Source: a virus. From it: a stretch of 40,777 bases of DNA. The notes under the pieces are model-generated. The model was not told where the DNA came from, did not search any database, and saw only the letters and a program-made list of their open reading frames with translations. The DNA lies in the IMG/VR virus record IMGVR_UViG_3300020202_000146, positions 1 to 40,777 of that record; one strand, written 5' to 3'. Both the position numbers and the translations under genes were made by a program. Shown here piece after piece: positions 1 to 40,777 of this stretch (within the stretch, counting starts at the first letter, position 1; each line of letters opens with the position of its first letter).

Positions 1-75
1 TGATTGCGTCTCAACTGTAATACCTGTAATGATGCCGGGGCAATTATGTACTCGGTTGAATTACGAGCACCATAA
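1..75 (+). CDS. 3' end of the fibre protein (repeat copy of 40651-40725)
   Basis: This is the terminal copy of the end of the gene at 39406-40725, with the stop TAA at 73-75. The first codon here reads TGA, whereas the full copy has CGA (Arg) at 40651-40653. The stop is therefore probably a contig-end base error rather than a real nonsense codon. Confidence 0.85.
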
Positions 76-127
76 TCATGCCAACGCCTTACGACCGCTA
101 CGGTTTAACGAAAGGAACTGCGGATCA
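2..127. repeat. Terminal direct repeat, left copy
   Basis: These 126 bases are identical to 40652-40777 (offset 40,650). Base 1 is t while the matching base 40651 is c. An exact terminal overlap of about this length is what a de Bruijn-graph assembler leaves at the ends of a circular contig. It therefore most likely marks a complete circular or circularly permuted genome. A short physical terminal repeat, as in T7-like phages, cannot be excluded from sequence alone. Confidence 0.95.
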
Positions 128-1223
128 GATCAATCGACCTGGATTTGTTTCTGCCTACAAGCTTGGTCCAGATGGTAAACCCATTGGTGGTATCCCTAAC
201 ATGGGGGAGACTGCCACTGCTCCGGCTCAACCTACTGAATCTGCCCTCGATAAAGCTACCCGTGAGTACTACGAGAGCCTGAATCGAACCAAGCCAAACG
301 AGGAACAAATCCGCAATGACATCCGTGCTCGAATGCAGGGTACGATTGATGCTATCGACAAAGAGTACCAATCACTTTTTGCTCAAGAGAATATCAATGC
401 CCAGGATCGTTTGGGACAGACACGAGCTATCAACGCTCGCTCTGGCCTTATGGGTTCTGATATTGGCCAGGCAAATACTGCTGGTACTCAAATGCAGAAC
501 CTCCGTGTCCGCCAGGCATTAGAAGCTGAGAAGTCACAAAAGATTGCTTCAGTGTTCACTAAGATTGACGCTGATGCTCGAGCAGAAATTCAAGCGAAGA
601 AACAGGAAGCTTTAGGTAATGCCAAAGCGTACATTGACTATCTCGCTGGAGCACAAACCAAAGCCCGTGAATCAGTAAAGACCCTAGCTCAAGGTGGTGT
701 ATCTCTGGAGGATCTGGCACCTGAGCAATACAAGAAGCTCTTAGAAAAGAGTGGTATGGATGAGTTTGAGCTTAAAGCTTTCTACAATGCGGCAAAGCCG
801 GAGGGTACCAAGACAACGTACAAGTACGAGGTTAAAGACGGAAAGATCATAGCCTACGGAGTAAACCCGACAACAGGTCAACTTGACATGACTAGTAAGG
901 ATATTCCTGGTGGAACCCTTGCCGCCAATGGGGAGTACAAAGAGCAAGTTATGCCTGATGGAACCCTTCTCCTTATCCCCGACAAGATTGACCCCAATAA
1001 GCCTCTAGACCAGCAAATTATCCGTGGTGGTAACTATGCTAAACCGGAGAAGCCAGATAAGGATACTACTAAAACAGGTTACAAGGATGCCTCACTTAAT
1101 GAGCGGGCAAAAGCTATTGCCTGGGTACAGACCCAAGAAGGGTTTACTACCAAGGACTTGGAGGCACTAAAGACTGATCCTGATTTCTTTCTGTTTGCAC
1201 TTGGCCAGGCCGGTTTAGAGTAG
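78..1223 (+). CDS. Helical internal virion (ejection-type) protein, 381 aa
   Basis: No catalytic motif is visible. The middle (about residues 55-225) is Ala/Gln/Lys/Glu-rich and predicted helical. It resembles the small internal core or ejection proteins that sit between the tail genes and the large core proteins of podoviruses. The C-terminal part (about 245-320) is richer in Gly, Thr and Asp and probably beta. It lies directly downstream of the fibre gene across the circular joint (2-base gap) and upstream of two large ejection proteins, which supports the role. The ATG has no Shine-Dalgarno. Function is inferred mainly from position. Confidence 0.55.
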   Translation: MPTPYDRYGLTKGTADQINRPGFVSAYKLGPDGKPIGGIPNMGETATAPAQPTESALDKATREYYESLNRTKPNEEQIRNDIRARMQGTIDAIDKEYQSLFAQENINAQDRLGQTRAINARSGLMGSDIGQANTAGTQMQNLRVRQALEAEKSQKIASVFTKIDADARAEIQAKKQEALGNAKAYIDYLAGAQTKARESVKTLAQGGVSLEDLAPEQYKKLLEKSGMDEFELKAFYNAAKPEGTKTTYKYEVKDGKIIAYGVNPTTGQLDMTSKDIPGGTLAANGEYKEQVMPDGTLLLIPDKIDPNKPLDQQIIRGGNYAKPEKPDKDTTKTGYKDASLNERAKAIAWVQTQEGFTTKDLEALKTDPDFFLFALGQAGLE

Positions 1224-1240
1224 CCCCTAATGTCACCTAA

Positions 1241-3625
1241 ATGTCAGTCTATGATACTTATAAGAAAAGTCTCCAAGGAACTACTCAGGTTCCTGAAGTA
1301 ACTCCCCAGCAGGAAGGGATCATTAAGCGTGCGGCACGGGCTGTTCTCCCCAAAAAACTAGAAGATAAGATTATAGGACCGGTTCAGACTTCTACACCCC
1401 CATCTCCAGTTTCAGTGTACGAGCAATTTAAGTCTACAAAGACTGGGGCTTCCGGTGGTAGCGTGTATGACCGCTTTAAAGGAAGGGAGCAAACAAACCT
1501 TGGTGAGTTATCTGCCAAGTACGAATCAAGTGGGAGAGCCGACGCTGTAGGTTATGACACCACTGGTGGCTGGTCGTATGGTACCCATCAGCTTACCCAA
1601 AACAACGTTGGGAGATTTTTGCAACTATCGGGGTATAGTAAGCAGTTTGGAAATCTCAAACCTGGCACCCCCCAGTTTAATGTGAAGTGGCAAGAGGTGG
1701 CCAGGAATGATCCCCAATTTAAAGATGCTCAGGAGCGGTATATTCGTGATACGCATTTCAATCCTCAATCTCAGATGCTCAAGGCATTGGGTATTCCGCT
1801 TAAGAAATACGGTGAAACGTTACAGCAGGTAATATACTCAACTGCGGTTCAGCATGGTCCGAATAATGATGTGGTTAAGAAAGCTCTGCAGAAGGTTGGT
1901 AAGGACGCCTCTGAGGAGGAGCTGATTAAGGCTATCTACGAAGAACGATGGGCGGGAGGTAAACGTTTTGCTTCCAGTACACCAGAGGTGAGACAATCCG
2001 TGTTTAAGCGGTTCTTTGGACCGAATGGTGAGTTACAGACAGCGCTGAAGAAGATCAAAGAAAAGACGGGCATTGGTATCAATCTGCCCCATACTGAATC
2101 GTTCAAGAAACCGTCGCAAGAGGGGTACCAAAAGACAGTTGAAAACTTCCCTATAATGCGACTTCTCAATAGCAATGCTGGGAGGAAGGTAATCTCCGAG
2201 GTTGCGGGTAAGACAGATGATGCCGGACTGAAGTTTATCTCCAGTATCGAAGCCCTGAGCCCATCTAAGACATACAAGGAAGCTTACGAAGCTTGGAAAA
2301 AGAAGGCCAGTGATCCGAATAACAATGAACTAGAGAAGATACTGTATGGTCTCCAGTCTGCCGGTCCACAATCGGCTATTGGTGTGGCACTATCGTTTAT
2401 TCCCTATGCTGGCGTACCCCTATCAACAGCATATTGGACCGCACTCTCTGCCGACGAACAAATCAAGAAACACGGCAGAGTCACTAGCCCTGGCAATATT
2501 GCCATAGACGTGGTGGGTGATCGGATGCTTGGCAGTGCACTTGAAGGAATACTTAAGGCCGGAGGCAAAACATTTATTAACACCGTAGCAAAGACATTTG
2601 GAATTGAAGGTGGTACCGAAACACTCCAAACGGTTCTCAAATTAGGAAACGACTATCAAAACGCCAAAACTCCCGAAGAGAAAAAACAAACAATTGAGGA
2701 GTTTAAGAGATACATAACGAGTGGGGACATCCTCAGAGAGTTTGCTATTGGTGGATTCTCTGGTGCCGGTATTGGTGCCGGTGGGTACGCTGTAAACAAG
2801 ATAGTTTCACAAGGGCAGAATCAGGTAAATATAGAGGGTACTGGATCGCCTGAGAAACCCCAAGGAACTGTATACGAGAGGTTCAAGCAGAGCCAGGGTC
2901 AAGTGACTAACATTGAACCATTAGAGAAGCTGGAGGAGGTACCATCTCAACCATCCCAAAAGGCTCCGAAAGAGATCACACCTGCGAAAGTGACTATCGA
3001 CGATATGGATGCAGGAGAAGAGGAATCTACTGTCAATAAAGATATTGAGAATACCTCCGAGACGACATTACAACCCAAAGAAGAGTCAGAAAATCTGGAC
3101 ACAAAGACTTCTAAAGTTGCATCTAGTGTTGAGGCAAAAGCTTTAAAGGAAAGGATTGCCGAGAGTTTTAAAGATCTTGCCCAGTACACACCCACGACTA
3201 TTGAAAAACAGACTACCCAGGCTCTGGCTCTAATCAAGCAGGATTATACAAAAGCACGAAGAATCTTGAGGGGTGAAGAATCTCTGCCAGAGGGGTTATT
3301 GGGGGGTACTATGATTAAGGTAATGGAGGACTATGCCATGAGAACTGGTGATGTGGGATTGTTACAGGATATTGCCAACTCTCCACTAACTTCTGAAACA
3401 TCTGTCCACGCTCAAGAAATGAGGATGTTGGCAGAACGTGATCCTGATTCACCTGTGGTCGCCATTATGGATGTGGTTAAAGCCAGAGAAAAGAGGGCAA
3501 CAAGAAGAATGGTGAACGTAAGGAAGGCCAAGACCAGGATAGCAGCAGACATAAAAGCGGAGATCAAGAAGAGGGCTCCCAAGAAAGAAACGTGGGAAAG
3601 TTTCATTGAATCAATTAAGTGCTAA
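1241..3625 (+). CDS. Ejection protein with lysozyme/transglycosylase-like domain, 794 aa
   Basis: Residues about 85-250 form a peptidoglycan-hydrolase-like domain. KYESSG (candidate catalytic Glu at about residue 95), followed by GYDTTGGWSYGTHQL, is the signature I know from lysozyme-like domains of VgrG-type and phage virion proteins. A virion-borne wall hydrolase at DNA entry is the likely role. Residues about 375-445 hold Gly/Ala-rich hydrophobic stretches, and the last 200 residues are charged and helical. A short motif VY(D/E)x(Y/F)K occurs four times (residues about 3, 59, 75 and 545). The next gene starts 2 bases after this stop. The wall role follows from the motif; virion location is inferred from context. 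Confidence 0.68.
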   Translation: MSVYDTYKKSLQGTTQVPEVTPQQEGIIKRAARAVLPKKLEDKIIGPVQTSTPPSPVSVYEQFKSTKTGASGGSVYDRFKGREQTNLGELSAKYESSGRADAVGYDTTGGWSYGTHQLTQNNVGRFLQLSGYSKQFGNLKPGTPQFNVKWQEVARNDPQFKDAQERYIRDTHFNPQSQMLKALGIPLKKYGETLQQVIYSTAVQHGPNNDVVKKALQKVGKDASEEELIKAIYEERWAGGKRFASSTPEVRQSVFKRFFGPNGELQTALKKIKEKTGIGINLPHTESFKKPSQEGYQKTVENFPIMRLLNSNAGRKVISEVAGKTDDAGLKFISSIEALSPSKTYKEAYEAWKKKASDPNNNELEKILYGLQSAGPQSAIGVALSFIPYAGVPLSTAYWTALSADEQIKKHGRVTSPGNIAIDVVGDRMLGSALEGILKAGGKTFINTVAKTFGIEGGTETLQTVLKLGNDYQNAKTPEEKKQTIEEFKRYITSGDILREFAIGGFSGAGIGAGGYAVNKIVSQGQNQVNIEGTGSPEKPQGTVYERFKQSQGQVTNIEPLEKLEEVPSQPSQKAPKEITPAKVTIDDMDAGEEESTVNKDIENTSETTLQPKEESENLDTKTSKVASSVEAKALKERIAESFKDLAQYTPTTIEKQTTQALALIKQDYTKARRILRGEESLPEGLLGGTMIKVMEDYAMRTGDVGLLQDIANSPLTSETSVHAQEMRMLAERDPDSPVVAIMDVVKAREKRATRRMVNVRKAKTRIAADIKAEIKKRAPKKETWESFIESIKC

Positions 3626-3627
3626 CT

Positions 3628-5514
3628 ATGCTTTGTCTACCCAAACAATTAGCCGAAAAGTTTAAAGAAAAGCTACGATCCGGGGAGATAAACCCAGAGA
3701 AACTTGCTGATATGACGAGTCAAGAGCGTCGTGATTTCTTTAGTAGTTTCTTGGGCGAGGCACAGGCTAGATCAGTAAACGCCCTCTTTGAATCAAAGCT
3801 GCTTCTGAAAAGCCAGCAGCAGGGTATTATCAACTGGGCTAAACAGGTAGTGGGTATGAAACCAGAGGTACTTAGGGATATTCTCTCTCGGGTAAACCGC
3901 ATGACCGAGGTTTTGCAACCAAGAGAGCTTGAGAGTTTTTTGAATGACCTAGCTAACCAAAGGCTTGGTGTTGAAGTGACAGTAGAGGAAGCCACCAGGA
4001 TAGCTGAATTGGCCAGATTGGTGGCAGAAAACAAATCTAAGATCAGGGAGGATTCTCCAATTAGAAGTCCGGAACGTCTTGAGTATGGCCTTGCGCTGGT
4101 TGCGTTTAAAGAGTATGTAGGCGATCTTAAGTTAGAGGCAGAATCAACACCCTTTATAGAACTGATTAAGAGCCCGAAAGATTTTATTGTTGAGGTCGGT
4201 GGAGCATTAAAGTCATTCCTTTCAACACTTGATAACTCATTCTTTGGAAGGCAAGGTATCAAGGTACTCTATACAAATCCATCCGTTTGGGGTCGGAACT
4301 TCATCAAATCATGGGGTGATATATTGAGGGAATTAAAGGGTGTTAGTGCTATGGTACCCATCAAGGCAGACGTATTTTCTAGACCGAATGCACTCAGTGG
4401 TACTTACAATCGGATGGGATTAGATATTGGCCTTTCGACTGAGGAGGCTTTTCCGTCATCATTTCCTGAAAGGATTCCATATCTAAGGAGGCTCTTTAAG
4501 GCAGCCGAATCTGCCTACAATGGAGCTGCACTTAGAATGCGTGCAGACTTGGCGGATCGTATGATCGACAAGGCCGAAGACCAGGGGGTTGATACTACTG
4601 AGAGGGAACAGGCCGAAAGTATCGGTAATCTTGTTAATGCCATGACCGGGCGAGGTAAGACCAAGCTGGCTAGTGTATACGGTAAGGAAATTAATACAGT
4701 TCTTTTTTCTATTAAGTTTCTCAAATCAAATTTCGATATACTCACTGCCCACCAGTTTCAGGGAGGTGTGACCCCATTTGTCCGAAAGCAAGCGGCTATA
4801 AATTTACTCAAGATCGTGGGAACAATAGCAGCCATTCAATTCATTGCGAATATTTTCTGGCCTGACAGTGTAGATAAAAAACACATTGGCAAAATCAAAA
4901 TTGGTGGCGTATGGATTGATCTCACAGGTGGTATGGCCTCCATAGCTCAACTTGCATACAACATGGTAGAGAAAATCAGAACTCAGTCTGGTAAATATGG
5001 TGAACAGACTGCATTAGATATTTTTGAGAACTTCTGGGAGGGTAAATTGGCACCACTCATGGGTATTATCAGAGACCTTGCAAAAGGTCAGAATTTTGAT
5101 GGCAATAAGCCAACAATAACCAATATCGCAGGTGGACTAATACCATTACCGATACAGACGTTTAATGACCTCCGAAAGGCAGATGCCAACCTATTACTAT
5201 TCTTATTTGATGCTCTCGGTTTCACAACAACTATTCCCAGGAAGGCTAATTGGAACCAGAACCCTGGTGTAGAATTGAAACAATTTAGAGACAAAGTAGG
5301 GCAAAAGAAATTCGATGAAGCAAATGAATTCTTCAATGATCGTTATGAAACTTGGCTGGATGAAATTAAAGAAAATCCAAAGTATAAAGCACTATCTGAA
5401 GAAGATCAAAAGAAGGTCAATACCTCAAAGAAGGATGAAATTAAGAATGATATTTTTAGAAAGTATAACTTCAAATACTCAGCGGAGAAAAAAGAGAAGC
5501 TACCAAAATTTTAA
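3628..5514 (+). CDS. Large internal virion / polyvalent-type protein, 628 aa
   Basis: The start is set at ATG 3628 (MLCLPKQ). A longer reading from GTG 3619 adds only three residues and overlaps the previous stop. The N-terminal 200 residues are helical and charged. The middle (about 185-330) has the DNSFFGRQG...NPSVWGRNF pattern I associate with domains of large phage polyvalent or ejection proteins. A hydrophobic stretch near residue 395 may insert into membrane. The C-terminus (from about 535) is Lys/Asp/Glu-rich. As the last of three consecutive ejection-type genes it is a candidate for the T7 gp16-like slot, though sequence identity to gp16 is not claimed. Confidence 0.58.
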   Translation: MLCLPKQLAEKFKEKLRSGEINPEKLADMTSQERRDFFSSFLGEAQARSVNALFESKLLLKSQQQGIINWAKQVVGMKPEVLRDILSRVNRMTEVLQPRELESFLNDLANQRLGVEVTVEEATRIAELARLVAENKSKIREDSPIRSPERLEYGLALVAFKEYVGDLKLEAESTPFIELIKSPKDFIVEVGGALKSFLSTLDNSFFGRQGIKVLYTNPSVWGRNFIKSWGDILRELKGVSAMVPIKADVFSRPNALSGTYNRMGLDIGLSTEEAFPSSFPERIPYLRRLFKAAESAYNGAALRMRADLADRMIDKAEDQGVDTTEREQAESIGNLVNAMTGRGKTKLASVYGKEINTVLFSIKFLKSNFDILTAHQFQGGVTPFVRKQAAINLLKIVGTIAAIQFIANIFWPDSVDKKHIGKIKIGGVWIDLTGGMASIAQLAYNMVEKIRTQSGKYGEQTALDIFENFWEGKLAPLMGIIRDLAKGQNFDGNKPTITNIAGGLIPLPIQTFNDLRKADANLLLFLFDALGFTTTIPRKANWNQNPGVELKQFRDKVGQKKFDEANEFFNDRYETWLDEIKENPKYKALSEEDQKKVNTSKKDEIKNDIFRKYNFKYSAEKKEKLPKF

Positions 5515-5750
5515 TTCCTCCTATGAACCGCTCCCCAAAGTATTGCGATCCATATAACCAGAAAGGCAACGAATGCCGCCCGGTCGCCGTAGAATCCTAA
5601 ACTATTGATTAGTTTCCCCAGCAGAACAGCTGAGAGATACAACAAAAGAAGACCGGTAACCATTAGGCTTAGAGAAAAAGCCCAATGTGCATTACTTAGA
5701 TTTTTATTTAACTCCTCTTTCAATAAAGATAGAATCTTATTCATTCCCAT
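5511..5750 (-). CDS. Small two-helix membrane protein, 79 aa
   Basis: Two hydrophobic segments (about residues 24-45 and 57-72) follow a charged N-terminal helix, and the C-terminus ends HRRN. The ATG at 5750 has an AGGGGAG ribosome site 7 bases upstream. Its stop overlaps the last 4 bases of the convergent ejection gene. It is the distal gene of the only minus-strand cluster. A role in superinfection exclusion or lysogenic conversion is possible, but no family is recognised. Confidence 0.6.
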   Translation of the reverse strand: MGMNKILSLLKEELNKNLSNAHWAFSLSLMVTGLLLLYLSAVLLGKLINSLGFYGDRAAFVAFLVIWIAILWGAVHRRN

Positions 5751-5776
5751 TGCTTTACTCCCCTAGAATGAAGTTG

Positions 5777-6034
5777 TCAAGAAGTCCTCAATACCTTAGA
5801 TAAGATCCACAATCCAAACAAGAACCATCCGAGATACCTTACAATGGAGTAGGTAAACGGGTTATCTCGGTTCTGAAAAAACACCATGAGAGCTAGTGCT
5901 GTAGGTAGCATCAGAACAAGAGTGATACCTTCGGTTACTGAATCATTGAACGGTGAGCCAGCCAGAAAGATAATGGCCAGGATAGCGATTGAGATCACCG
6001 CTACACGGAGTACCCAGACATCTATTTGATTCAT
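5777..6034 (-). CDS. Small three-helix membrane protein, 85 aa
   Basis: Three hydrophobic segments (about residues 7-26, 35-50 and 62-80) leave almost no soluble part. The ATG at 6034 lies 6 bases after the -10 box of the promoter at 6041-6068, which suggests a leaderless transcript. The next gene in the cluster starts 26 bases beyond its stop. Family unknown; a membrane-acting exclusion or conversion protein is only a guess. Confidence 0.6.
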   Translation of the reverse strand: MNQIDVWVLRVAVISIAILAIIFLAGSPFNDSVTEGITLVLMLPTALALMVFFQNRDNPFTYSIVRYLGWFLFGLWILSKVLRTS

Positions 6035-6040
6035 ATTTCT

Positions 6041-6068
6041 AGTTTAGACTTCCGAAGAAACTGGTCAA
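6041..6068 (-). promoter_or_regulatory. Sigma-70-like promoter, minus strand, probably leaderless
   Basis: On the minus strand, TTGACC (6068-6063) and TAAACT (6046-6041) are separated by 16 bases. The predicted transcription start falls at or next to the A of the ATG at 6034. It should drive the two small membrane genes at 5511-6034. Confidence 0.55.
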
Positions 6069-6115
6069 GGAAGTAGGGAATCAGATCAGGTATTTACTGG
6101 AGCAGGAGAAGTAAG

Positions 6116-6670
6116 TTACTGAGTAATCTCAGTCGTCTTAGAAATTGTTCTCTGCTTTCCTAAATAGTCATCTCGCAACCAAAGACCGCCGGCACGAAGT
6201 ATAATATCTACATCTAAGCCATTTTGGTAAGCATACTCTTTAACGGGGTTCATTAGGGGGTCGTCCTTTAACGAGATCAATACCTCTCGAGCCTTTTCCT
6301 GTACATCATATTCTGTTGGCTCTAACCCGACCAAAAGAAGCTCTATCTTTTCTTTGAGCATGCTTTTTTCCTCGTTAAGTATTTTTTCTAAACCACTCTC
6401 GATGATATATTTTCTTCCTAGCTCTGTAGGTTGAAGTGGACTTCCTGGTGCTTCTACCAAGGAATGCTCAAGAGTTATACCTCTCATCCTATTTCTTAAA
6501 GTGGTCTGAATCTCAATGACGGCATTGGTTACCCTGGTTATAGATTTTTTTACTGGGCTAATTACCCTATCTATGTAGAGGAATAAAACAAGTGCCAGCA
6601 CCAACAATGGTGTGTTGTCTTTTGTAAATCCGTATTCTCGAAGCAAATTTAGGGCTGTTTCTAATTCCAT
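6116..6670 (-). CDS. Membrane-anchored protein with cytoplasmic helical domain, 184 aa
   Basis: I set the start at ATG 6670 (MELETALN). The longer open frame to 6742 runs through the neighbouring small gene. Residues about 22-36 form a single membrane anchor. The rest is charged, with a helical stretch around 39-60 and a long Glu/Lys-rich region around 80-140, probably coiled coil. It starts 2 bases after the stop of the 44-aa gene upstream. No family recognised; it may act as a membrane-tethered effector. Confidence 0.55.
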   Translation of the reverse strand: MELETALNLLREYGFTKDNTPLLVLALVLFLYIDRVISPVKKSITRVTNAVIEIQTTLRNRMRGITLEHSLVEAPGSPLQPTELGRKYIIESGLEKILNEEKSMLKEKIELLLVGLEPTEYDVQEKAREVLISLKDDPLMNPVKEYAYQNGLDVDIILRAGGLWLRDDYLGKQRTISKTTEITQ

Positions 6671-6672
6671 AG

Positions 6673-6807
6673 TTAAAAGAGTTCTAACACCTTTTTTATA
6701 CCAAAAGCAAGTGAGAAGAAAATGAGACCATAAGCATACCACCGAGGATCTATGGTAGGAAACCCTTTGTACTTTCTTCCACTGTAGTACTCAAAGTCTC
6801 CTTTCAT
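6673..6807 (-). CDS. Tiny membrane protein, 44 aa
   Basis: This is a clear small gene: a Tyr- and Lys-rich N-terminus (residues 1-20), one membrane helix (about 24-35) and a short KKVLELF tail. The start at 6807 lies 7 bases after the extended -10 box at 6815-6823. It overlaps nothing and is followed 2 bases later by the 184-aa gene. It is the promoter-proximal gene of the minus cluster. Confidence 0.55.
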   Translation of the reverse strand: MKGDFEYYSGRKYKGFPTIDPRWYAYGLIFFSLAFGIKKVLELF

Positions 6808-6814
6808 TACCTCT

Positions 6815-6823
6815 ATCATACCA
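6815..6823 (-). promoter_or_regulatory. Extended -10 promoter for the minus-strand cluster
   Basis: The minus strand carries TG-G-TATGAT, an extended -10 element. No good -35 is seen 16-18 bases upstream. It sits 7 bases before the ATG at 6807, again implying a leaderless mRNA. The opposite strand leads into the papain-like peptidase at 6886, so 6808-6885 is a divergent control region. Confidence 0.45.
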
Positions 6824-6885
6824 CAAGTGGACAACTCCCTGTGCATAAGACGGACAGGATCAAAAACTAGGTATAGCGTAGAAGT

Positions 6886-7935
6886 ATGTGGAAATTTCCA
6901 CCTGATTTTAACCCAGGAGCTATACCAAGGTCGCCTGATCCTCGTGATATTCCATTTAGGGCGGCTGGCGCACCTTCAGTGAACTGGAGTGAAGGCCACA
7001 ACGTACTCAAAGAGCTTGGTTTGACTTTGCCTATCAAGAACCAAGGATCTTCTGGCTCCTGCGTAGGCCAGGCGTGGGCGTACCTCGCTGAAATAAAAGA
7101 GTTTGTCGAGAACAGGTCATTTACGCTTCTCTCACCTCGGGACATTTACTCTCGCATTTGGTTGCCTCCCGATGGTGGGGCGTATGGCTACAAGGGTGGA
7201 AGTATTCTCGCTGCTAGGGGAGTCGCTACCGATGCCTTCGTGAGCTCCTACATCAACGGCAATCCGCCTACCGAAGATTGGATGCGCCGTCGAGATGATT
7301 CTGAGATCGTCACTCGCAACGCTCGTATCCGTAAAGCCTCTGGCTACGGCCACGTCACCTTGACCATGGATGAAATCGCCTACGCTATCCAGCAGCAACA
7401 GGGGATTGTCCTTGGAGTTCACGGAACCAACGAAGGTTGGGGGGATGGGTTTGTCCGGCCACCGCTCCCAGCTGAGCGAATCTGGGGACATTTCCTAGTA
7501 GCTACTGGCTTTGGAACTATCGGCGGTAAACGGTACATCTATGGTCCTAACTCATGGTCAGATCAGTGGGGTGAGAACGGCTACTACTTCCTTTCCGAAG
7601 ATTACTTTAGACAGAACTATGTATTTAACCCGATGGTACTCATGGATTTACCCAATGAATACCTCGAAATAACCAGAATGAAAGACTTAATTAAGTTAGC
7701 CGATTCACCGGATCAGTACTTGGTCGAGTCTGGGTACCGGTACAGAATCCCCGACCTGGAGACGAAAGTCTACTTGCGGGACAGGATAAAAATAATTCTC
7801 GATACGCCTCGCACGGTGACGAGGGAAGAGTTTGACCGATTTCAGGACGGCGGCGTGTTCCCATCATGGCCACTCCACCTGAAAATCGGCGCAATCTACC
7901 CTGCGCTACGTGATGCGTTCGAGCAAAATGCGTAA
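6886..7935 (+). CDS. Papain-like (C1A-type) cysteine peptidase, 349 aa
   Basis: The catalytic set is readable in order. The oxyanion Gln is in KNQGSSGSC (Q53), the nucleophile is C59, the His is in WGHFLVATGFG (H202) and the Asn is in GPNSWSDQWGENGYYF (N222). This is the peptidase C1 layout, with no propeptide and no signal peptide. Residues 250-349 form a C-terminal extension rich in Tyr, Arg and Asp, perhaps for wall or substrate binding. It is followed 1 base later by a holin-like gene, so a role as an endolysin-like peptidase is plausible. A role against host or rival proteins cannot be excluded. A weak TATAGC box lies 8 bases before the ATG. Confidence 0.8.
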   Translation: MWKFPPDFNPGAIPRSPDPRDIPFRAAGAPSVNWSEGHNVLKELGLTLPIKNQGSSGSCVGQAWAYLAEIKEFVENRSFTLLSPRDIYSRIWLPPDGGAYGYKGGSILAARGVATDAFVSSYINGNPPTEDWMRRRDDSEIVTRNARIRKASGYGHVTLTMDEIAYAIQQQQGIVLGVHGTNEGWGDGFVRPPLPAERIWGHFLVATGFGTIGGKRYIYGPNSWSDQWGENGYYFLSEDYFRQNYVFNPMVLMDLPNEYLEITRMKDLIKLADSPDQYLVESGYRYRIPDLETKVYLRDRIKIILDTPRTVTREEFDRFQDGGVFPSWPLHLKIGAIYPALRDAFEQNA

Positions 7936-7936
7936 C

Positions 7937-8128
7937 ATGAAATTCTCCCTAACCCAGGGTGGTATCTTGGTTGCGGTGATTGGTACACTGCTTGTTAATG
8001 TAGGCTTCTCAGAAGCTTGCTCTAACGAGATCATTGCCAACATCCCACTCATCATCGGTGGTATCACTGCATGGATTGGACGCTATCGCCAGGGTGATAT
8101 TACCCTTGCCGGTTTCAAGAAGGAATAA
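7937..8128 (+). CDS. Holin-like two-helix membrane protein, 63 aa
   Basis: The start is set at ATG 7937 (MKFSLTQGG), one base after the peptidase stop. A longer frame from 7910 would overlap it. Two hydrophobic segments (about residues 8-22 and 33-48) are followed by a charged tail (GRYRQGDITLAGFKKE). Size, topology and position after a putative lytic enzyme fit a small holin. Short membrane proteins cannot be assigned to a holin family by eye. Confidence 0.6.
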   Translation: MKFSLTQGGILVAVIGTLLVNVGFSEACSNEIIANIPLIIGGITAWIGRYRQGDITLAGFKKE

Positions 8129-8148
8129 AGAAAACATAAAGTCGCCAG

Positions 8149-8178
8149 TTGACATACGTTTATACGTTGTTGTATACA
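8149..8178 (+). promoter_or_regulatory. Sigma-70-like promoter with inverted-repeat operator
   Basis: TTGACA (8149-8154) and TATACA (8173-8178) are separated by 18 bases. The inverted repeat TATAC (8161-8165) / GTATA (8172-8176) overlaps the spacer and the -10 box, where a repressor could sit. It points towards the hairpin-rich leader and the integrase. Confidence 0.6.
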
Positions 8179-8204
8179 TAGCGCAAATCTAATACACCCG
8201 TGTA

Positions 8205-8313
8205 GCAATGTAGGCAGCTTGAGGACCTTCATTGCACCTTTCAGTACGTGGGGTAGAATGTCAGTAGATACCGTTAACCCGGTATCTAGCTGTCCCTGTT
8301 AAAGGGGCACAGC
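8205..8313 (+). other. Hairpin-rich leader upstream of integrase
   Basis: Three hairpins stand in a row. GCAATG (8205-8210) pairs with CATTGC (about 8230-8235). A 9-bp perfect hairpin with arms 8265-8273 and 8280-8288 has loop TTAACC. A third (8289-8313) has arms GCTGTCCC / GGG..ACAGC. No open frame of note lies here. The position beside the integrase also makes this a candidate attP region, but no tRNA-like core sequence is visible. Confidence 0.5.
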
Positions 8314-8318
8314 GGCAT

Positions 8319-8347
8319 AACCCAGGAACTGAAAGGCCTGGGTTTTT
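8319..8347 (+). terminator. Intrinsic terminator directly before the integrase start
   Basis: AACCCAGG (8319-8326) and CCTGGGTT (8337-8344) form an 8-bp stem with a 10-base loop, followed by a run of five T. The integrase ATG is at 8353, only 5 bases after the T run. The terminator thus sits between promoter and gene and may act as an attenuator. Confidence 0.75.
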
Positions 8348-8352
8348 GCTTT

Positions 8353-9201
8353 ATGTGGCCAGAAATCGAGGAGTATCTTGGATGGAAGGCGAGTTACGCA
8401 GAGAGAGCTGGAATCGAGTACCGATACTACCTAGAGCGTTTCAATGGGGAGATGCCTTTGAAGTCCGTGGAAGAGGTTACGATAGGGGACATCATCAGGC
8501 ACCAGAGGTATCTTAGCTCACGCTACCAGGCCAGCACGGTAGCCTATAGCATAACGATCATCAGGAACTTCTTTGAATACTTAAAGCGCCAGGGCAGGGG
8601 AGTAGTAGATCCCTACTTCCTGAGAATCCCCCGTCACGCTTCCCGACCCCACGAGGCGATTACCGCAGACGAGTTCCTGGCTATAGACTCAATCCTGCGG
8701 GACGATATGTTCTTTAGCCTCCAGCGAAAAGTAGCTCACCATCTCCTGTACTTTACCGGTATGCGTGTCTCTGAGCTATGCGATATAACCCTGACCCAAG
8801 TTACCGATCAACCAAGGATGTTCATCGAGAACAAGAAAAACAAACGGTATCGGTGGATCTACTGGCCGGAGCGAACAGATGAGTTACTCCGCAAGTACCT
8901 GGGTATGCGTTTAGAACTAGCCTGGGGACCGGCACTGTTTACTAACCAGAAGTGTGTGGACCGAAAGCCAAACGGCCACCTAACGACCCGAAGCATCCAA
9001 CGCTGGGTACGGGAATGGTGCGAAGCCGCAGGTATCAAACGGCGTATTTCCTGCCACTCGTACCGAAGGTCCCGAGCCCAGAGGACAAACGATATAGTTC
9101 TCGCTAAAGAGATCTTGGGGCACTCGACAGTCACCTCCACCCAGGTCTACATGAGGTATAACCCAGAACACATTGAGAAACGGGCACGGGAGACGTTTTA
9201 G
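8353..9201 (+). CDS. int: Tyrosine-family site-specific integrase, 282 aa
   Basis: It catalyses phage integration and excision by strand exchange between att sites. An N-terminal SAM-like core-binding domain (about residues 1-95) precedes the catalytic domain. The catalytic residues are Arg in GMRVSEL (R138), Lys in the NKKNKR beta-hairpin (about 161-165), H235..R238 in CHSYRRSR, His in LGHST (H257) and the nucleophile Tyr in TQVYMRY (Y266). Length fits the XerC/XerD-like single-domain integrases. No Shine-Dalgarno precedes the ATG, and a terminator abuts it. Its presence shows a temperate lifestyle, or at least an ancestor that integrated. Confidence 0.93.
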   Translation: MWPEIEEYLGWKASYAERAGIEYRYYLERFNGEMPLKSVEEVTIGDIIRHQRYLSSRYQASTVAYSITIIRNFFEYLKRQGRGVVDPYFLRIPRHASRPHEAITADEFLAIDSILRDDMFFSLQRKVAHHLLYFTGMRVSELCDITLTQVTDQPRMFIENKKNKRYRWIYWPERTDELLRKYLGMRLELAWGPALFTNQKCVDRKPNGHLTTRSIQRWVREWCEAAGIKRRISCHSYRRSRAQRTNDIVLAKEILGHSTVTSTQVYMRYNPEHIEKRARETF

Positions 9202-9209
9202 TTGTGCAC

Positions 9210-9238
9210 TTGATCGTAGGCAAGATGAGTGCTATGGT
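9210..9238 (+). promoter_or_regulatory. Promoter P1 (TTGAYCGTWGGCAAG type)
   Basis: TTGATC (9210-9215), a 17-base spacer and TATGGT (9233-9238). The spacer starts GTAGGCAAG, almost the same as in the promoter at 9531-9559. The ATG of the 32-aa gene is 6 bases after the -10 box, so the transcript should start at the start codon. Confidence 0.6.
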
Positions 9239-9244
9239 GGGAGT

Positions 9245-9343
9245 ATGAATATACAAGAAATCTGTATAGCAGTAGTCTCAACTGGTCTCACACTATTGAT
9301 TCTTTCTGAGATTTATAAGGCTATAAAGAAAAATCTCCAATAA
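9245..9343 (+). CDS. Tiny membrane protein, 32 aa
   Basis: One hydrophobic helix (about residues 5-21) is followed by a basic tail (YKAIKKNLQ). Its stop TAA overlaps the ATG of the next gene (TAATG), indicating translational coupling. Promoter P1 places it as the first gene of a two-gene unit. Role unknown. Confidence 0.5.
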   Translation: MNIQEICIAVVSTGLTLLILSEIYKAIKKNLQ

Positions 9344-9534
9344 TGCCTTCACCATATACTGATCTCAAAAAGGTTAGGGAAGTCATGAAGTATCGTAAAC
9401 AGAAACTTTCATTTGGCCAAATCGCTGAGAGAATGGAGAGTGATAAAAAGACAGTTTACCGATGGTACCTTATTGGCTCAGGCAAACGACGCCCCCGAAT
9501 CCACGTTGGCCAGTTATCCACAAAGGGTGCTTGA
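9343..9534 (+). CDS. Small helix-turn-helix DNA-binding protein, 63 aa
   Basis: Residues about 20-45 (LSFGQIAERM...KKTVYRWY) read as a homeodomain-like or Hin-type helix-turn-helix, with a basic C-terminus (GKRRPR). It lies beside the integrase and between two related promoters. It is therefore the best candidate in the genome for a lysogeny or early regulator, or an excisionase-like factor. The stop at 9534 falls inside the -35 box of the next promoter. Confidence 0.6.
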   Translation: MPSPYTDLKKVREVMKYRKQKLSFGQIAERMESDKKTVYRWYLIGSGKRRPRIHVGQLSTKGA

Positions 9535-9559
9535 CCGTTGGCAAGTAAAAGAGTATGAT
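9531..9559 (+). promoter_or_regulatory. Promoter P2 (TTGAYCGTWGGCAAG type)
   Basis: TTGACC (9531-9536), a 17-base spacer and TATGAT (9554-9559). The first nine spacer bases, GTTGGCAAG, match P1 in eight positions. It leads into a structured RNA of about 290 bases and, beyond its terminator, the early gene run. Confidence 0.65.
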
Positions 9560-9565
9560 GGGGGA

Positions 9566-9853
9566 GAGTAGGGGAAAGGACATTTACAACTAACCCGTTT
9601 TCCCCTCATTCGGAAGAATGGGGAATTGATGTTATTACTTCAGTGTAATACCTCTTAACCTTCGGGTTAGGGGATAGCGGGTAAATTACTTATCGTCTAG
9701 GAATCGTCCTAGACGCTCGAAATTGAGTTATAGGAGGACTTGGTGAGTCGTATAATCAAAGTTGTATGACGTAAGCCAAAGCCCCGTATAAGTCAAAATA
9801 GAGCGTCTAGGAAGAGCCGACCAATAACCGACGATAAGTCGGTTCTTTTCTTT
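9566..9853 (+). ncRNA. Structured RNA with own promoter and terminator
   Basis: There is no gene in this stretch, but structure is dense. One helix pairs 9570-9577 with 9599-9606. Its loop (9590-9597, CTAACCCG) is fully complementary to 9663-9670, a possible pseudoknot. Hairpins with GGAA (9607-9620) and TTCG (9656-9669) loops follow. A 9-bp hairpin (9694-9702/9707-9715) competes with a perfect 12-bp long-range helix (9707-9718/9801-9812). An AGGAGG (9732-9737) precedes an 8-codon frame from GTG 9743. It may be a free-standing RNA or an antitermination leader (HK022 put-like) for the early genes. No known RNA family is recognised. Confidence 0.6.
9827..9853 (+). terminator. Intrinsic terminator of the structured RNA unit
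   Basis: ACCGAC (9827-9832), loop GATAA, GTCGGT (9838-9843), then a T-rich tail TCTTTTCTTT. It ends the P2 transcript unless antitermination occurs. Confidence 0.75.
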
Positions 9854-9986
9854 CAGAGAAAGTACCCAGGTGTCGATACGGTATGGGGACGACCTTTTAT
9901 ACCTCCTGCCGTTGGGTACCTCCTCTGGGAGGAAAGAACTCATAGCGTCGAACCCGCTTGTATCAAGCAAATTAACAACACAGCAA
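9854..9986 (+). other. Second hairpin block between terminator and early genes
   Basis: No gene. Arms GTACCCA and TGGGTAC (in the ranges 9862-9868 and 9912-9919) enclose ACGG/CCGT and GGTAT/ATACC pairings. Then come CCTCC-TCTG-GGAGG (about 9919-9932), AGCG-7-CGCT (about 9942-9956) and GCTTG-TAT-CAAGC (about 9957-9969). I see no convincing promoter inside. Confidence 0.45.
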
Positions 9987-10106
9987 ATGCATGATTACTA
10001 TCCAAGGCTCAAAGAAATTGAGCGTAACGAGAAAGTTGCACGTATTTGTGGACTCATCAGTGGTGGACTTATCCTCTCGATTGCAGCGATTGCATATCTG
10101 GCCTGA
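9987..10106 (+). CDS. Tiny C-tail-anchored membrane protein, 39 aa
   Basis: The start is set at ATG 9987 (MHDYYPRL). The upstream extension of this frame runs through the hairpin block. A charged N-terminal half (RLKEIERNEKVAR) precedes one helix (about residues 21-38) that ends at the C-terminus. Role unknown. Confidence 0.45.
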   Translation: MHDYYPRLKEIERNEKVARICGLISGGLILSIAAIAYLA

Positions 10107-10113
10107 TCGCCCA

Positions 10114-10227
10114 GTGGAGAACGAAGAAGAAGGTGACCGCCAGATCTGTGAACAGATGTGTCCGCCGATGTACCACCGTTCGTCATGTCCGTTTTTCGTA
10201 GATCCGCATGTAGAGGCAGATTTATAG
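10114..10227 (+). CDS. Possible Cys-rich miniprotein, 37 aa
   Basis: From GTG 10114 the frame gives an acidic N-terminus, then C-x3-C, a His and another Cys (IC..MC..YH..SC), which could bind a metal. It follows the 39-aa gene by 7 bases. Support is weak: non-ATG start, no ribosome site, no family. Confidence 0.25.
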   Translation: MENEEEGDRQICEQMCPPMYHRSSCPFFVDPHVEADL

Positions 10228-10228
10228 C

Positions 10229-10284
10229 TTTGTACCCTGTCATCCACCAGTACTTACAAAGCGCTGGTGGGTGATAGGGACAAG
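10229..10284. repeat. Long near-perfect inverted repeat (21-bp stem)
   Basis: Arms 10229-10250 and 10264-10284 pair over 21 bp. Sixteen are consecutive (10235-10250 with 10264-10279, two of them G-T), then one bulged A, then five more. The loop is 13 bases. It begins 2 bases after a stop codon and ends 10 bases before the ATG at 10294, with no T run. It may be an RNA processing site, a translation control hairpin or a DNA cruciform. Confidence 0.8.
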
Positions 10285-10293
10285 TATCAACCT

Positions 10294-10527
10294 ATGGAAT
10301 ATGTCCCAAACGCACTATTAGATCCTGATTCCTTCAAAGCATACAACTCGATTATCGAGTCGGTAGCGAAGGCCAGGGAGCATAGAAGTTATCTATCGGT
10401 CGAGCAGCTAGCCTTAGCAATCGTAAATGGCCTAAAGGTTTGGGGTGACGATGAGGACGGCAAAGTAGTCGCTCATCACATTCTTGATCTTCTAGGAGAA
10501 CAAGCCCATGAATACCCAGCCTATTAA
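10294..10527 (+). CDS. Unknown early protein, 77 aa
   Basis: I start at ATG 10294 (MEYVPNALLD) because the alternative GTG 10267 lies inside the long hairpin. The product is acidic and helical, with no membrane segment and no recognisable motif. It overlaps the nuclease gene by 20 bases, which suggests coupled translation, so a helper role for the nuclease/SSB pair is possible. Confidence 0.5.
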   Translation: MEYVPNALLDPDSFKAYNSIIESVAKAREHRSYLSVEQLALAIVNGLKVWGDDEDGKVVAHHILDLLGEQAHEYPAY

Positions 10528-11266
10528 CTTCCAGTTCCACGAGAAGTGGTTGAACCCAAAGACCAATCGCTACCTCAAGCACGTTTACACCATAGACGAC
10601 AAGCCAGTTACGGGAGTAACCACCGTACTCTCGGTAATAGCTAAACCAGCACTGATCCAGTGGGCAGCAGATATGGCTTGTGACCATATTCGAGATAACT
10701 TCCCAACGTTTGATGAGTTTTTCAAAGACTCTTCGTTACTTGGGAAGCTTCTAGAAGCAGCCCGTACTGCCCATGCCAAGAAACGAGATAAGGCAGCCGA
10801 CCAAGGAACTGATACTCACGCTCACATTGAGACGATTGTGAAGGTGGCCATAGAGAAATTTAACGGGTTTCTACCAGAGAAATCAGTATCAAACCACCCA
10901 GGTGTCCAGTCATTCATAAACTGGGCGATGGCAAACAACATCAAGTTTATTGAATCAGAAAAGCGTATGTACTCACGGGAATGGTGGATTGCAGGTACCA
11001 CAGACCTTGTATTTGAGAAAGACGGGCAGCGATTCGTGGGAGACGTAAAGACGATGAAGAAGATATGGGACCGTACCCCGTTCCTCCAGTGTGCTGCCTA
11101 CATGAAGATGCTCAAAGAAACCGATCCAGCAGAGTATCACGGTTCCTGCATCATCAATATCCCTAAAGAAACTAACGTAGTCGAAACAGTCTACTCATAC
11201 GATTTCGAGGCAGATATGAAAGCCTTTGAAGCCGCCCTGACGCTGTACCGACACTACAACCAATAA
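10508..11266 (+). CDS. PD-(D/E)XK (RecB/Cas4-like) nuclease, 252 aa
   Basis: This is a Mg-dependent DNA nuclease fold. GTDTHAH (about residues 100-106) gives the RecB-type His. GTTDLVF supplies the first Asp (D166). VGDVKT is the D-x-K motif (D179, K181), and QCAAY (Q194, Y198) is the RecB-family motif IV. The N-terminus (TGVTTVLSVIAKPALIQWAA) resembles phage exonucleases of this class. With the SSB-like gene 2 bases downstream it probably forms a recombination or replication-end-processing pair. Exonuclease activity is inferred from family. Confidence 0.8.
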   Translation: MNTQPINFQFHEKWLNPKTNRYLKHVYTIDDKPVTGVTTVLSVIAKPALIQWAADMACDHIRDNFPTFDEFFKDSSLLGKLLEAARTAHAKKRDKAADQGTDTHAHIETIVKVAIEKFNGFLPEKSVSNHPGVQSFINWAMANNIKFIESEKRMYSREWWIAGTTDLVFEKDGQRFVGDVKTMKKIWDRTPFLQCAAYMKMLKETDPAEYHGSCIINIPKETNVVETVYSYDFEADMKAFEAALTLYRHYNQ

Positions 11267-11268
11267 CC

Positions 11269-11736
11269 ATGACTAAGTATCAAAAATCAGTAGTTACCGT
11301 AACAGGAGGATGGGTTAAGGCGAGTGAAGTTCCCGATGGATCAGTCGCAAAGCTGGTTAGTGAGACAAAGCCTATTCCCAGCTCGTTCACCAACAAGGAC
11401 GGTAGCCCAAAGACCCAGGATGTAGCAAAGATCCGATTCAAACACCTTCCTGACTCTGAGGCTCTCAACATTAGTCTGAATCGAGTAACCATCAATGGCC
11501 TTGTTGACGCCTTTGGTGAAGATTCAGCTAACTGGCAGGGTCATTACCTGACCGTAAAGACGATGCCAGCCCTGATCTCAGGAAAGATGCAGACGGTAAT
11601 CTACTTGATCCCAGAAGGATACAAGTTGGGGGTAAGTGATACCGGCTACCCTGAGATTCAGAGTGTAACGCCGAAAGAGAATGTGGTTACTGATGACGAA
11701 CAACCAAGACCAAAAGCAGAGGATTTACCTTTCTAA
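11269..11736 (+). CDS. Single-stranded DNA-binding-like protein, 155 aa
   Basis: The C-terminus is acidic and ends DLPF, the tip with which SSB proteins dock partner enzymes. The first 115 residues are beta-rich with alternating hydrophobics, compatible with an OB fold but too divergent for me to assign a subfamily. It lies 2 bases after a PD-(D/E)XK nuclease, a common arrangement in phage recombination modules. The start ATG is preceded by AACC, not by a Shine-Dalgarno. Confidence 0.6.
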   Translation: MTKYQKSVVTVTGGWVKASEVPDGSVAKLVSETKPIPSSFTNKDGSPKTQDVAKIRFKHLPDSEALNISLNRVTINGLVDAFGEDSANWQGHYLTVKTMPALISGKMQTVIYLIPEGYKLGVSDTGYPEIQSVTPKENVVTDDEQPRPKAEDLPF

Positions 11737-11739
11737 ACC

Positions 11740-12087
11740 ATGCTTACCGTACGAGACATCATCAAGCAACGGCAACTGGAGGTGCGAAGTGAAGACCTCC
11801 AGCCTCCCCGTGCGGCAGAAATCCTAAATGAACTCAGTTCGTTGCTGGGTAACTGTAATGATGAGATACGACGCTGTGACATGGATTACAACAAAGAGCT
11901 CCTGCGGTGCTACGAGCAAGAGGAGAAAGCTAATAGGGCAAAGATAAAAGCTGAGATCTCTGAACAGTACCAAGCCCGTAGGGAGGCTCGTGATACCAAG
12001 GAACTTGTTCTCGAGATGATCCGTTCTCTGAAGTACTTCCTTAAAGCGAAGGAAGATGAGAAATCGACCTCTCGATACCAAACATGA
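11740..12087 (+). CDS. Coiled-coil protein, 115 aa
   Basis: Highly charged and helical throughout (residues about 25-110), with Arg/Glu/Lys-rich heptad-like stretches and two Cys. It overlaps the next gene by ATGA. No family recognised. Position between the SSB-like and winged-helix genes suggests an early DNA-metabolism accessory. Confidence 0.5.
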   Translation: MLTVRDIIKQRQLEVRSEDLQPPRAAEILNELSSLLGNCNDEIRRCDMDYNKELLRCYEQEEKANRAKIKAEISEQYQARREARDTKELVLEMIRSLKYFLKAKEDEKSTSRYQT

Positions 12088-12368
12088 ACATCCAACCAAC
12101 ATCACTCCAGGCGTACTTTGGTGAGGTTGTGCCAAGCCTGGGGAACCGACAAAAGATCGTCATTGAGGCATTCCTAACAAACACGTTTACGAATGCGGAG
12201 CTAGGGAAGTACCTAGGCTGGCCAATCAACACGGTTACCCCACGGGTTAAGGAGCTTCGGGATAAGGGGTACTTGGTAGAGGACTGTGTACGTCCTTGTA
12301 AGGTAACAGGTCGAAACGCAAAGGTGTGGAAGTTAAAAAATTTTACCCAGCAGATGAATTTGCTGTGA
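12084..12368 (+). CDS. Winged-helix DNA-binding protein, 94 aa
   Basis: Residues about 22-70 read as a winged helix. The stretch NAELGKYLGWPINTVTPRVKELRDKGYL gives helix 2, the recognition helix and the start of the wing. A short wing with VTGRNAKVWKL follows, as in MarR-like or replication-initiator wHTH proteins. It sits directly before the replisome-organiser-like gene and may bind the phage origin or act as a regulator. Confidence 0.65.
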   Translation: MNIQPTSLQAYFGEVVPSLGNRQKIVIEAFLTNTFTNAELGKYLGWPINTVTPRVKELRDKGYLVEDCVRPCKVTGRNAKVWKLKNFTQQMNLL

Positions 12369-12372
12369 ATCT

Positions 12373-13125
12373 ATGGCTAACCAGTGGTTCAAATTTTATG
12401 GGGGTGAGTACCTTGGAGATCAGAAGATCTTTGGCCTTACTGCTTGCGAGAGAAGCTGTTGGGTTACCCTCCTCTGTTTCGCTAGTCAAACCGATGGAGT
12501 AGTGAGGTACCTCAGTGAAGAGCAGTTAATGCTCCATGCTGGTGTGAATTTTCAAGATGAGGAGTGGGAGAGAACAAAAGGAGTGCTAGAGAGGTTTAAG
12601 AAGCTTGGGATGATAGTGCTCCGTAACGGAATAATAACGGTAAAAAACTGGCAAAAACGGCAAGAAACCAATCTAACTAACGCAGAGCGTCAAGCGAGAT
12701 TTAGAGAGAGACATAAAGAGAGTAACGAACCACGTTACGAAGATGTTACGAAAGTAACGCTAGAAGAGAATAGAAGAGAAAAGAATAGACAAGAAAAGAA
12801 TAGAGAAAGAGAAGAAAGAGGGAGTGCAGAGGGAGATGCTGGCGCATCTCTAACCCCTAAGGGGATTGCAAAGGAATTTTTTGAAAACCAAGGGAAGCAG
12901 CAGGAAGTCATAGCAAACCTTATGGCCAAGGGGATACCCGAGGATCTAGCCAGGGGCGAGGTGACCAAGTTTATCCTCTACTGGACGGAATTAAATCCCA
13001 CGGGAAAAAAACAGCGTTGGGAGAAACAGGAGACGTTTGAGGTTATGCGGCGATTGACTACCTGGTTCAACAACATTCGAGAACGGCAGCAATCAAAGTT
13101 TAAAGGCAAACAAATAATCACATGA
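12373..13125 (+). CDS. Replisome-organiser-like replication protein, 250 aa
   Basis: The N-terminal 100 residues (WFKFYGGEYLGD...LTACERSCWVTLLCFASQTDGVVRYL) match the winged-helix N-domain pattern of phage replisome organisers. A very charged Glu/Arg linker (about 125-150) and a C-terminal helical domain (about 165-235) follow. Such proteins bind the origin and recruit the host helicase, which fits a phage with no helicase of its own. The linker is encoded by A/G-only stretches (about 12770-12830). Confidence 0.65.
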   Translation: MANQWFKFYGGEYLGDQKIFGLTACERSCWVTLLCFASQTDGVVRYLSEEQLMLHAGVNFQDEEWERTKGVLERFKKLGMIVLRNGIITVKNWQKRQETNLTNAERQARFRERHKESNEPRYEDVTKVTLEENRREKNRQEKNREREERGSAEGDAGASLTPKGIAKEFFENQGKQQEVIANLMAKGIPEDLARGEVTKFILYWTELNPTGKKQRWEKQETFEVMRRLTTWFNNIRERQQSKFKGKQIIT

Positions 13126-13394
13126 GCGCATACATCGTAAAACTGAGTGATAAATCTGAAATCCCCATTGAGGCCGATGAGGTCGAGAAGGTCAAAGTTG
13201 GTCTTAAGACTGGACAGTTAGTTCAGGTTCGCCAGGGAATATTTAACCCAAGTTTCTTTATTTGCCTGGTGTTAGATATTGAGCGATTGAAAGCGTGGAG
13301 AGCAGATCAACCTCAGTTTAATTCGGTTGATAAGACACCAAAACCATTGAAACCACTTGCGGATATATTCAACCAGCTAAAGCAACTGAAATAG
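13122..13394 (+). CDS. Unknown early protein, 90 aa
   Basis: It overlaps the replication gene by ATGA. The N-terminal 55 residues look like a small beta domain (YIVKLSDKSEIPIEADEVEKV..). A Pro/Lys-rich C-terminus follows. No family recognised. Confidence 0.5.
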   Translation: MSAYIVKLSDKSEIPIEADEVEKVKVGLKTGQLVQVRQGIFNPSFFICLVLDIERLKAWRADQPQFNSVDKTPKPLKPLADIFNQLKQLK

Positions 13395-13396
13395 CC

Positions 13397-13858
13397 ATGA
13401 AAACCACCGTACTCACCATCATCGCAATCATCTCCGTCACGGTACTTACTTTGACGGTAGTGAACTCCTCGGGTCTTGAGCTGCACGTCCGTGCAAATTC
13501 GAGCACCGCTTCCCATAAGGAAGATAGTGTTACCGAGATGGCGATGATGATGCGTGCGGTGGTTACCGGGTACAGCTCGAAAGATTCCTGCCACTACCCA
13601 GTCGCAGAGGGTTGCTTAACCGCTAGTGGAAAAATCGCACGTGAGGGGATGGTGGCTTGCAGCTACCTACACCCATTTGGCACTGAGTTCTTGATCAACG
13701 GGAAACTGTACGTCTGTGAAGATCGCTATGCTACCTGGCTAGATCGAATGCGTGGTCTTGAGACGGTCGATATTTTTATGGGCTACGGAGAAGAAGCGTA
13801 TGGAATTGCAAAGAAGTTCGGGAGAAAAGAATTAACTGTCTACTATGATCGGAACTAA
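13397..13858 (+). CDS. Secreted 3D-domain (MltA/RlpA-like barrel) protein, 153 aa
   Basis: An N-terminal membrane or signal segment (about residues 4-24) leads to a 3D domain (about 53-152). Visible are VTGYSS, CLTASGK, the HPFGTEFLINGKLYVCEDR core and VDIFMGYGEEAYGIAKKFGRKELTVYY. The three Asp that name the domain are best placed at D109, D116 and D125. Four Cys could form disulphides outside the cell. Such domains act on peptidoglycan as lytic transglycosylases, so a wall-opening or wall-remodelling role outside the membrane is likely. Confidence 0.72.
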   Translation: MKTTVLTIIAIISVTVLTLTVVNSSGLELHVRANSSTASHKEDSVTEMAMMMRAVVTGYSSKDSCHYPVAEGCLTASGKIAREGMVACSYLHPFGTEFLINGKLYVCEDRYATWLDRMRGLETVDIFMGYGEEAYGIAKKFGRKELTVYYDRN

Positions 13859-14156
13859 CGAGCTTATCTTCGGAGTCATTGCCGAAGAGCTAAACAAATC
13901 AGCGTATGCGGCAGTATGGCGCACCGAGCGTTCTGGGTTTTATGTGGCTGCGATATTTGGCCTTGTTGAGTTCCTGCTGTACGTGTGGCAGGGATCAGAT
14001 CCCATGGCTCGAATAGCTCCGCTACTGTTCCACATGACCACTGGTGTAGCACTAACCATAGCGCAGCGTGCCGGTGCCAGGTACCTGATCCCCATGACTT
14101 TGGTAAATATTATTTCCCACCTGACGTATAACATCCCGTGGGCCCTTGACCTATGA
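13845..14156 (+). CDS. PrsW-like intramembrane peptidase, minimal form, 103 aa
   Basis: Three or four hydrophobic segments carry a set of polar residues in the order known for PrsW/M82-type membrane proteases. These are AEELNK (E14, E15, K18), GLVEF (E42), FHMTTG (H63) and SHLTYN (H92, N96). Length is about half of a usual PrsW, so it would be a stripped-down core. In bacteria PrsW cleaves anti-sigma factors. Here it could process membrane proteins or the secreted 3D protein it overlaps by 14 bases. Activity is inference. Confidence 0.5.
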   Translation: MIGTNELIFGVIAEELNKSAYAAVWRTERSGFYVAAIFGLVEFLLYVWQGSDPMARIAPLLFHMTTGVALTIAQRAGARYLIPMTLVNIISHLTYNIPWALDL

Positions 14157-14542
14157 CATTCATGCGACAGTTCAGGACGAACAAGTTCAAAGCCAAGAGC
14201 ACCGAGTTTGGGGGTCGATTGTACCACTCGAAGCTCGAGGCAAGCGTAGCGGCAGACTTAGAGATAGCAAAGAAGGCGAACAGGGATAGTGACCGTGTGG
14301 TGGAAGTAGTACCCCAGTACCCGATAGACATTTACCTGGACGGAGTGACCTTAACAACGAAAGTGACATCACGCAGGTTGTTCAGGTACATCATTGATTT
14401 CTACGTGACGTTCGCTGATGGCCACGAGGAATTTATCGAAGCGAAAGGTATGGAACTGGAGGTATGGAAGTTCAAGTGGAAAATAACCGAAGCGGTACTC
14501 GCCCAGGAAAAACCAGAAGCGATACTGCGAGTAGTTAAATGA
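14153..14542 (+). CDS. DUF1064-type PD-(D/E)XK nuclease, 129 aa
   Basis: The pattern FxAKSTEFGGRLYHSKLEA...PQYPIDIY...IIDFYVTF..GHEEFIEAKG is that of the DUF1064 phage family, a small restriction-endonuclease-like fold. The probable metal ligands are the Glu in SKLEA (about E29), the Asp in IIDF and the E-x-K of IEAKG. It is likely a Holliday junction or recombination nuclease. It overlaps both neighbours by ATGA. Confidence 0.75.
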   Translation: MTFMRQFRTNKFKAKSTEFGGRLYHSKLEASVAADLEIAKKANRDSDRVVEVVPQYPIDIYLDGVTLTTKVTSRRLFRYIIDFYVTFADGHEEFIEAKGMELEVWKFKWKITEAVLAQEKPEAILRVVK

Positions 14543-14622
14543 AACACCTATGCCCAACCTGCAGTGAAGTAACCGAATTTGGAAAACCATGTCGGTGCGA
14601 GGAGGAAGAACAAGTGAAATAA
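14539..14622 (+). CDS. Zinc-knuckle miniprotein, 27 aa
   Basis: It starts in an ATGA overlap with the nuclease gene. Four Cys sit as CPTC...CRC before an acidic tail (EEEEQ), enough for one zinc site. The size is below usual gene-calling limits. Confidence 0.45.
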   Translation: MKHLCPTCSEVTEFGKPCRCEEEEQVK

Positions 14623-14632
14623 CAAACTATCC

Positions 14633-15058
14633 GTGGAGGGATACATCACGAAAACCTGTGGGGAATGCGGTAAGGAGTTTATCTGTAAGGCGTATAAAAC
14701 ATTTATGGTTTTCTGTGAGGTGTGTAGAGAGCGGAAGTGCCGGATCTGTAGCGTATTGCTCCTAGAAAATTACAAGTGTGGCCGGTGCGAGGAGATCCAT
14801 AAGACCACCTCCTGTATTCCCGATATATGCGTAACCTGTGAGCCAAAAGTGCGGGGAGATCCAACTTATGCACTCGGACAGCTTCGGCAATTAACCTTAA
14901 ACTTAGAAGTAACTACCTATGTCATCAAAGAAGTACAAAGCCCCAATTTTCCTGGTAGGAATCGTGACGAACGAGCCGGACGCCTGGGAGATACTGGCCA
15001 AGAAAGAATCCAAAAGCCTCCAATTCGTAGTCCCATTACAAGCCTACAAGATGGATAA
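14633..15058 (+). CDS. Multi zinc-ribbon protein, 141 aa (GTG start)
   Basis: The first 75 residues hold six Cys pairs (CGEC, a single C, CEVC/CRIC, CGRC, C...C, CVTC), so two or three zinc sites. The last 45 residues overlap the next gene by 140 bases and look like the shadow of that gene (Arg/Gly/Pro-rich). Either the tail is translated through the overlap or a stop was lost. The GTG start is chosen because it gives the complete first CxxC; no ribosome site is seen. Confidence 0.45.
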   Translation: MEGYITKTCGECGKEFICKAYKTFMVFCEVCRERKCRICSVLLLENYKCGRCEEIHKTTSCIPDICVTCEPKVRGDPTYALGQLRQLTLNLEVTTYVIKEVQSPNFPGRNRDERAGRLGDTGQERIQKPPIRSPITSLQDG

Positions 15059-15152
15059 GACTGATATTAAATTTATAAACGCAAACCTCCGCCGGTTTAT
15101 TGAGGTAGAACCATCCCTCAAAGAAGGCGAAGTCATGCAGCAAGGGAATTGA
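14919..15152 (+). CDS. Unknown small protein, 77 aa
   Basis: The sequence looks protein-like (YKAPIFLVGIVTNEPDAWEIL, then a hydrophobic QFVVPLQ strand and a charged C-terminus). It overlaps the zinc-ribbon frame by 140 bases and the next gene by 4. A shorter start at ATG 15051 would reduce the upstream overlap to 8 bases but lose the best part of the protein. No family recognised. Confidence 0.45.
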   Translation: MSSKKYKAPIFLVGIVTNEPDAWEILAKKESKSLQFVVPLQAYKMDKTDIKFINANLRRFIEVEPSLKEGEVMQQGN

Positions 15153-15439
15153 ATCAGTACCTAGAAAAAGCCAAAGAGTATCGCTGGGTTATCGCCATAG
15201 TCGCCGGTATGTTCCTGCTTGCCGTGAATATCTACACAATATGGACGGTGAACAAGTACACAGACCGTATCCGACAGCATGAGGACGTTCTATCAGCTTT
15301 AGCCCAAGGAAACATTCCATCAGTAGACGTGAACGGCCAACCAACCCCACTGTTTGGAGTGATCATCAGTGAGATTAATAAGTTGAAAAATCAAGCAAAT
15401 CCTACACCAACACCAGTTAATCCATTCTTAGTGCCATAA
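15149..15439 (+). CDS. Single-pass membrane protein, 96 aa (TTG start)
   Basis: One membrane helix (about residues 13-34, WVIAIVAGMFLLAVNIYTIW) is followed by a charged helix and a Pro/Thr-rich C-terminus (NPTPTPVNP). The TTG start overlaps the preceding stop. Topology resembles a spanin- or holin-like accessory, but no family is recognised. Confidence 0.5.
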   Translation: MNQYLEKAKEYRWVIAIVAGMFLLAVNIYTIWTVNKYTDRIRQHEDVLSALAQGNIPSVDVNGQPTPLFGVIISEINKLKNQANPTPTPVNPFLVP

Positions 15440-15441
15440 GC

Positions 15442-15654
15442 ATGAAGAGAAATCACTATAAACTTGGTAGGTTATTCGGCCATGATGTAACGATTCACAT
15501 TCAGCTTTATGATGGAGCGCCAGAACATGAATTTAAGTTAATTCACGAGAAAGCTTGTAAGTTTTTCGAGAATACATTTAAAGATCGAGAAGCACTTCAG
15601 CAATTAAGAGATCAAATTAAGTTGGATGATCTTATTGACTATGACCGAGACTAA
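15442..15654 (+). CDS. Unknown small protein, 70 aa
   Basis: It starts 2 bases after the previous stop. The N-terminus looks beta (KLGRLFGHDVTIHIQLYDG) and the C-terminus helical and acidic. It overlaps the terminase small subunit start by 14 bases. No family recognised. Confidence 0.45.
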   Translation: MKRNHYKLGRLFGHDVTIHIQLYDGAPEHEFKLIHEKACKFFENTFKDREALQQLRDQIKLDDLIDYDRD

Positions 15655-16075
15655 AGAAAGACCACTCAATCCAAAGCATGAACTCTTCTGCCAGCTCTAC
15701 GTGAGCGGTGAGAGGGAACTGTTTGGAAATGGAACTCTCTGCTACCTAGAAGTCTACGGAAGCAAAGACGAGGGTGGTAAGAAAATGAGCTACATGGCCG
15801 CTGCCGCTGCTGCATCCCGATTGTTAAAAAACGTTAAGATCATCAACCGGGTAAATGAGCTCCTAGAGACTGGTGGATTCAATGCCGAGAATGTGGACAA
15901 GCAGCACCTATTTCTGATCAACCAATTCTCTGATCTCAAAACCAAGATGGCAGCGATTAAAGAGTTCAACGCACTTAAAAACCGTATCAGTAACAAGCTC
16001 GATATTACGAGTGATGGTAAGCAGATAGGCGTAGTCTATTTACCTCAGAAGCAGCCGGTACCAAAAGAGGAATAA
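15641..16075 (+). CDS. terS: Terminase small subunit, 144 aa
   Basis: The pattern LNPKHELFCQLYVSG...NGTLCYLEVYG...AAAAAASRLLKNVKIINRVNELL is that of Terminase_2-type small subunits. An N-terminal helix-turn-helix region recognises the pac/cos DNA, and a following helix makes the ring. I start at ATG 15641 (MTETKERPLN) rather than 15626, as homologous proteins begin close to this point. The large subunit lies 3.5 kb downstream, an unusual separation filled with small genes and two RNAs. Confidence 0.78.
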   Translation: MTETKERPLNPKHELFCQLYVSGERELFGNGTLCYLEVYGSKDEGGKKMSYMAAAAAASRLLKNVKIINRVNELLETGGFNAENVDKQHLFLINQFSDLKTKMAAIKEFNALKNRISNKLDITSDGKQIGVVYLPQKQPVPKEE

Positions 16076-16077
16076 CC

Positions 16078-16251
16078 ATGCCCACCCCTACACAACGTAA
16101 GAGAGTAGAGAAGATACTGATAGCTTTAGCGATTATCCCTATTATCTTCTTCACCTTGGTTAAACTCGATGTAATCCAAGGTCAGTTCTGTCTAGTAATC
16201 ATGAACGACACCTACACCTATCCAAACTGGAAGTATATGTGCATCACCTAA
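16078..16251 (+). CDS. Small membrane protein, 57 aa
   Basis: A basic N-terminus (TQRKRVEK), one membrane helix (about residues 13-29) and an outside tail of about 28 residues with two Cys and several aromatic residues. The ATG follows AACC, with no Shine-Dalgarno. Role unknown. Confidence 0.45.
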   Translation: MPTPTQRKRVEKILIALAIIPIIFFTLVKLDVIQGQFCLVIMNDTYTYPNWKYMCIT

Positions 16252-16276
16252 AGCATACCTAACCCCATAAAGAACC

Positions 16277-16468
16277 ATGACTAATAAACTAACGCTTAGA
16301 CCGAAAGACTACCTAATTACTGCCGACGGAGGTTTAAAGATAGAGAATGTGAGTAAGGACATGATTATTGAGGTAGATATGCCCGAGACCATTACAGTAA
16401 GTCCACTGGTTATAGAAGGCAGAACTAGGTCGTTTTCGAGGTTTTCGGGGAAAGGAGGTTCAGAATAA
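16277..16468 (+). CDS. Unknown small protein, 63 aa
   Basis: Beta-type sequence with a Ser/Arg/Gly-rich C-terminus (TRSFSRFSGKGG). It is read directly into the next gene: the stop is at 16466-16468 and the next ATG at 16469. No family recognised. Confidence 0.4.
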   Translation: MTNKLTLRPKDYLITADGGLKIENVSKDMIIEVDMPETITVSPLVIEGRTRSFSRFSGKGGSE

Positions 16469-16627
16469 ATGCCGACAATACTTACAAAGGATATAGAGAA
16501 AGCGTCAGTTAAGGAGCTTAAGTTCAGGTTAAAACTGTTGAAGGGGGTTCAGGAAGCTACAGAGGACGAAATAGACGAGATACAGGTTGAACTCTTGAAG
16601 CGGAAGCCGTTGGTCAAGGTTGAGTAG
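16469..16627 (+). CDS. Short coiled-coil protein, 52 aa
   Basis: A clear AAAGGAGG ribosome site (16451-16458) lies 10 bases before the ATG, one of the few strong sites in the genome. The product is one long amphipathic helix (residues about 10-45) with heptad-like Leu spacing. Its stop is 11 bases before the structured RNA region. Confidence 0.45.
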   Translation: MPTILTKDIEKASVKELKFRLKLLKGVQEATEDEIDEIQVELLKRKPLVKVE

Positions 16628-16638
16628 CACCCCATACC

Positions 16639-16741
16639 GTGTGGTTCGTCTCTAGGGGGATGGAAACCCTGCGATAAACCTAGAGAGCATTTTAACGGAG
16701 ATAGTAGCTAAATCTCCTAGCTCCCTAAAGGCGAATCACAC
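16639..16741 (+). ncRNA. Structured RNA A, three-way-junction type
   Basis: Outer stem: 16639-16648 with 16732-16741, 10 bp with one G-T. Arm 1: 16650-16656 with 16679-16685 (7 bp), enclosing GGG/CCC at 16657-16659 and 16667-16669. Arm 2: 16697-16702 with 16712-16717 (6 bp). The loop of arm 2 holds AGCTA, complementary to TAGCT at 16718-16722, giving an alternative hairpin. The outer stem shares GTGGTT and AATCAC with the next RNA. No open frame is here and no known RNA family is recognised. Confidence 0.6.
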
Positions 16742-16749
16742 CCTATGTA

Positions 16750-16857
16750 CTGAGTGGTTGGTAGATGGGGGGAGGAATGTACGTTCGACCCGTACCTACG
16801 GATATGGCTACCGTAGTAGCCTAATGGTAAGGCTCTCCCCACCTGCCAATCACCAGA
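16750..16857 (+). ncRNA. Permuted tRNA-like RNA, Y-RNA (YrlA)-like
   Basis: In order: a closing helix (16754-16763 with 16844-16853, then 16769-16774 with 16835-16840); variable-loop-like GAAT (16775-16778); a T-arm with stem 16779-16783/16791-16795 and loop TTCGACC; an acceptor-like stem CTACGG/CCGTAG (16796-16801/16811-16816) closed by a 9-base loop; TA; and a D-arm (16819-16833) with GG in the loop. Reordered, this is a tRNA with U8, A14, A15-U48, G18G19, U55C56 and A58. U33 is absent and the anticodon stem is continued by the closing helix. This matches the tRNA-mimic module described for bacterial YrlA RNAs. No Ro60 gene is present. Confidence 0.65.
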
Positions 16858-16881
16858 GTATCAATAACATATACAAAGAGT

Positions 16882-17145
16882 ATGCCTTTAAAGAAAGTAA
16901 TTATAGAGCTACCGCACATAGAAATAAGCTCGGCGATATATCAGGAGGACGTATTGCTGTTACTCCAAAGATATATTGAGGATGCGCTTAGAAGTCCGGA
17001 AATTCATAAAAAGATCGAAGCCATAAAGGACGAGTTGTGTCATATAGCTCTCGAGAGGGTAAAGCAGGAGAAAGACCACTCGATCATCGATTATGCGAAT
17101 CATGGTGCCAATTTCTATCCACCAGATCACTCTAACCCATCCTAA
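16882..17145 (+). CDS. Unknown helical protein, 87 aa
   Basis: First gene after the RNA region. Helical and charged, with two Cys/His clusters (LCHIAL, ANHGANFYPPDH) but no clear metal motif. No Shine-Dalgarno. No family recognised. Confidence 0.45.
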   Translation: MPLKKVIIELPHIEISSAIYQEDVLLLLQRYIEDALRSPEIHKKIEAIKDELCHIALERVKQEKDHSIIDYANHGANFYPPDHSNPS

Positions 17146-17154
17146 TAAAGCGTT

Positions 17155-17427
17155 ATGAGTAAACCAACCAGAGTTGAATTTTATAAAGGACAGTACCCAA
17201 TGCCCAAACCATCCCCCAAGAAGCGTCAGAAGAAGACAGCTCAGAGCATTTATCTCGATATGTACGATTACCTACGGATATTCCAGAAGTCGGAAGTGTT
17301 TGATCTGCTGAACGATGATCGTCTGGACGAACGCTCTAAGATGGCACTCAGTGTACTTCATGACTTTTTGTACCTAGTCCAAGGAGATATTTTAAATTCA
17401 TACAATGGAGAAAGAACCAACCTGTAA
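17155..17427 (+). CDS. Unknown helical protein, 90 aa
   Basis: A basic, Pro-rich N-terminus (PKPSPKKRQKK) precedes a helical domain with many aromatic residues (YLDMYDYLRIFQ, LHDFLYLV). It overlaps the next gene by 23 bases. It may bind nucleic acid through the basic part; no family recognised. Confidence 0.45.
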   Translation: MSKPTRVEFYKGQYPMPKPSPKKRQKKTAQSIYLDMYDYLRIFQKSEVFDLLNDDRLDERSKMALSVLHDFLYLVQGDILNSYNGERTNL

Positions 17428-17575
17428 GGATATAGATTTCGGTGATGGCTCGGTATTGTCAGATCATGACTGGATCGAGACCTACAACGATGGAAAAACG
17501 CAGGTATTAAAGTGTCAAAAGTGTGGCGTTGAATCCACGGGTTGGACCGACAGAGCAACCACTGATGTTGTCTAA
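17405..17575 (+). CDS. Small protein with CxxC, 56 aa
   Basis: An acidic, aromatic N-terminal half (FGDGSVLSDHDWIETY) leads to KCQKCG, a single zinc-ribbon-like knuckle that could pair with Cys7. It overlaps the preceding gene by 23 bases. Confidence 0.4.
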   Translation: MEKEPTCKDIDFGDGSVLSDHDWIETYNDGKTQVLKCQKCGVESTGWTDRATTDVV

Positions 17576-17593
17576 CCCCACACAAAGCGATTT

Positions 17594-18082
17594 ATGAACC
17601 TAGAGGAATACGAGAGACAACGACAGAAGTTGAGGAAGGCATTTTACGACCAACTAGATTCACTTGATAACCTTTTATTCTCTAACATGACCAACGAAAC
17701 TAAAAAGACCTGCTGTATGGAATGCGTGTGTTACGGATGCTCAATGAACGGAAAAGTGCACTGTCTAAAAAGACCATGCCCATGTCATGGATCGAACCAA
17801 ACCCCCTCAGACACACCTACCGAAGCCAAGACCCAATCTGAGCCTCTAGGCGTTGAGTGGGATAAGAAGATTGATGAGAAGTTTACAGATGAATGGTGGT
17901 ATGCAACTCAACACTACTGTGATAAGAGACGCCAGGCAGTAAAGGACATCGTCAACAAAGCCCTCCTCTCCCAGCGTAACCAGATTAGGGAGTCCATCCG
18001 GAAGGTACTCGATGAAACAGATTGGATAGAACAATCAAAGGGAGCACGGGGTAGATTAGAGAAATTACTTAACCAGCTATAG
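17594..18082 (+). CDS. Cys-rich zinc-binding protein with helical ends, 162 aa
   Basis: An N-terminal coiled coil (residues 1-30), a cluster of nine Cys and one His in about 28 residues (CCMECVCYGC...CLKRPCPCH, about 39-66), a Ser/Thr/Pro linker, then a charged helical domain (about 85-160). The cluster suggests two zinc sites. No family recognised. Confidence 0.5.
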   Translation: MNLEEYERQRQKLRKAFYDQLDSLDNLLFSNMTNETKKTCCMECVCYGCSMNGKVHCLKRPCPCHGSNQTPSDTPTEAKTQSEPLGVEWDKKIDEKFTDEWWYATQHYCDKRRQAVKDIVNKALLSQRNQIRESIRKVLDETDWIEQSKGARGRLEKLLNQL

Positions 18083-18091
18083 GAGGTAGAT

Positions 18092-18136
18092 ATGCACAAC
18101 GGACAGGATTTAAATACAGGTTCAAGATTAAAGTAG
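18092..18136 (+). CDS. Possible 14-codon leader peptide
   Basis: An AGGAGG site (18081-18086) lies 5 bases before ATG 18092, and the frame stops after 14 codons, just before the next strong ribosome site. This may be a leader peptide of the following high-GC cassette, or simply a decayed gene. Confidence 0.25.
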   Translation: MHNGQDLNTGSRLK

Positions 18137-18156
18137 CACTTTGCAAAGGAGGAGAT

Positions 18157-18243
18157 ATGACGTGGTTAGCTTTTTGCGCCATGCTGCTCCTCGTCGCCGT
18201 TGAAGCATACTTGGAGGAACGAATCTATGGAGGTGTGACATGA
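18157..18243 (+). CDS. Tiny membrane protein, 28 aa
   Basis: AAAGGAGG (18146-18153) lies 3 bases before the ATG. One helix (about residues 3-18, WLAFCAMLLLVAVEAY) is followed by a short charged tail. It overlaps the next gene by ATGA. First secure gene of the GC-richer block. Confidence 0.5.
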   Translation: MTWLAFCAMLLLVAVEAYLEERIYGGVT

Positions 18244-18719
18244 CCGTGGAGGAGTGGGATCAAGAACTCGCTCGAAAGGCGATGGTTGCCCGTGATCAGC
18301 GGGACCAGACCCGTCGTGACATCACGATCATGCTTGTACTCATCATGCTCTCCCTGGCTTCCGTCATCTACCCAGATGAGCCGGACGTTAGGATCAAGCT
18401 TTCACCAAAGGTGCAGAACTTCGATATGGCGGGTAGGTCAGCTGTCAGGTTGACCATCGCCATTCAGCGGGATGACCGCAACCGTTGGTACGAGGTGAAC
18501 TTCAAGCACGACCAAGGATCTTGTGAGGAGCATAACTTCTCACGCCAACTGGACGGCGCCGATTCACCCAAATACCAGCCCGAGCGTGTTCTCACGAGGA
18601 TGTGCCCAGGGAAGTACACCGCAACGGTGCGCTTGCACCGTAACGATGGAAGCATCCGGGTATTCAAGGAAACCGCTACCGTCAACGGTGGCGCAGCAGA
18701 AATCCAGGAGATGCCATGA
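18240..18719 (+). CDS. Signal-anchored protein with beta-sandwich-like domain, 159 aa
   Basis: A cytoplasmic helix of about 27 residues, a membrane anchor (about 28-44) and an outside domain of alternating strands (VRIKLSPKVQNF, AVRLTIAIQRDD, YEVNFKHDQGSC, TATVRLHRND). The domain has two Cys that could bridge and looks immunoglobulin-like. GC content is clearly higher than in neighbouring genes. A surface role such as adhesion or exclusion is inference. Confidence 0.5.
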   Translation: MTVEEWDQELARKAMVARDQRDQTRRDITIMLVLIMLSLASVIYPDEPDVRIKLSPKVQNFDMAGRSAVRLTIAIQRDDRNRWYEVNFKHDQGSCEEHNFSRQLDGADSPKYQPERVLTRMCPGKYTATVRLHRNDGSIRVFKETATVNGGAAEIQEMP

Positions 18720-18901
18720 TCGCACCCTACGGAGGGATTGATGATCCGAACCAGGGCAAGGAAGTCTCGAAGAAAGTCTGCTCGTTCTGCAACCTTGCCA
18801 TCGGCCTGGCCGAATCGTTCATTAAGCTGGGTACGGAGACGTTCCATGCGTCGCCCAACTGCTTCGAGAAGAAGCTAAGGAGGATCGGAGGAACGGCATG
18901 A
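18716..18901 (+). CDS. Zinc-finger protein, 61 aa
   Basis: CSFC (about residues 22-25) and, 18 residues on, FHASPNC give a C-x2-C...H-x4-C set, a LIM- or treble-clef-like zinc site. It overlaps both neighbours by ATGA. High GC, like the rest of the cassette. Confidence 0.5.
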   Translation: MIAPYGGIDDPNQGKEVSKKVCSFCNLAIGLAESFIKLGTETFHASPNCFEKKLRRIGGTA

Positions 18902-18981
18902 GGACCGAACACAAGATCGACGTAGCCGTATGTGTGGCTGTCATCATCGGGTGCTTCTGGCTCGGCTGGAGGTCACGATGA
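18898..18981 (+). CDS. Tiny membrane protein, 27 aa
   Basis: AGGAGG and a second GGAGG stand within 20 bases before the ATG. One helix (about residues 8-24) ends in RSR. It is overlapped at both ends by zinc proteins (ATGA), so the cassette alternates membrane and zinc miniproteins. Confidence 0.45.
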   Translation: MRTEHKIDVAVCVAVIIGCFWLGWRSR

Positions 18982-19112
18982 TCCACTGCCCGTTATGCCA
19001 TCACACGGAGTACAAGCTCAAGGAGACCAACCACCTGTTCTACGTTTACAGCTGCCTGAAGTGCAACAATGACTTCATACGAGCAAGGGCAAGACTGCGA
19101 GCGCAGAATTGA
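18978..19112 (+). CDS. Zinc-ribbon protein, 44 aa
   Basis: I start at ATG 18978, in an ATGA overlap, instead of the longer frame from 18930. CPLC (residues 4-7) and CLKC (about 26-29) form a classic two-knuckle zinc ribbon with an aromatic strand between them and a basic C-terminus (RARARLRAQ). Nucleic-acid binding is likely. Confidence 0.55.
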   Translation: MIHCPLCHHTEYKLKETNHLFYVYSCLKCNNDFIRARARLRAQN

Positions 19113-19125
19113 AGGAGGTGATCCA
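19112..19125 (+). promoter_or_regulatory. Full-length anti-16S (extended Shine-Dalgarno) match
   Basis: These 14 bases are the exact complement of the common bacterial 16S rRNA 3' end, far beyond the usual 4-6. The next ATG is at 19167. A hairpin between them (19137-19142 with 19156-19161) shortens the distance only partly. Confidence 0.5.
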
Positions 19126-19166
19126 CTCTAGGTTCCGGGGAGTTCAACCAGAAAGCTCCCCATTTC

Positions 19167-19259
19167 ATGAGGAACATAGCCACCGCAACCGTTATCTACC
19201 TCGCAGGGTTAGCGCTCACATTCCGCATCTGGGATGTGCTGTACGCATTTTTCAAATGA
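19167..19259 (+). CDS. Tiny membrane protein, 30 aa
   Basis: One helix (about residues 5-24) with a short cationic end. It overlaps the next zinc gene by ATGA, repeating the membrane/zinc pairing upstream. A longer frame in another register (from TTG 19109) covers the same bases but looks like non-coding translation. Confidence 0.4.
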   Translation: MRNIATATVIYLAGLALTFRIWDVLYAFFK

Positions 19260-19477
19260 GACAAAGGGATGAAATCATACGATGCCCGTCATGTGGCAAA
19301 GCACAATCGAAACGACAGTACGAAGAACACTGCTGCTGGGACTGTGGATCAATCCGTCCTCTTCCCACGGGCACAAACGTACGGCCCCCCGACGACCATC
19401 ATGAATATCAGGAGGACGTGGAAGTTGAAGTTGACACCTTCGATGAATCACAAATCAAAAAGATGACAGACTACTAA
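19256..19477 (+). CDS. Zinc-ribbon protein with acidic tail, 73 aa
   Basis: Start at ATG 19256. CPSC (residues 10-13) and CCWDC (about 29-33) form a zinc ribbon; the C-terminal 30 residues are acidic (EDVEVEVDTFDE). The acidic tail could mimic DNA or contact a partner such as RNA polymerase, but this is only a guess. Confidence 0.5.
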   Translation: MRQRDEIIRCPSCGKAQSKRQYEEHCCWDCGSIRPLPTGTNVRPPDDHHEYQEDVEVEVDTFDESQIKKMTDY

Positions 19478-19619
19478 CGCTCTTGGTGGCTGTAGGTGTT
19501 CTTTCCTTAGTTGTGAAGGCTCTCCCTCTCCCCAGAGAGAATTGCATCAGCCATACACTCTCCGTTCTCGTGCTACAAGCGTCTATCCTACAGTGGCGCC
19601 TGCAGCCATCAGTAGCGTT

Positions 19620-20999
19620 ATGCCAGACTGGAAACCACAACCGAAACAGGAAATAGCCTTAGCACAGACCGCTGAGGAAATTCTCTATGGGGGAGCTCGA
19701 GGTGGGGGAAAGACCGATGCCGGCATGGCATTTCCTCTCTATCACAAAGACCATCCGCTTTTTCGTGCGCTCGTTGTCCGCAAGAACGCCGATGACCTAA
19801 AAGATTGGGCGGATCGTGCGGAACGGTTCTTTGCCCGATGTGGTGCAACGAGGCGTGGTACGCCACCGGAGTTCGTATTCCCTTCGGGGGCCATTATTCG
19901 TACCGGCCACCTAAAAGACGAGAACGCCTACATGAAGTACCAAGGCCACGAGTACCAGAACATGATCATTGAGGAGTTGAACCAGATCCCCCAGGTCATG
20001 AACTACGTCATGTTAATAGCCTCCTGCCGATCTTCGATACCTGAGCTCAGGCCGCAAGTGTTCAATACTACTAACCCTGGTGGTCCTGGTAATGAGTGGA
20101 TCAAGGAGCGTTGGAACATACCCGATGAACCAGGGGATGAGCCTATCTATACGAAACTAGTTATGAATGGTGTTGCCCGGTACCTGGTATTCATCCCCGC
20201 AAGAATCGAGGATAACCCAGCACTCATGAAGGCAGATCCGGGGTACGTGGCCTTTCTTGATTCTCTTCCCGATGGTCTTCGCCAGCAATGGCGTTCCGGT
20301 TCCTGGGCTGATTTTGATATTAAAGGATCCTACTACATCAACGAGATTCGCCAACTTATCCGTGAGAAAAGGTACCGCTTCGTACCCCATGAGCCACTAC
20401 TGAAGGTGCATACGGTATGGGACTTAGGACAATCAGCAGGAAACGCTATGGCTATTGGCTTCTGGCAGGCTATTTCCACTGAGCTGAGACTCATTGGCTA
20501 CTACCAGAATGAATCCTTTGGTTTCCCTCACTACTTCTCAATGCTTCAGCAGTTTCAGCAAGAGCGAGGGTATGTGTATGGTAAGCATTTCGCTCCCTTT
20601 GATATGAACGTAAAAGAGTTGGGAACTGGCAAAACACGACTACAGGTAGCCCAAGAGGCAGGGTGGAATTTTGAGGTAGTACCTCAGGTCCCCATTGCGG
20701 ACGGGATCGAGCAGGTCAGGTTACTATTCCCTAAGCTATGGATCAACACCGAGAACGGGGGGAAGCAGTTCATGAGTGCCATCAAGCAGTACCGGCGCAA
20801 ATTTGATGAAACTAGACAATCGTACGCCAGCCAGCCCCTGCACGATTGGACTTCTAACCCGGCCGATATGTTGCGCTACACCGCACTGATCCACAAGCAC
20901 ATGACTAACGCAGATCAAAAACCTAAATATCGTCAGAAGCCTTACGTGGCGTCGTCTCCCTTTGAAGGCGGCGTACGGAGGTCTGATTCAATCCTATGA
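19620..20999 (+). CDS. terL: Terminase large subunit, 459 aa
   Basis: The packaging ATPase/nuclease. Walker A GGARGGGKT (residues 24-32), Walker B MIIEE (115-119) and the coupling motif NTTNPGG (149-155) form the ATPase. The RNase H-like nuclease follows, with Asp in VWDLG (D268), in FDMN (D328) and near HDWTSNPADM (D409 or D416). I start at ATG 19620 (MPDWKPQPKQ), which places Walker A near residue 24 as usual. A TTG at 19542 would add 26 residues of low quality. It overlaps the next gene by ATGA. Confidence 0.92.
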   Translation: MPDWKPQPKQEIALAQTAEEILYGGARGGGKTDAGMAFPLYHKDHPLFRALVVRKNADDLKDWADRAERFFARCGATRRGTPPEFVFPSGAIIRTGHLKDENAYMKYQGHEYQNMIIEELNQIPQVMNYVMLIASCRSSIPELRPQVFNTTNPGGPGNEWIKERWNIPDEPGDEPIYTKLVMNGVARYLVFIPARIEDNPALMKADPGYVAFLDSLPDGLRQQWRSGSWADFDIKGSYYINEIRQLIREKRYRFVPHEPLLKVHTVWDLGQSAGNAMAIGFWQAISTELRLIGYYQNESFGFPHYFSMLQQFQQERGYVYGKHFAPFDMNVKELGTGKTRLQVAQEAGWNFEVVPQVPIADGIEQVRLLFPKLWINTENGGKQFMSAIKQYRRKFDETRQSYASQPLHDWTSNPADMLRYTALIHKHMTNADQKPKYRQKPYVASSPFEGGVRRSDSIL

Positions 21000-21502
21000 G
21001 CAAGCGAACGAAGAAGAACGTATGGAAAGAGTTACTTCAGGAGCAGCGTCCCGTGTACAAGGCGATAAAACGTGTTTTCCGGCACTACCAGGCATTTCCA
21101 AAGACCCCGGCTGCTATCCATTCCAAGATTGTTGATTTACGTGAACGATCTGAACAGGATCAGCAGGTGATGGATAAACGCCACGCTGAAGAGCTGATGC
21201 CGATTCTCGAGACTATCCAAAATGCCCGTAACCAGGCGAAGGAGCTATCTTTGAAGCACCAGAAAGAGAAGGATGACCTTGTACTTGGGTTCGCAACTAC
21301 TGAACTTGCAATCTTAGAGGGCAGGATCACTGAACTACCAAAAGAGTTTAAGCCGATTGATTCGACCCCACCGGTAGCATTGACGTTTTTTGAGAGGCTT
21401 ACCGATTGGCTCTGGCCGATCTACGAGCGAATCTTGCTGGTTATGAACAGGACAGGACAGGAGAAGTATGTAGAAAATGAAAGTACTAACTCTTCCGTGT
21501 AA
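20996..21502 (+). CDS. Coiled-coil protein between terminase and portal, 168 aa
   Basis: Basic N-terminus, then a long helix (about residues 30-110) rich in Glu, Lys, Gln and Arg. The C-terminus has a Trp-containing hydrophobic stretch (FFERLTDWLWPIYERILLVM, about 130-150) that may contact membrane or the portal. Position suggests a head-completion or portal-associated protein. No family recognised. Confidence 0.45.
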   Translation: MSKRTKKNVWKELLQEQRPVYKAIKRVFRHYQAFPKTPAAIHSKIVDLRERSEQDQQVMDKRHAEELMPILETIQNARNQAKELSLKHQKEKDDLVLGFATTELAILEGRITELPKEFKPIDSTPPVALTFFERLTDWLWPIYERILLVMNRTGQEKYVENESTNSSV

Positions 21503-21517
21503 CGAAGAACTAACGTC

Positions 21518-23551
21518 TTGCCCCGAGCAAAGAAGAAAGAGATCTACAACGAAGAGGAGGAAGAACTCACCCCTGAGCGTAGGGTTCAACGACTCAAGGA
21601 CAACATTGCTCTCCAAGCGGTAAAGCAATTTGAATCCGGTTTGAAGTACAAGGAAAAGCGTATGGAGGTATGGCTTGAGATTGAGCGTACCTACAACGGC
21701 GAGAAAGACGCTTACCTTCCGGTGGGACGTTCCGATTACCCCTTACCAACCCTCTCTGGGTATGTTGATACCCTCCATTCAAAGATTGATGACGAACCGG
21801 TAATTGAGTACGAGCACCAGACGCTAGCAGACAAGAAACGAGCAAAGAAGATGACATCAGCTTGGCGGTACTACGCTGGTCCCGAGAAGGCTAACTGGGC
21901 AGCGGAGGATCGAGCTGGTAAGAAAATGGCCATTATGACTGGCCGTGCTATCTACATCACCTACTGTGAATCTGATCCTGAGTTTGCACACTACTTTGAG
22001 CTCATTGACTCATACGACTACGTAGCCGAAGCACTGGCAGGTGGCGACATTTCTAAGCACCGTTGTGGTTTCTATGACAACATCTTCCGCTCCAAGTGGG
22101 AGCTGGAGGGTGCGACCCACTATGATCAAGAGCAAGTGAAGAAGCTGGTAGCTGCCTGTTCAGACAAGGATGCCAAGCGCAATACGCTCTTGCATCGCCA
22201 GAAGATCAACCGGTTAGTCTCAGTCGGTTTGAGCCCAGAAAGCTACTCGGATTACACGGGGGACAGCCTCTACCGACTTACCCAGGGGTTTACCACCTAC
22301 GAAGGCAAGATGTACTGGATCGTCATGGATATGGCCACCGGCGTCTGGGTGAAGTGCGACGAGATCAAAGAGGTTTTCAAATCCGGCCGTCATCCGTTTG
22401 TCTCCTGGGCGACCCACTACGACAAGTTTAATTTCTGGTCTAAATCACCGGCGGAAGATGTAATGCCGGTTGCTCGAGCAATCCGTGATCTCTTCGACGA
22501 GGGTATGTACAACGTGAAGAAGCGTAACTCAGGTCAACGGGCGTATGACCCTGAGGTATTTGATGAACCGGAGCTCCTAGAGTGGCGACCTGATGGATTG
22601 GTGCCAGCTAACGTTATGCCTGGCAAATCGGTATCCTCAGGAGTCTACGAGTTCAAGACTGAGGACAATACCGCCATCATCGTTAACCTCATTAATTTCG
22701 CCGACAACTTCACCGGACAAAAGACCGGAATTACTGCTGGAGCCCAAGGGCAATCCGACAAAGACGTGAAGGTGGGTGTCTACTATGGTGACTTGCAGCA
22801 GGTTGCTGATCGTATTGGCTTAACCAACAAGTACTACGTTGATATGTGGCGCCAGGCTGGCGACCTTTTTGCCTGGGGGATCTGGGAGCATTTCCCATCC
22901 AAACTCATGATCAAGGTAGTTGGTGAGCATGGTGTTGATTGGGAGGAGCTCAAGAAAGAAGATACCGACCCGGATTTTGCGGTAATCCCGAAATCGGGTA
23001 AGGCAGAGCTTGAGGCTAATGAGTTCAAGAAACGCCAGCGTATTGAGTCTCTTACCAGCGTATTGATGGACCCACGGTTTGCGGCGTTCATTAACCCGGT
23101 CATGGCTATCCAACAGAAATTACGAGCTGGTGAATGGGACGAAGAGGATATACGGGCGCTCATGGATACTTCGACTATTGGTGATGAGGATTCACTCATA
23201 AACGCATCTCAGGCCATTGAAAACATCCTCGAGGGTATTGAGCCACGTATCTACCGTAAGGCATCCGTTGCGTTCCTCAAGAAGATCAAAGACTTTATGG
23301 ATACCCAGGAGCTTGACATTAAGACTGAGCGGAGGTTCCTTGAGTACTTTGAGGTAATGGCTCCTATCGTTGCTGAGAATATGGCCCGTAAAGCGGCATT
23401 GGGTGGCCCACAGGTAATGGCACCTCCAGGTATGCAACCGGGGATGCAGCCATCCCAGCCACCTGTTCCTGGTACTCCCGCAGGTACCGCCTCAATGAGC
23501 CAGGATACAACTTCAATGATGCAGGGTAACCAACCAATTCAAACCGTATGA
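21518..23551 (+). CDS. Portal protein, 677 aa (TTG start)
   Basis: Position directly after terminase, the length, and the sequence (an N-terminal helical region, then RTYNGEKDAYLPVGRSDYPLPTL, then TGRAIYITYCESDP and the SPAEDVMPVARAIRDLFDE wing/stem helix) fit the portal of P22/T7-like podoviruses. It forms the dodecameric DNA channel. The C-terminal 60 residues are Met/Pro/Gln-rich, likely a flexible barrel end inside the head. TTG 21518 gives MPRAKKKE; no Shine-Dalgarno is visible. It overlaps the next gene by 4 bases. Confidence 0.82.
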   Translation: MPRAKKKEIYNEEEEELTPERRVQRLKDNIALQAVKQFESGLKYKEKRMEVWLEIERTYNGEKDAYLPVGRSDYPLPTLSGYVDTLHSKIDDEPVIEYEHQTLADKKRAKKMTSAWRYYAGPEKANWAAEDRAGKKMAIMTGRAIYITYCESDPEFAHYFELIDSYDYVAEALAGGDISKHRCGFYDNIFRSKWELEGATHYDQEQVKKLVAACSDKDAKRNTLLHRQKINRLVSVGLSPESYSDYTGDSLYRLTQGFTTYEGKMYWIVMDMATGVWVKCDEIKEVFKSGRHPFVSWATHYDKFNFWSKSPAEDVMPVARAIRDLFDEGMYNVKKRNSGQRAYDPEVFDEPELLEWRPDGLVPANVMPGKSVSSGVYEFKTEDNTAIIVNLINFADNFTGQKTGITAGAQGQSDKDVKVGVYYGDLQQVADRIGLTNKYYVDMWRQAGDLFAWGIWEHFPSKLMIKVVGEHGVDWEELKKEDTDPDFAVIPKSGKAELEANEFKKRQRIESLTSVLMDPRFAAFINPVMAIQQKLRAGEWDEEDIRALMDTSTIGDEDSLINASQAIENILEGIEPRIYRKASVAFLKKIKDFMDTQELDIKTERRFLEYFEVMAPIVAENMARKAALGGPQVMAPPGMQPGMQPSQPPVPGTPAGTASMSQDTTSMMQGNQPIQTV

Positions 23552-23910
23552 CCGACATACAACAACTACGTGACCGTATAGATGGGAATGATCCCGTAGA
23601 GGCGGAACGTCTTAGAAATCTCGAAAAGACTCTTAAACGGGCACAGCTCGTTAAAAACTTTGGCGAGCACCCAGCATTGCTTGAGCTTCGCCATACTCTT
23701 GCTAGTCGAATAGATGACTGTAACCAGCTCATTATCGCTACAGCCCAGGATATTCCTGATAACCAAAATGATCTCCTTCGGTATGCGGTAGCACAGAACG
23801 CAGTTGCCACCCGGAAGGCTTGCTACCAGTGGTTCTTGAACCTCTTTACGGTGGCTGAACATCGAGCTGAGGTTATCAACAATCGTTTAGGCGGACGGAA
23901 AAAGAAATAG
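23548..23910 (+). CDS. Helical head-associated protein, 120 aa
   Basis: All-helical, charged, with a basic C-terminus (RLGGRKKK). It overlaps the portal gene (ATGA) and precedes the scaffold, so a head-assembly accessory is plausible. No family recognised. Confidence 0.45.
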   Translation: MTDIQQLRDRIDGNDPVEAERLRNLEKTLKRAQLVKNFGEHPALLELRHTLASRIDDCNQLIIATAQDIPDNQNDLLRYAVAQNAVATRKACYQWFLNLFTVAEHRAEVINNRLGGRKKK

Positions 23911-23926
23911 GTGGTGAAATTAACAT

Positions 23927-24070
23927 ATGGCTAAATCTAAAAAAGCATCGACTGAGGAAGTATCAGTCGAGTACGAAGGTGGAGCGGTCCGCACCTATAC
24001 TGGACCTGATGCGTTAGAGAAGGCAGAGGAGTTTGTATCAAAGTCTCCGAGCACTCGGAAGATTTTGTAG
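23927..24070 (+). CDS. Small protein, 47 aa
   Basis: A basic N-terminus (AKSKKAS), a short strand pair (SVEYEGGAVRTYTG) and a helix (ALEKAEEFVSKS). This small beta-beta-alpha layout is frequent in phage accessory proteins. It ends just before the structured region at 24075. Role unknown. Confidence 0.45.
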   Translation: MAKSKKASTEEVSVEYEGGAVRTYTGPDALEKAEEFVSKSPSTRKIL

Positions 24071-24074
24071 TTCG

Positions 24075-24183
24075 TTCGACATCAAAAGTGTAACAAAAGC
24101 CCTTCAGGGGCTCTCTCTTGAGAGCTTGTTCCTCAAGCCCTTTCGATGAGGTTGGTTACGTTACACTTTCCACCCACATCGAA
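24075..24183 (+). ncRNA. Structured RNA or operon-end element
   Basis: Closing pair TTCGA/TCGAA (24075-24079/24179-24183), then a perfect 10-bp stem (24085-24094 with 24160-24169). Inside are AGCCC-TTCAG-GGGCT (24098-24112), which competes with GCTCTC-TCTT-GAGAGC (24110-24125), and GCTTG-TTCCT-CAAGC. The terminator follows 10 bases later. It may protect the 3' end of the packaging transcript or be a separate small RNA; no promoter is seen. Confidence 0.5.
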
Positions 24184-24193
24184 CCCAAGGGAG

Positions 24194-24222
24194 AGCCGCT
24201 GAAAAGCGGCTTTCTGCTTTCT
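24194..24222 (+). terminator. Intrinsic terminator after the portal operon
   Basis: AGCCGCT, GAAA tetraloop, AGCGGCT (24194-24211), then TTCTGCTTTCT. It separates the packaging genes from the highly expressed scaffold/coat genes. Confidence 0.75.
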
Positions 24223-24372
24223 GGCCAGCACCCCGACCAGATGTGGACAGCAGCCCGCACAAAAGCTGTTGTGGCCTAGCCACTCTGTAGAGTTGCTACC
24301 TACTAACCAAGTAGCTCGGAACGTAAGGTCCTCTCAGTTTGCGAGTACCCTACACCCGTTCTATTCGCACGT
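24223..24372 (+). other. Hairpin-rich leader of the scaffold/coat genes
   Basis: No gene in this 150-base stretch. Hairpins ACAGC/GCTGT, GTGGC-CTA-GCCAC, ACTCT/AGAGT and GCTAC/GTAGC stand in a row. A promoter is expected here, since a terminator precedes and the coat gene follows, but I find no convincing -35/-10 pair. Confidence 0.45.
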
Positions 24373-25395
24373 ATGAAGGCAGGAAACACGCCTACCGATG
24401 ATCCACGGTTTCCCGATGAGGAAACCAAGAAGATCGTTGAGCAGATGAAGGCGGAAGGTCAGGAAGCACCCGTGTCCGAGGAACCAAAACCAGAGGAACC
24501 CAAAGAGGAACCGAAGGAAAAGGAACCAGAGAAACCGGAAGAACCTGAACAGAAGCCGGAATCTGAGGAACCCGAACCTGTAAAGGTGGAGGAACCTAAG
24601 GGCGAAGAAGGTAAAAAGGTTGAGGAAAAGCCCAAGAAGCGGGAAGTACTCATACCGATTACCAAGGTTAAGCAGAATGAAAAGATTCTGCGAGACGAAA
24701 GCGAGAAGAAGTTGCAGGAAAAAGATAGAGAAATCTCGGACCTTAAAAACAAGATCGCAACCCTAGAGAGTGGATCATCCGGCGACCAGGTAGACAAAAT
24801 CTCCAAAATCGCTACCGATGTTGCATCTCGACATGATGCCTCTCCTGAACTTGTAAGCGATATTCTCAAATCCGCAGCCGAACTCCAGCAGCAGGGAACT
24901 ACCTTGCCTAAGGAAGTTTTGGATCAACTTGAAGCTGTCAAAGCCATTAAGGCAGAGATGGATGAGAGGAAGCGTGCTGATGAGATTGTCGCTCACTTTG
25001 ACGATGAATTCGCTACCGAATTTACCAGCCAGAGTGAATCGGCGAGGGTCATGACTGAAGAAATTCGGTCATCCGGCCTCACGATGAAAGAGTTTAAGGA
25101 ACGTCTCCAGAACAAAGTTCTTGGAGAAGGTGGAGAGAAGTATGAGCGACTTTCTCTCACTGAGGCATACCAGCTTCTGAAAGCGGAGCTGCTGCCGAAG
25201 AAGTCAAAGTCAGCTGATGCAAGTCGAGGACGAACCACTACCGGGAAAACCGAGACCGATAACCCACGATCTATCGATGACTATTCTCCGGAAGAAATTG
25301 CGGAGATGTCCGATGAAGAGTTTGAACGCCTGAGCACTGCGCTAGGCAAGAACTCAAAATCAAAGGTTATTCGACGGGGGCGACCTATTAACTAA
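24373..25395 (+). CDS. Scaffolding protein, 340 aa
   Basis: Directly upstream of the coat gene and of typical scaffold composition. The first 110 residues are a Glu/Pro/Lys repeat region (EEPKPEEPKEEP-like units). A coiled coil (about 108-135) and a helical region to about 280 follow. A basic C-terminal end (KSKVIRRGRPIN) probably binds the coat protein. It would guide procapsid assembly inside the cell and then leave or be cut. No protease gene dedicated to the head is visible. Confidence 0.68.
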   Translation: MKAGNTPTDDPRFPDEETKKIVEQMKAEGQEAPVSEEPKPEEPKEEPKEKEPEKPEEPEQKPESEEPEPVKVEEPKGEEGKKVEEKPKKREVLIPITKVKQNEKILRDESEKKLQEKDREISDLKNKIATLESGSSGDQVDKISKIATDVASRHDASPELVSDILKSAAELQQQGTTLPKEVLDQLEAVKAIKAEMDERKRADEIVAHFDDEFATEFTSQSESARVMTEEIRSSGLTMKEFKERLQNKVLGEGGEKYERLSLTEAYQLLKAELLPKKSKSADASRGRTTTGKTETDNPRSIDDYSPEEIAEMSDEEFERLSTALGKNSKSKVIRRGRPIN

Positions 25396-25430
25396 CCTCA
25401 CTCCTGGCTCACTGTGAGCTGGCAATGAGG
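25396..25430 (+). repeat. Hairpin between scaffold and coat genes
   Basis: CCTCA (25396-25400) pairs with TGAGG (25426-25430); inside, GCTCAC-T-GTGAGC (25407-25419) is palindromic. No T run. It may tune the level of coat relative to scaffold or mark an RNA cleavage site. Confidence 0.5.
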
Positions 25431-25440
25431 TTCCCGTACA

Positions 25441-26682
25441 GTGGCCAATAGTCTTTCTGCATCATTTGCAGAGTACTGGTCACGACGTATGCAGTTGCAG
25501 ATGAAGCGCTGGGCGGTTTACCGTGAAATCGCTTCATTTGAAGAGCAAGCTACGCTGAAGCACGGCGATGTGGTCCACCGACCATACCGCTCGAGCATCA
25601 AGCCTCAGAGCTATACTCGTGGTACTGCAGTTACGATTCGTGATCTTACAAACACGGATGAATCTTTGACGGTAGGTACCGCCAAGGTTGTTCCGTTCTA
25701 CGTTGATGACCTGGATGAACTCCAGTCACAATACAGTGAAGCCAATGGGTATGCTGATGATGCCTCCCAGGAACTCGTCAACTTTATTGATGGCGATGTG
25801 CTTGGCGAGTACGTCAATGCAACCTCAAAGGTAGACGATCAGGAGATCTCTTCTGGTACGTCTGGTAACGGCTTCACGCTCTCCGTGGCGAACGTCCAAA
25901 AGGTGTTCGTACAGGCGAAGCAGAAGCTGCGCAAGCAGCACGTGAAATTCCGAGAGGGTGAACTGTTCGCAGTTATCTCTCCTGAATTTGAGGCTGTCCT
26001 CCTGGACTACCTCGCCGGTAAGGATTCCGTTCTTGGTGACAAGATCGGGGTAGCCGGACACATTGGGCAGTACATGGGCTTTGATCTCTATGTATCCGAT
26101 TCAGTCGGATGGAGCGCAGAACTCTTGATTGCTACCCAGCCAACGGACGCCGATACGGTTACCATCAATGGTGTCGTATTTACGTTCAAAACGACCTTGG
26201 GCACGACTGCAGGTAATGTCCACTCGACAGCCAGCGCCGATGCCTCAGCAGAGAATCTCGCCAACGCCATCAATAACTCGGAAGGTCTTGCTGCTTCGGC
26301 AGTTGGTACCGACTACGTTGAATTGACGGCAGCGAACCGAGATTTGCTCTCTGGTTTCTCAGCTACCCATACTGCCTCAACCGATACCGTACTTGTACGT
26401 GCAGAAGGTTGGGCAACAGTCGTAGTCTCAGAAGCCCTTACCGCAGCTGCAGATGTGTGGACTGCCGCAAAGCAAATCCAGCACTGCTTATTCGGTAAGA
26501 AAGGTGCTACCGACCTGGTTATACAGGCGAAACCTAAGCTGGAGGTCAAAGAGGTACCCGACAAGCTTGGTAAGAACTTCTTGCCATACACCTTGTACGG
26601 TCTCAAGACCTTCACTGAAGGTGCTAAGAAGCTCGTCGATGTCCGTATCCGATCCGATAACTTTACTGCCTCTGCAAGCTAA
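25441..26682 (+). CDS. Major coat protein with inserted domain, 413 aa (GTG start)
   Basis: Placement after the scaffold and the N-terminal pattern (MQLQMKRWAVYREIASFEEQATLKHGDVVHRPY..) fit a HK97-fold coat protein of the P22-like podovirus type. Residues about 225-325 (DADTVTINGVVFTFKT...DASAENLANAIN) look like an added beta-rich domain of the kind seen in phage tail and head surface proteins. The fold resumes at KPKLEVKEVPDKLG. The insert probably projects from the capsid surface. GTG start with no Shine-Dalgarno, unusual for the most abundant virion protein. Confidence 0.75.
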   Translation: MANSLSASFAEYWSRRMQLQMKRWAVYREIASFEEQATLKHGDVVHRPYRSSIKPQSYTRGTAVTIRDLTNTDESLTVGTAKVVPFYVDDLDELQSQYSEANGYADDASQELVNFIDGDVLGEYVNATSKVDDQEISSGTSGNGFTLSVANVQKVFVQAKQKLRKQHVKFREGELFAVISPEFEAVLLDYLAGKDSVLGDKIGVAGHIGQYMGFDLYVSDSVGWSAELLIATQPTDADTVTINGVVFTFKTTLGTTAGNVHSTASADASAENLANAINNSEGLAASAVGTDYVELTAANRDLLSGFSATHTASTDTVLVRAEGWATVVVSEALTAAADVWTAAKQIQHCLFGKKGATDLVIQAKPKLEVKEVPDKLGKNFLPYTLYGLKTFTEGAKKLVDVRIRSDNFTASAS

Positions 26683-26697
26683 CGTGACTATCTAGGC

Positions 26698-26725
26698 TCC
26701 TAGGGGACTTCAAAACCCCCTAGGA
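26698..26725 (+). repeat. Strong hairpin after the coat gene
   Basis: TCCTAGGGG (26698-26706) and CCCCTAGGA (26717-26725), 9 bp perfect, with a 10-base loop and no T run. Possibly a partial terminator or 3'-end stabiliser of the coat mRNA. Confidence 0.6.
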
Positions 26726-26747
26726 CCTGGAAACACCACCACACACG

Positions 26748-27209
26748 ATGAAACAATCCATTGCGATTCTGGTCAGTGTGGTATCGCTTGCGGTCTCCTT
26801 GTACACCGGATTTATCGGTGGCCAGGAATTAGGCGGTACTGTAGAGAACTTCCCGACACGGTTTACCAACGGCTTGTACGCTGGTACGACTGATCAGTTC
26901 TCCATCAGTTCGACAGGTGCTATCTCAACGAGCGGCAACCTGGCGACCACGGGTATCGTCTCCTCAACCACGGGTTCATCGTCATTCGATGACCTCCTGG
27001 TATCAGGTGATGCAACCTTTGGTGCCTCAGCAGCATCTGGTGCAGGTGGCTTCGTAGCACAGTTCCTTTCGACTGGTACCACGTCTATCGATTTCGATAG
27101 CGGTACTGGTAAGGGGACCTGCTTCATAATGGTCAACAATGCTGGCACTCGAACATACGTTCGCATTGTCGGTACCACGTTGACTGCTAATACCACCTCA
27201 TGTCGGTAA
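26748..27209 (+). CDS. Signal-anchored surface protein, 153 aa
   Basis: An N-terminal hydrophobic segment (residues about 4-24, then GGQELGG) is followed by Ser/Thr/Gly-rich repeats (TGAISTSGNLATTGIVSSTTGSSSFDDLLVSG) and a small C-terminal beta domain with two Cys (GKGTCFIMVNNAGTRTYVRI). The middle resembles the blocks of the 783-aa fibre. Position suggests a virion decoration protein, the N-terminus suggests export. Which is right cannot be told from sequence. Confidence 0.45.
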   Translation: MKQSIAILVSVVSLAVSLYTGFIGGQELGGTVENFPTRFTNGLYAGTTDQFSISSTGAISTSGNLATTGIVSSTTGSSSFDDLLVSGDATFGASAASGAGGFVAQFLSTGTTSIDFDSGTGKGTCFIMVNNAGTRTYVRIVGTTLTANTTSCR

Positions 27210-27216
27210 TCCCTCC

Positions 27217-27262
27217 GGGGATTGCTCTGGTCCTCTCTCAGAGGGGATCGGGCACAATCCCC
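27217..27262 (+). repeat. Intergenic hairpin
   Basis: GGGGATTG (27217-27224) pairs with CAATCCCC (27255-27262), with an inner CCTCT-CTC-AGAGG hairpin. No T run. Competes with a short AATCCC/GGGATT hairpin just upstream. Confidence 0.55.
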
Positions 27263-27288
27263 AGGAGTAACAACATTAACTAATTATC

Positions 27289-27687
27289 ATGTCAGAGCAA
27301 TTAAAAAACGTAGTGATTGTGGCGCTTGTCGCATCGCTCGCCTTAGTTTGGTACTCCGGCCGTGAATCTTCAGAATTTGGTGCTGCTGGGGTGACCACCT
27401 TTACTGGTTCGAGCACCGGCGGTGAGGCATCAGTAACGACAACTGGCACCGAGATAGTTTCCCGGTCGGCTGGACGAACGTACCTCATCATTTGCAAGAC
27501 GAACTCAAGTAATACAGATCTTCGCCAGGTCACCCTTGCGGTAAATGCCTCACCTTCCCATGGCCGAGGCGTGATCCTTGATGGCCGTGTTCCGTGCTGG
27601 GAATCGAATGATCTCAACCTTGTTACTGGAGAGATCAATGGTGTAGCTTCTCCTTCTGCGGCCTCCGTGTCGTATATGCAGTGGTAA
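27289..27687 (+). CDS. Signal-anchored beta-domain protein, 132 aa
   Basis: An N-terminal membrane segment (about residues 8-22, VVIVALVASLALVWY) is followed by a beta domain with two Cys (RTYLIICKTNSS..., RVPCWESND). The core resembles the C-terminal part of the previous protein, so the two are probably related. Role unknown; surface or virion attachment is inferred. Confidence 0.45.
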   Translation: MSEQLKNVVIVALVASLALVWYSGRESSEFGAAGVTTFTGSSTGGEASVTTTGTEIVSRSAGRTYLIICKTNSSNTDLRQVTLAVNASPSHGRGVILDGRVPCWESNDLNLVTGEINGVASPSAASVSYMQW

Positions 27688-27697
27688 CTAACAACTC

Positions 27698-28537
27698 ATG
27701 CTTCAGATCCGCCCAGGCGAACAATTCCCGATCTCCAGACAACTGGCAGATCCACTCGATACTGCGACGTACTTCGTGCGGGCAGTCGCTCGATGGGCTG
27801 ATTCAGATGTTATTGTCCCGATTAACGGGGCAAACTTTCTCAACTTAACCTCCTACGGGAGCCAACGGTTTAAGGGGAATATGCACGTACCCGCTGACAA
27901 GAACGGCGGGTTAGGTTCGTATTTGGCCATAACCACTACGGTTTACGAGGACTCAGGCTATACAACTGTCTCTAGTACCTACTCCATCGAAGAGGTGGTG
28001 TACCTCGTGATGGATCGTCGTAACCCATTCCAAGGGGCAGGGGGTGGGGGAGTTACGGTTGATTACAAAAAGATCCGACAAATCGTGAAAGAGGAGCAAC
28101 CAGCTCCTATGGGTATGCCGGAGTTTGATCTCCAACCTACACTTGAGGCCATCGCATCGGTTAAAGATCTCGTTGCTAGCATCAAGTTCCCCGAACCGGG
28201 AAAGGTTGATCTTAAACCGATTCTAGATCGTATTTCTCAAGCTGAGCGAGCACTGCACGTAACTATTAAAAGAATTCCTCAACCAGATTTTTCACCTATT
28301 GTAAAAGAACTCCAAGAGCAACGCAGTGTCATAGATGCCGGTGAGTATGCGGCAAAAATGGAAGCCTTATTTGATCGTATTAAACAGTTCCTGGGAAACG
28401 ATTTGGATGAGATTAACGAGAAATTTTCGAAGATTGAAGGATTCCTTAATAACCTAGACTACGTAAATCTCAAGAAGGTGGGGAAGATAGAGGATCATCA
28501 AAACGCACCAAACGATGAAGACGAACTTAGCAGCTAA
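27698..28537 (+). CDS. Virion-associated protein with coiled-coil tail, 279 aa
   Basis: No signal segment. The N-terminal 105 residues are beta-rich (QIRPGEQFPISRQLADPLD..), a Gly-rich linker (GAGGGGV) follows, and the rest is helical with heptad repeats (about 125-265). The shape resembles a stalk or baseplate-type adaptor for a fibre. It overlaps the 783-aa fibre gene by 23 bases, supporting joint function. Confidence 0.45.
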   Translation: MLQIRPGEQFPISRQLADPLDTATYFVRAVARWADSDVIVPINGANFLNLTSYGSQRFKGNMHVPADKNGGLGSYLAITTTVYEDSGYTTVSSTYSIEEVVYLVMDRRNPFQGAGGGGVTVDYKKIRQIVKEEQPAPMGMPEFDLQPTLEAIASVKDLVASIKFPEPGKVDLKPILDRISQAERALHVTIKRIPQPDFSPIVKELQEQRSVIDAGEYAAKMEALFDRIKQFLGNDLDEINEKFSKIEGFLNNLDYVNLKKVGKIEDHQNAPNDEDELSS

Positions 28538-30866
28538 AATTTTACTCGCTATTACGCTTTCCACGATCATAGCCGGTGTTGCCGGTTATGTTGTTCGTAG
28601 CCACATGGGATCAAGTGAATCGTTTGGCGATACCCAAGATGTTTTGCCAACATTCAAACGAATTACCGGGGGAATTGTCCCTCGTGTCTCCACAAACGAC
28701 TTTGCTATTGGTTCCAGTACCGCTACCTCCTCTGCACCATTTGCGGTCAACGTGCGAGGTGACGACGTAACCGTCTACGGTTCTGGTTCGTTTACTGGTT
28801 TTGCCCTCTCAGACTGTGATGCAGACAACCAAACCTTGGCCTGGGATAGCACCACCGGACAGTTTGGCTGCGGTGACGACGACAACTCAGGAGGTGGCGG
28901 TAGCAGCTTCTCTGGTTTAGATACTGATGCCGGTGGTACTCCCGTAAAGGTTACTTCGCTTTCATTTGAACCAAACCAGTTTAACTTCACAAATATCGCA
29001 TCCGCCGGCACGGTACGCTTAGATTGGTCAAATGGTCCTGCTTCCCGTTCCATGACCAATACCTGGTCGGCAATAAATACTTTCTCGTCTGGCGCCTCAG
29101 TTTCCACGAGTTTTGAGGTTGCCGGAACTGCTTCAGTTTCTAGGTTATTAGTCGGATCAACCACGACAACCTCACTTCTCAATATCGGTATTGATTCAAC
29201 TGGTTCGAATGATGGCGCACGGTTCGGTACGGATACCACCTTGTATCGTGTCGCTGCTAGCAACCTACGAACTGGTGGCACCTTTTCTGCGGTAACAAGG
29301 GTAAATTCCCCGTTGTTCTCGAACCTTGCGGGTGGTGTGACCATTGCTGCCGAATCAGGTGGAGACGTCTATCTTGGTGCAACATCTGGCCTCACCTCAC
29401 AAGCTACCAATTTAATTCTCTATCCTAGCGGTAACATCGGCATTGGGACTACGGCACCAAGTACAAAGGTAGAGGTAGCCGGCACCGCAAGCATCTCCGC
29501 TTTCTCCTTAACTGATTCATCAACCGGGGTGGGCATCGTTGATTGTGATGGTGACACTCAAGCCCTCGGTTTTGATACGACTACTGGCAGATTCTTCTGT
29601 GGTGATGATGATTCAGGGGGTGCGTCTGGTTCAAAGTGGACAGAATCAGGTAACCTCACCTACCTCACTGATACGAATAACGATCTGGCCACTGGGGGTA
29701 CAGCCTCCACGACAGCACCATTCGTTGTTGATCTCAATACGGGTACTGATGCTCGTATCGGTTTAGGAGGTGCAACAACCGCCTCTCTATCACTTGGGAT
29801 TGATGATTCCGATACTGATGCTTTTGTGCTCTCAACTGGTAACACATTAGGTACTAATAATCTATTTAGAATCCTCTCTGGTGGTGCAACGGTATCAGTT
29901 CCCTTTGAGGTTCGTGGTTTAGCTTCATCCTCAACACTCTTTGGATCTGGCCTCGTTGATTGTGACTCTGATGGGTCACAACTTCTTTGGTCAAATACGG
30001 GCGTATTCTCGTGCCAAACACTCGCTGATGCTGATATTCCTGACACTATTACTGCTTCCAACTACCAGCCGTTGGATGCAACATTGACTGCCCTAGCTGC
30101 GTACAATACCAACGGGATCCTCACACAAACGGCTGCAGATACATTCGTGGGTAGAACACTCACCGGGACATCTAATCAGATTACCGTTACCAACGGTGAT
30201 GGCGTCTCAGCCAATCCAACCTTTTCTATTCCAACTCCGTTCATTATTCCCGGTAGAGCCTCCGTATCAAGCAACTTTGAGATTCTTGGTACTGCATCTG
30301 CCTCATCAAACCTATGGATTGGCGGTAACTCTACTCTAATTGGGACGTTAGGAGTTACCGGTCTTTCGACACTAGGAGCCCTTACTGCTACCGGCGTCAT
30401 TGATTTTGGTGACGCTACCTCAACCGAGTTGGCAAATGGTACGAATCCAACGATTAATGCCGAAGGTGAAACAGCCATAGATACATCAGGTTTCGGGCAG
30501 CTCGTCTACTACGCTTCGGGATCAGAACACACGATTACCGACGAAAAGAAAATAACTCTGTCGCTGGCTTCGACATCGTTCAGTAGTTTCTCATCTCGAT
30601 CTCTTGGCTATCAGTTCCGAGGCATCACTGTAAAACGGATTTGGTGTAAAACCTCTAACGCTACCTCGGTAGTGATCAACCTTTCCTCTAACGGTACGGC
30701 CGATATGGATCAGCTCACCTGTGCTACCACTAATACGTTTGACGATGGTTCCATTTCCAACGCAACGATTACCAAAGGAAACGAGTTGGTTTTAGAACGG
30801 CGAACGATTAGTAACGGCGTCGATTTCTTAACCATAACCTTTACCTATGTTGAAACACGTGAATAA
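28515..30866 (+). CDS. Large repeat fibre/adhesin with N-terminal anchor, 783 aa
   Basis: A membrane segment (about residues 8-27) is followed by a long chain of blocks. FEVAGTASVS-type units recur at least four times (about 197, 318, 469 and 583). DCDxDxQxLxW...F.C.DDD units recur at about 98, 346 and 482. GNIGIGTTAPSTK marks the trimeric fibre shaft. The C-terminal 150 residues are a separate beta domain with Cys pairs. The block style is that of phage fibres and of secreted CPR-type proteins. Receptor binding is likely; the N-terminal anchor is unusual for a virion fibre. Confidence 0.6.
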   Translation: MKTNLAAKILLAITLSTIIAGVAGYVVRSHMGSSESFGDTQDVLPTFKRITGGIVPRVSTNDFAIGSSTATSSAPFAVNVRGDDVTVYGSGSFTGFALSDCDADNQTLAWDSTTGQFGCGDDDNSGGGGSSFSGLDTDAGGTPVKVTSLSFEPNQFNFTNIASAGTVRLDWSNGPASRSMTNTWSAINTFSSGASVSTSFEVAGTASVSRLLVGSTTTTSLLNIGIDSTGSNDGARFGTDTTLYRVAASNLRTGGTFSAVTRVNSPLFSNLAGGVTIAAESGGDVYLGATSGLTSQATNLILYPSGNIGIGTTAPSTKVEVAGTASISAFSLTDSSTGVGIVDCDGDTQALGFDTTTGRFFCGDDDSGGASGSKWTESGNLTYLTDTNNDLATGGTASTTAPFVVDLNTGTDARIGLGGATTASLSLGIDDSDTDAFVLSTGNTLGTNNLFRILSGGATVSVPFEVRGLASSSTLFGSGLVDCDSDGSQLLWSNTGVFSCQTLADADIPDTITASNYQPLDATLTALAAYNTNGILTQTAADTFVGRTLTGTSNQITVTNGDGVSANPTFSIPTPFIIPGRASVSSNFEILGTASASSNLWIGGNSTLIGTLGVTGLSTLGALTATGVIDFGDATSTELANGTNPTINAEGETAIDTSGFGQLVYYASGSEHTITDEKKITLSLASTSFSSFSSRSLGYQFRGITVKRIWCKTSNATSVVINLSSNGTADMDQLTCATTNTFDDGSISNATITKGNELVLERRTISNGVDFLTITFTYVETRE

Positions 30867-31143
30867 GCTACTGCTCACTTTGTTCTACCTATGCTCGGTG
30901 ATAATCACCTGGTATTTGGGGTCACAGAATCATGAACCCGCTGTTTTAGGCGGTGTCGAGCGCAAGAATGTATTCATTCAGGTACGAATCAAAGAAAAGA
31001 CTGAACTGGGGGATTACCAGGATTCTATCTACTACACCCCCGAGGAATGGAAGAACAAGACCGATGCGGATATTCAGAGTGATATAGAGCAACGGGTTTC
31101 AAAATGGATCCAGTTCGTGAAAGAGCAATCAAACAAAGAGTAA
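30847..31143 (+). CDS. Single-pass membrane protein, 98 aa
   Basis: One helix (about residues 7-25, LLLTLFYLCSVIITWYLG), then a soluble domain of about 70 residues with charged helices (YYTPEEWKNKTDADIQSDIEQRVSKW). It overlaps the fibre gene by 20 bases and the next gene by TAATG, so all three are coupled. No family recognised. Confidence 0.5.
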   Translation: MLKHVNKLLLTLFYLCSVIITWYLGSQNHEPAVLGGVERKNVFIQVRIKEKTELGDYQDSIYYTPEEWKNKTDADIQSDIEQRVSKWIQFVKEQSNKE

Positions 31144-33308
31144 TGAAGAATAGTCTCATTATAATCGTAGCCATACTTGGATTCCTTGCCGTACCTGCGG
31201 TGGCGGATGCTGCTGATCGCTATTGGGTGGGAGGTACTGGCAACTGGAATGATGATGACAACCATTGGGCTACGAGTTCTGGGGGAACTCCAGCAGATGG
31301 AAACTTACCCACCGCCTCGGATAACTGCATTTTTGATGGCAGCTCATCAGGAGGAGCCGCCTACACAGTAACCGTAAACGTTTCTGCTACCTGCCTAGAT
31401 TTCACGATGGGTGCCCCCGGAGGTGGCAACAATGTTACCTGGGCTGGCTCATCAGCCTTGGCTATTTCTGGAAGCATGAACCTTTCCGCTGGCTCTGCTG
31501 ATATTACAAGAACATACACCGGAACCATTACGTTCAATGCCACGACTAGCGGTAAAACCATAACGTTGAATGGCGTAAGTCTGGCATCCTCTTTCACTTT
31601 TAACGGATCAGGTGGGGAATGGACTCTCCAGGATGCTCTGACAACAACTGGCAGTATTACCCTTACTGCCGGTTCGCTCAATACCAACGGCGTAGCGGTC
31701 AACATATCGTCGCTTGCTAGTACGAGCAGCAGTACAAGAACGCTTACTCTTGGTGCTAGCACGGTGACAATGACCGGAAACTGGAACATTACCAACTCGA
31801 CGAGTTTTACCTTCAACGCCAACACCTCCACACTTACTTCAAATAACACCAACTTCACCTTTACGGGTGCAGGATTTACCTATAACACAGTAAACATCAC
31901 CGGCGGTGCGAGTACCACAAATACGATCAATAACAGGAACACCTTTGCCAATCTCACTTTGACCGGTGGGGCCGGGGTAGCCAATGTATTTTCGCTCACA
32001 CAGAGCCAGACCATCACTGGTACCTTTACTGTCGCTGGGAACTCTGCGGCAAACCGGGTACTCATTGCATCAAGTGTAATTGGTACGGCCCGTACCCTCA
32101 CAGCTGCTGCCGTCACAATTTCAAATGCAGATTTCAGGGACATTACCGGTGCAGGAGCGGCAACGTGGAACATATCTGCTGCAACCGGTGGATCGGGGGA
32201 TTGCGGTGGTAATAGCGGGATTACCTTTACCACAGCTACCACACGCTACTGGGTAGGCGGCACGGGCAACTGGAATGCAACAACCGAGTGGGCAGCCTCG
32301 AGTGGAGGAGCTAGTGGGGCGACGGCACCGCTCTGCCAGGATGATGTTGTCTTTGATAATGGTTCTTTCAATGGCACCGGCCAAACGGTGACGAATAACG
32401 CTGCAAGGATGGGAAAGAGTATCGATTGGACTGCCTACAGCGAGGGTCAAACTCCAACACTGAGTATAACCACGAATGGAGCGATATTTGGTTCATTAAC
32501 GCTAATTTCAGGTATGACATTCTCTGGTACCGTTGTCCTTACTTTCGAAGGAAGGTCAACGTATACGCTTACCACAGCAGGTAAATCCATAGGTCACCAG
32601 ATCCAACTAAATGCCCCCGGGGGCACACTTACACTACAGGATGCACTTACCTCGACCTCAACGATAACGGTAAACAATGGCCACCTCGATCTCAATGACG
32701 TTAATGTGACCTGTACAACGTTTTCTAGTAGTAGTACAGCAGCAAGGACCATCTCCATGGGAGGCGGAACCCTAACACTCACCGCCAGTGGCACTCCGTT
32801 TAGTCTTTCAAGCACGACGAACCTCACCTTTAATAGGGAAACATCCACCATAAAACTGACGAATAACAGCTCGACAGTAAAATCATTCAGTGGCGGTGGT
32901 CAAACATACTATAACTTTTGGAACGCTACCGCTGGGACCGGAGATGTTGAAATTAGTGGGTCCAATACCTTCAACGATATAAGGATCGATGCTGGACGTG
33001 TAAATCGCTTTACAGCTGGGACCACAACAACGCTTACCACACTTACAGCTACCGGTTCCCCGGGCAACATGATCACTATTTCAAGTGTAACGTCTGCCAG
33101 TCACACTCTCTTGAAAGCGGATAGTAACCAGACTAATAACGACTACTTGATCTTGAAATATTCGACAGCCACACCATCGTGCACCTTCTTTGCCGGGACT
33201 AATTCGACCGATGGAGGAAATAATAGCGGATGGACGTTTACTGCTCCTGCATCATGTGTGGCAGCAGATGAGACTAAACCTGACGACTTTATAATCATCA
33301 TCCAATGA
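31143..33308 (+). CDS. Secreted beta-repeat surface protein, 721 aa
   Basis: I start at ATG 31143 (MKNSLIIIVAILG), which gives a full signal peptide with cleavage near VADA-AD (about residue 23). Two RYWVGGTGNWN units (about residues 26 and 367), each followed by a DNC/DDV..FD strand, start two halves of Thr/Ser/Gly/Asn-rich beta-helix-like repeats. The style is that of large bacterial surface proteins. Very low Lys and no catalytic motif. It is probably exported to the cell surface or carried as a virion spike. Confidence 0.55.
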   Translation: MKNSLIIIVAILGFLAVPAVADAADRYWVGGTGNWNDDDNHWATSSGGTPADGNLPTASDNCIFDGSSSGGAAYTVTVNVSATCLDFTMGAPGGGNNVTWAGSSALAISGSMNLSAGSADITRTYTGTITFNATTSGKTITLNGVSLASSFTFNGSGGEWTLQDALTTTGSITLTAGSLNTNGVAVNISSLASTSSSTRTLTLGASTVTMTGNWNITNSTSFTFNANTSTLTSNNTNFTFTGAGFTYNTVNITGGASTTNTINNRNTFANLTLTGGAGVANVFSLTQSQTITGTFTVAGNSAANRVLIASSVIGTARTLTAAAVTISNADFRDITGAGAATWNISAATGGSGDCGGNSGITFTTATTRYWVGGTGNWNATTEWAASSGGASGATAPLCQDDVVFDNGSFNGTGQTVTNNAARMGKSIDWTAYSEGQTPTLSITTNGAIFGSLTLISGMTFSGTVVLTFEGRSTYTLTTAGKSIGHQIQLNAPGGTLTLQDALTSTSTITVNNGHLDLNDVNVTCTTFSSSSTAARTISMGGGTLTLTASGTPFSLSSTTNLTFNRETSTIKLTNNSSTVKSFSGGGQTYYNFWNATAGTGDVEISGSNTFNDIRIDAGRVNRFTAGTTTTLTTLTATGSPGNMITISSVTSASHTLLKADSNQTNNDYLILKYSTATPSCTFFAGTNSTDGGNNSGWTFTAPASCVAADETKPDDFIIIIQ

Positions 33309-33763
33309 AGGCTTTTACCAAAGTAATCACAGCAGCAACAACCATCGCTCTTGGAGCGGGTATTGTCGTCTCCAATCTCGGTGGTACCTACAAGTACGAG
33401 AGCATCGAGTGGAAGAAACCAACAAATGATCAAGGATGGGCCGAAGATACCAAGAAAGAATCCTTGAATATTCGGACTGATCATGAATTGCAGAAGATGC
33501 TCTCATTACACAAAGCACAGTTAGAACAGTTTGAAAGCTTTGATGCCGTCTATGTCGAGTACCCCGATGCTTTGCGACCACTCCTTATGAAAGAGGGCTA
33601 TACCGGAGATGAGCTTGAGGCTGAGATTTTAAAACGAGTTGGTGAATTAAAGTGGCAACGGGACAAACTACACCAGTCTATTGAGCGCATGGAAAAAGAG
33701 ATCGAACTACGTAAATCAGGTGCTGTAGATCGAACCGAAGACATTAAACAGGTAAAGAAATGA
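33305..33763 (+). CDS. Membrane-anchored coiled-coil protein, 152 aa
   Basis: An N-terminal hydrophobic segment (about residues 5-25) precedes a charged domain ending in a long coiled coil (about 100-150, Lys/Glu/Arg-rich). It overlaps both secreted-protein neighbours by ATGA. It may hold or assemble them at the membrane. No family recognised. Confidence 0.45.
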   Translation: MKAFTKVITAATTIALGAGIVVSNLGGTYKYESIEWKKPTNDQGWAEDTKKESLNIRTDHELQKMLSLHKAQLEQFESFDAVYVEYPDALRPLLMKEGYTGDELEAEILKRVGELKWQRDKLHQSIERMEKEIELRKSGAVDRTEDIKQVKK

Positions 33764-35334
33764 AGAAACTACTTATCGCAACAATTATCTTTATGGGTAG
33801 CCTTTTGGCTAAAGATGCCAAAGCTGCCCTATTTTTCATCGACTGCAACTTTGGCAACAACGCTTCCTCAGGCCTTACGACTGCCCTGGCATGGGCCGAC
33901 TGGGATCAGTTTACAGAGAACGCCCGAGCACCAGGCGATAAGGCAGTGGTCCGTCGGGGTGGCACTGGTTGCGATAACGCTACAAACCTGACAGTTACCT
34001 CAACTGGTAACAATGAAGACTTCATTACCATGGAAGCTGACTTCGACAATTACTGGGGTGACTTTTCCTCCTCCTCTCAAACCTACACCGTCACCATCGG
34101 ATCAAAACAGATGACCGCATCGGCAAACATCACGGGAATTGCGGCTGGTGATTGGATCTACGTGCAAGGGGATAATACCCGTAAGCGTGAATTTGCCTAT
34201 GAGGTAAAGAGCGTATCGGGTACCGTGCTCACTCTGTACCATCCGTACGACGGCATCTCAGCTGGCGCAGGAAAGACGCTCAATGTTATGCCAGATAACC
34301 CCCAGTGGAGTACGGCCGCTGGAGCATTGACTGCTACCTTTGCCCAAAATAACTGGTGGATCAATGGTTTGCATTTCCTCGGTACTGCTGCTGGAGGAGC
34401 TACACTGAGTAACGGTAGGCACCACCAGTGGTGGAACACGATATTTGAAGGGGATGCCGCCGGTACTGTTGGGTTTGTACTTAGCACCTCCAACGTCAAT
34501 GCGTATGGCTACGGTTTACGGATCTACAACGTGGATACTGCTGGACTCCGTATCACTGGCGGCAGTATGCGTCTGGTTAAATCACTCATTGATTGTGACG
34601 ACACGGGATCGCTTGGTGTTCAACATAACAATGCTTCAGATGAAACGTTTCCGGTGTACCTCATTGATGTAGAAATAGAAGAATGTGTTACCGCATTTAA
34701 CGCAGCGGCCGCAGCAAACCCTCGTTGGCTCATTGCAAGAAACCTACTCGTAACCGGCGAGACTACGTTTATCGGATCAACGCTGCCTAATTATGACTTC
34801 ACCGCCTTTGAGGATTACGACAGTAAGATTGGAAGCAACTGGTACATTACGGATATTCTCAGCACCAACACAATCAAGGTGGCATCATCATCGAATGATG
34901 TAGTGCGTACTGGTGGGTCCTCTCAAACGTACCTATTCACGCCCGGTGCCAGCACAAGCGACAATGTGTACTCAAGAGTGAAGCTGACCGAACTACCGGT
35001 AAAACTCAATACCACTCGGACCACGTTCACGGTTTACTTCAAGCCGGCAAATACCGCCTCCTGGTCGGCTGATCCCACCTCCTCGCAACTTTACCTGGAG
35101 GCCGATGTATTGGCCTCGGTATCGGGGGCTTTCCGACTCACCAAACGTTCCGGCTGCTCAATTAGCATGACCGGCAATTCTGACTGGCAGGCTTGCACAT
35201 TGTCGGTCACCGCTTCGCAATCCGGCAATGCCTACCTGCGAGCCATGTACATCAAACCCCGTGAAAGCGTGGGAACCAGCAGTACTGACGCTAACCAGTT
35301 TTATTTAGATTTAAAGCCGATTCTATCGCAATGA
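33760..35334 (+). CDS. Secreted parallel-beta-helix-like protein, 524 aa
   Basis: A clear signal peptide (MKKLLIATIIFMGSLLAKDAKA-AL, cleavage near residue 22). The body (about 25-340) has pectate-lyase-like spacing (NNWWINGLHFLG, GLRIYNVDTAGLRITGGSMRLVKSLID), typical of right-handed beta-helices in phage depolymerase spikes. The C-terminal 160 residues look like a carbohydrate-binding or jelly-roll domain. No catalytic site can be named. Substrate, if any, would be a surface polysaccharide. Confidence 0.55.
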   Translation: MKKLLIATIIFMGSLLAKDAKAALFFIDCNFGNNASSGLTTALAWADWDQFTENARAPGDKAVVRRGGTGCDNATNLTVTSTGNNEDFITMEADFDNYWGDFSSSSQTYTVTIGSKQMTASANITGIAAGDWIYVQGDNTRKREFAYEVKSVSGTVLTLYHPYDGISAGAGKTLNVMPDNPQWSTAAGALTATFAQNNWWINGLHFLGTAAGGATLSNGRHHQWWNTIFEGDAAGTVGFVLSTSNVNAYGYGLRIYNVDTAGLRITGGSMRLVKSLIDCDDTGSLGVQHNNASDETFPVYLIDVEIEECVTAFNAAAAANPRWLIARNLLVTGETTFIGSTLPNYDFTAFEDYDSKIGSNWYITDILSTNTIKVASSSNDVVRTGGSSQTYLFTPGASTSDNVYSRVKLTELPVKLNTTRTTFTVYFKPANTASWSADPTSSQLYLEADVLASVSGAFRLTKRSGCSISMTGNSDWQACTLSVTASQSGNAYLRAMYIKPRESVGTSSTDANQFYLDLKPILSQ

Positions 35335-35600
35335 GATTACTACTGTTCATTATTCTTGGATTACTCTTTGCCACCACGGCCTATGCGGTGGGAGAGAACT
35401 TTGTTGGCCTGATGAACGGACAACCAACAGTGATTGAGGATGTGACCGATTCCTCGACTTCAACAGAGGGACTGGTTGAAGGCCAGCCATCGTACCTGCT
35501 TGAATTTAGTCCGACACCGACACCGGCACCTAATCATGCAACGCTTATTTTAAGGCAAGGAAGTATCAACATTCGTAATGGAGACTTAATTTTGCGGTAA
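35331..35600 (+). CDS. Small secreted protein, 89 aa
   Basis: A signal peptide (MRLLLFIILGLLFATTAYA, cleavage at about residue 19) is followed by 70 residues with a Pro/Thr linker (FSPTPTPAPNH) and a strand-rich end (ATLILRQGSINIRNGDLILR). It overlaps the beta-helix gene by ATGA. No family recognised. Confidence 0.5.
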   Translation: MRLLLFIILGLLFATTAYAVGENFVGLMNGQPTVIEDVTDSSTSTEGLVEGQPSYLLEFSPTPTPAPNHATLILRQGSINIRNGDLILR

Positions 35601-35616
35601 TCCACAACGGACAGAA

Positions 35617-35913
35617 ATGGAAAACACTGGTAACAATGGAACTATGCAGGAAAGTAGGATACGCAAACTACTCTTCAATGAGGTGACGCTTGCTGTAGCG
35701 GTTGTTACCGCTTTGTGGAATGTGTATGGCATTGTCCGAGATCCTCAGATTACTTCAGCAGAGCACCTGCTTAAACTGGATGGTCGGCTCACCACCCAAG
35801 AGAAGCTTACTACCGAGCAGATCAATACGATTAAGCAGGACATACGGGATATTAAGGAGCAACAGACACTGATTCTTAAAGCACTCAATCAAAACTATGT
35901 CATCAAAAACTAG
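35617..35913 (+). CDS. Holin/XhlA-like membrane protein with coiled coil, 98 aa
   Basis: One hydrophobic segment (about residues 21-41) is followed by a coiled coil (about 55-92, LTTEQINTIKQDIRDIKEQQTLI). It overlaps the second papain-like peptidase by 17 bases. The pairing of a small membrane protein with a papain-like enzyme repeats the arrangement at 6886-8128, in reverse order. A lysis role is inferred from that. Confidence 0.45.
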   Translation: MENTGNNGTMQESRIRKLLFNEVTLAVAVVTALWNVYGIVRDPQITSAEHLLKLDGRLTTQEKLTTEQINTIKQDIRDIKEQQTLILKALNQNYVIKN

Positions 35914-36790
35914 GCGGGTAAAAAGAGGCCTCCGTCCAACGCCGTATGATCCAAGAGACTTCAGTTTTGCTGGAGTATTTGGTGCTATCAATATCAACGA
36001 GGTACCACTTACCGATTTCATGACCGCTCCCGCAGTTGAGATCAAAGACCAAGGTGGTACGGATATGTGTACCGCTTACGCCCTCTGTTCTGTCTCGGAA
36101 GACCAGGAAAAGGTACCACTTGATCCTGGCTTTACCTTCGCCCTCATTAAGCGGAAGCAGGGCACCTGGAAGACGTGGGGAGGCGACCTGCGATCTGGCT
36201 GCAAGGTGGCACAAGACTACGGTTTTATTGAGGTAGGGGATAACCCTCAGGATTTTGGGAATAAACCACGCAATTTTATAGCCAACTGGAACAACTGGCT
36301 ACACCTAAACGAACTTTTAAGAATTGCTGCTCGTCACAAGAAACAATCGTTTCTCAAGGTGGATGGACCGTATGATACGTTCGACAATTTTCGGGCTGCT
36401 CTCTGGGTGGGTAAGGATGAAGGAAAGAGCATCTATACCGGCTGCGTATGGCGGCCAGGGTGGCTTGCGGCCAGAGGGGGCATCTTACCTGACCGTGCCC
36501 TATCGGGTGGCGTAGGTCATGCCTTCAAGATTTGTGGCCAGAAGATCATCAATGGCCAACCGTACCTGGTGATCCAGAATAGCTACGGAACTGACGTAGG
36601 GGATCATGGCTATTTCTACATGAATCGCAGGGTGGCGAATCGAGAGCTTACATTCAACGGCTACACCTTTACTGATCTTTCTCCTGAAGAGGTGCAGTCG
36701 ATTCTTCAAGGAAAAGAACTGTACGTGGGGGAAAAAATAACCATCTTTGATCGCATCAAGCGGGCAATCAAAGTATTTCTAAGCACATGA
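35897..36790 (+). CDS. Second papain-like cysteine peptidase, 297 aa
   Basis: Catalytic residues in order: Gln in KDQGGTDMC (Q52), Cys nucleophile C58, His in GGVGHAFKICG (H208) and Asn in IQNSYGTDVGDHGYF (N228). Both peptidases begin with a PxPYDPRDxSF/PRSPDPRDIPF-type segment, so they share an origin, but little else is identical. A C-terminal extension (about 250-297) ends in a basic helix. It overlaps the tail-tube gene by ATGA. Endolysin or virion-borne processing enzyme are both possible. Confidence 0.78.
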   Translation: MSSKTRRVKRGLRPTPYDPRDFSFAGVFGAININEVPLTDFMTAPAVEIKDQGGTDMCTAYALCSVSEDQEKVPLDPGFTFALIKRKQGTWKTWGGDLRSGCKVAQDYGFIEVGDNPQDFGNKPRNFIANWNNWLHLNELLRIAARHKKQSFLKVDGPYDTFDNFRAALWVGKDEGKSIYTGCVWRPGWLAARGGILPDRALSGGVGHAFKICGQKIINGQPYLVIQNSYGTDVGDHGYFYMNRRVANRELTFNGYTFTDLSPEEVQSILQGKELYVGEKITIFDRIKRAIKVFLST

Positions 36791-37461
36791 CCGGCGCAGA
36801 AGCAATCTCATTTTTCAGGAGAGTAGTAGATGATGATTCAGTAGATTCTGAACTTATCTTGGACTACCTTAATACTGCCCAAGACGAGCTAGCCTTGGAA
36901 CGTAATTGGGCATTCCTCACCAAGCGAGACACGACAACGATTGATTGGCTTACCTCGGATAGCTATACCACTGGGCACAGCACACCTGCCGATTTCTTCA
37001 TGCCAATATCGGTATTTGTGAGCGGTTTCGACTTTGAGTTTACTGAGGTTCCCTTTGAGCTCATTGAGCGATACAAGGATATTTCTTACCGTTGCTCTTG
37101 GGATCATCGCCAGAAGAAGCTTCACTTTACCGGCTCAACCTCCCAGAGCCGTGACGTGTATCTAACGTACCTTATGGTTCCAACCGAAATTGCCAATGAC
37201 AGTACCGAGATTGCTAGTTGGCCGGAGACAGGACTACAGAAACTACTAGTCTACCATGCGGTGATGCTGTTTTTGGGCGGGACTGATGCAGACAACATTA
37301 CTAAACTTATGCGAGAACAAATTGCTGCACAGTACGCCTCACTGAAGCGTCGGGCAGTACAGCGTGATGCCAAGCTCCGAACCCGTGCTCGTGGGTATCG
37401 GTCATCGGTTCCCCGTCGTGATACCTCGTCAATTCCTGATGTAATAACTGGTATTCAATAA
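36787..37461 (+). CDS. Tail tube/connector protein (gp11/gp4-type), 224 aa
   Basis: The N-terminal helix pair (ISFFRRVVDDDSVDSELILDYLNTAQDELALERNW) followed by a beta middle and a helical C-terminus is the pattern of podovirus head-to-tail adaptors (T7 gp11-like). It would dock below the portal. The next gene starts on its last base (TAATG), as gp11 and gp12 are neighbours in T7-like phages. The C-terminus is Arg-rich. Confidence 0.68.
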   Translation: MTGAEAISFFRRVVDDDSVDSELILDYLNTAQDELALERNWAFLTKRDTTTIDWLTSDSYTTGHSTPADFFMPISVFVSGFDFEFTEVPFELIERYKDISYRCSWDHRQKKLHFTGSTSQSRDVYLTYLMVPTEIANDSTEIASWPETGLQKLLVYHAVMLFLGGTDADNITKLMREQIAAQYASLKRRAVQRDAKLRTRARGYRSSVPRRDTSSIPDVITGIQ

Positions 37462-39356
37462 TGCTCGTTAGAGAATATAACACCTACAAATACGGCCAGA
37501 TCGATACCCTGGAGGACCACAGTATTCCTCATGGGGCTGCTTCGAGTTCTCTTGGTTGGGTAACTAAAGGTGACAAGATTGAACTTGTTCGTGGTCGTCG
37601 TCTCTTGGGAACTGAGAATACCGGTGCTGGAAGAATTTCAGGCCTTCATGTAGGAGAGCAGGCTGATGGTACTCAGGTACTTTTCAAAACCTACGCTCGT
37701 AAAGTTAAGTACTATAGCGAGTCTACCGATGACTGGGTAGAGATCGGCTCCAATTTTCTACCTGCCGATGTGCTGGATGATGACGGTTTGGGTGAGGATA
37801 TTTCGTTCTCTTCGTATGCGTCCCTTGCCGGTTACCAAGTGTGGTTAAACTCGCCTAATGGGACGTTGGCGAAGATCATGACAGCAAACCCAGAAAGCAT
37901 CACGGACATGTACCTGGCGTCTAAGAACTTTAAAGGTCTCATCAATATCAAGCAAAACCGTATGGTTTTGTGGCAACGTGGTCTCTCTGGTTCACCTGGC
38001 CAGCGTGACTTAACCGCTCCGTATCTCTCATACATTGATACTGCGACCTATACTACTGTTTCGGCGGAGTCTCTTGGATCTGCAGGGTCATTAACCTACA
38101 CTGGAACGCTAGCCTTTAAATCCGGTGGATCACGTCGTACCTGTTTCGGTATCTCTGTTACTGACGGGACTGAGACATTTACTGATGACTATAACGGCAA
38201 CCTCACTGGTTCCGCTGGTGGAACGGGCACGATCAACTATACCTCGGGGGCCTATAGCGTAACGTTCAATGCTGTGGCTGCTGGAGCAGTTACTGCCGAT
38301 TACCAGTGGGAGGATTCCACAAATAACGGTATTGCTGATTTCACTAAATCAAGCCCACGTACTGCGGGGCAAGGAGCCGTATTTCGGCAAGATGACGGCG
38401 GCTCAGTTCTCCAGGCTATCCTTTCCTACAAGGATGTTGAGTATTGTATTCACCGCATCAAAACTTGGGCACTGACTCTTACCGCAACCGATACCAGTGC
38501 AACTAACCTGATCTTCCGTCATAAGGTGGGTATTCCTAACTGGCGAGCAGCAGTTCCTACGGGTGATGGGATCTACTACATCGATGACGTTGATGAAAAT
38601 GATCCTAAATTACGATTACTAACCTACGAAGCCACGAATGATCAGGTGGTGCCAGTTCCTATCTCTCTCAACCTTGATCTGACTGACTATCGTTTTGACC
38701 GAGCGGCCAGTATAGAATTCGGCGATCTTGTACTCTTTGCTTGTCGTACCTCGGATTCTCCTATCAACAATCGTGTTATTGTCTATGATCGTGTATGGAA
38801 ATCCCTGGACGTGCTGCCATATTTTGTCTCATGCTTCGCCATCTATAACGGTGTTCTGGTAGCCGGTGATTCCGGTTCAGACAACGTCTATGAACTATTC
38901 TCTGGCATGGATGACGATGATTCAGTTATTGATAACTCATGGGAAGGGGCACTAGATGATCTCCAAATGAAGCAACTCAAGAAGTGTAAACGGTTCGTCC
39001 TGGAGGGGGAAATCGGACCAGACCAACAATTAGAGGTGTATGTTTCCTACGATAACAGCGCTTATGCTCTCTTGGGTACTGTTGAGGGGGATGGGTCATA
39101 TGTGGATAGAACCCAATCAGTAAACGTCGGCGCAGTGACTATCGGCCGTACGGAAGTTGGCGGTGGGGGAGGGGACGGAGCCATTCCTGCCTACCACTAC
39201 CAGCGTGAATTTCGCTTAGATTCTGACCGTTTTGAGCGGGTAAAGGTGAAATATCGGGCTACCCAGATCGGCTATGCCTCCGTCACACGAGAGGTGTACA
39301 AGGACATCCGGGCAAAAGGGAACAAACTTGCATCAAAGTACAGGACAACTTTATAG
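37461..39356 (+). CDS. Tail nozzle protein (gp12-type), 631 aa
   Basis: Beta-rich throughout, no signal, with gp12-like features (an N-terminal YNTYKYGQIDTLEDHSIPHGAASSSLG segment, then propeller-like strands with FGDLVLFACR, IYNGVLVAGDS). Residues about 200-280 form a Thr/Gly-rich insert (SLTYTGTLAFKSGGS...). It follows the adaptor directly and precedes the fibre, so tail tip or nozzle is the likely role. Confidence 0.68.
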   Translation: MLVREYNTYKYGQIDTLEDHSIPHGAASSSLGWVTKGDKIELVRGRRLLGTENTGAGRISGLHVGEQADGTQVLFKTYARKVKYYSESTDDWVEIGSNFLPADVLDDDGLGEDISFSSYASLAGYQVWLNSPNGTLAKIMTANPESITDMYLASKNFKGLINIKQNRMVLWQRGLSGSPGQRDLTAPYLSYIDTATYTTVSAESLGSAGSLTYTGTLAFKSGGSRRTCFGISVTDGTETFTDDYNGNLTGSAGGTGTINYTSGAYSVTFNAVAAGAVTADYQWEDSTNNGIADFTKSSPRTAGQGAVFRQDDGGSVLQAILSYKDVEYCIHRIKTWALTLTATDTSATNLIFRHKVGIPNWRAAVPTGDGIYYIDDVDENDPKLRLLTYEATNDQVVPVPISLNLDLTDYRFDRAASIEFGDLVLFACRTSDSPINNRVIVYDRVWKSLDVLPYFVSCFAIYNGVLVAGDSGSDNVYELFSGMDDDDSVIDNSWEGALDDLQMKQLKKCKRFVLEGEIGPDQQLEVYVSYDNSAYALLGTVEGDGSYVDRTQSVNVGAVTIGRTEVGGGGGDGAIPAYHYQREFRLDSDRFERVKVKYRATQIGYASVTREVYKDIRAKGNKLASKYRTTL

Positions 39357-39379
39357 ACTTGTAATACACTATAACTATC

Positions 39380-39399
39380 TCCTGAGTGTAACCAGGATA
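39380..39399 (+). repeat. Short hairpin before the fibre gene
   Basis: CCTG and CAGG with outer CTAT/ATAG pair across an 8-base loop (two bases bulged). The ATG of the fibre gene is 6 bases beyond. TAATACACTATAA just upstream (39362-39374) resembles a -10 region. Confidence 0.35.
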
Positions 39400-39405
39400 G
39401 ACTAG

Positions 39406-40725
39406 ATGAAACATAAGGTTACACTCATCCTCGCATCTCTCCTGGTACTAGCTTTTGGGGTACTCCAATACCAGATTATCTCACTCAAAACTCCAGGATT
39501 TGGGGCCACCATTCCAACCGTAGTAGCCCTCTTCGAGACTTCATTAGCGTCTAAGATTACCTCTTCTGCTACCAGCGCCACCCTCGTAACTGGTACCGAT
39601 AAGCAGGGTAATTCGCTTTCGGGTACCTACGGTTTCATCATTGACGAAGGTTCGGCAAATGAGGAGTTTGTGATCTGCACTGCTTCTGGTACAGCACTTT
39701 CCAGTTGCACTCGGGGTATCTCAGTAACGGACGGTAAGACTGCGGTAGCTGCCCTACAGAAAGAGCACCGCCGTGGCGCCACGGTAAAGATCACGAACTA
39801 TCCGCAACTCGCTATTTTGTCCCGTATCCTCAATGGACAGGAGACGATTCCCAACCGGCTGGCCTACCAGACACACCCAACCTTCAGTGGTACCGCTGCT
39901 TCGACATCACTCATTACGAAGAAGTATGCGGATGATCTCTCTATCGCCGGTGCGACCAATGCCACAACTACTGTCCAAGGGCTTGTCGAACAGGCCACGG
40001 TAGCCGAATTGAACGCCGGAACTGGAACCGGTGGAACTGGCGCTCGTCTCTTCTTCGGTCCTTCCGAGTGGGCTTCTTCGAGCTTCGGTATTGCACTGCA
40101 AGGTACAGCTGCCTCTGTTTCGGCCACTAATAAGGTTCTCTCCAGACGCAATATTTGGGCATCAACTATCACCAGCGCTAATAAGCTTCTCTCATTTACC
40201 CTCACATCTTCCGCTCAGGGTGACGTTCTCTATCGTAATTCTGCTGGAAACTACGTTAATTTACCTCTCGGCACAGCTGGGTATAACCTTATTGCTTCCG
40301 CTTCGGGAAATCCCCAGTGGCGACAGGCACCTTCCCAGGTAATTTTTCGTAGTGTTAGCGGTCCCAGTGGTGACGTCATTGGTGATGGCGTAAAATACGC
40401 CATGTTCGGTAGTTCTGCCTCCGCCAGTGCTTCGGCATCAGTATCTTACGGATTTCAGGTTCCATTTTCGGGAAGGCTCACGAACTTCCGAGTCCGCATG
40501 GGTGATAATGCCCCCAATACTAATGAGCTCATTGTAAGTATCGATAAGAATGATGTTATTACTGCACTTTCGATTACCTTTAATTCTGGAACCGCCAATA
40601 CAACCAGTGTAGATACGGACAGTGTAGCAGTATCAGCAGGTGACCGAATTCGATTGCGTCTCAACTGTAATACCTGTAATGATGCCGGGGCAATTATGTA
40701 CTCGGTTGAATTACGAGCACCATAA
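39406..40725 (+). CDS. Anchored tail fibre-like protein, 439 aa
   Basis: An N-terminal hydrophobic segment (about residues 5-25) is followed by a beta domain (GFIIDEGSANEEFVICTASGTALSSCTRGIS). An AHxRGAxVKITNYPQ-type segment (QKEHRRGATVKITNYPQLAILSRILNG) comes next, then Ser/Thr/Gly-rich fibre blocks and a C-terminal beta domain with a Cys pair (CNTCND). The layout is of a tail fibre whose tip binds the host. The gene is complete here; its last 24 codons recur at the window start. Confidence 0.6.
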   Translation: MKHKVTLILASLLVLAFGVLQYQIISLKTPGFGATIPTVVALFETSLASKITSSATSATLVTGTDKQGNSLSGTYGFIIDEGSANEEFVICTASGTALSSCTRGISVTDGKTAVAALQKEHRRGATVKITNYPQLAILSRILNGQETIPNRLAYQTHPTFSGTAASTSLITKKYADDLSIAGATNATTTVQGLVEQATVAELNAGTGTGGTGARLFFGPSEWASSSFGIALQGTAASVSATNKVLSRRNIWASTITSANKLLSFTLTSSAQGDVLYRNSAGNYVNLPLGTAGYNLIASASGNPQWRQAPSQVIFRSVSGPSGDVIGDGVKYAMFGSSASASASASVSYGFQVPFSGRLTNFRVRMGDNAPNTNELIVSIDKNDVITALSITFNSGTANTTSVDTDSVAVSAGDRIRLRLNCNTCNDAGAIMYSVELRAP

Positions 40726-40777
40726 TCATGCCAACGCCTTACGACCGCTACGGTTTAACGAAAGGAACTGCGGATCA
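40652..40777. repeat. Terminal direct repeat, right copy
   Basis: Exact second copy of bases 2-127. It covers the last 24 codons of the fibre gene and the first 50 bases of the next gene, so both genes are continuous across the joint when the molecule is closed. Confidence 0.95.
40728..40777 (+). CDS. 5' fragment of the 381-aa ejection gene (repeat copy)
   Basis: Second copy of bases 78-127, the first 16 codons of the gene at 78-1223, cut by the window end. It carries no independent information. Confidence 0.9.
   Translation, partial: MPTPYDRYGLTKGTAD

What the first reader, a model, noticed from the sequence alone, without database searches (positions are those of the whole stretch)
16750..16857. 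Phage-encoded permuted tRNA mimic resembling a bacterial Y RNA (YrlA)
The elements read in the order anticodon-stem 3' strand, T-arm, acceptor 3' strand, 9-base loop, acceptor 5' strand, D-arm, anticodon-stem 5' strand. Put back in tRNA order, all elbow residues are right: U8, A14, A15 with U48, G18-G19, U55-C56 and A58, with a 5-bp T-stem, a 4-bp D-stem and a 6-bp acceptor stem. The anticodon is missing: there is no U33, and the anticodon stem runs on into a long helix that closes the molecule. This is the fold described for the YrlA class of bacterial Y RNAs, which mimic tRNA and bind Ro60 (Rsr) and a nuclease. No Ro60-like gene is in the genome, so it would have to use a host protein or act alone, for example as a decoy for tRNA-modifying or processing enzymes. 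A true permuted tRNA is the less likely alternative.
Basis: partly seen in the sequence, partly recalled or inferred. Interest (0 to 1): 0.85.

Follow-up and report, generated by a model that had tools for sequence, protein, structure and literature searches.

The report
Ro-less phage tRNA-mimic RNA pair
A complete bacterial-virus genome carries two neighbouring structured RNAs built on the same stem, one of which folds like a rearranged transfer RNA in the manner of bacterial Y RNAs, although the virus has no recognisable gene for the Ro protein that such RNAs normally accompany.

Summary
Window 16750-16856 contains, in permuted order, a 5-bp T-arm, a 6-bp acceptor helix closed by a 9-nt loop, U8-A9, a 4-bp D-arm and a long closing stem. 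Random sequence of the same composition gives about 0.002 such cores per window, and none with the stem in 237 Mb.

A covariance model trained only on Y RNAs lying beside Ro/Rsr genes (Salmonella YrlA, phages, Rhizobiales) finds this exact place with 30.1 bits (E about 6e-7); the next best place has 9.2 bits. The YrlA comparison is therefore supported.

New: the 100 nt just upstream is a diverged tandem copy. The two closing stems align over 19 positions with 14 identical pairs, 4 compensatory double changes, 1 swapped C.A/A.C mismatch and no one-sided change. The upstream copy lacks T- and D-arms. One tRNA-like and one plain RNA in tandem resembles Salmonella YrlB-YrlA.

What differs: this circular, apparently complete genome has no Ro gene, the stem lacks an obvious Ro-site, Rfam YrlA does not match, and no homolog was found in 80 related phages. 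Best reading: a Ro-less, YrlA-like tRNA-mimic pair, probably scaffold or decoy for tRNA-elbow-binding host enzymes. Function and transcription are untested.

The parts
16628..16881 (+). non-coding gap that holds both RNA elements, between a 52-aa ORF (16469-16627) and an 87-aa ORF (16882-17145)
   Evidence: third largest gap between plausible genes in the genome
16750..16773 (+). closing stem of the tRNA-like RNA, 5' strand (anticodon-stem 3' strand continued outward)
   Evidence: pairs with 16834-16856; 19 positions covary with the upstream copy
16774..16778 (+). variable region GGAAT, ending in U48
16779..16795 (+). T-arm, 5 bp, loop TTCGACC
16796..16816 (+). acceptor helix CTACGG/CCGTAG, 6 bp, closed by the 9-nt loop ATATGGCTA (no CCA end)
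16817..16818 (+). U8 and A9 linker
16819..16833 (+). D-arm, 4 bp, loop AATGGTA with G18-G19
16834..16856 (+). closing stem of the tRNA-like RNA, 3' strand
16639..16659 (+). closing stem of the upstream tandem copy, 5' strand
   Evidence: z -4.1; alignment to downstream element, 0 of 500 shuffles as good
16660..16720 (+). inner domain of the upstream copy: 61 nt, holds a 6-bp/9-nt-loop hairpin at 16697-16717, no T-arm or D-arm
16721..16741 (+). closing stem of the upstream tandem copy, 3' strand
15626..16075 (+). terminase small subunit gene upstream (context)
   Evidence: phrog_51, E 2.8e-10
19542..20999 (+). terminase large subunit gene downstream (context)
   Evidence: phrog_979, E 7e-39

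Best explanation
The feature is the tRNA-like member of a tandem pair of phage non-coding RNAs built like bacterial Y RNAs. Shown: both RNAs have the same 19-position closing stem, kept by compensatory changes, and the downstream one carries a YrlA-type permuted tRNA elbow (T-arm, sealed acceptor helix, D-arm). Inferred: the RNAs are made as part of the rightward transcript between the terminase genes, the shared stem protects the ends and docks a common protein, and the tRNA-like module docks host proteins that read the tRNA elbow (in known YrlA: PNPase, TruB, DusA), so that it works as a scaffold or competitive decoy that redirects host RNA decay or tRNA enzymes during infection. Because there is no Ro gene in the phage and no evident Ro-site in the stem, the docked protein is probably not a canonical Ro; it would be another phage or host protein.
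For: Model R2, trained only on Ro-linked Y RNA cores, hits 16779-16833 with 30.1 bits, E 5.8e-7, next best 9.2; on 98.6 kb of other phage and bacterial DNA its best score is 13.7. Same order in Salmonella YrlA, which Rfam RF02553 confirms at L206:800-918, with YrlB (RF02565) 4 nt upstream. Tandem copy with 4 compensatory double changes, 1 swapped mismatch and 0 one-sided changes in 19 stem positions, P 8.6e-5. Fold z -4.25, -4.1 and -4.46 for the element, the upstream copy and the pair. Chance rate. Phages with YrlA-like RNAs are common, and 10 of 19 such records also hold a Ro-like gene, so the architecture is a phage theme. YrlA as PNPase tether and DusA/TruB substrate: PMC8394870; a possible competitive inhibitor of an anticodon nuclease: PMC7790460.
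Against: No Ro gene in the apparently complete genome. The stem is a near-continuous helix without the motif and internal loop seen in Ro-linked Y RNAs. Rfam YrlA gives no match even at E 10. No homolog in 80 phages with related terminase, so the three inner helices of this element have no covariation of their own. No promoter or terminator found. Energy alone slightly prefers another inner fold. Default-filter cmsearch misses it with R2. E-values of R2 are rough.
Confidence: 0.62

Rival explanations
1. A canonical Y RNA pair that uses a Ro/Rsr protein of the host, or a Ro too diverged to detect.
For: Phages with YrlA-like RNAs usually carry Ro (10 of 19 records, several found only with the phage-Ro profile and not with Pfam). 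Tandem YrlB-YrlA arrangement.
Against: No Ro-like candidate at all in the window with either profile. Ro in 2 of 162 Vicinamibacterales and 0 of 287 Patescibacteria, the two groups whose genomes hold the nearest full-length terminase matches (host not established). Stem lacks the Ro-site pattern.
Confidence: 0.17
2. A cis-acting tRNA-like processing signal: RNase P (or RNase Z) cuts at the stacked T-arm/acceptor to split the polycistronic transcript.
For: Stacked T-stem plus acceptor helix is a minimal RNase P substrate (general knowledge); the element sits in a dense rightward gene run between the terminase genes.
Against: The acceptor is sealed by a 9-nt loop without a CCA, and the 23-bp closing stem would hold both halves after cutting. 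Does not explain the tandem copy that lacks T- and D-arms but keeps the stem.
Confidence: 0.1
3. A functional circularly permuted tRNA.
For: Permuted order, all elbow residues, plausible T- and D-arms.
Against: The D-arm runs straight into the closing stem: no anticodon arm, no U33, no CCA; ARAGORN finds none. Bacteria have no known enzyme set for joining such halves.
Confidence: 0.02
4. A structural RNA with a role in DNA packaging or gene regulation whose tRNA likeness is incidental.
For: Position between terS (15626) and terL (19542); no known partner.
Against: Match to the Ro-linked Y RNA model at 30.1 bits with all tertiary residues is hard to call incidental.
Confidence: 0.06

Closest known systems
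YrlA class of bacterial Y RNAs (Rfam RF02553; Chen et al. 2014; Wang et al. 2018, as cited in PMC8394870)
   Same: Order T-arm, acceptor hairpin closed by a loop, U8-A9, D-arm, all inside a long stem of the two ends; elbow residues; about 100 nt; a second RNA in tandem.
   Different: No Ro/Rsr gene beside it or elsewhere in the genome; stem is one long near-perfect helix without the Ro-site pattern; 5-nt variable region instead of 14; Rfam model does not match.
YrlB (Rfam RF02565)
   Same: A tandem partner directly upstream that shares the closing stem but lacks the complete tRNA-like domain.
   Different: No sequence match; identity of the upstream copy as a YrlB-type RNA rests on arrangement only.
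Phage Y RNAs beside Ro genes (Mycobacterium phage Myrna, Streptomyces phages, Gordonia phage Cashline, csAssE-Sib; putative ones in Listeria phage CKA15, PMC12282133)
   Same: Phage-encoded, same core architecture, often two copies that share the stem (Cashline).
   Different: Those genomes encode Ro and the stems carry a shared GGTTAC-like motif; the window has neither.
Two-piece (permuted) tmRNA
   Same: Same permuted order: T-arm, acceptor 3', loop, acceptor 5', D-region.
   Different: No tag reading frame, no CCA, no G3-U70; has a true D-stem; ARAGORN and Rfam permuted tmRNA models do not match.

Membership tests
YrlA-type Y RNA | tRNA-like domain in the order T-arm, sealed acceptor helix, U8-A9, D-arm | tested here: met
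   30.1 bits, E 5.8e-7 with a model trained on Ro-linked Y RNAs only
YrlA-type Y RNA | tRNA elbow residues (U8, A14, 15-48 pair, G18-G19, U55-C56, A58) | tested here: met
   all read off at the stated positions
YrlA-type Y RNA | long stem formed by the 5' and 3' ends, length about 90-150 nt | tested here: met
   107 nt; length range from PMC8394870
YrlA-type Y RNA | encoded with a Ro60/Rsr (TROVE) gene | tested here: not met
   no TROVE and no phage-Ro profile match in the genome
YrlA-type Y RNA | Ro-binding pattern in the stem (as seen in Ro-linked members: 5' CGAATGC or GGTTAC-like, 3' GTCG or CAACAT, with an internal loop) | tested here: inconclusive
   by inspection: not seen; pattern itself was drawn up here from few sequences
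YrlA-type Y RNA | second Y RNA in tandem sharing the stem | tested here: met
YrlA-type Y RNA | match to Rfam RF02553 | tested here: not met
   but the model is narrow, it also misses Ro-linked RNAs of L215, L217, L218, L219
YrlA-type Y RNA | binds Rsr and PNPase; substrate of TruB and DusA | not testable with these tools
   needs biochemistry
circularly permuted tRNA | anticodon arm with U33 and a route to a CCA end | tested here: not met
   D-arm is followed directly by the closing stem, no anticodon arm
two-piece tmRNA | tag reading frame and alanine identity G3-U70 | tested here: not met
   acceptor CCGTAG/CTACGG has no G3-U70

The most novel reading that the evidence does not exclude
A Y-RNA-like pair that works without Ro: the shared, covarying stem binds a different phage or host protein, and the tRNA-like module recruits or blocks a host tRNA or RNA-decay enzyme. 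This would make tRNA-mimic Y RNAs a broader, Ro-independent phage tool.
Probability: 0.35. Interest if true: 0.75.

Novelty: new variant of a known kind. Interest (0 to 1): 0.52.

Why it matters
Bacterial Y RNAs were described next to Ro genes. An apparently complete phage genome that keeps a tRNA-mimic Y RNA and a stem-sharing partner under structural constraint, without Ro, gives a clean place to ask what the tRNA mimic does on its own. It also shows that Rfam's YrlA model and ordinary tRNA finders miss this class, which appears to be widespread in phages.

Tried and rejected
Chance: rejected by fold shuffles and by 237 Mb of random sequence. tRNA, tmRNA, known Rfam RNA: rejected. Close relatives: none by blastn in phage records, by single-protein scans with portal and terminase, or by exact acceptor sequence. 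80 terminase relatives hold no copy by model R1, by R2 or by a stem detector. The shared-stem 20-mer has no true homolog in IMG/VR. First idea that phage YrlA-like RNAs are mostly Ro-less (2 of 13 with Pfam TROVE) was dropped: a phage-Ro profile finds Ro in 10 of 19 records. Covariation counts on the pooled family are not used as proof, because most rows were picked by a detector that demands the pairs. Search for a host Ro: host not resolved; nearest prophage relative is 51% in terminase, in a Vicinamibacterales contig. Neighbouring small proteins give no RNA-binding family.

Full report
What is there. The window is a circular phage genome that looks complete: a 126-bp repeat joins its ends, with terminase, portal, major head protein, integrase and tail genes. 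Between the terminase small subunit (15626-16075) and large subunit (19542-20999) lies a 254-nt stretch without a gene (16628-16881). Its right half is the reported element. There is no anticodon loop.

Is it more than chance? The element folds better than all 200 shuffles, z -4.25. A detector for the permuted core found 6 hits in 237 Mb of random sequence with the window's dinucleotide composition, about 0.002 per window, and none that also had the closing stem. Energy alone prefers another inner fold by 1.8 kcal/mol; such energies leave out the D-loop/T-loop contacts that hold tRNA together.

Is it like YrlA? Rfam reports nothing, but its YrlA model proved narrow. To test the class itself I collected Y RNAs that lie beside Ro/Rsr genes. 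A Salmonella stretch held in a 'phage' record (L206) contains the end of rsr, then YrlB and YrlA, both confirmed by Rfam. Its Rsr fragment led to Ro genes in phages and plasmids, and beside them the same permuted core was found in Streptomyces phage Jada (two), Gordonia phage Cashline (two), csAssE-Sib, Methylosinus and Rhizobium, and in weaker form in Mycobacterium phage Myrna. Rfam YrlA misses the tested phage and alphaproteobacterial ones. A covariance model of eight such cores, with the window left out, finds exactly 16779-16833 with 30.1 bits, E 5.8e-7; the second best place in the genome has 9.2 bits, and the best in 98.6 kb of other DNA 13.7. With Infernal's default filters the site is lost, and the calibration is short, so the E-value is rough; the gap between 30 and 9-14 bits is the sounder statement.

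A second RNA. The 100 nt upstream fold on their own with z -4.1. They align with the reported element better than 500 shuffles (44.5 against a maximum of 43.5), and the 20-mer GTGGTTnGTnnnTnGGGGGA occurs exactly at 16641 and 16754. Laid on each other, the two closing stems agree in register over 19 positions: 14 identical pairs, among them three G-U pairs at the same places, 4 positions changed on both strands with pairing kept, one C.A mismatch turned into A.C, and no position changed on one strand only (P 8.6e-5 that the changes coincide). This is the strongest evidence in the window that the region is a functional RNA. The upstream copy has no T-arm or D-arm; it keeps a 6-bp, 9-nt-loop hairpin (16697-16717). 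One tRNA-like and one plain RNA on a common stem is the arrangement of Salmonella YrlB-YrlA, where the two are 4 nt apart.

What is missing. No TROVE gene and no match to a profile of eight Ro proteins from phages, a haloarchaeal virus and Rhizobium. That profile is sensitive: it finds a Ro-like gene in 10 of 19 records that carry YrlA-like RNAs, where Pfam found 2 of 13. In Ro-linked Y RNAs the stem shows a recurrent pattern and an internal loop; the window's stem is an almost continuous helix without it (by inspection). Ro is rare or absent in the two groups whose genomes hold the nearest full-length terminase matches: 2 of 162 Vicinamibacterales, 0 of 287 Patescibacteria. The host is unresolved; the best cellular match is a prophage at 51% terminase identity in a Vicinamibacterales contig. 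No homolog of either RNA was found in 80 phages with 40-54% terminase identity, so there is no alignment of close relatives to test the inner helices.

How it may work. Shown: conserved stem in two copies, tRNA elbow architecture. From the literature: in Deinococcus the Y RNA tethers Rsr to PNPase, and YrlA is modified by DusA and TruB (PMC8394870; PMC8058203); YrlA's tRNA-like part has been proposed as a competitive inhibitor of an anticodon nuclease (PMC7790460). Phage Y RNAs are already on record: bioinformatically in mycobacteriophages, and as putative highly transcribed RNAs near a Rsr-like gene in Listeria phage CKA15 (PMC12282133). Inferred: the shared stem docks one protein, the tRNA-like head docks an elbow-reading host enzyme, and the pair acts as scaffold or decoy. 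Since Ro is not encoded and its site is not evident, a different docking protein is more likely than a host Ro.

Novelty. A YrlA-like RNA in a phage is a known kind. A tandem pair under visible structural constraint in a Ro-less, apparently complete phage genome, with a stem of its own, is a new variant. It is not filed as a Y RNA proper, because the Ro gene was looked for and is absent.

Noticed in passing
L305:5727-5850, L321 (minus strand, near 2896-2943), L014:3300-3424 (minus), L317:345-430, L310 (minus, near 595-660): In phage contigs with D-arm TAGCCTAAYGGTAAGGC the permuted T-arm/acceptor/D-arm core is followed by a 5-bp, 7-nt-loop hairpin that looks like an anticodon arm (U33 in four of five), so the whole tRNA cloverleaf is present, opened at the variable loop and set in an outer helix. 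In L317 the acceptor loop begins GCCA. Y RNA with an anticodon arm, or a true permuted tRNA, is open.
   Followed up: partly
L011, L021, L040, L042, L045, L066, L078, L081, L088, L094, L101: YrlA-like permuted RNAs not seen by ARAGORN are frequent in IMG/VR phages, many with tRNA arrays; most but not all of these contigs also carry a Ro-like gene that Pfam TROVE misses.
   Followed up: partly
Rfam RF02553: Rfam's YrlA model fits the Salmonella RNA only; of the Ro-linked phage and alphaproteobacterial Y RNAs tested none reached its cut-off.
   Followed up: yes
L206 (OR851267.1) and OR845705.1: Two short 'phage' records are bacterial chromosome pieces that hold rsr; L206 also holds yrlB, yrlA and rtcB.
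   Followed up: partly
L229 (JAUXWO010000076.1): A related prophage (terminase 51%, portal 34%, head protein 37%) is integrated in a Vicinamibacterales contig, GC 0.60 inside 0.70.
   Followed up: partly
window 9535-9869 and 23911-24372: Two other gaps without clear genes; the first holds a 40-nt imperfect inverted repeat (9704-9743/9776-9815), perhaps an attachment or control site near the integrase.
   Followed up: no
L122 (MW202566.1) 5695-7646: A spring-water phage related by terminase (48% over 41% of the protein) carries genes annotated as GroES-like and GroEL.
   Followed up: no
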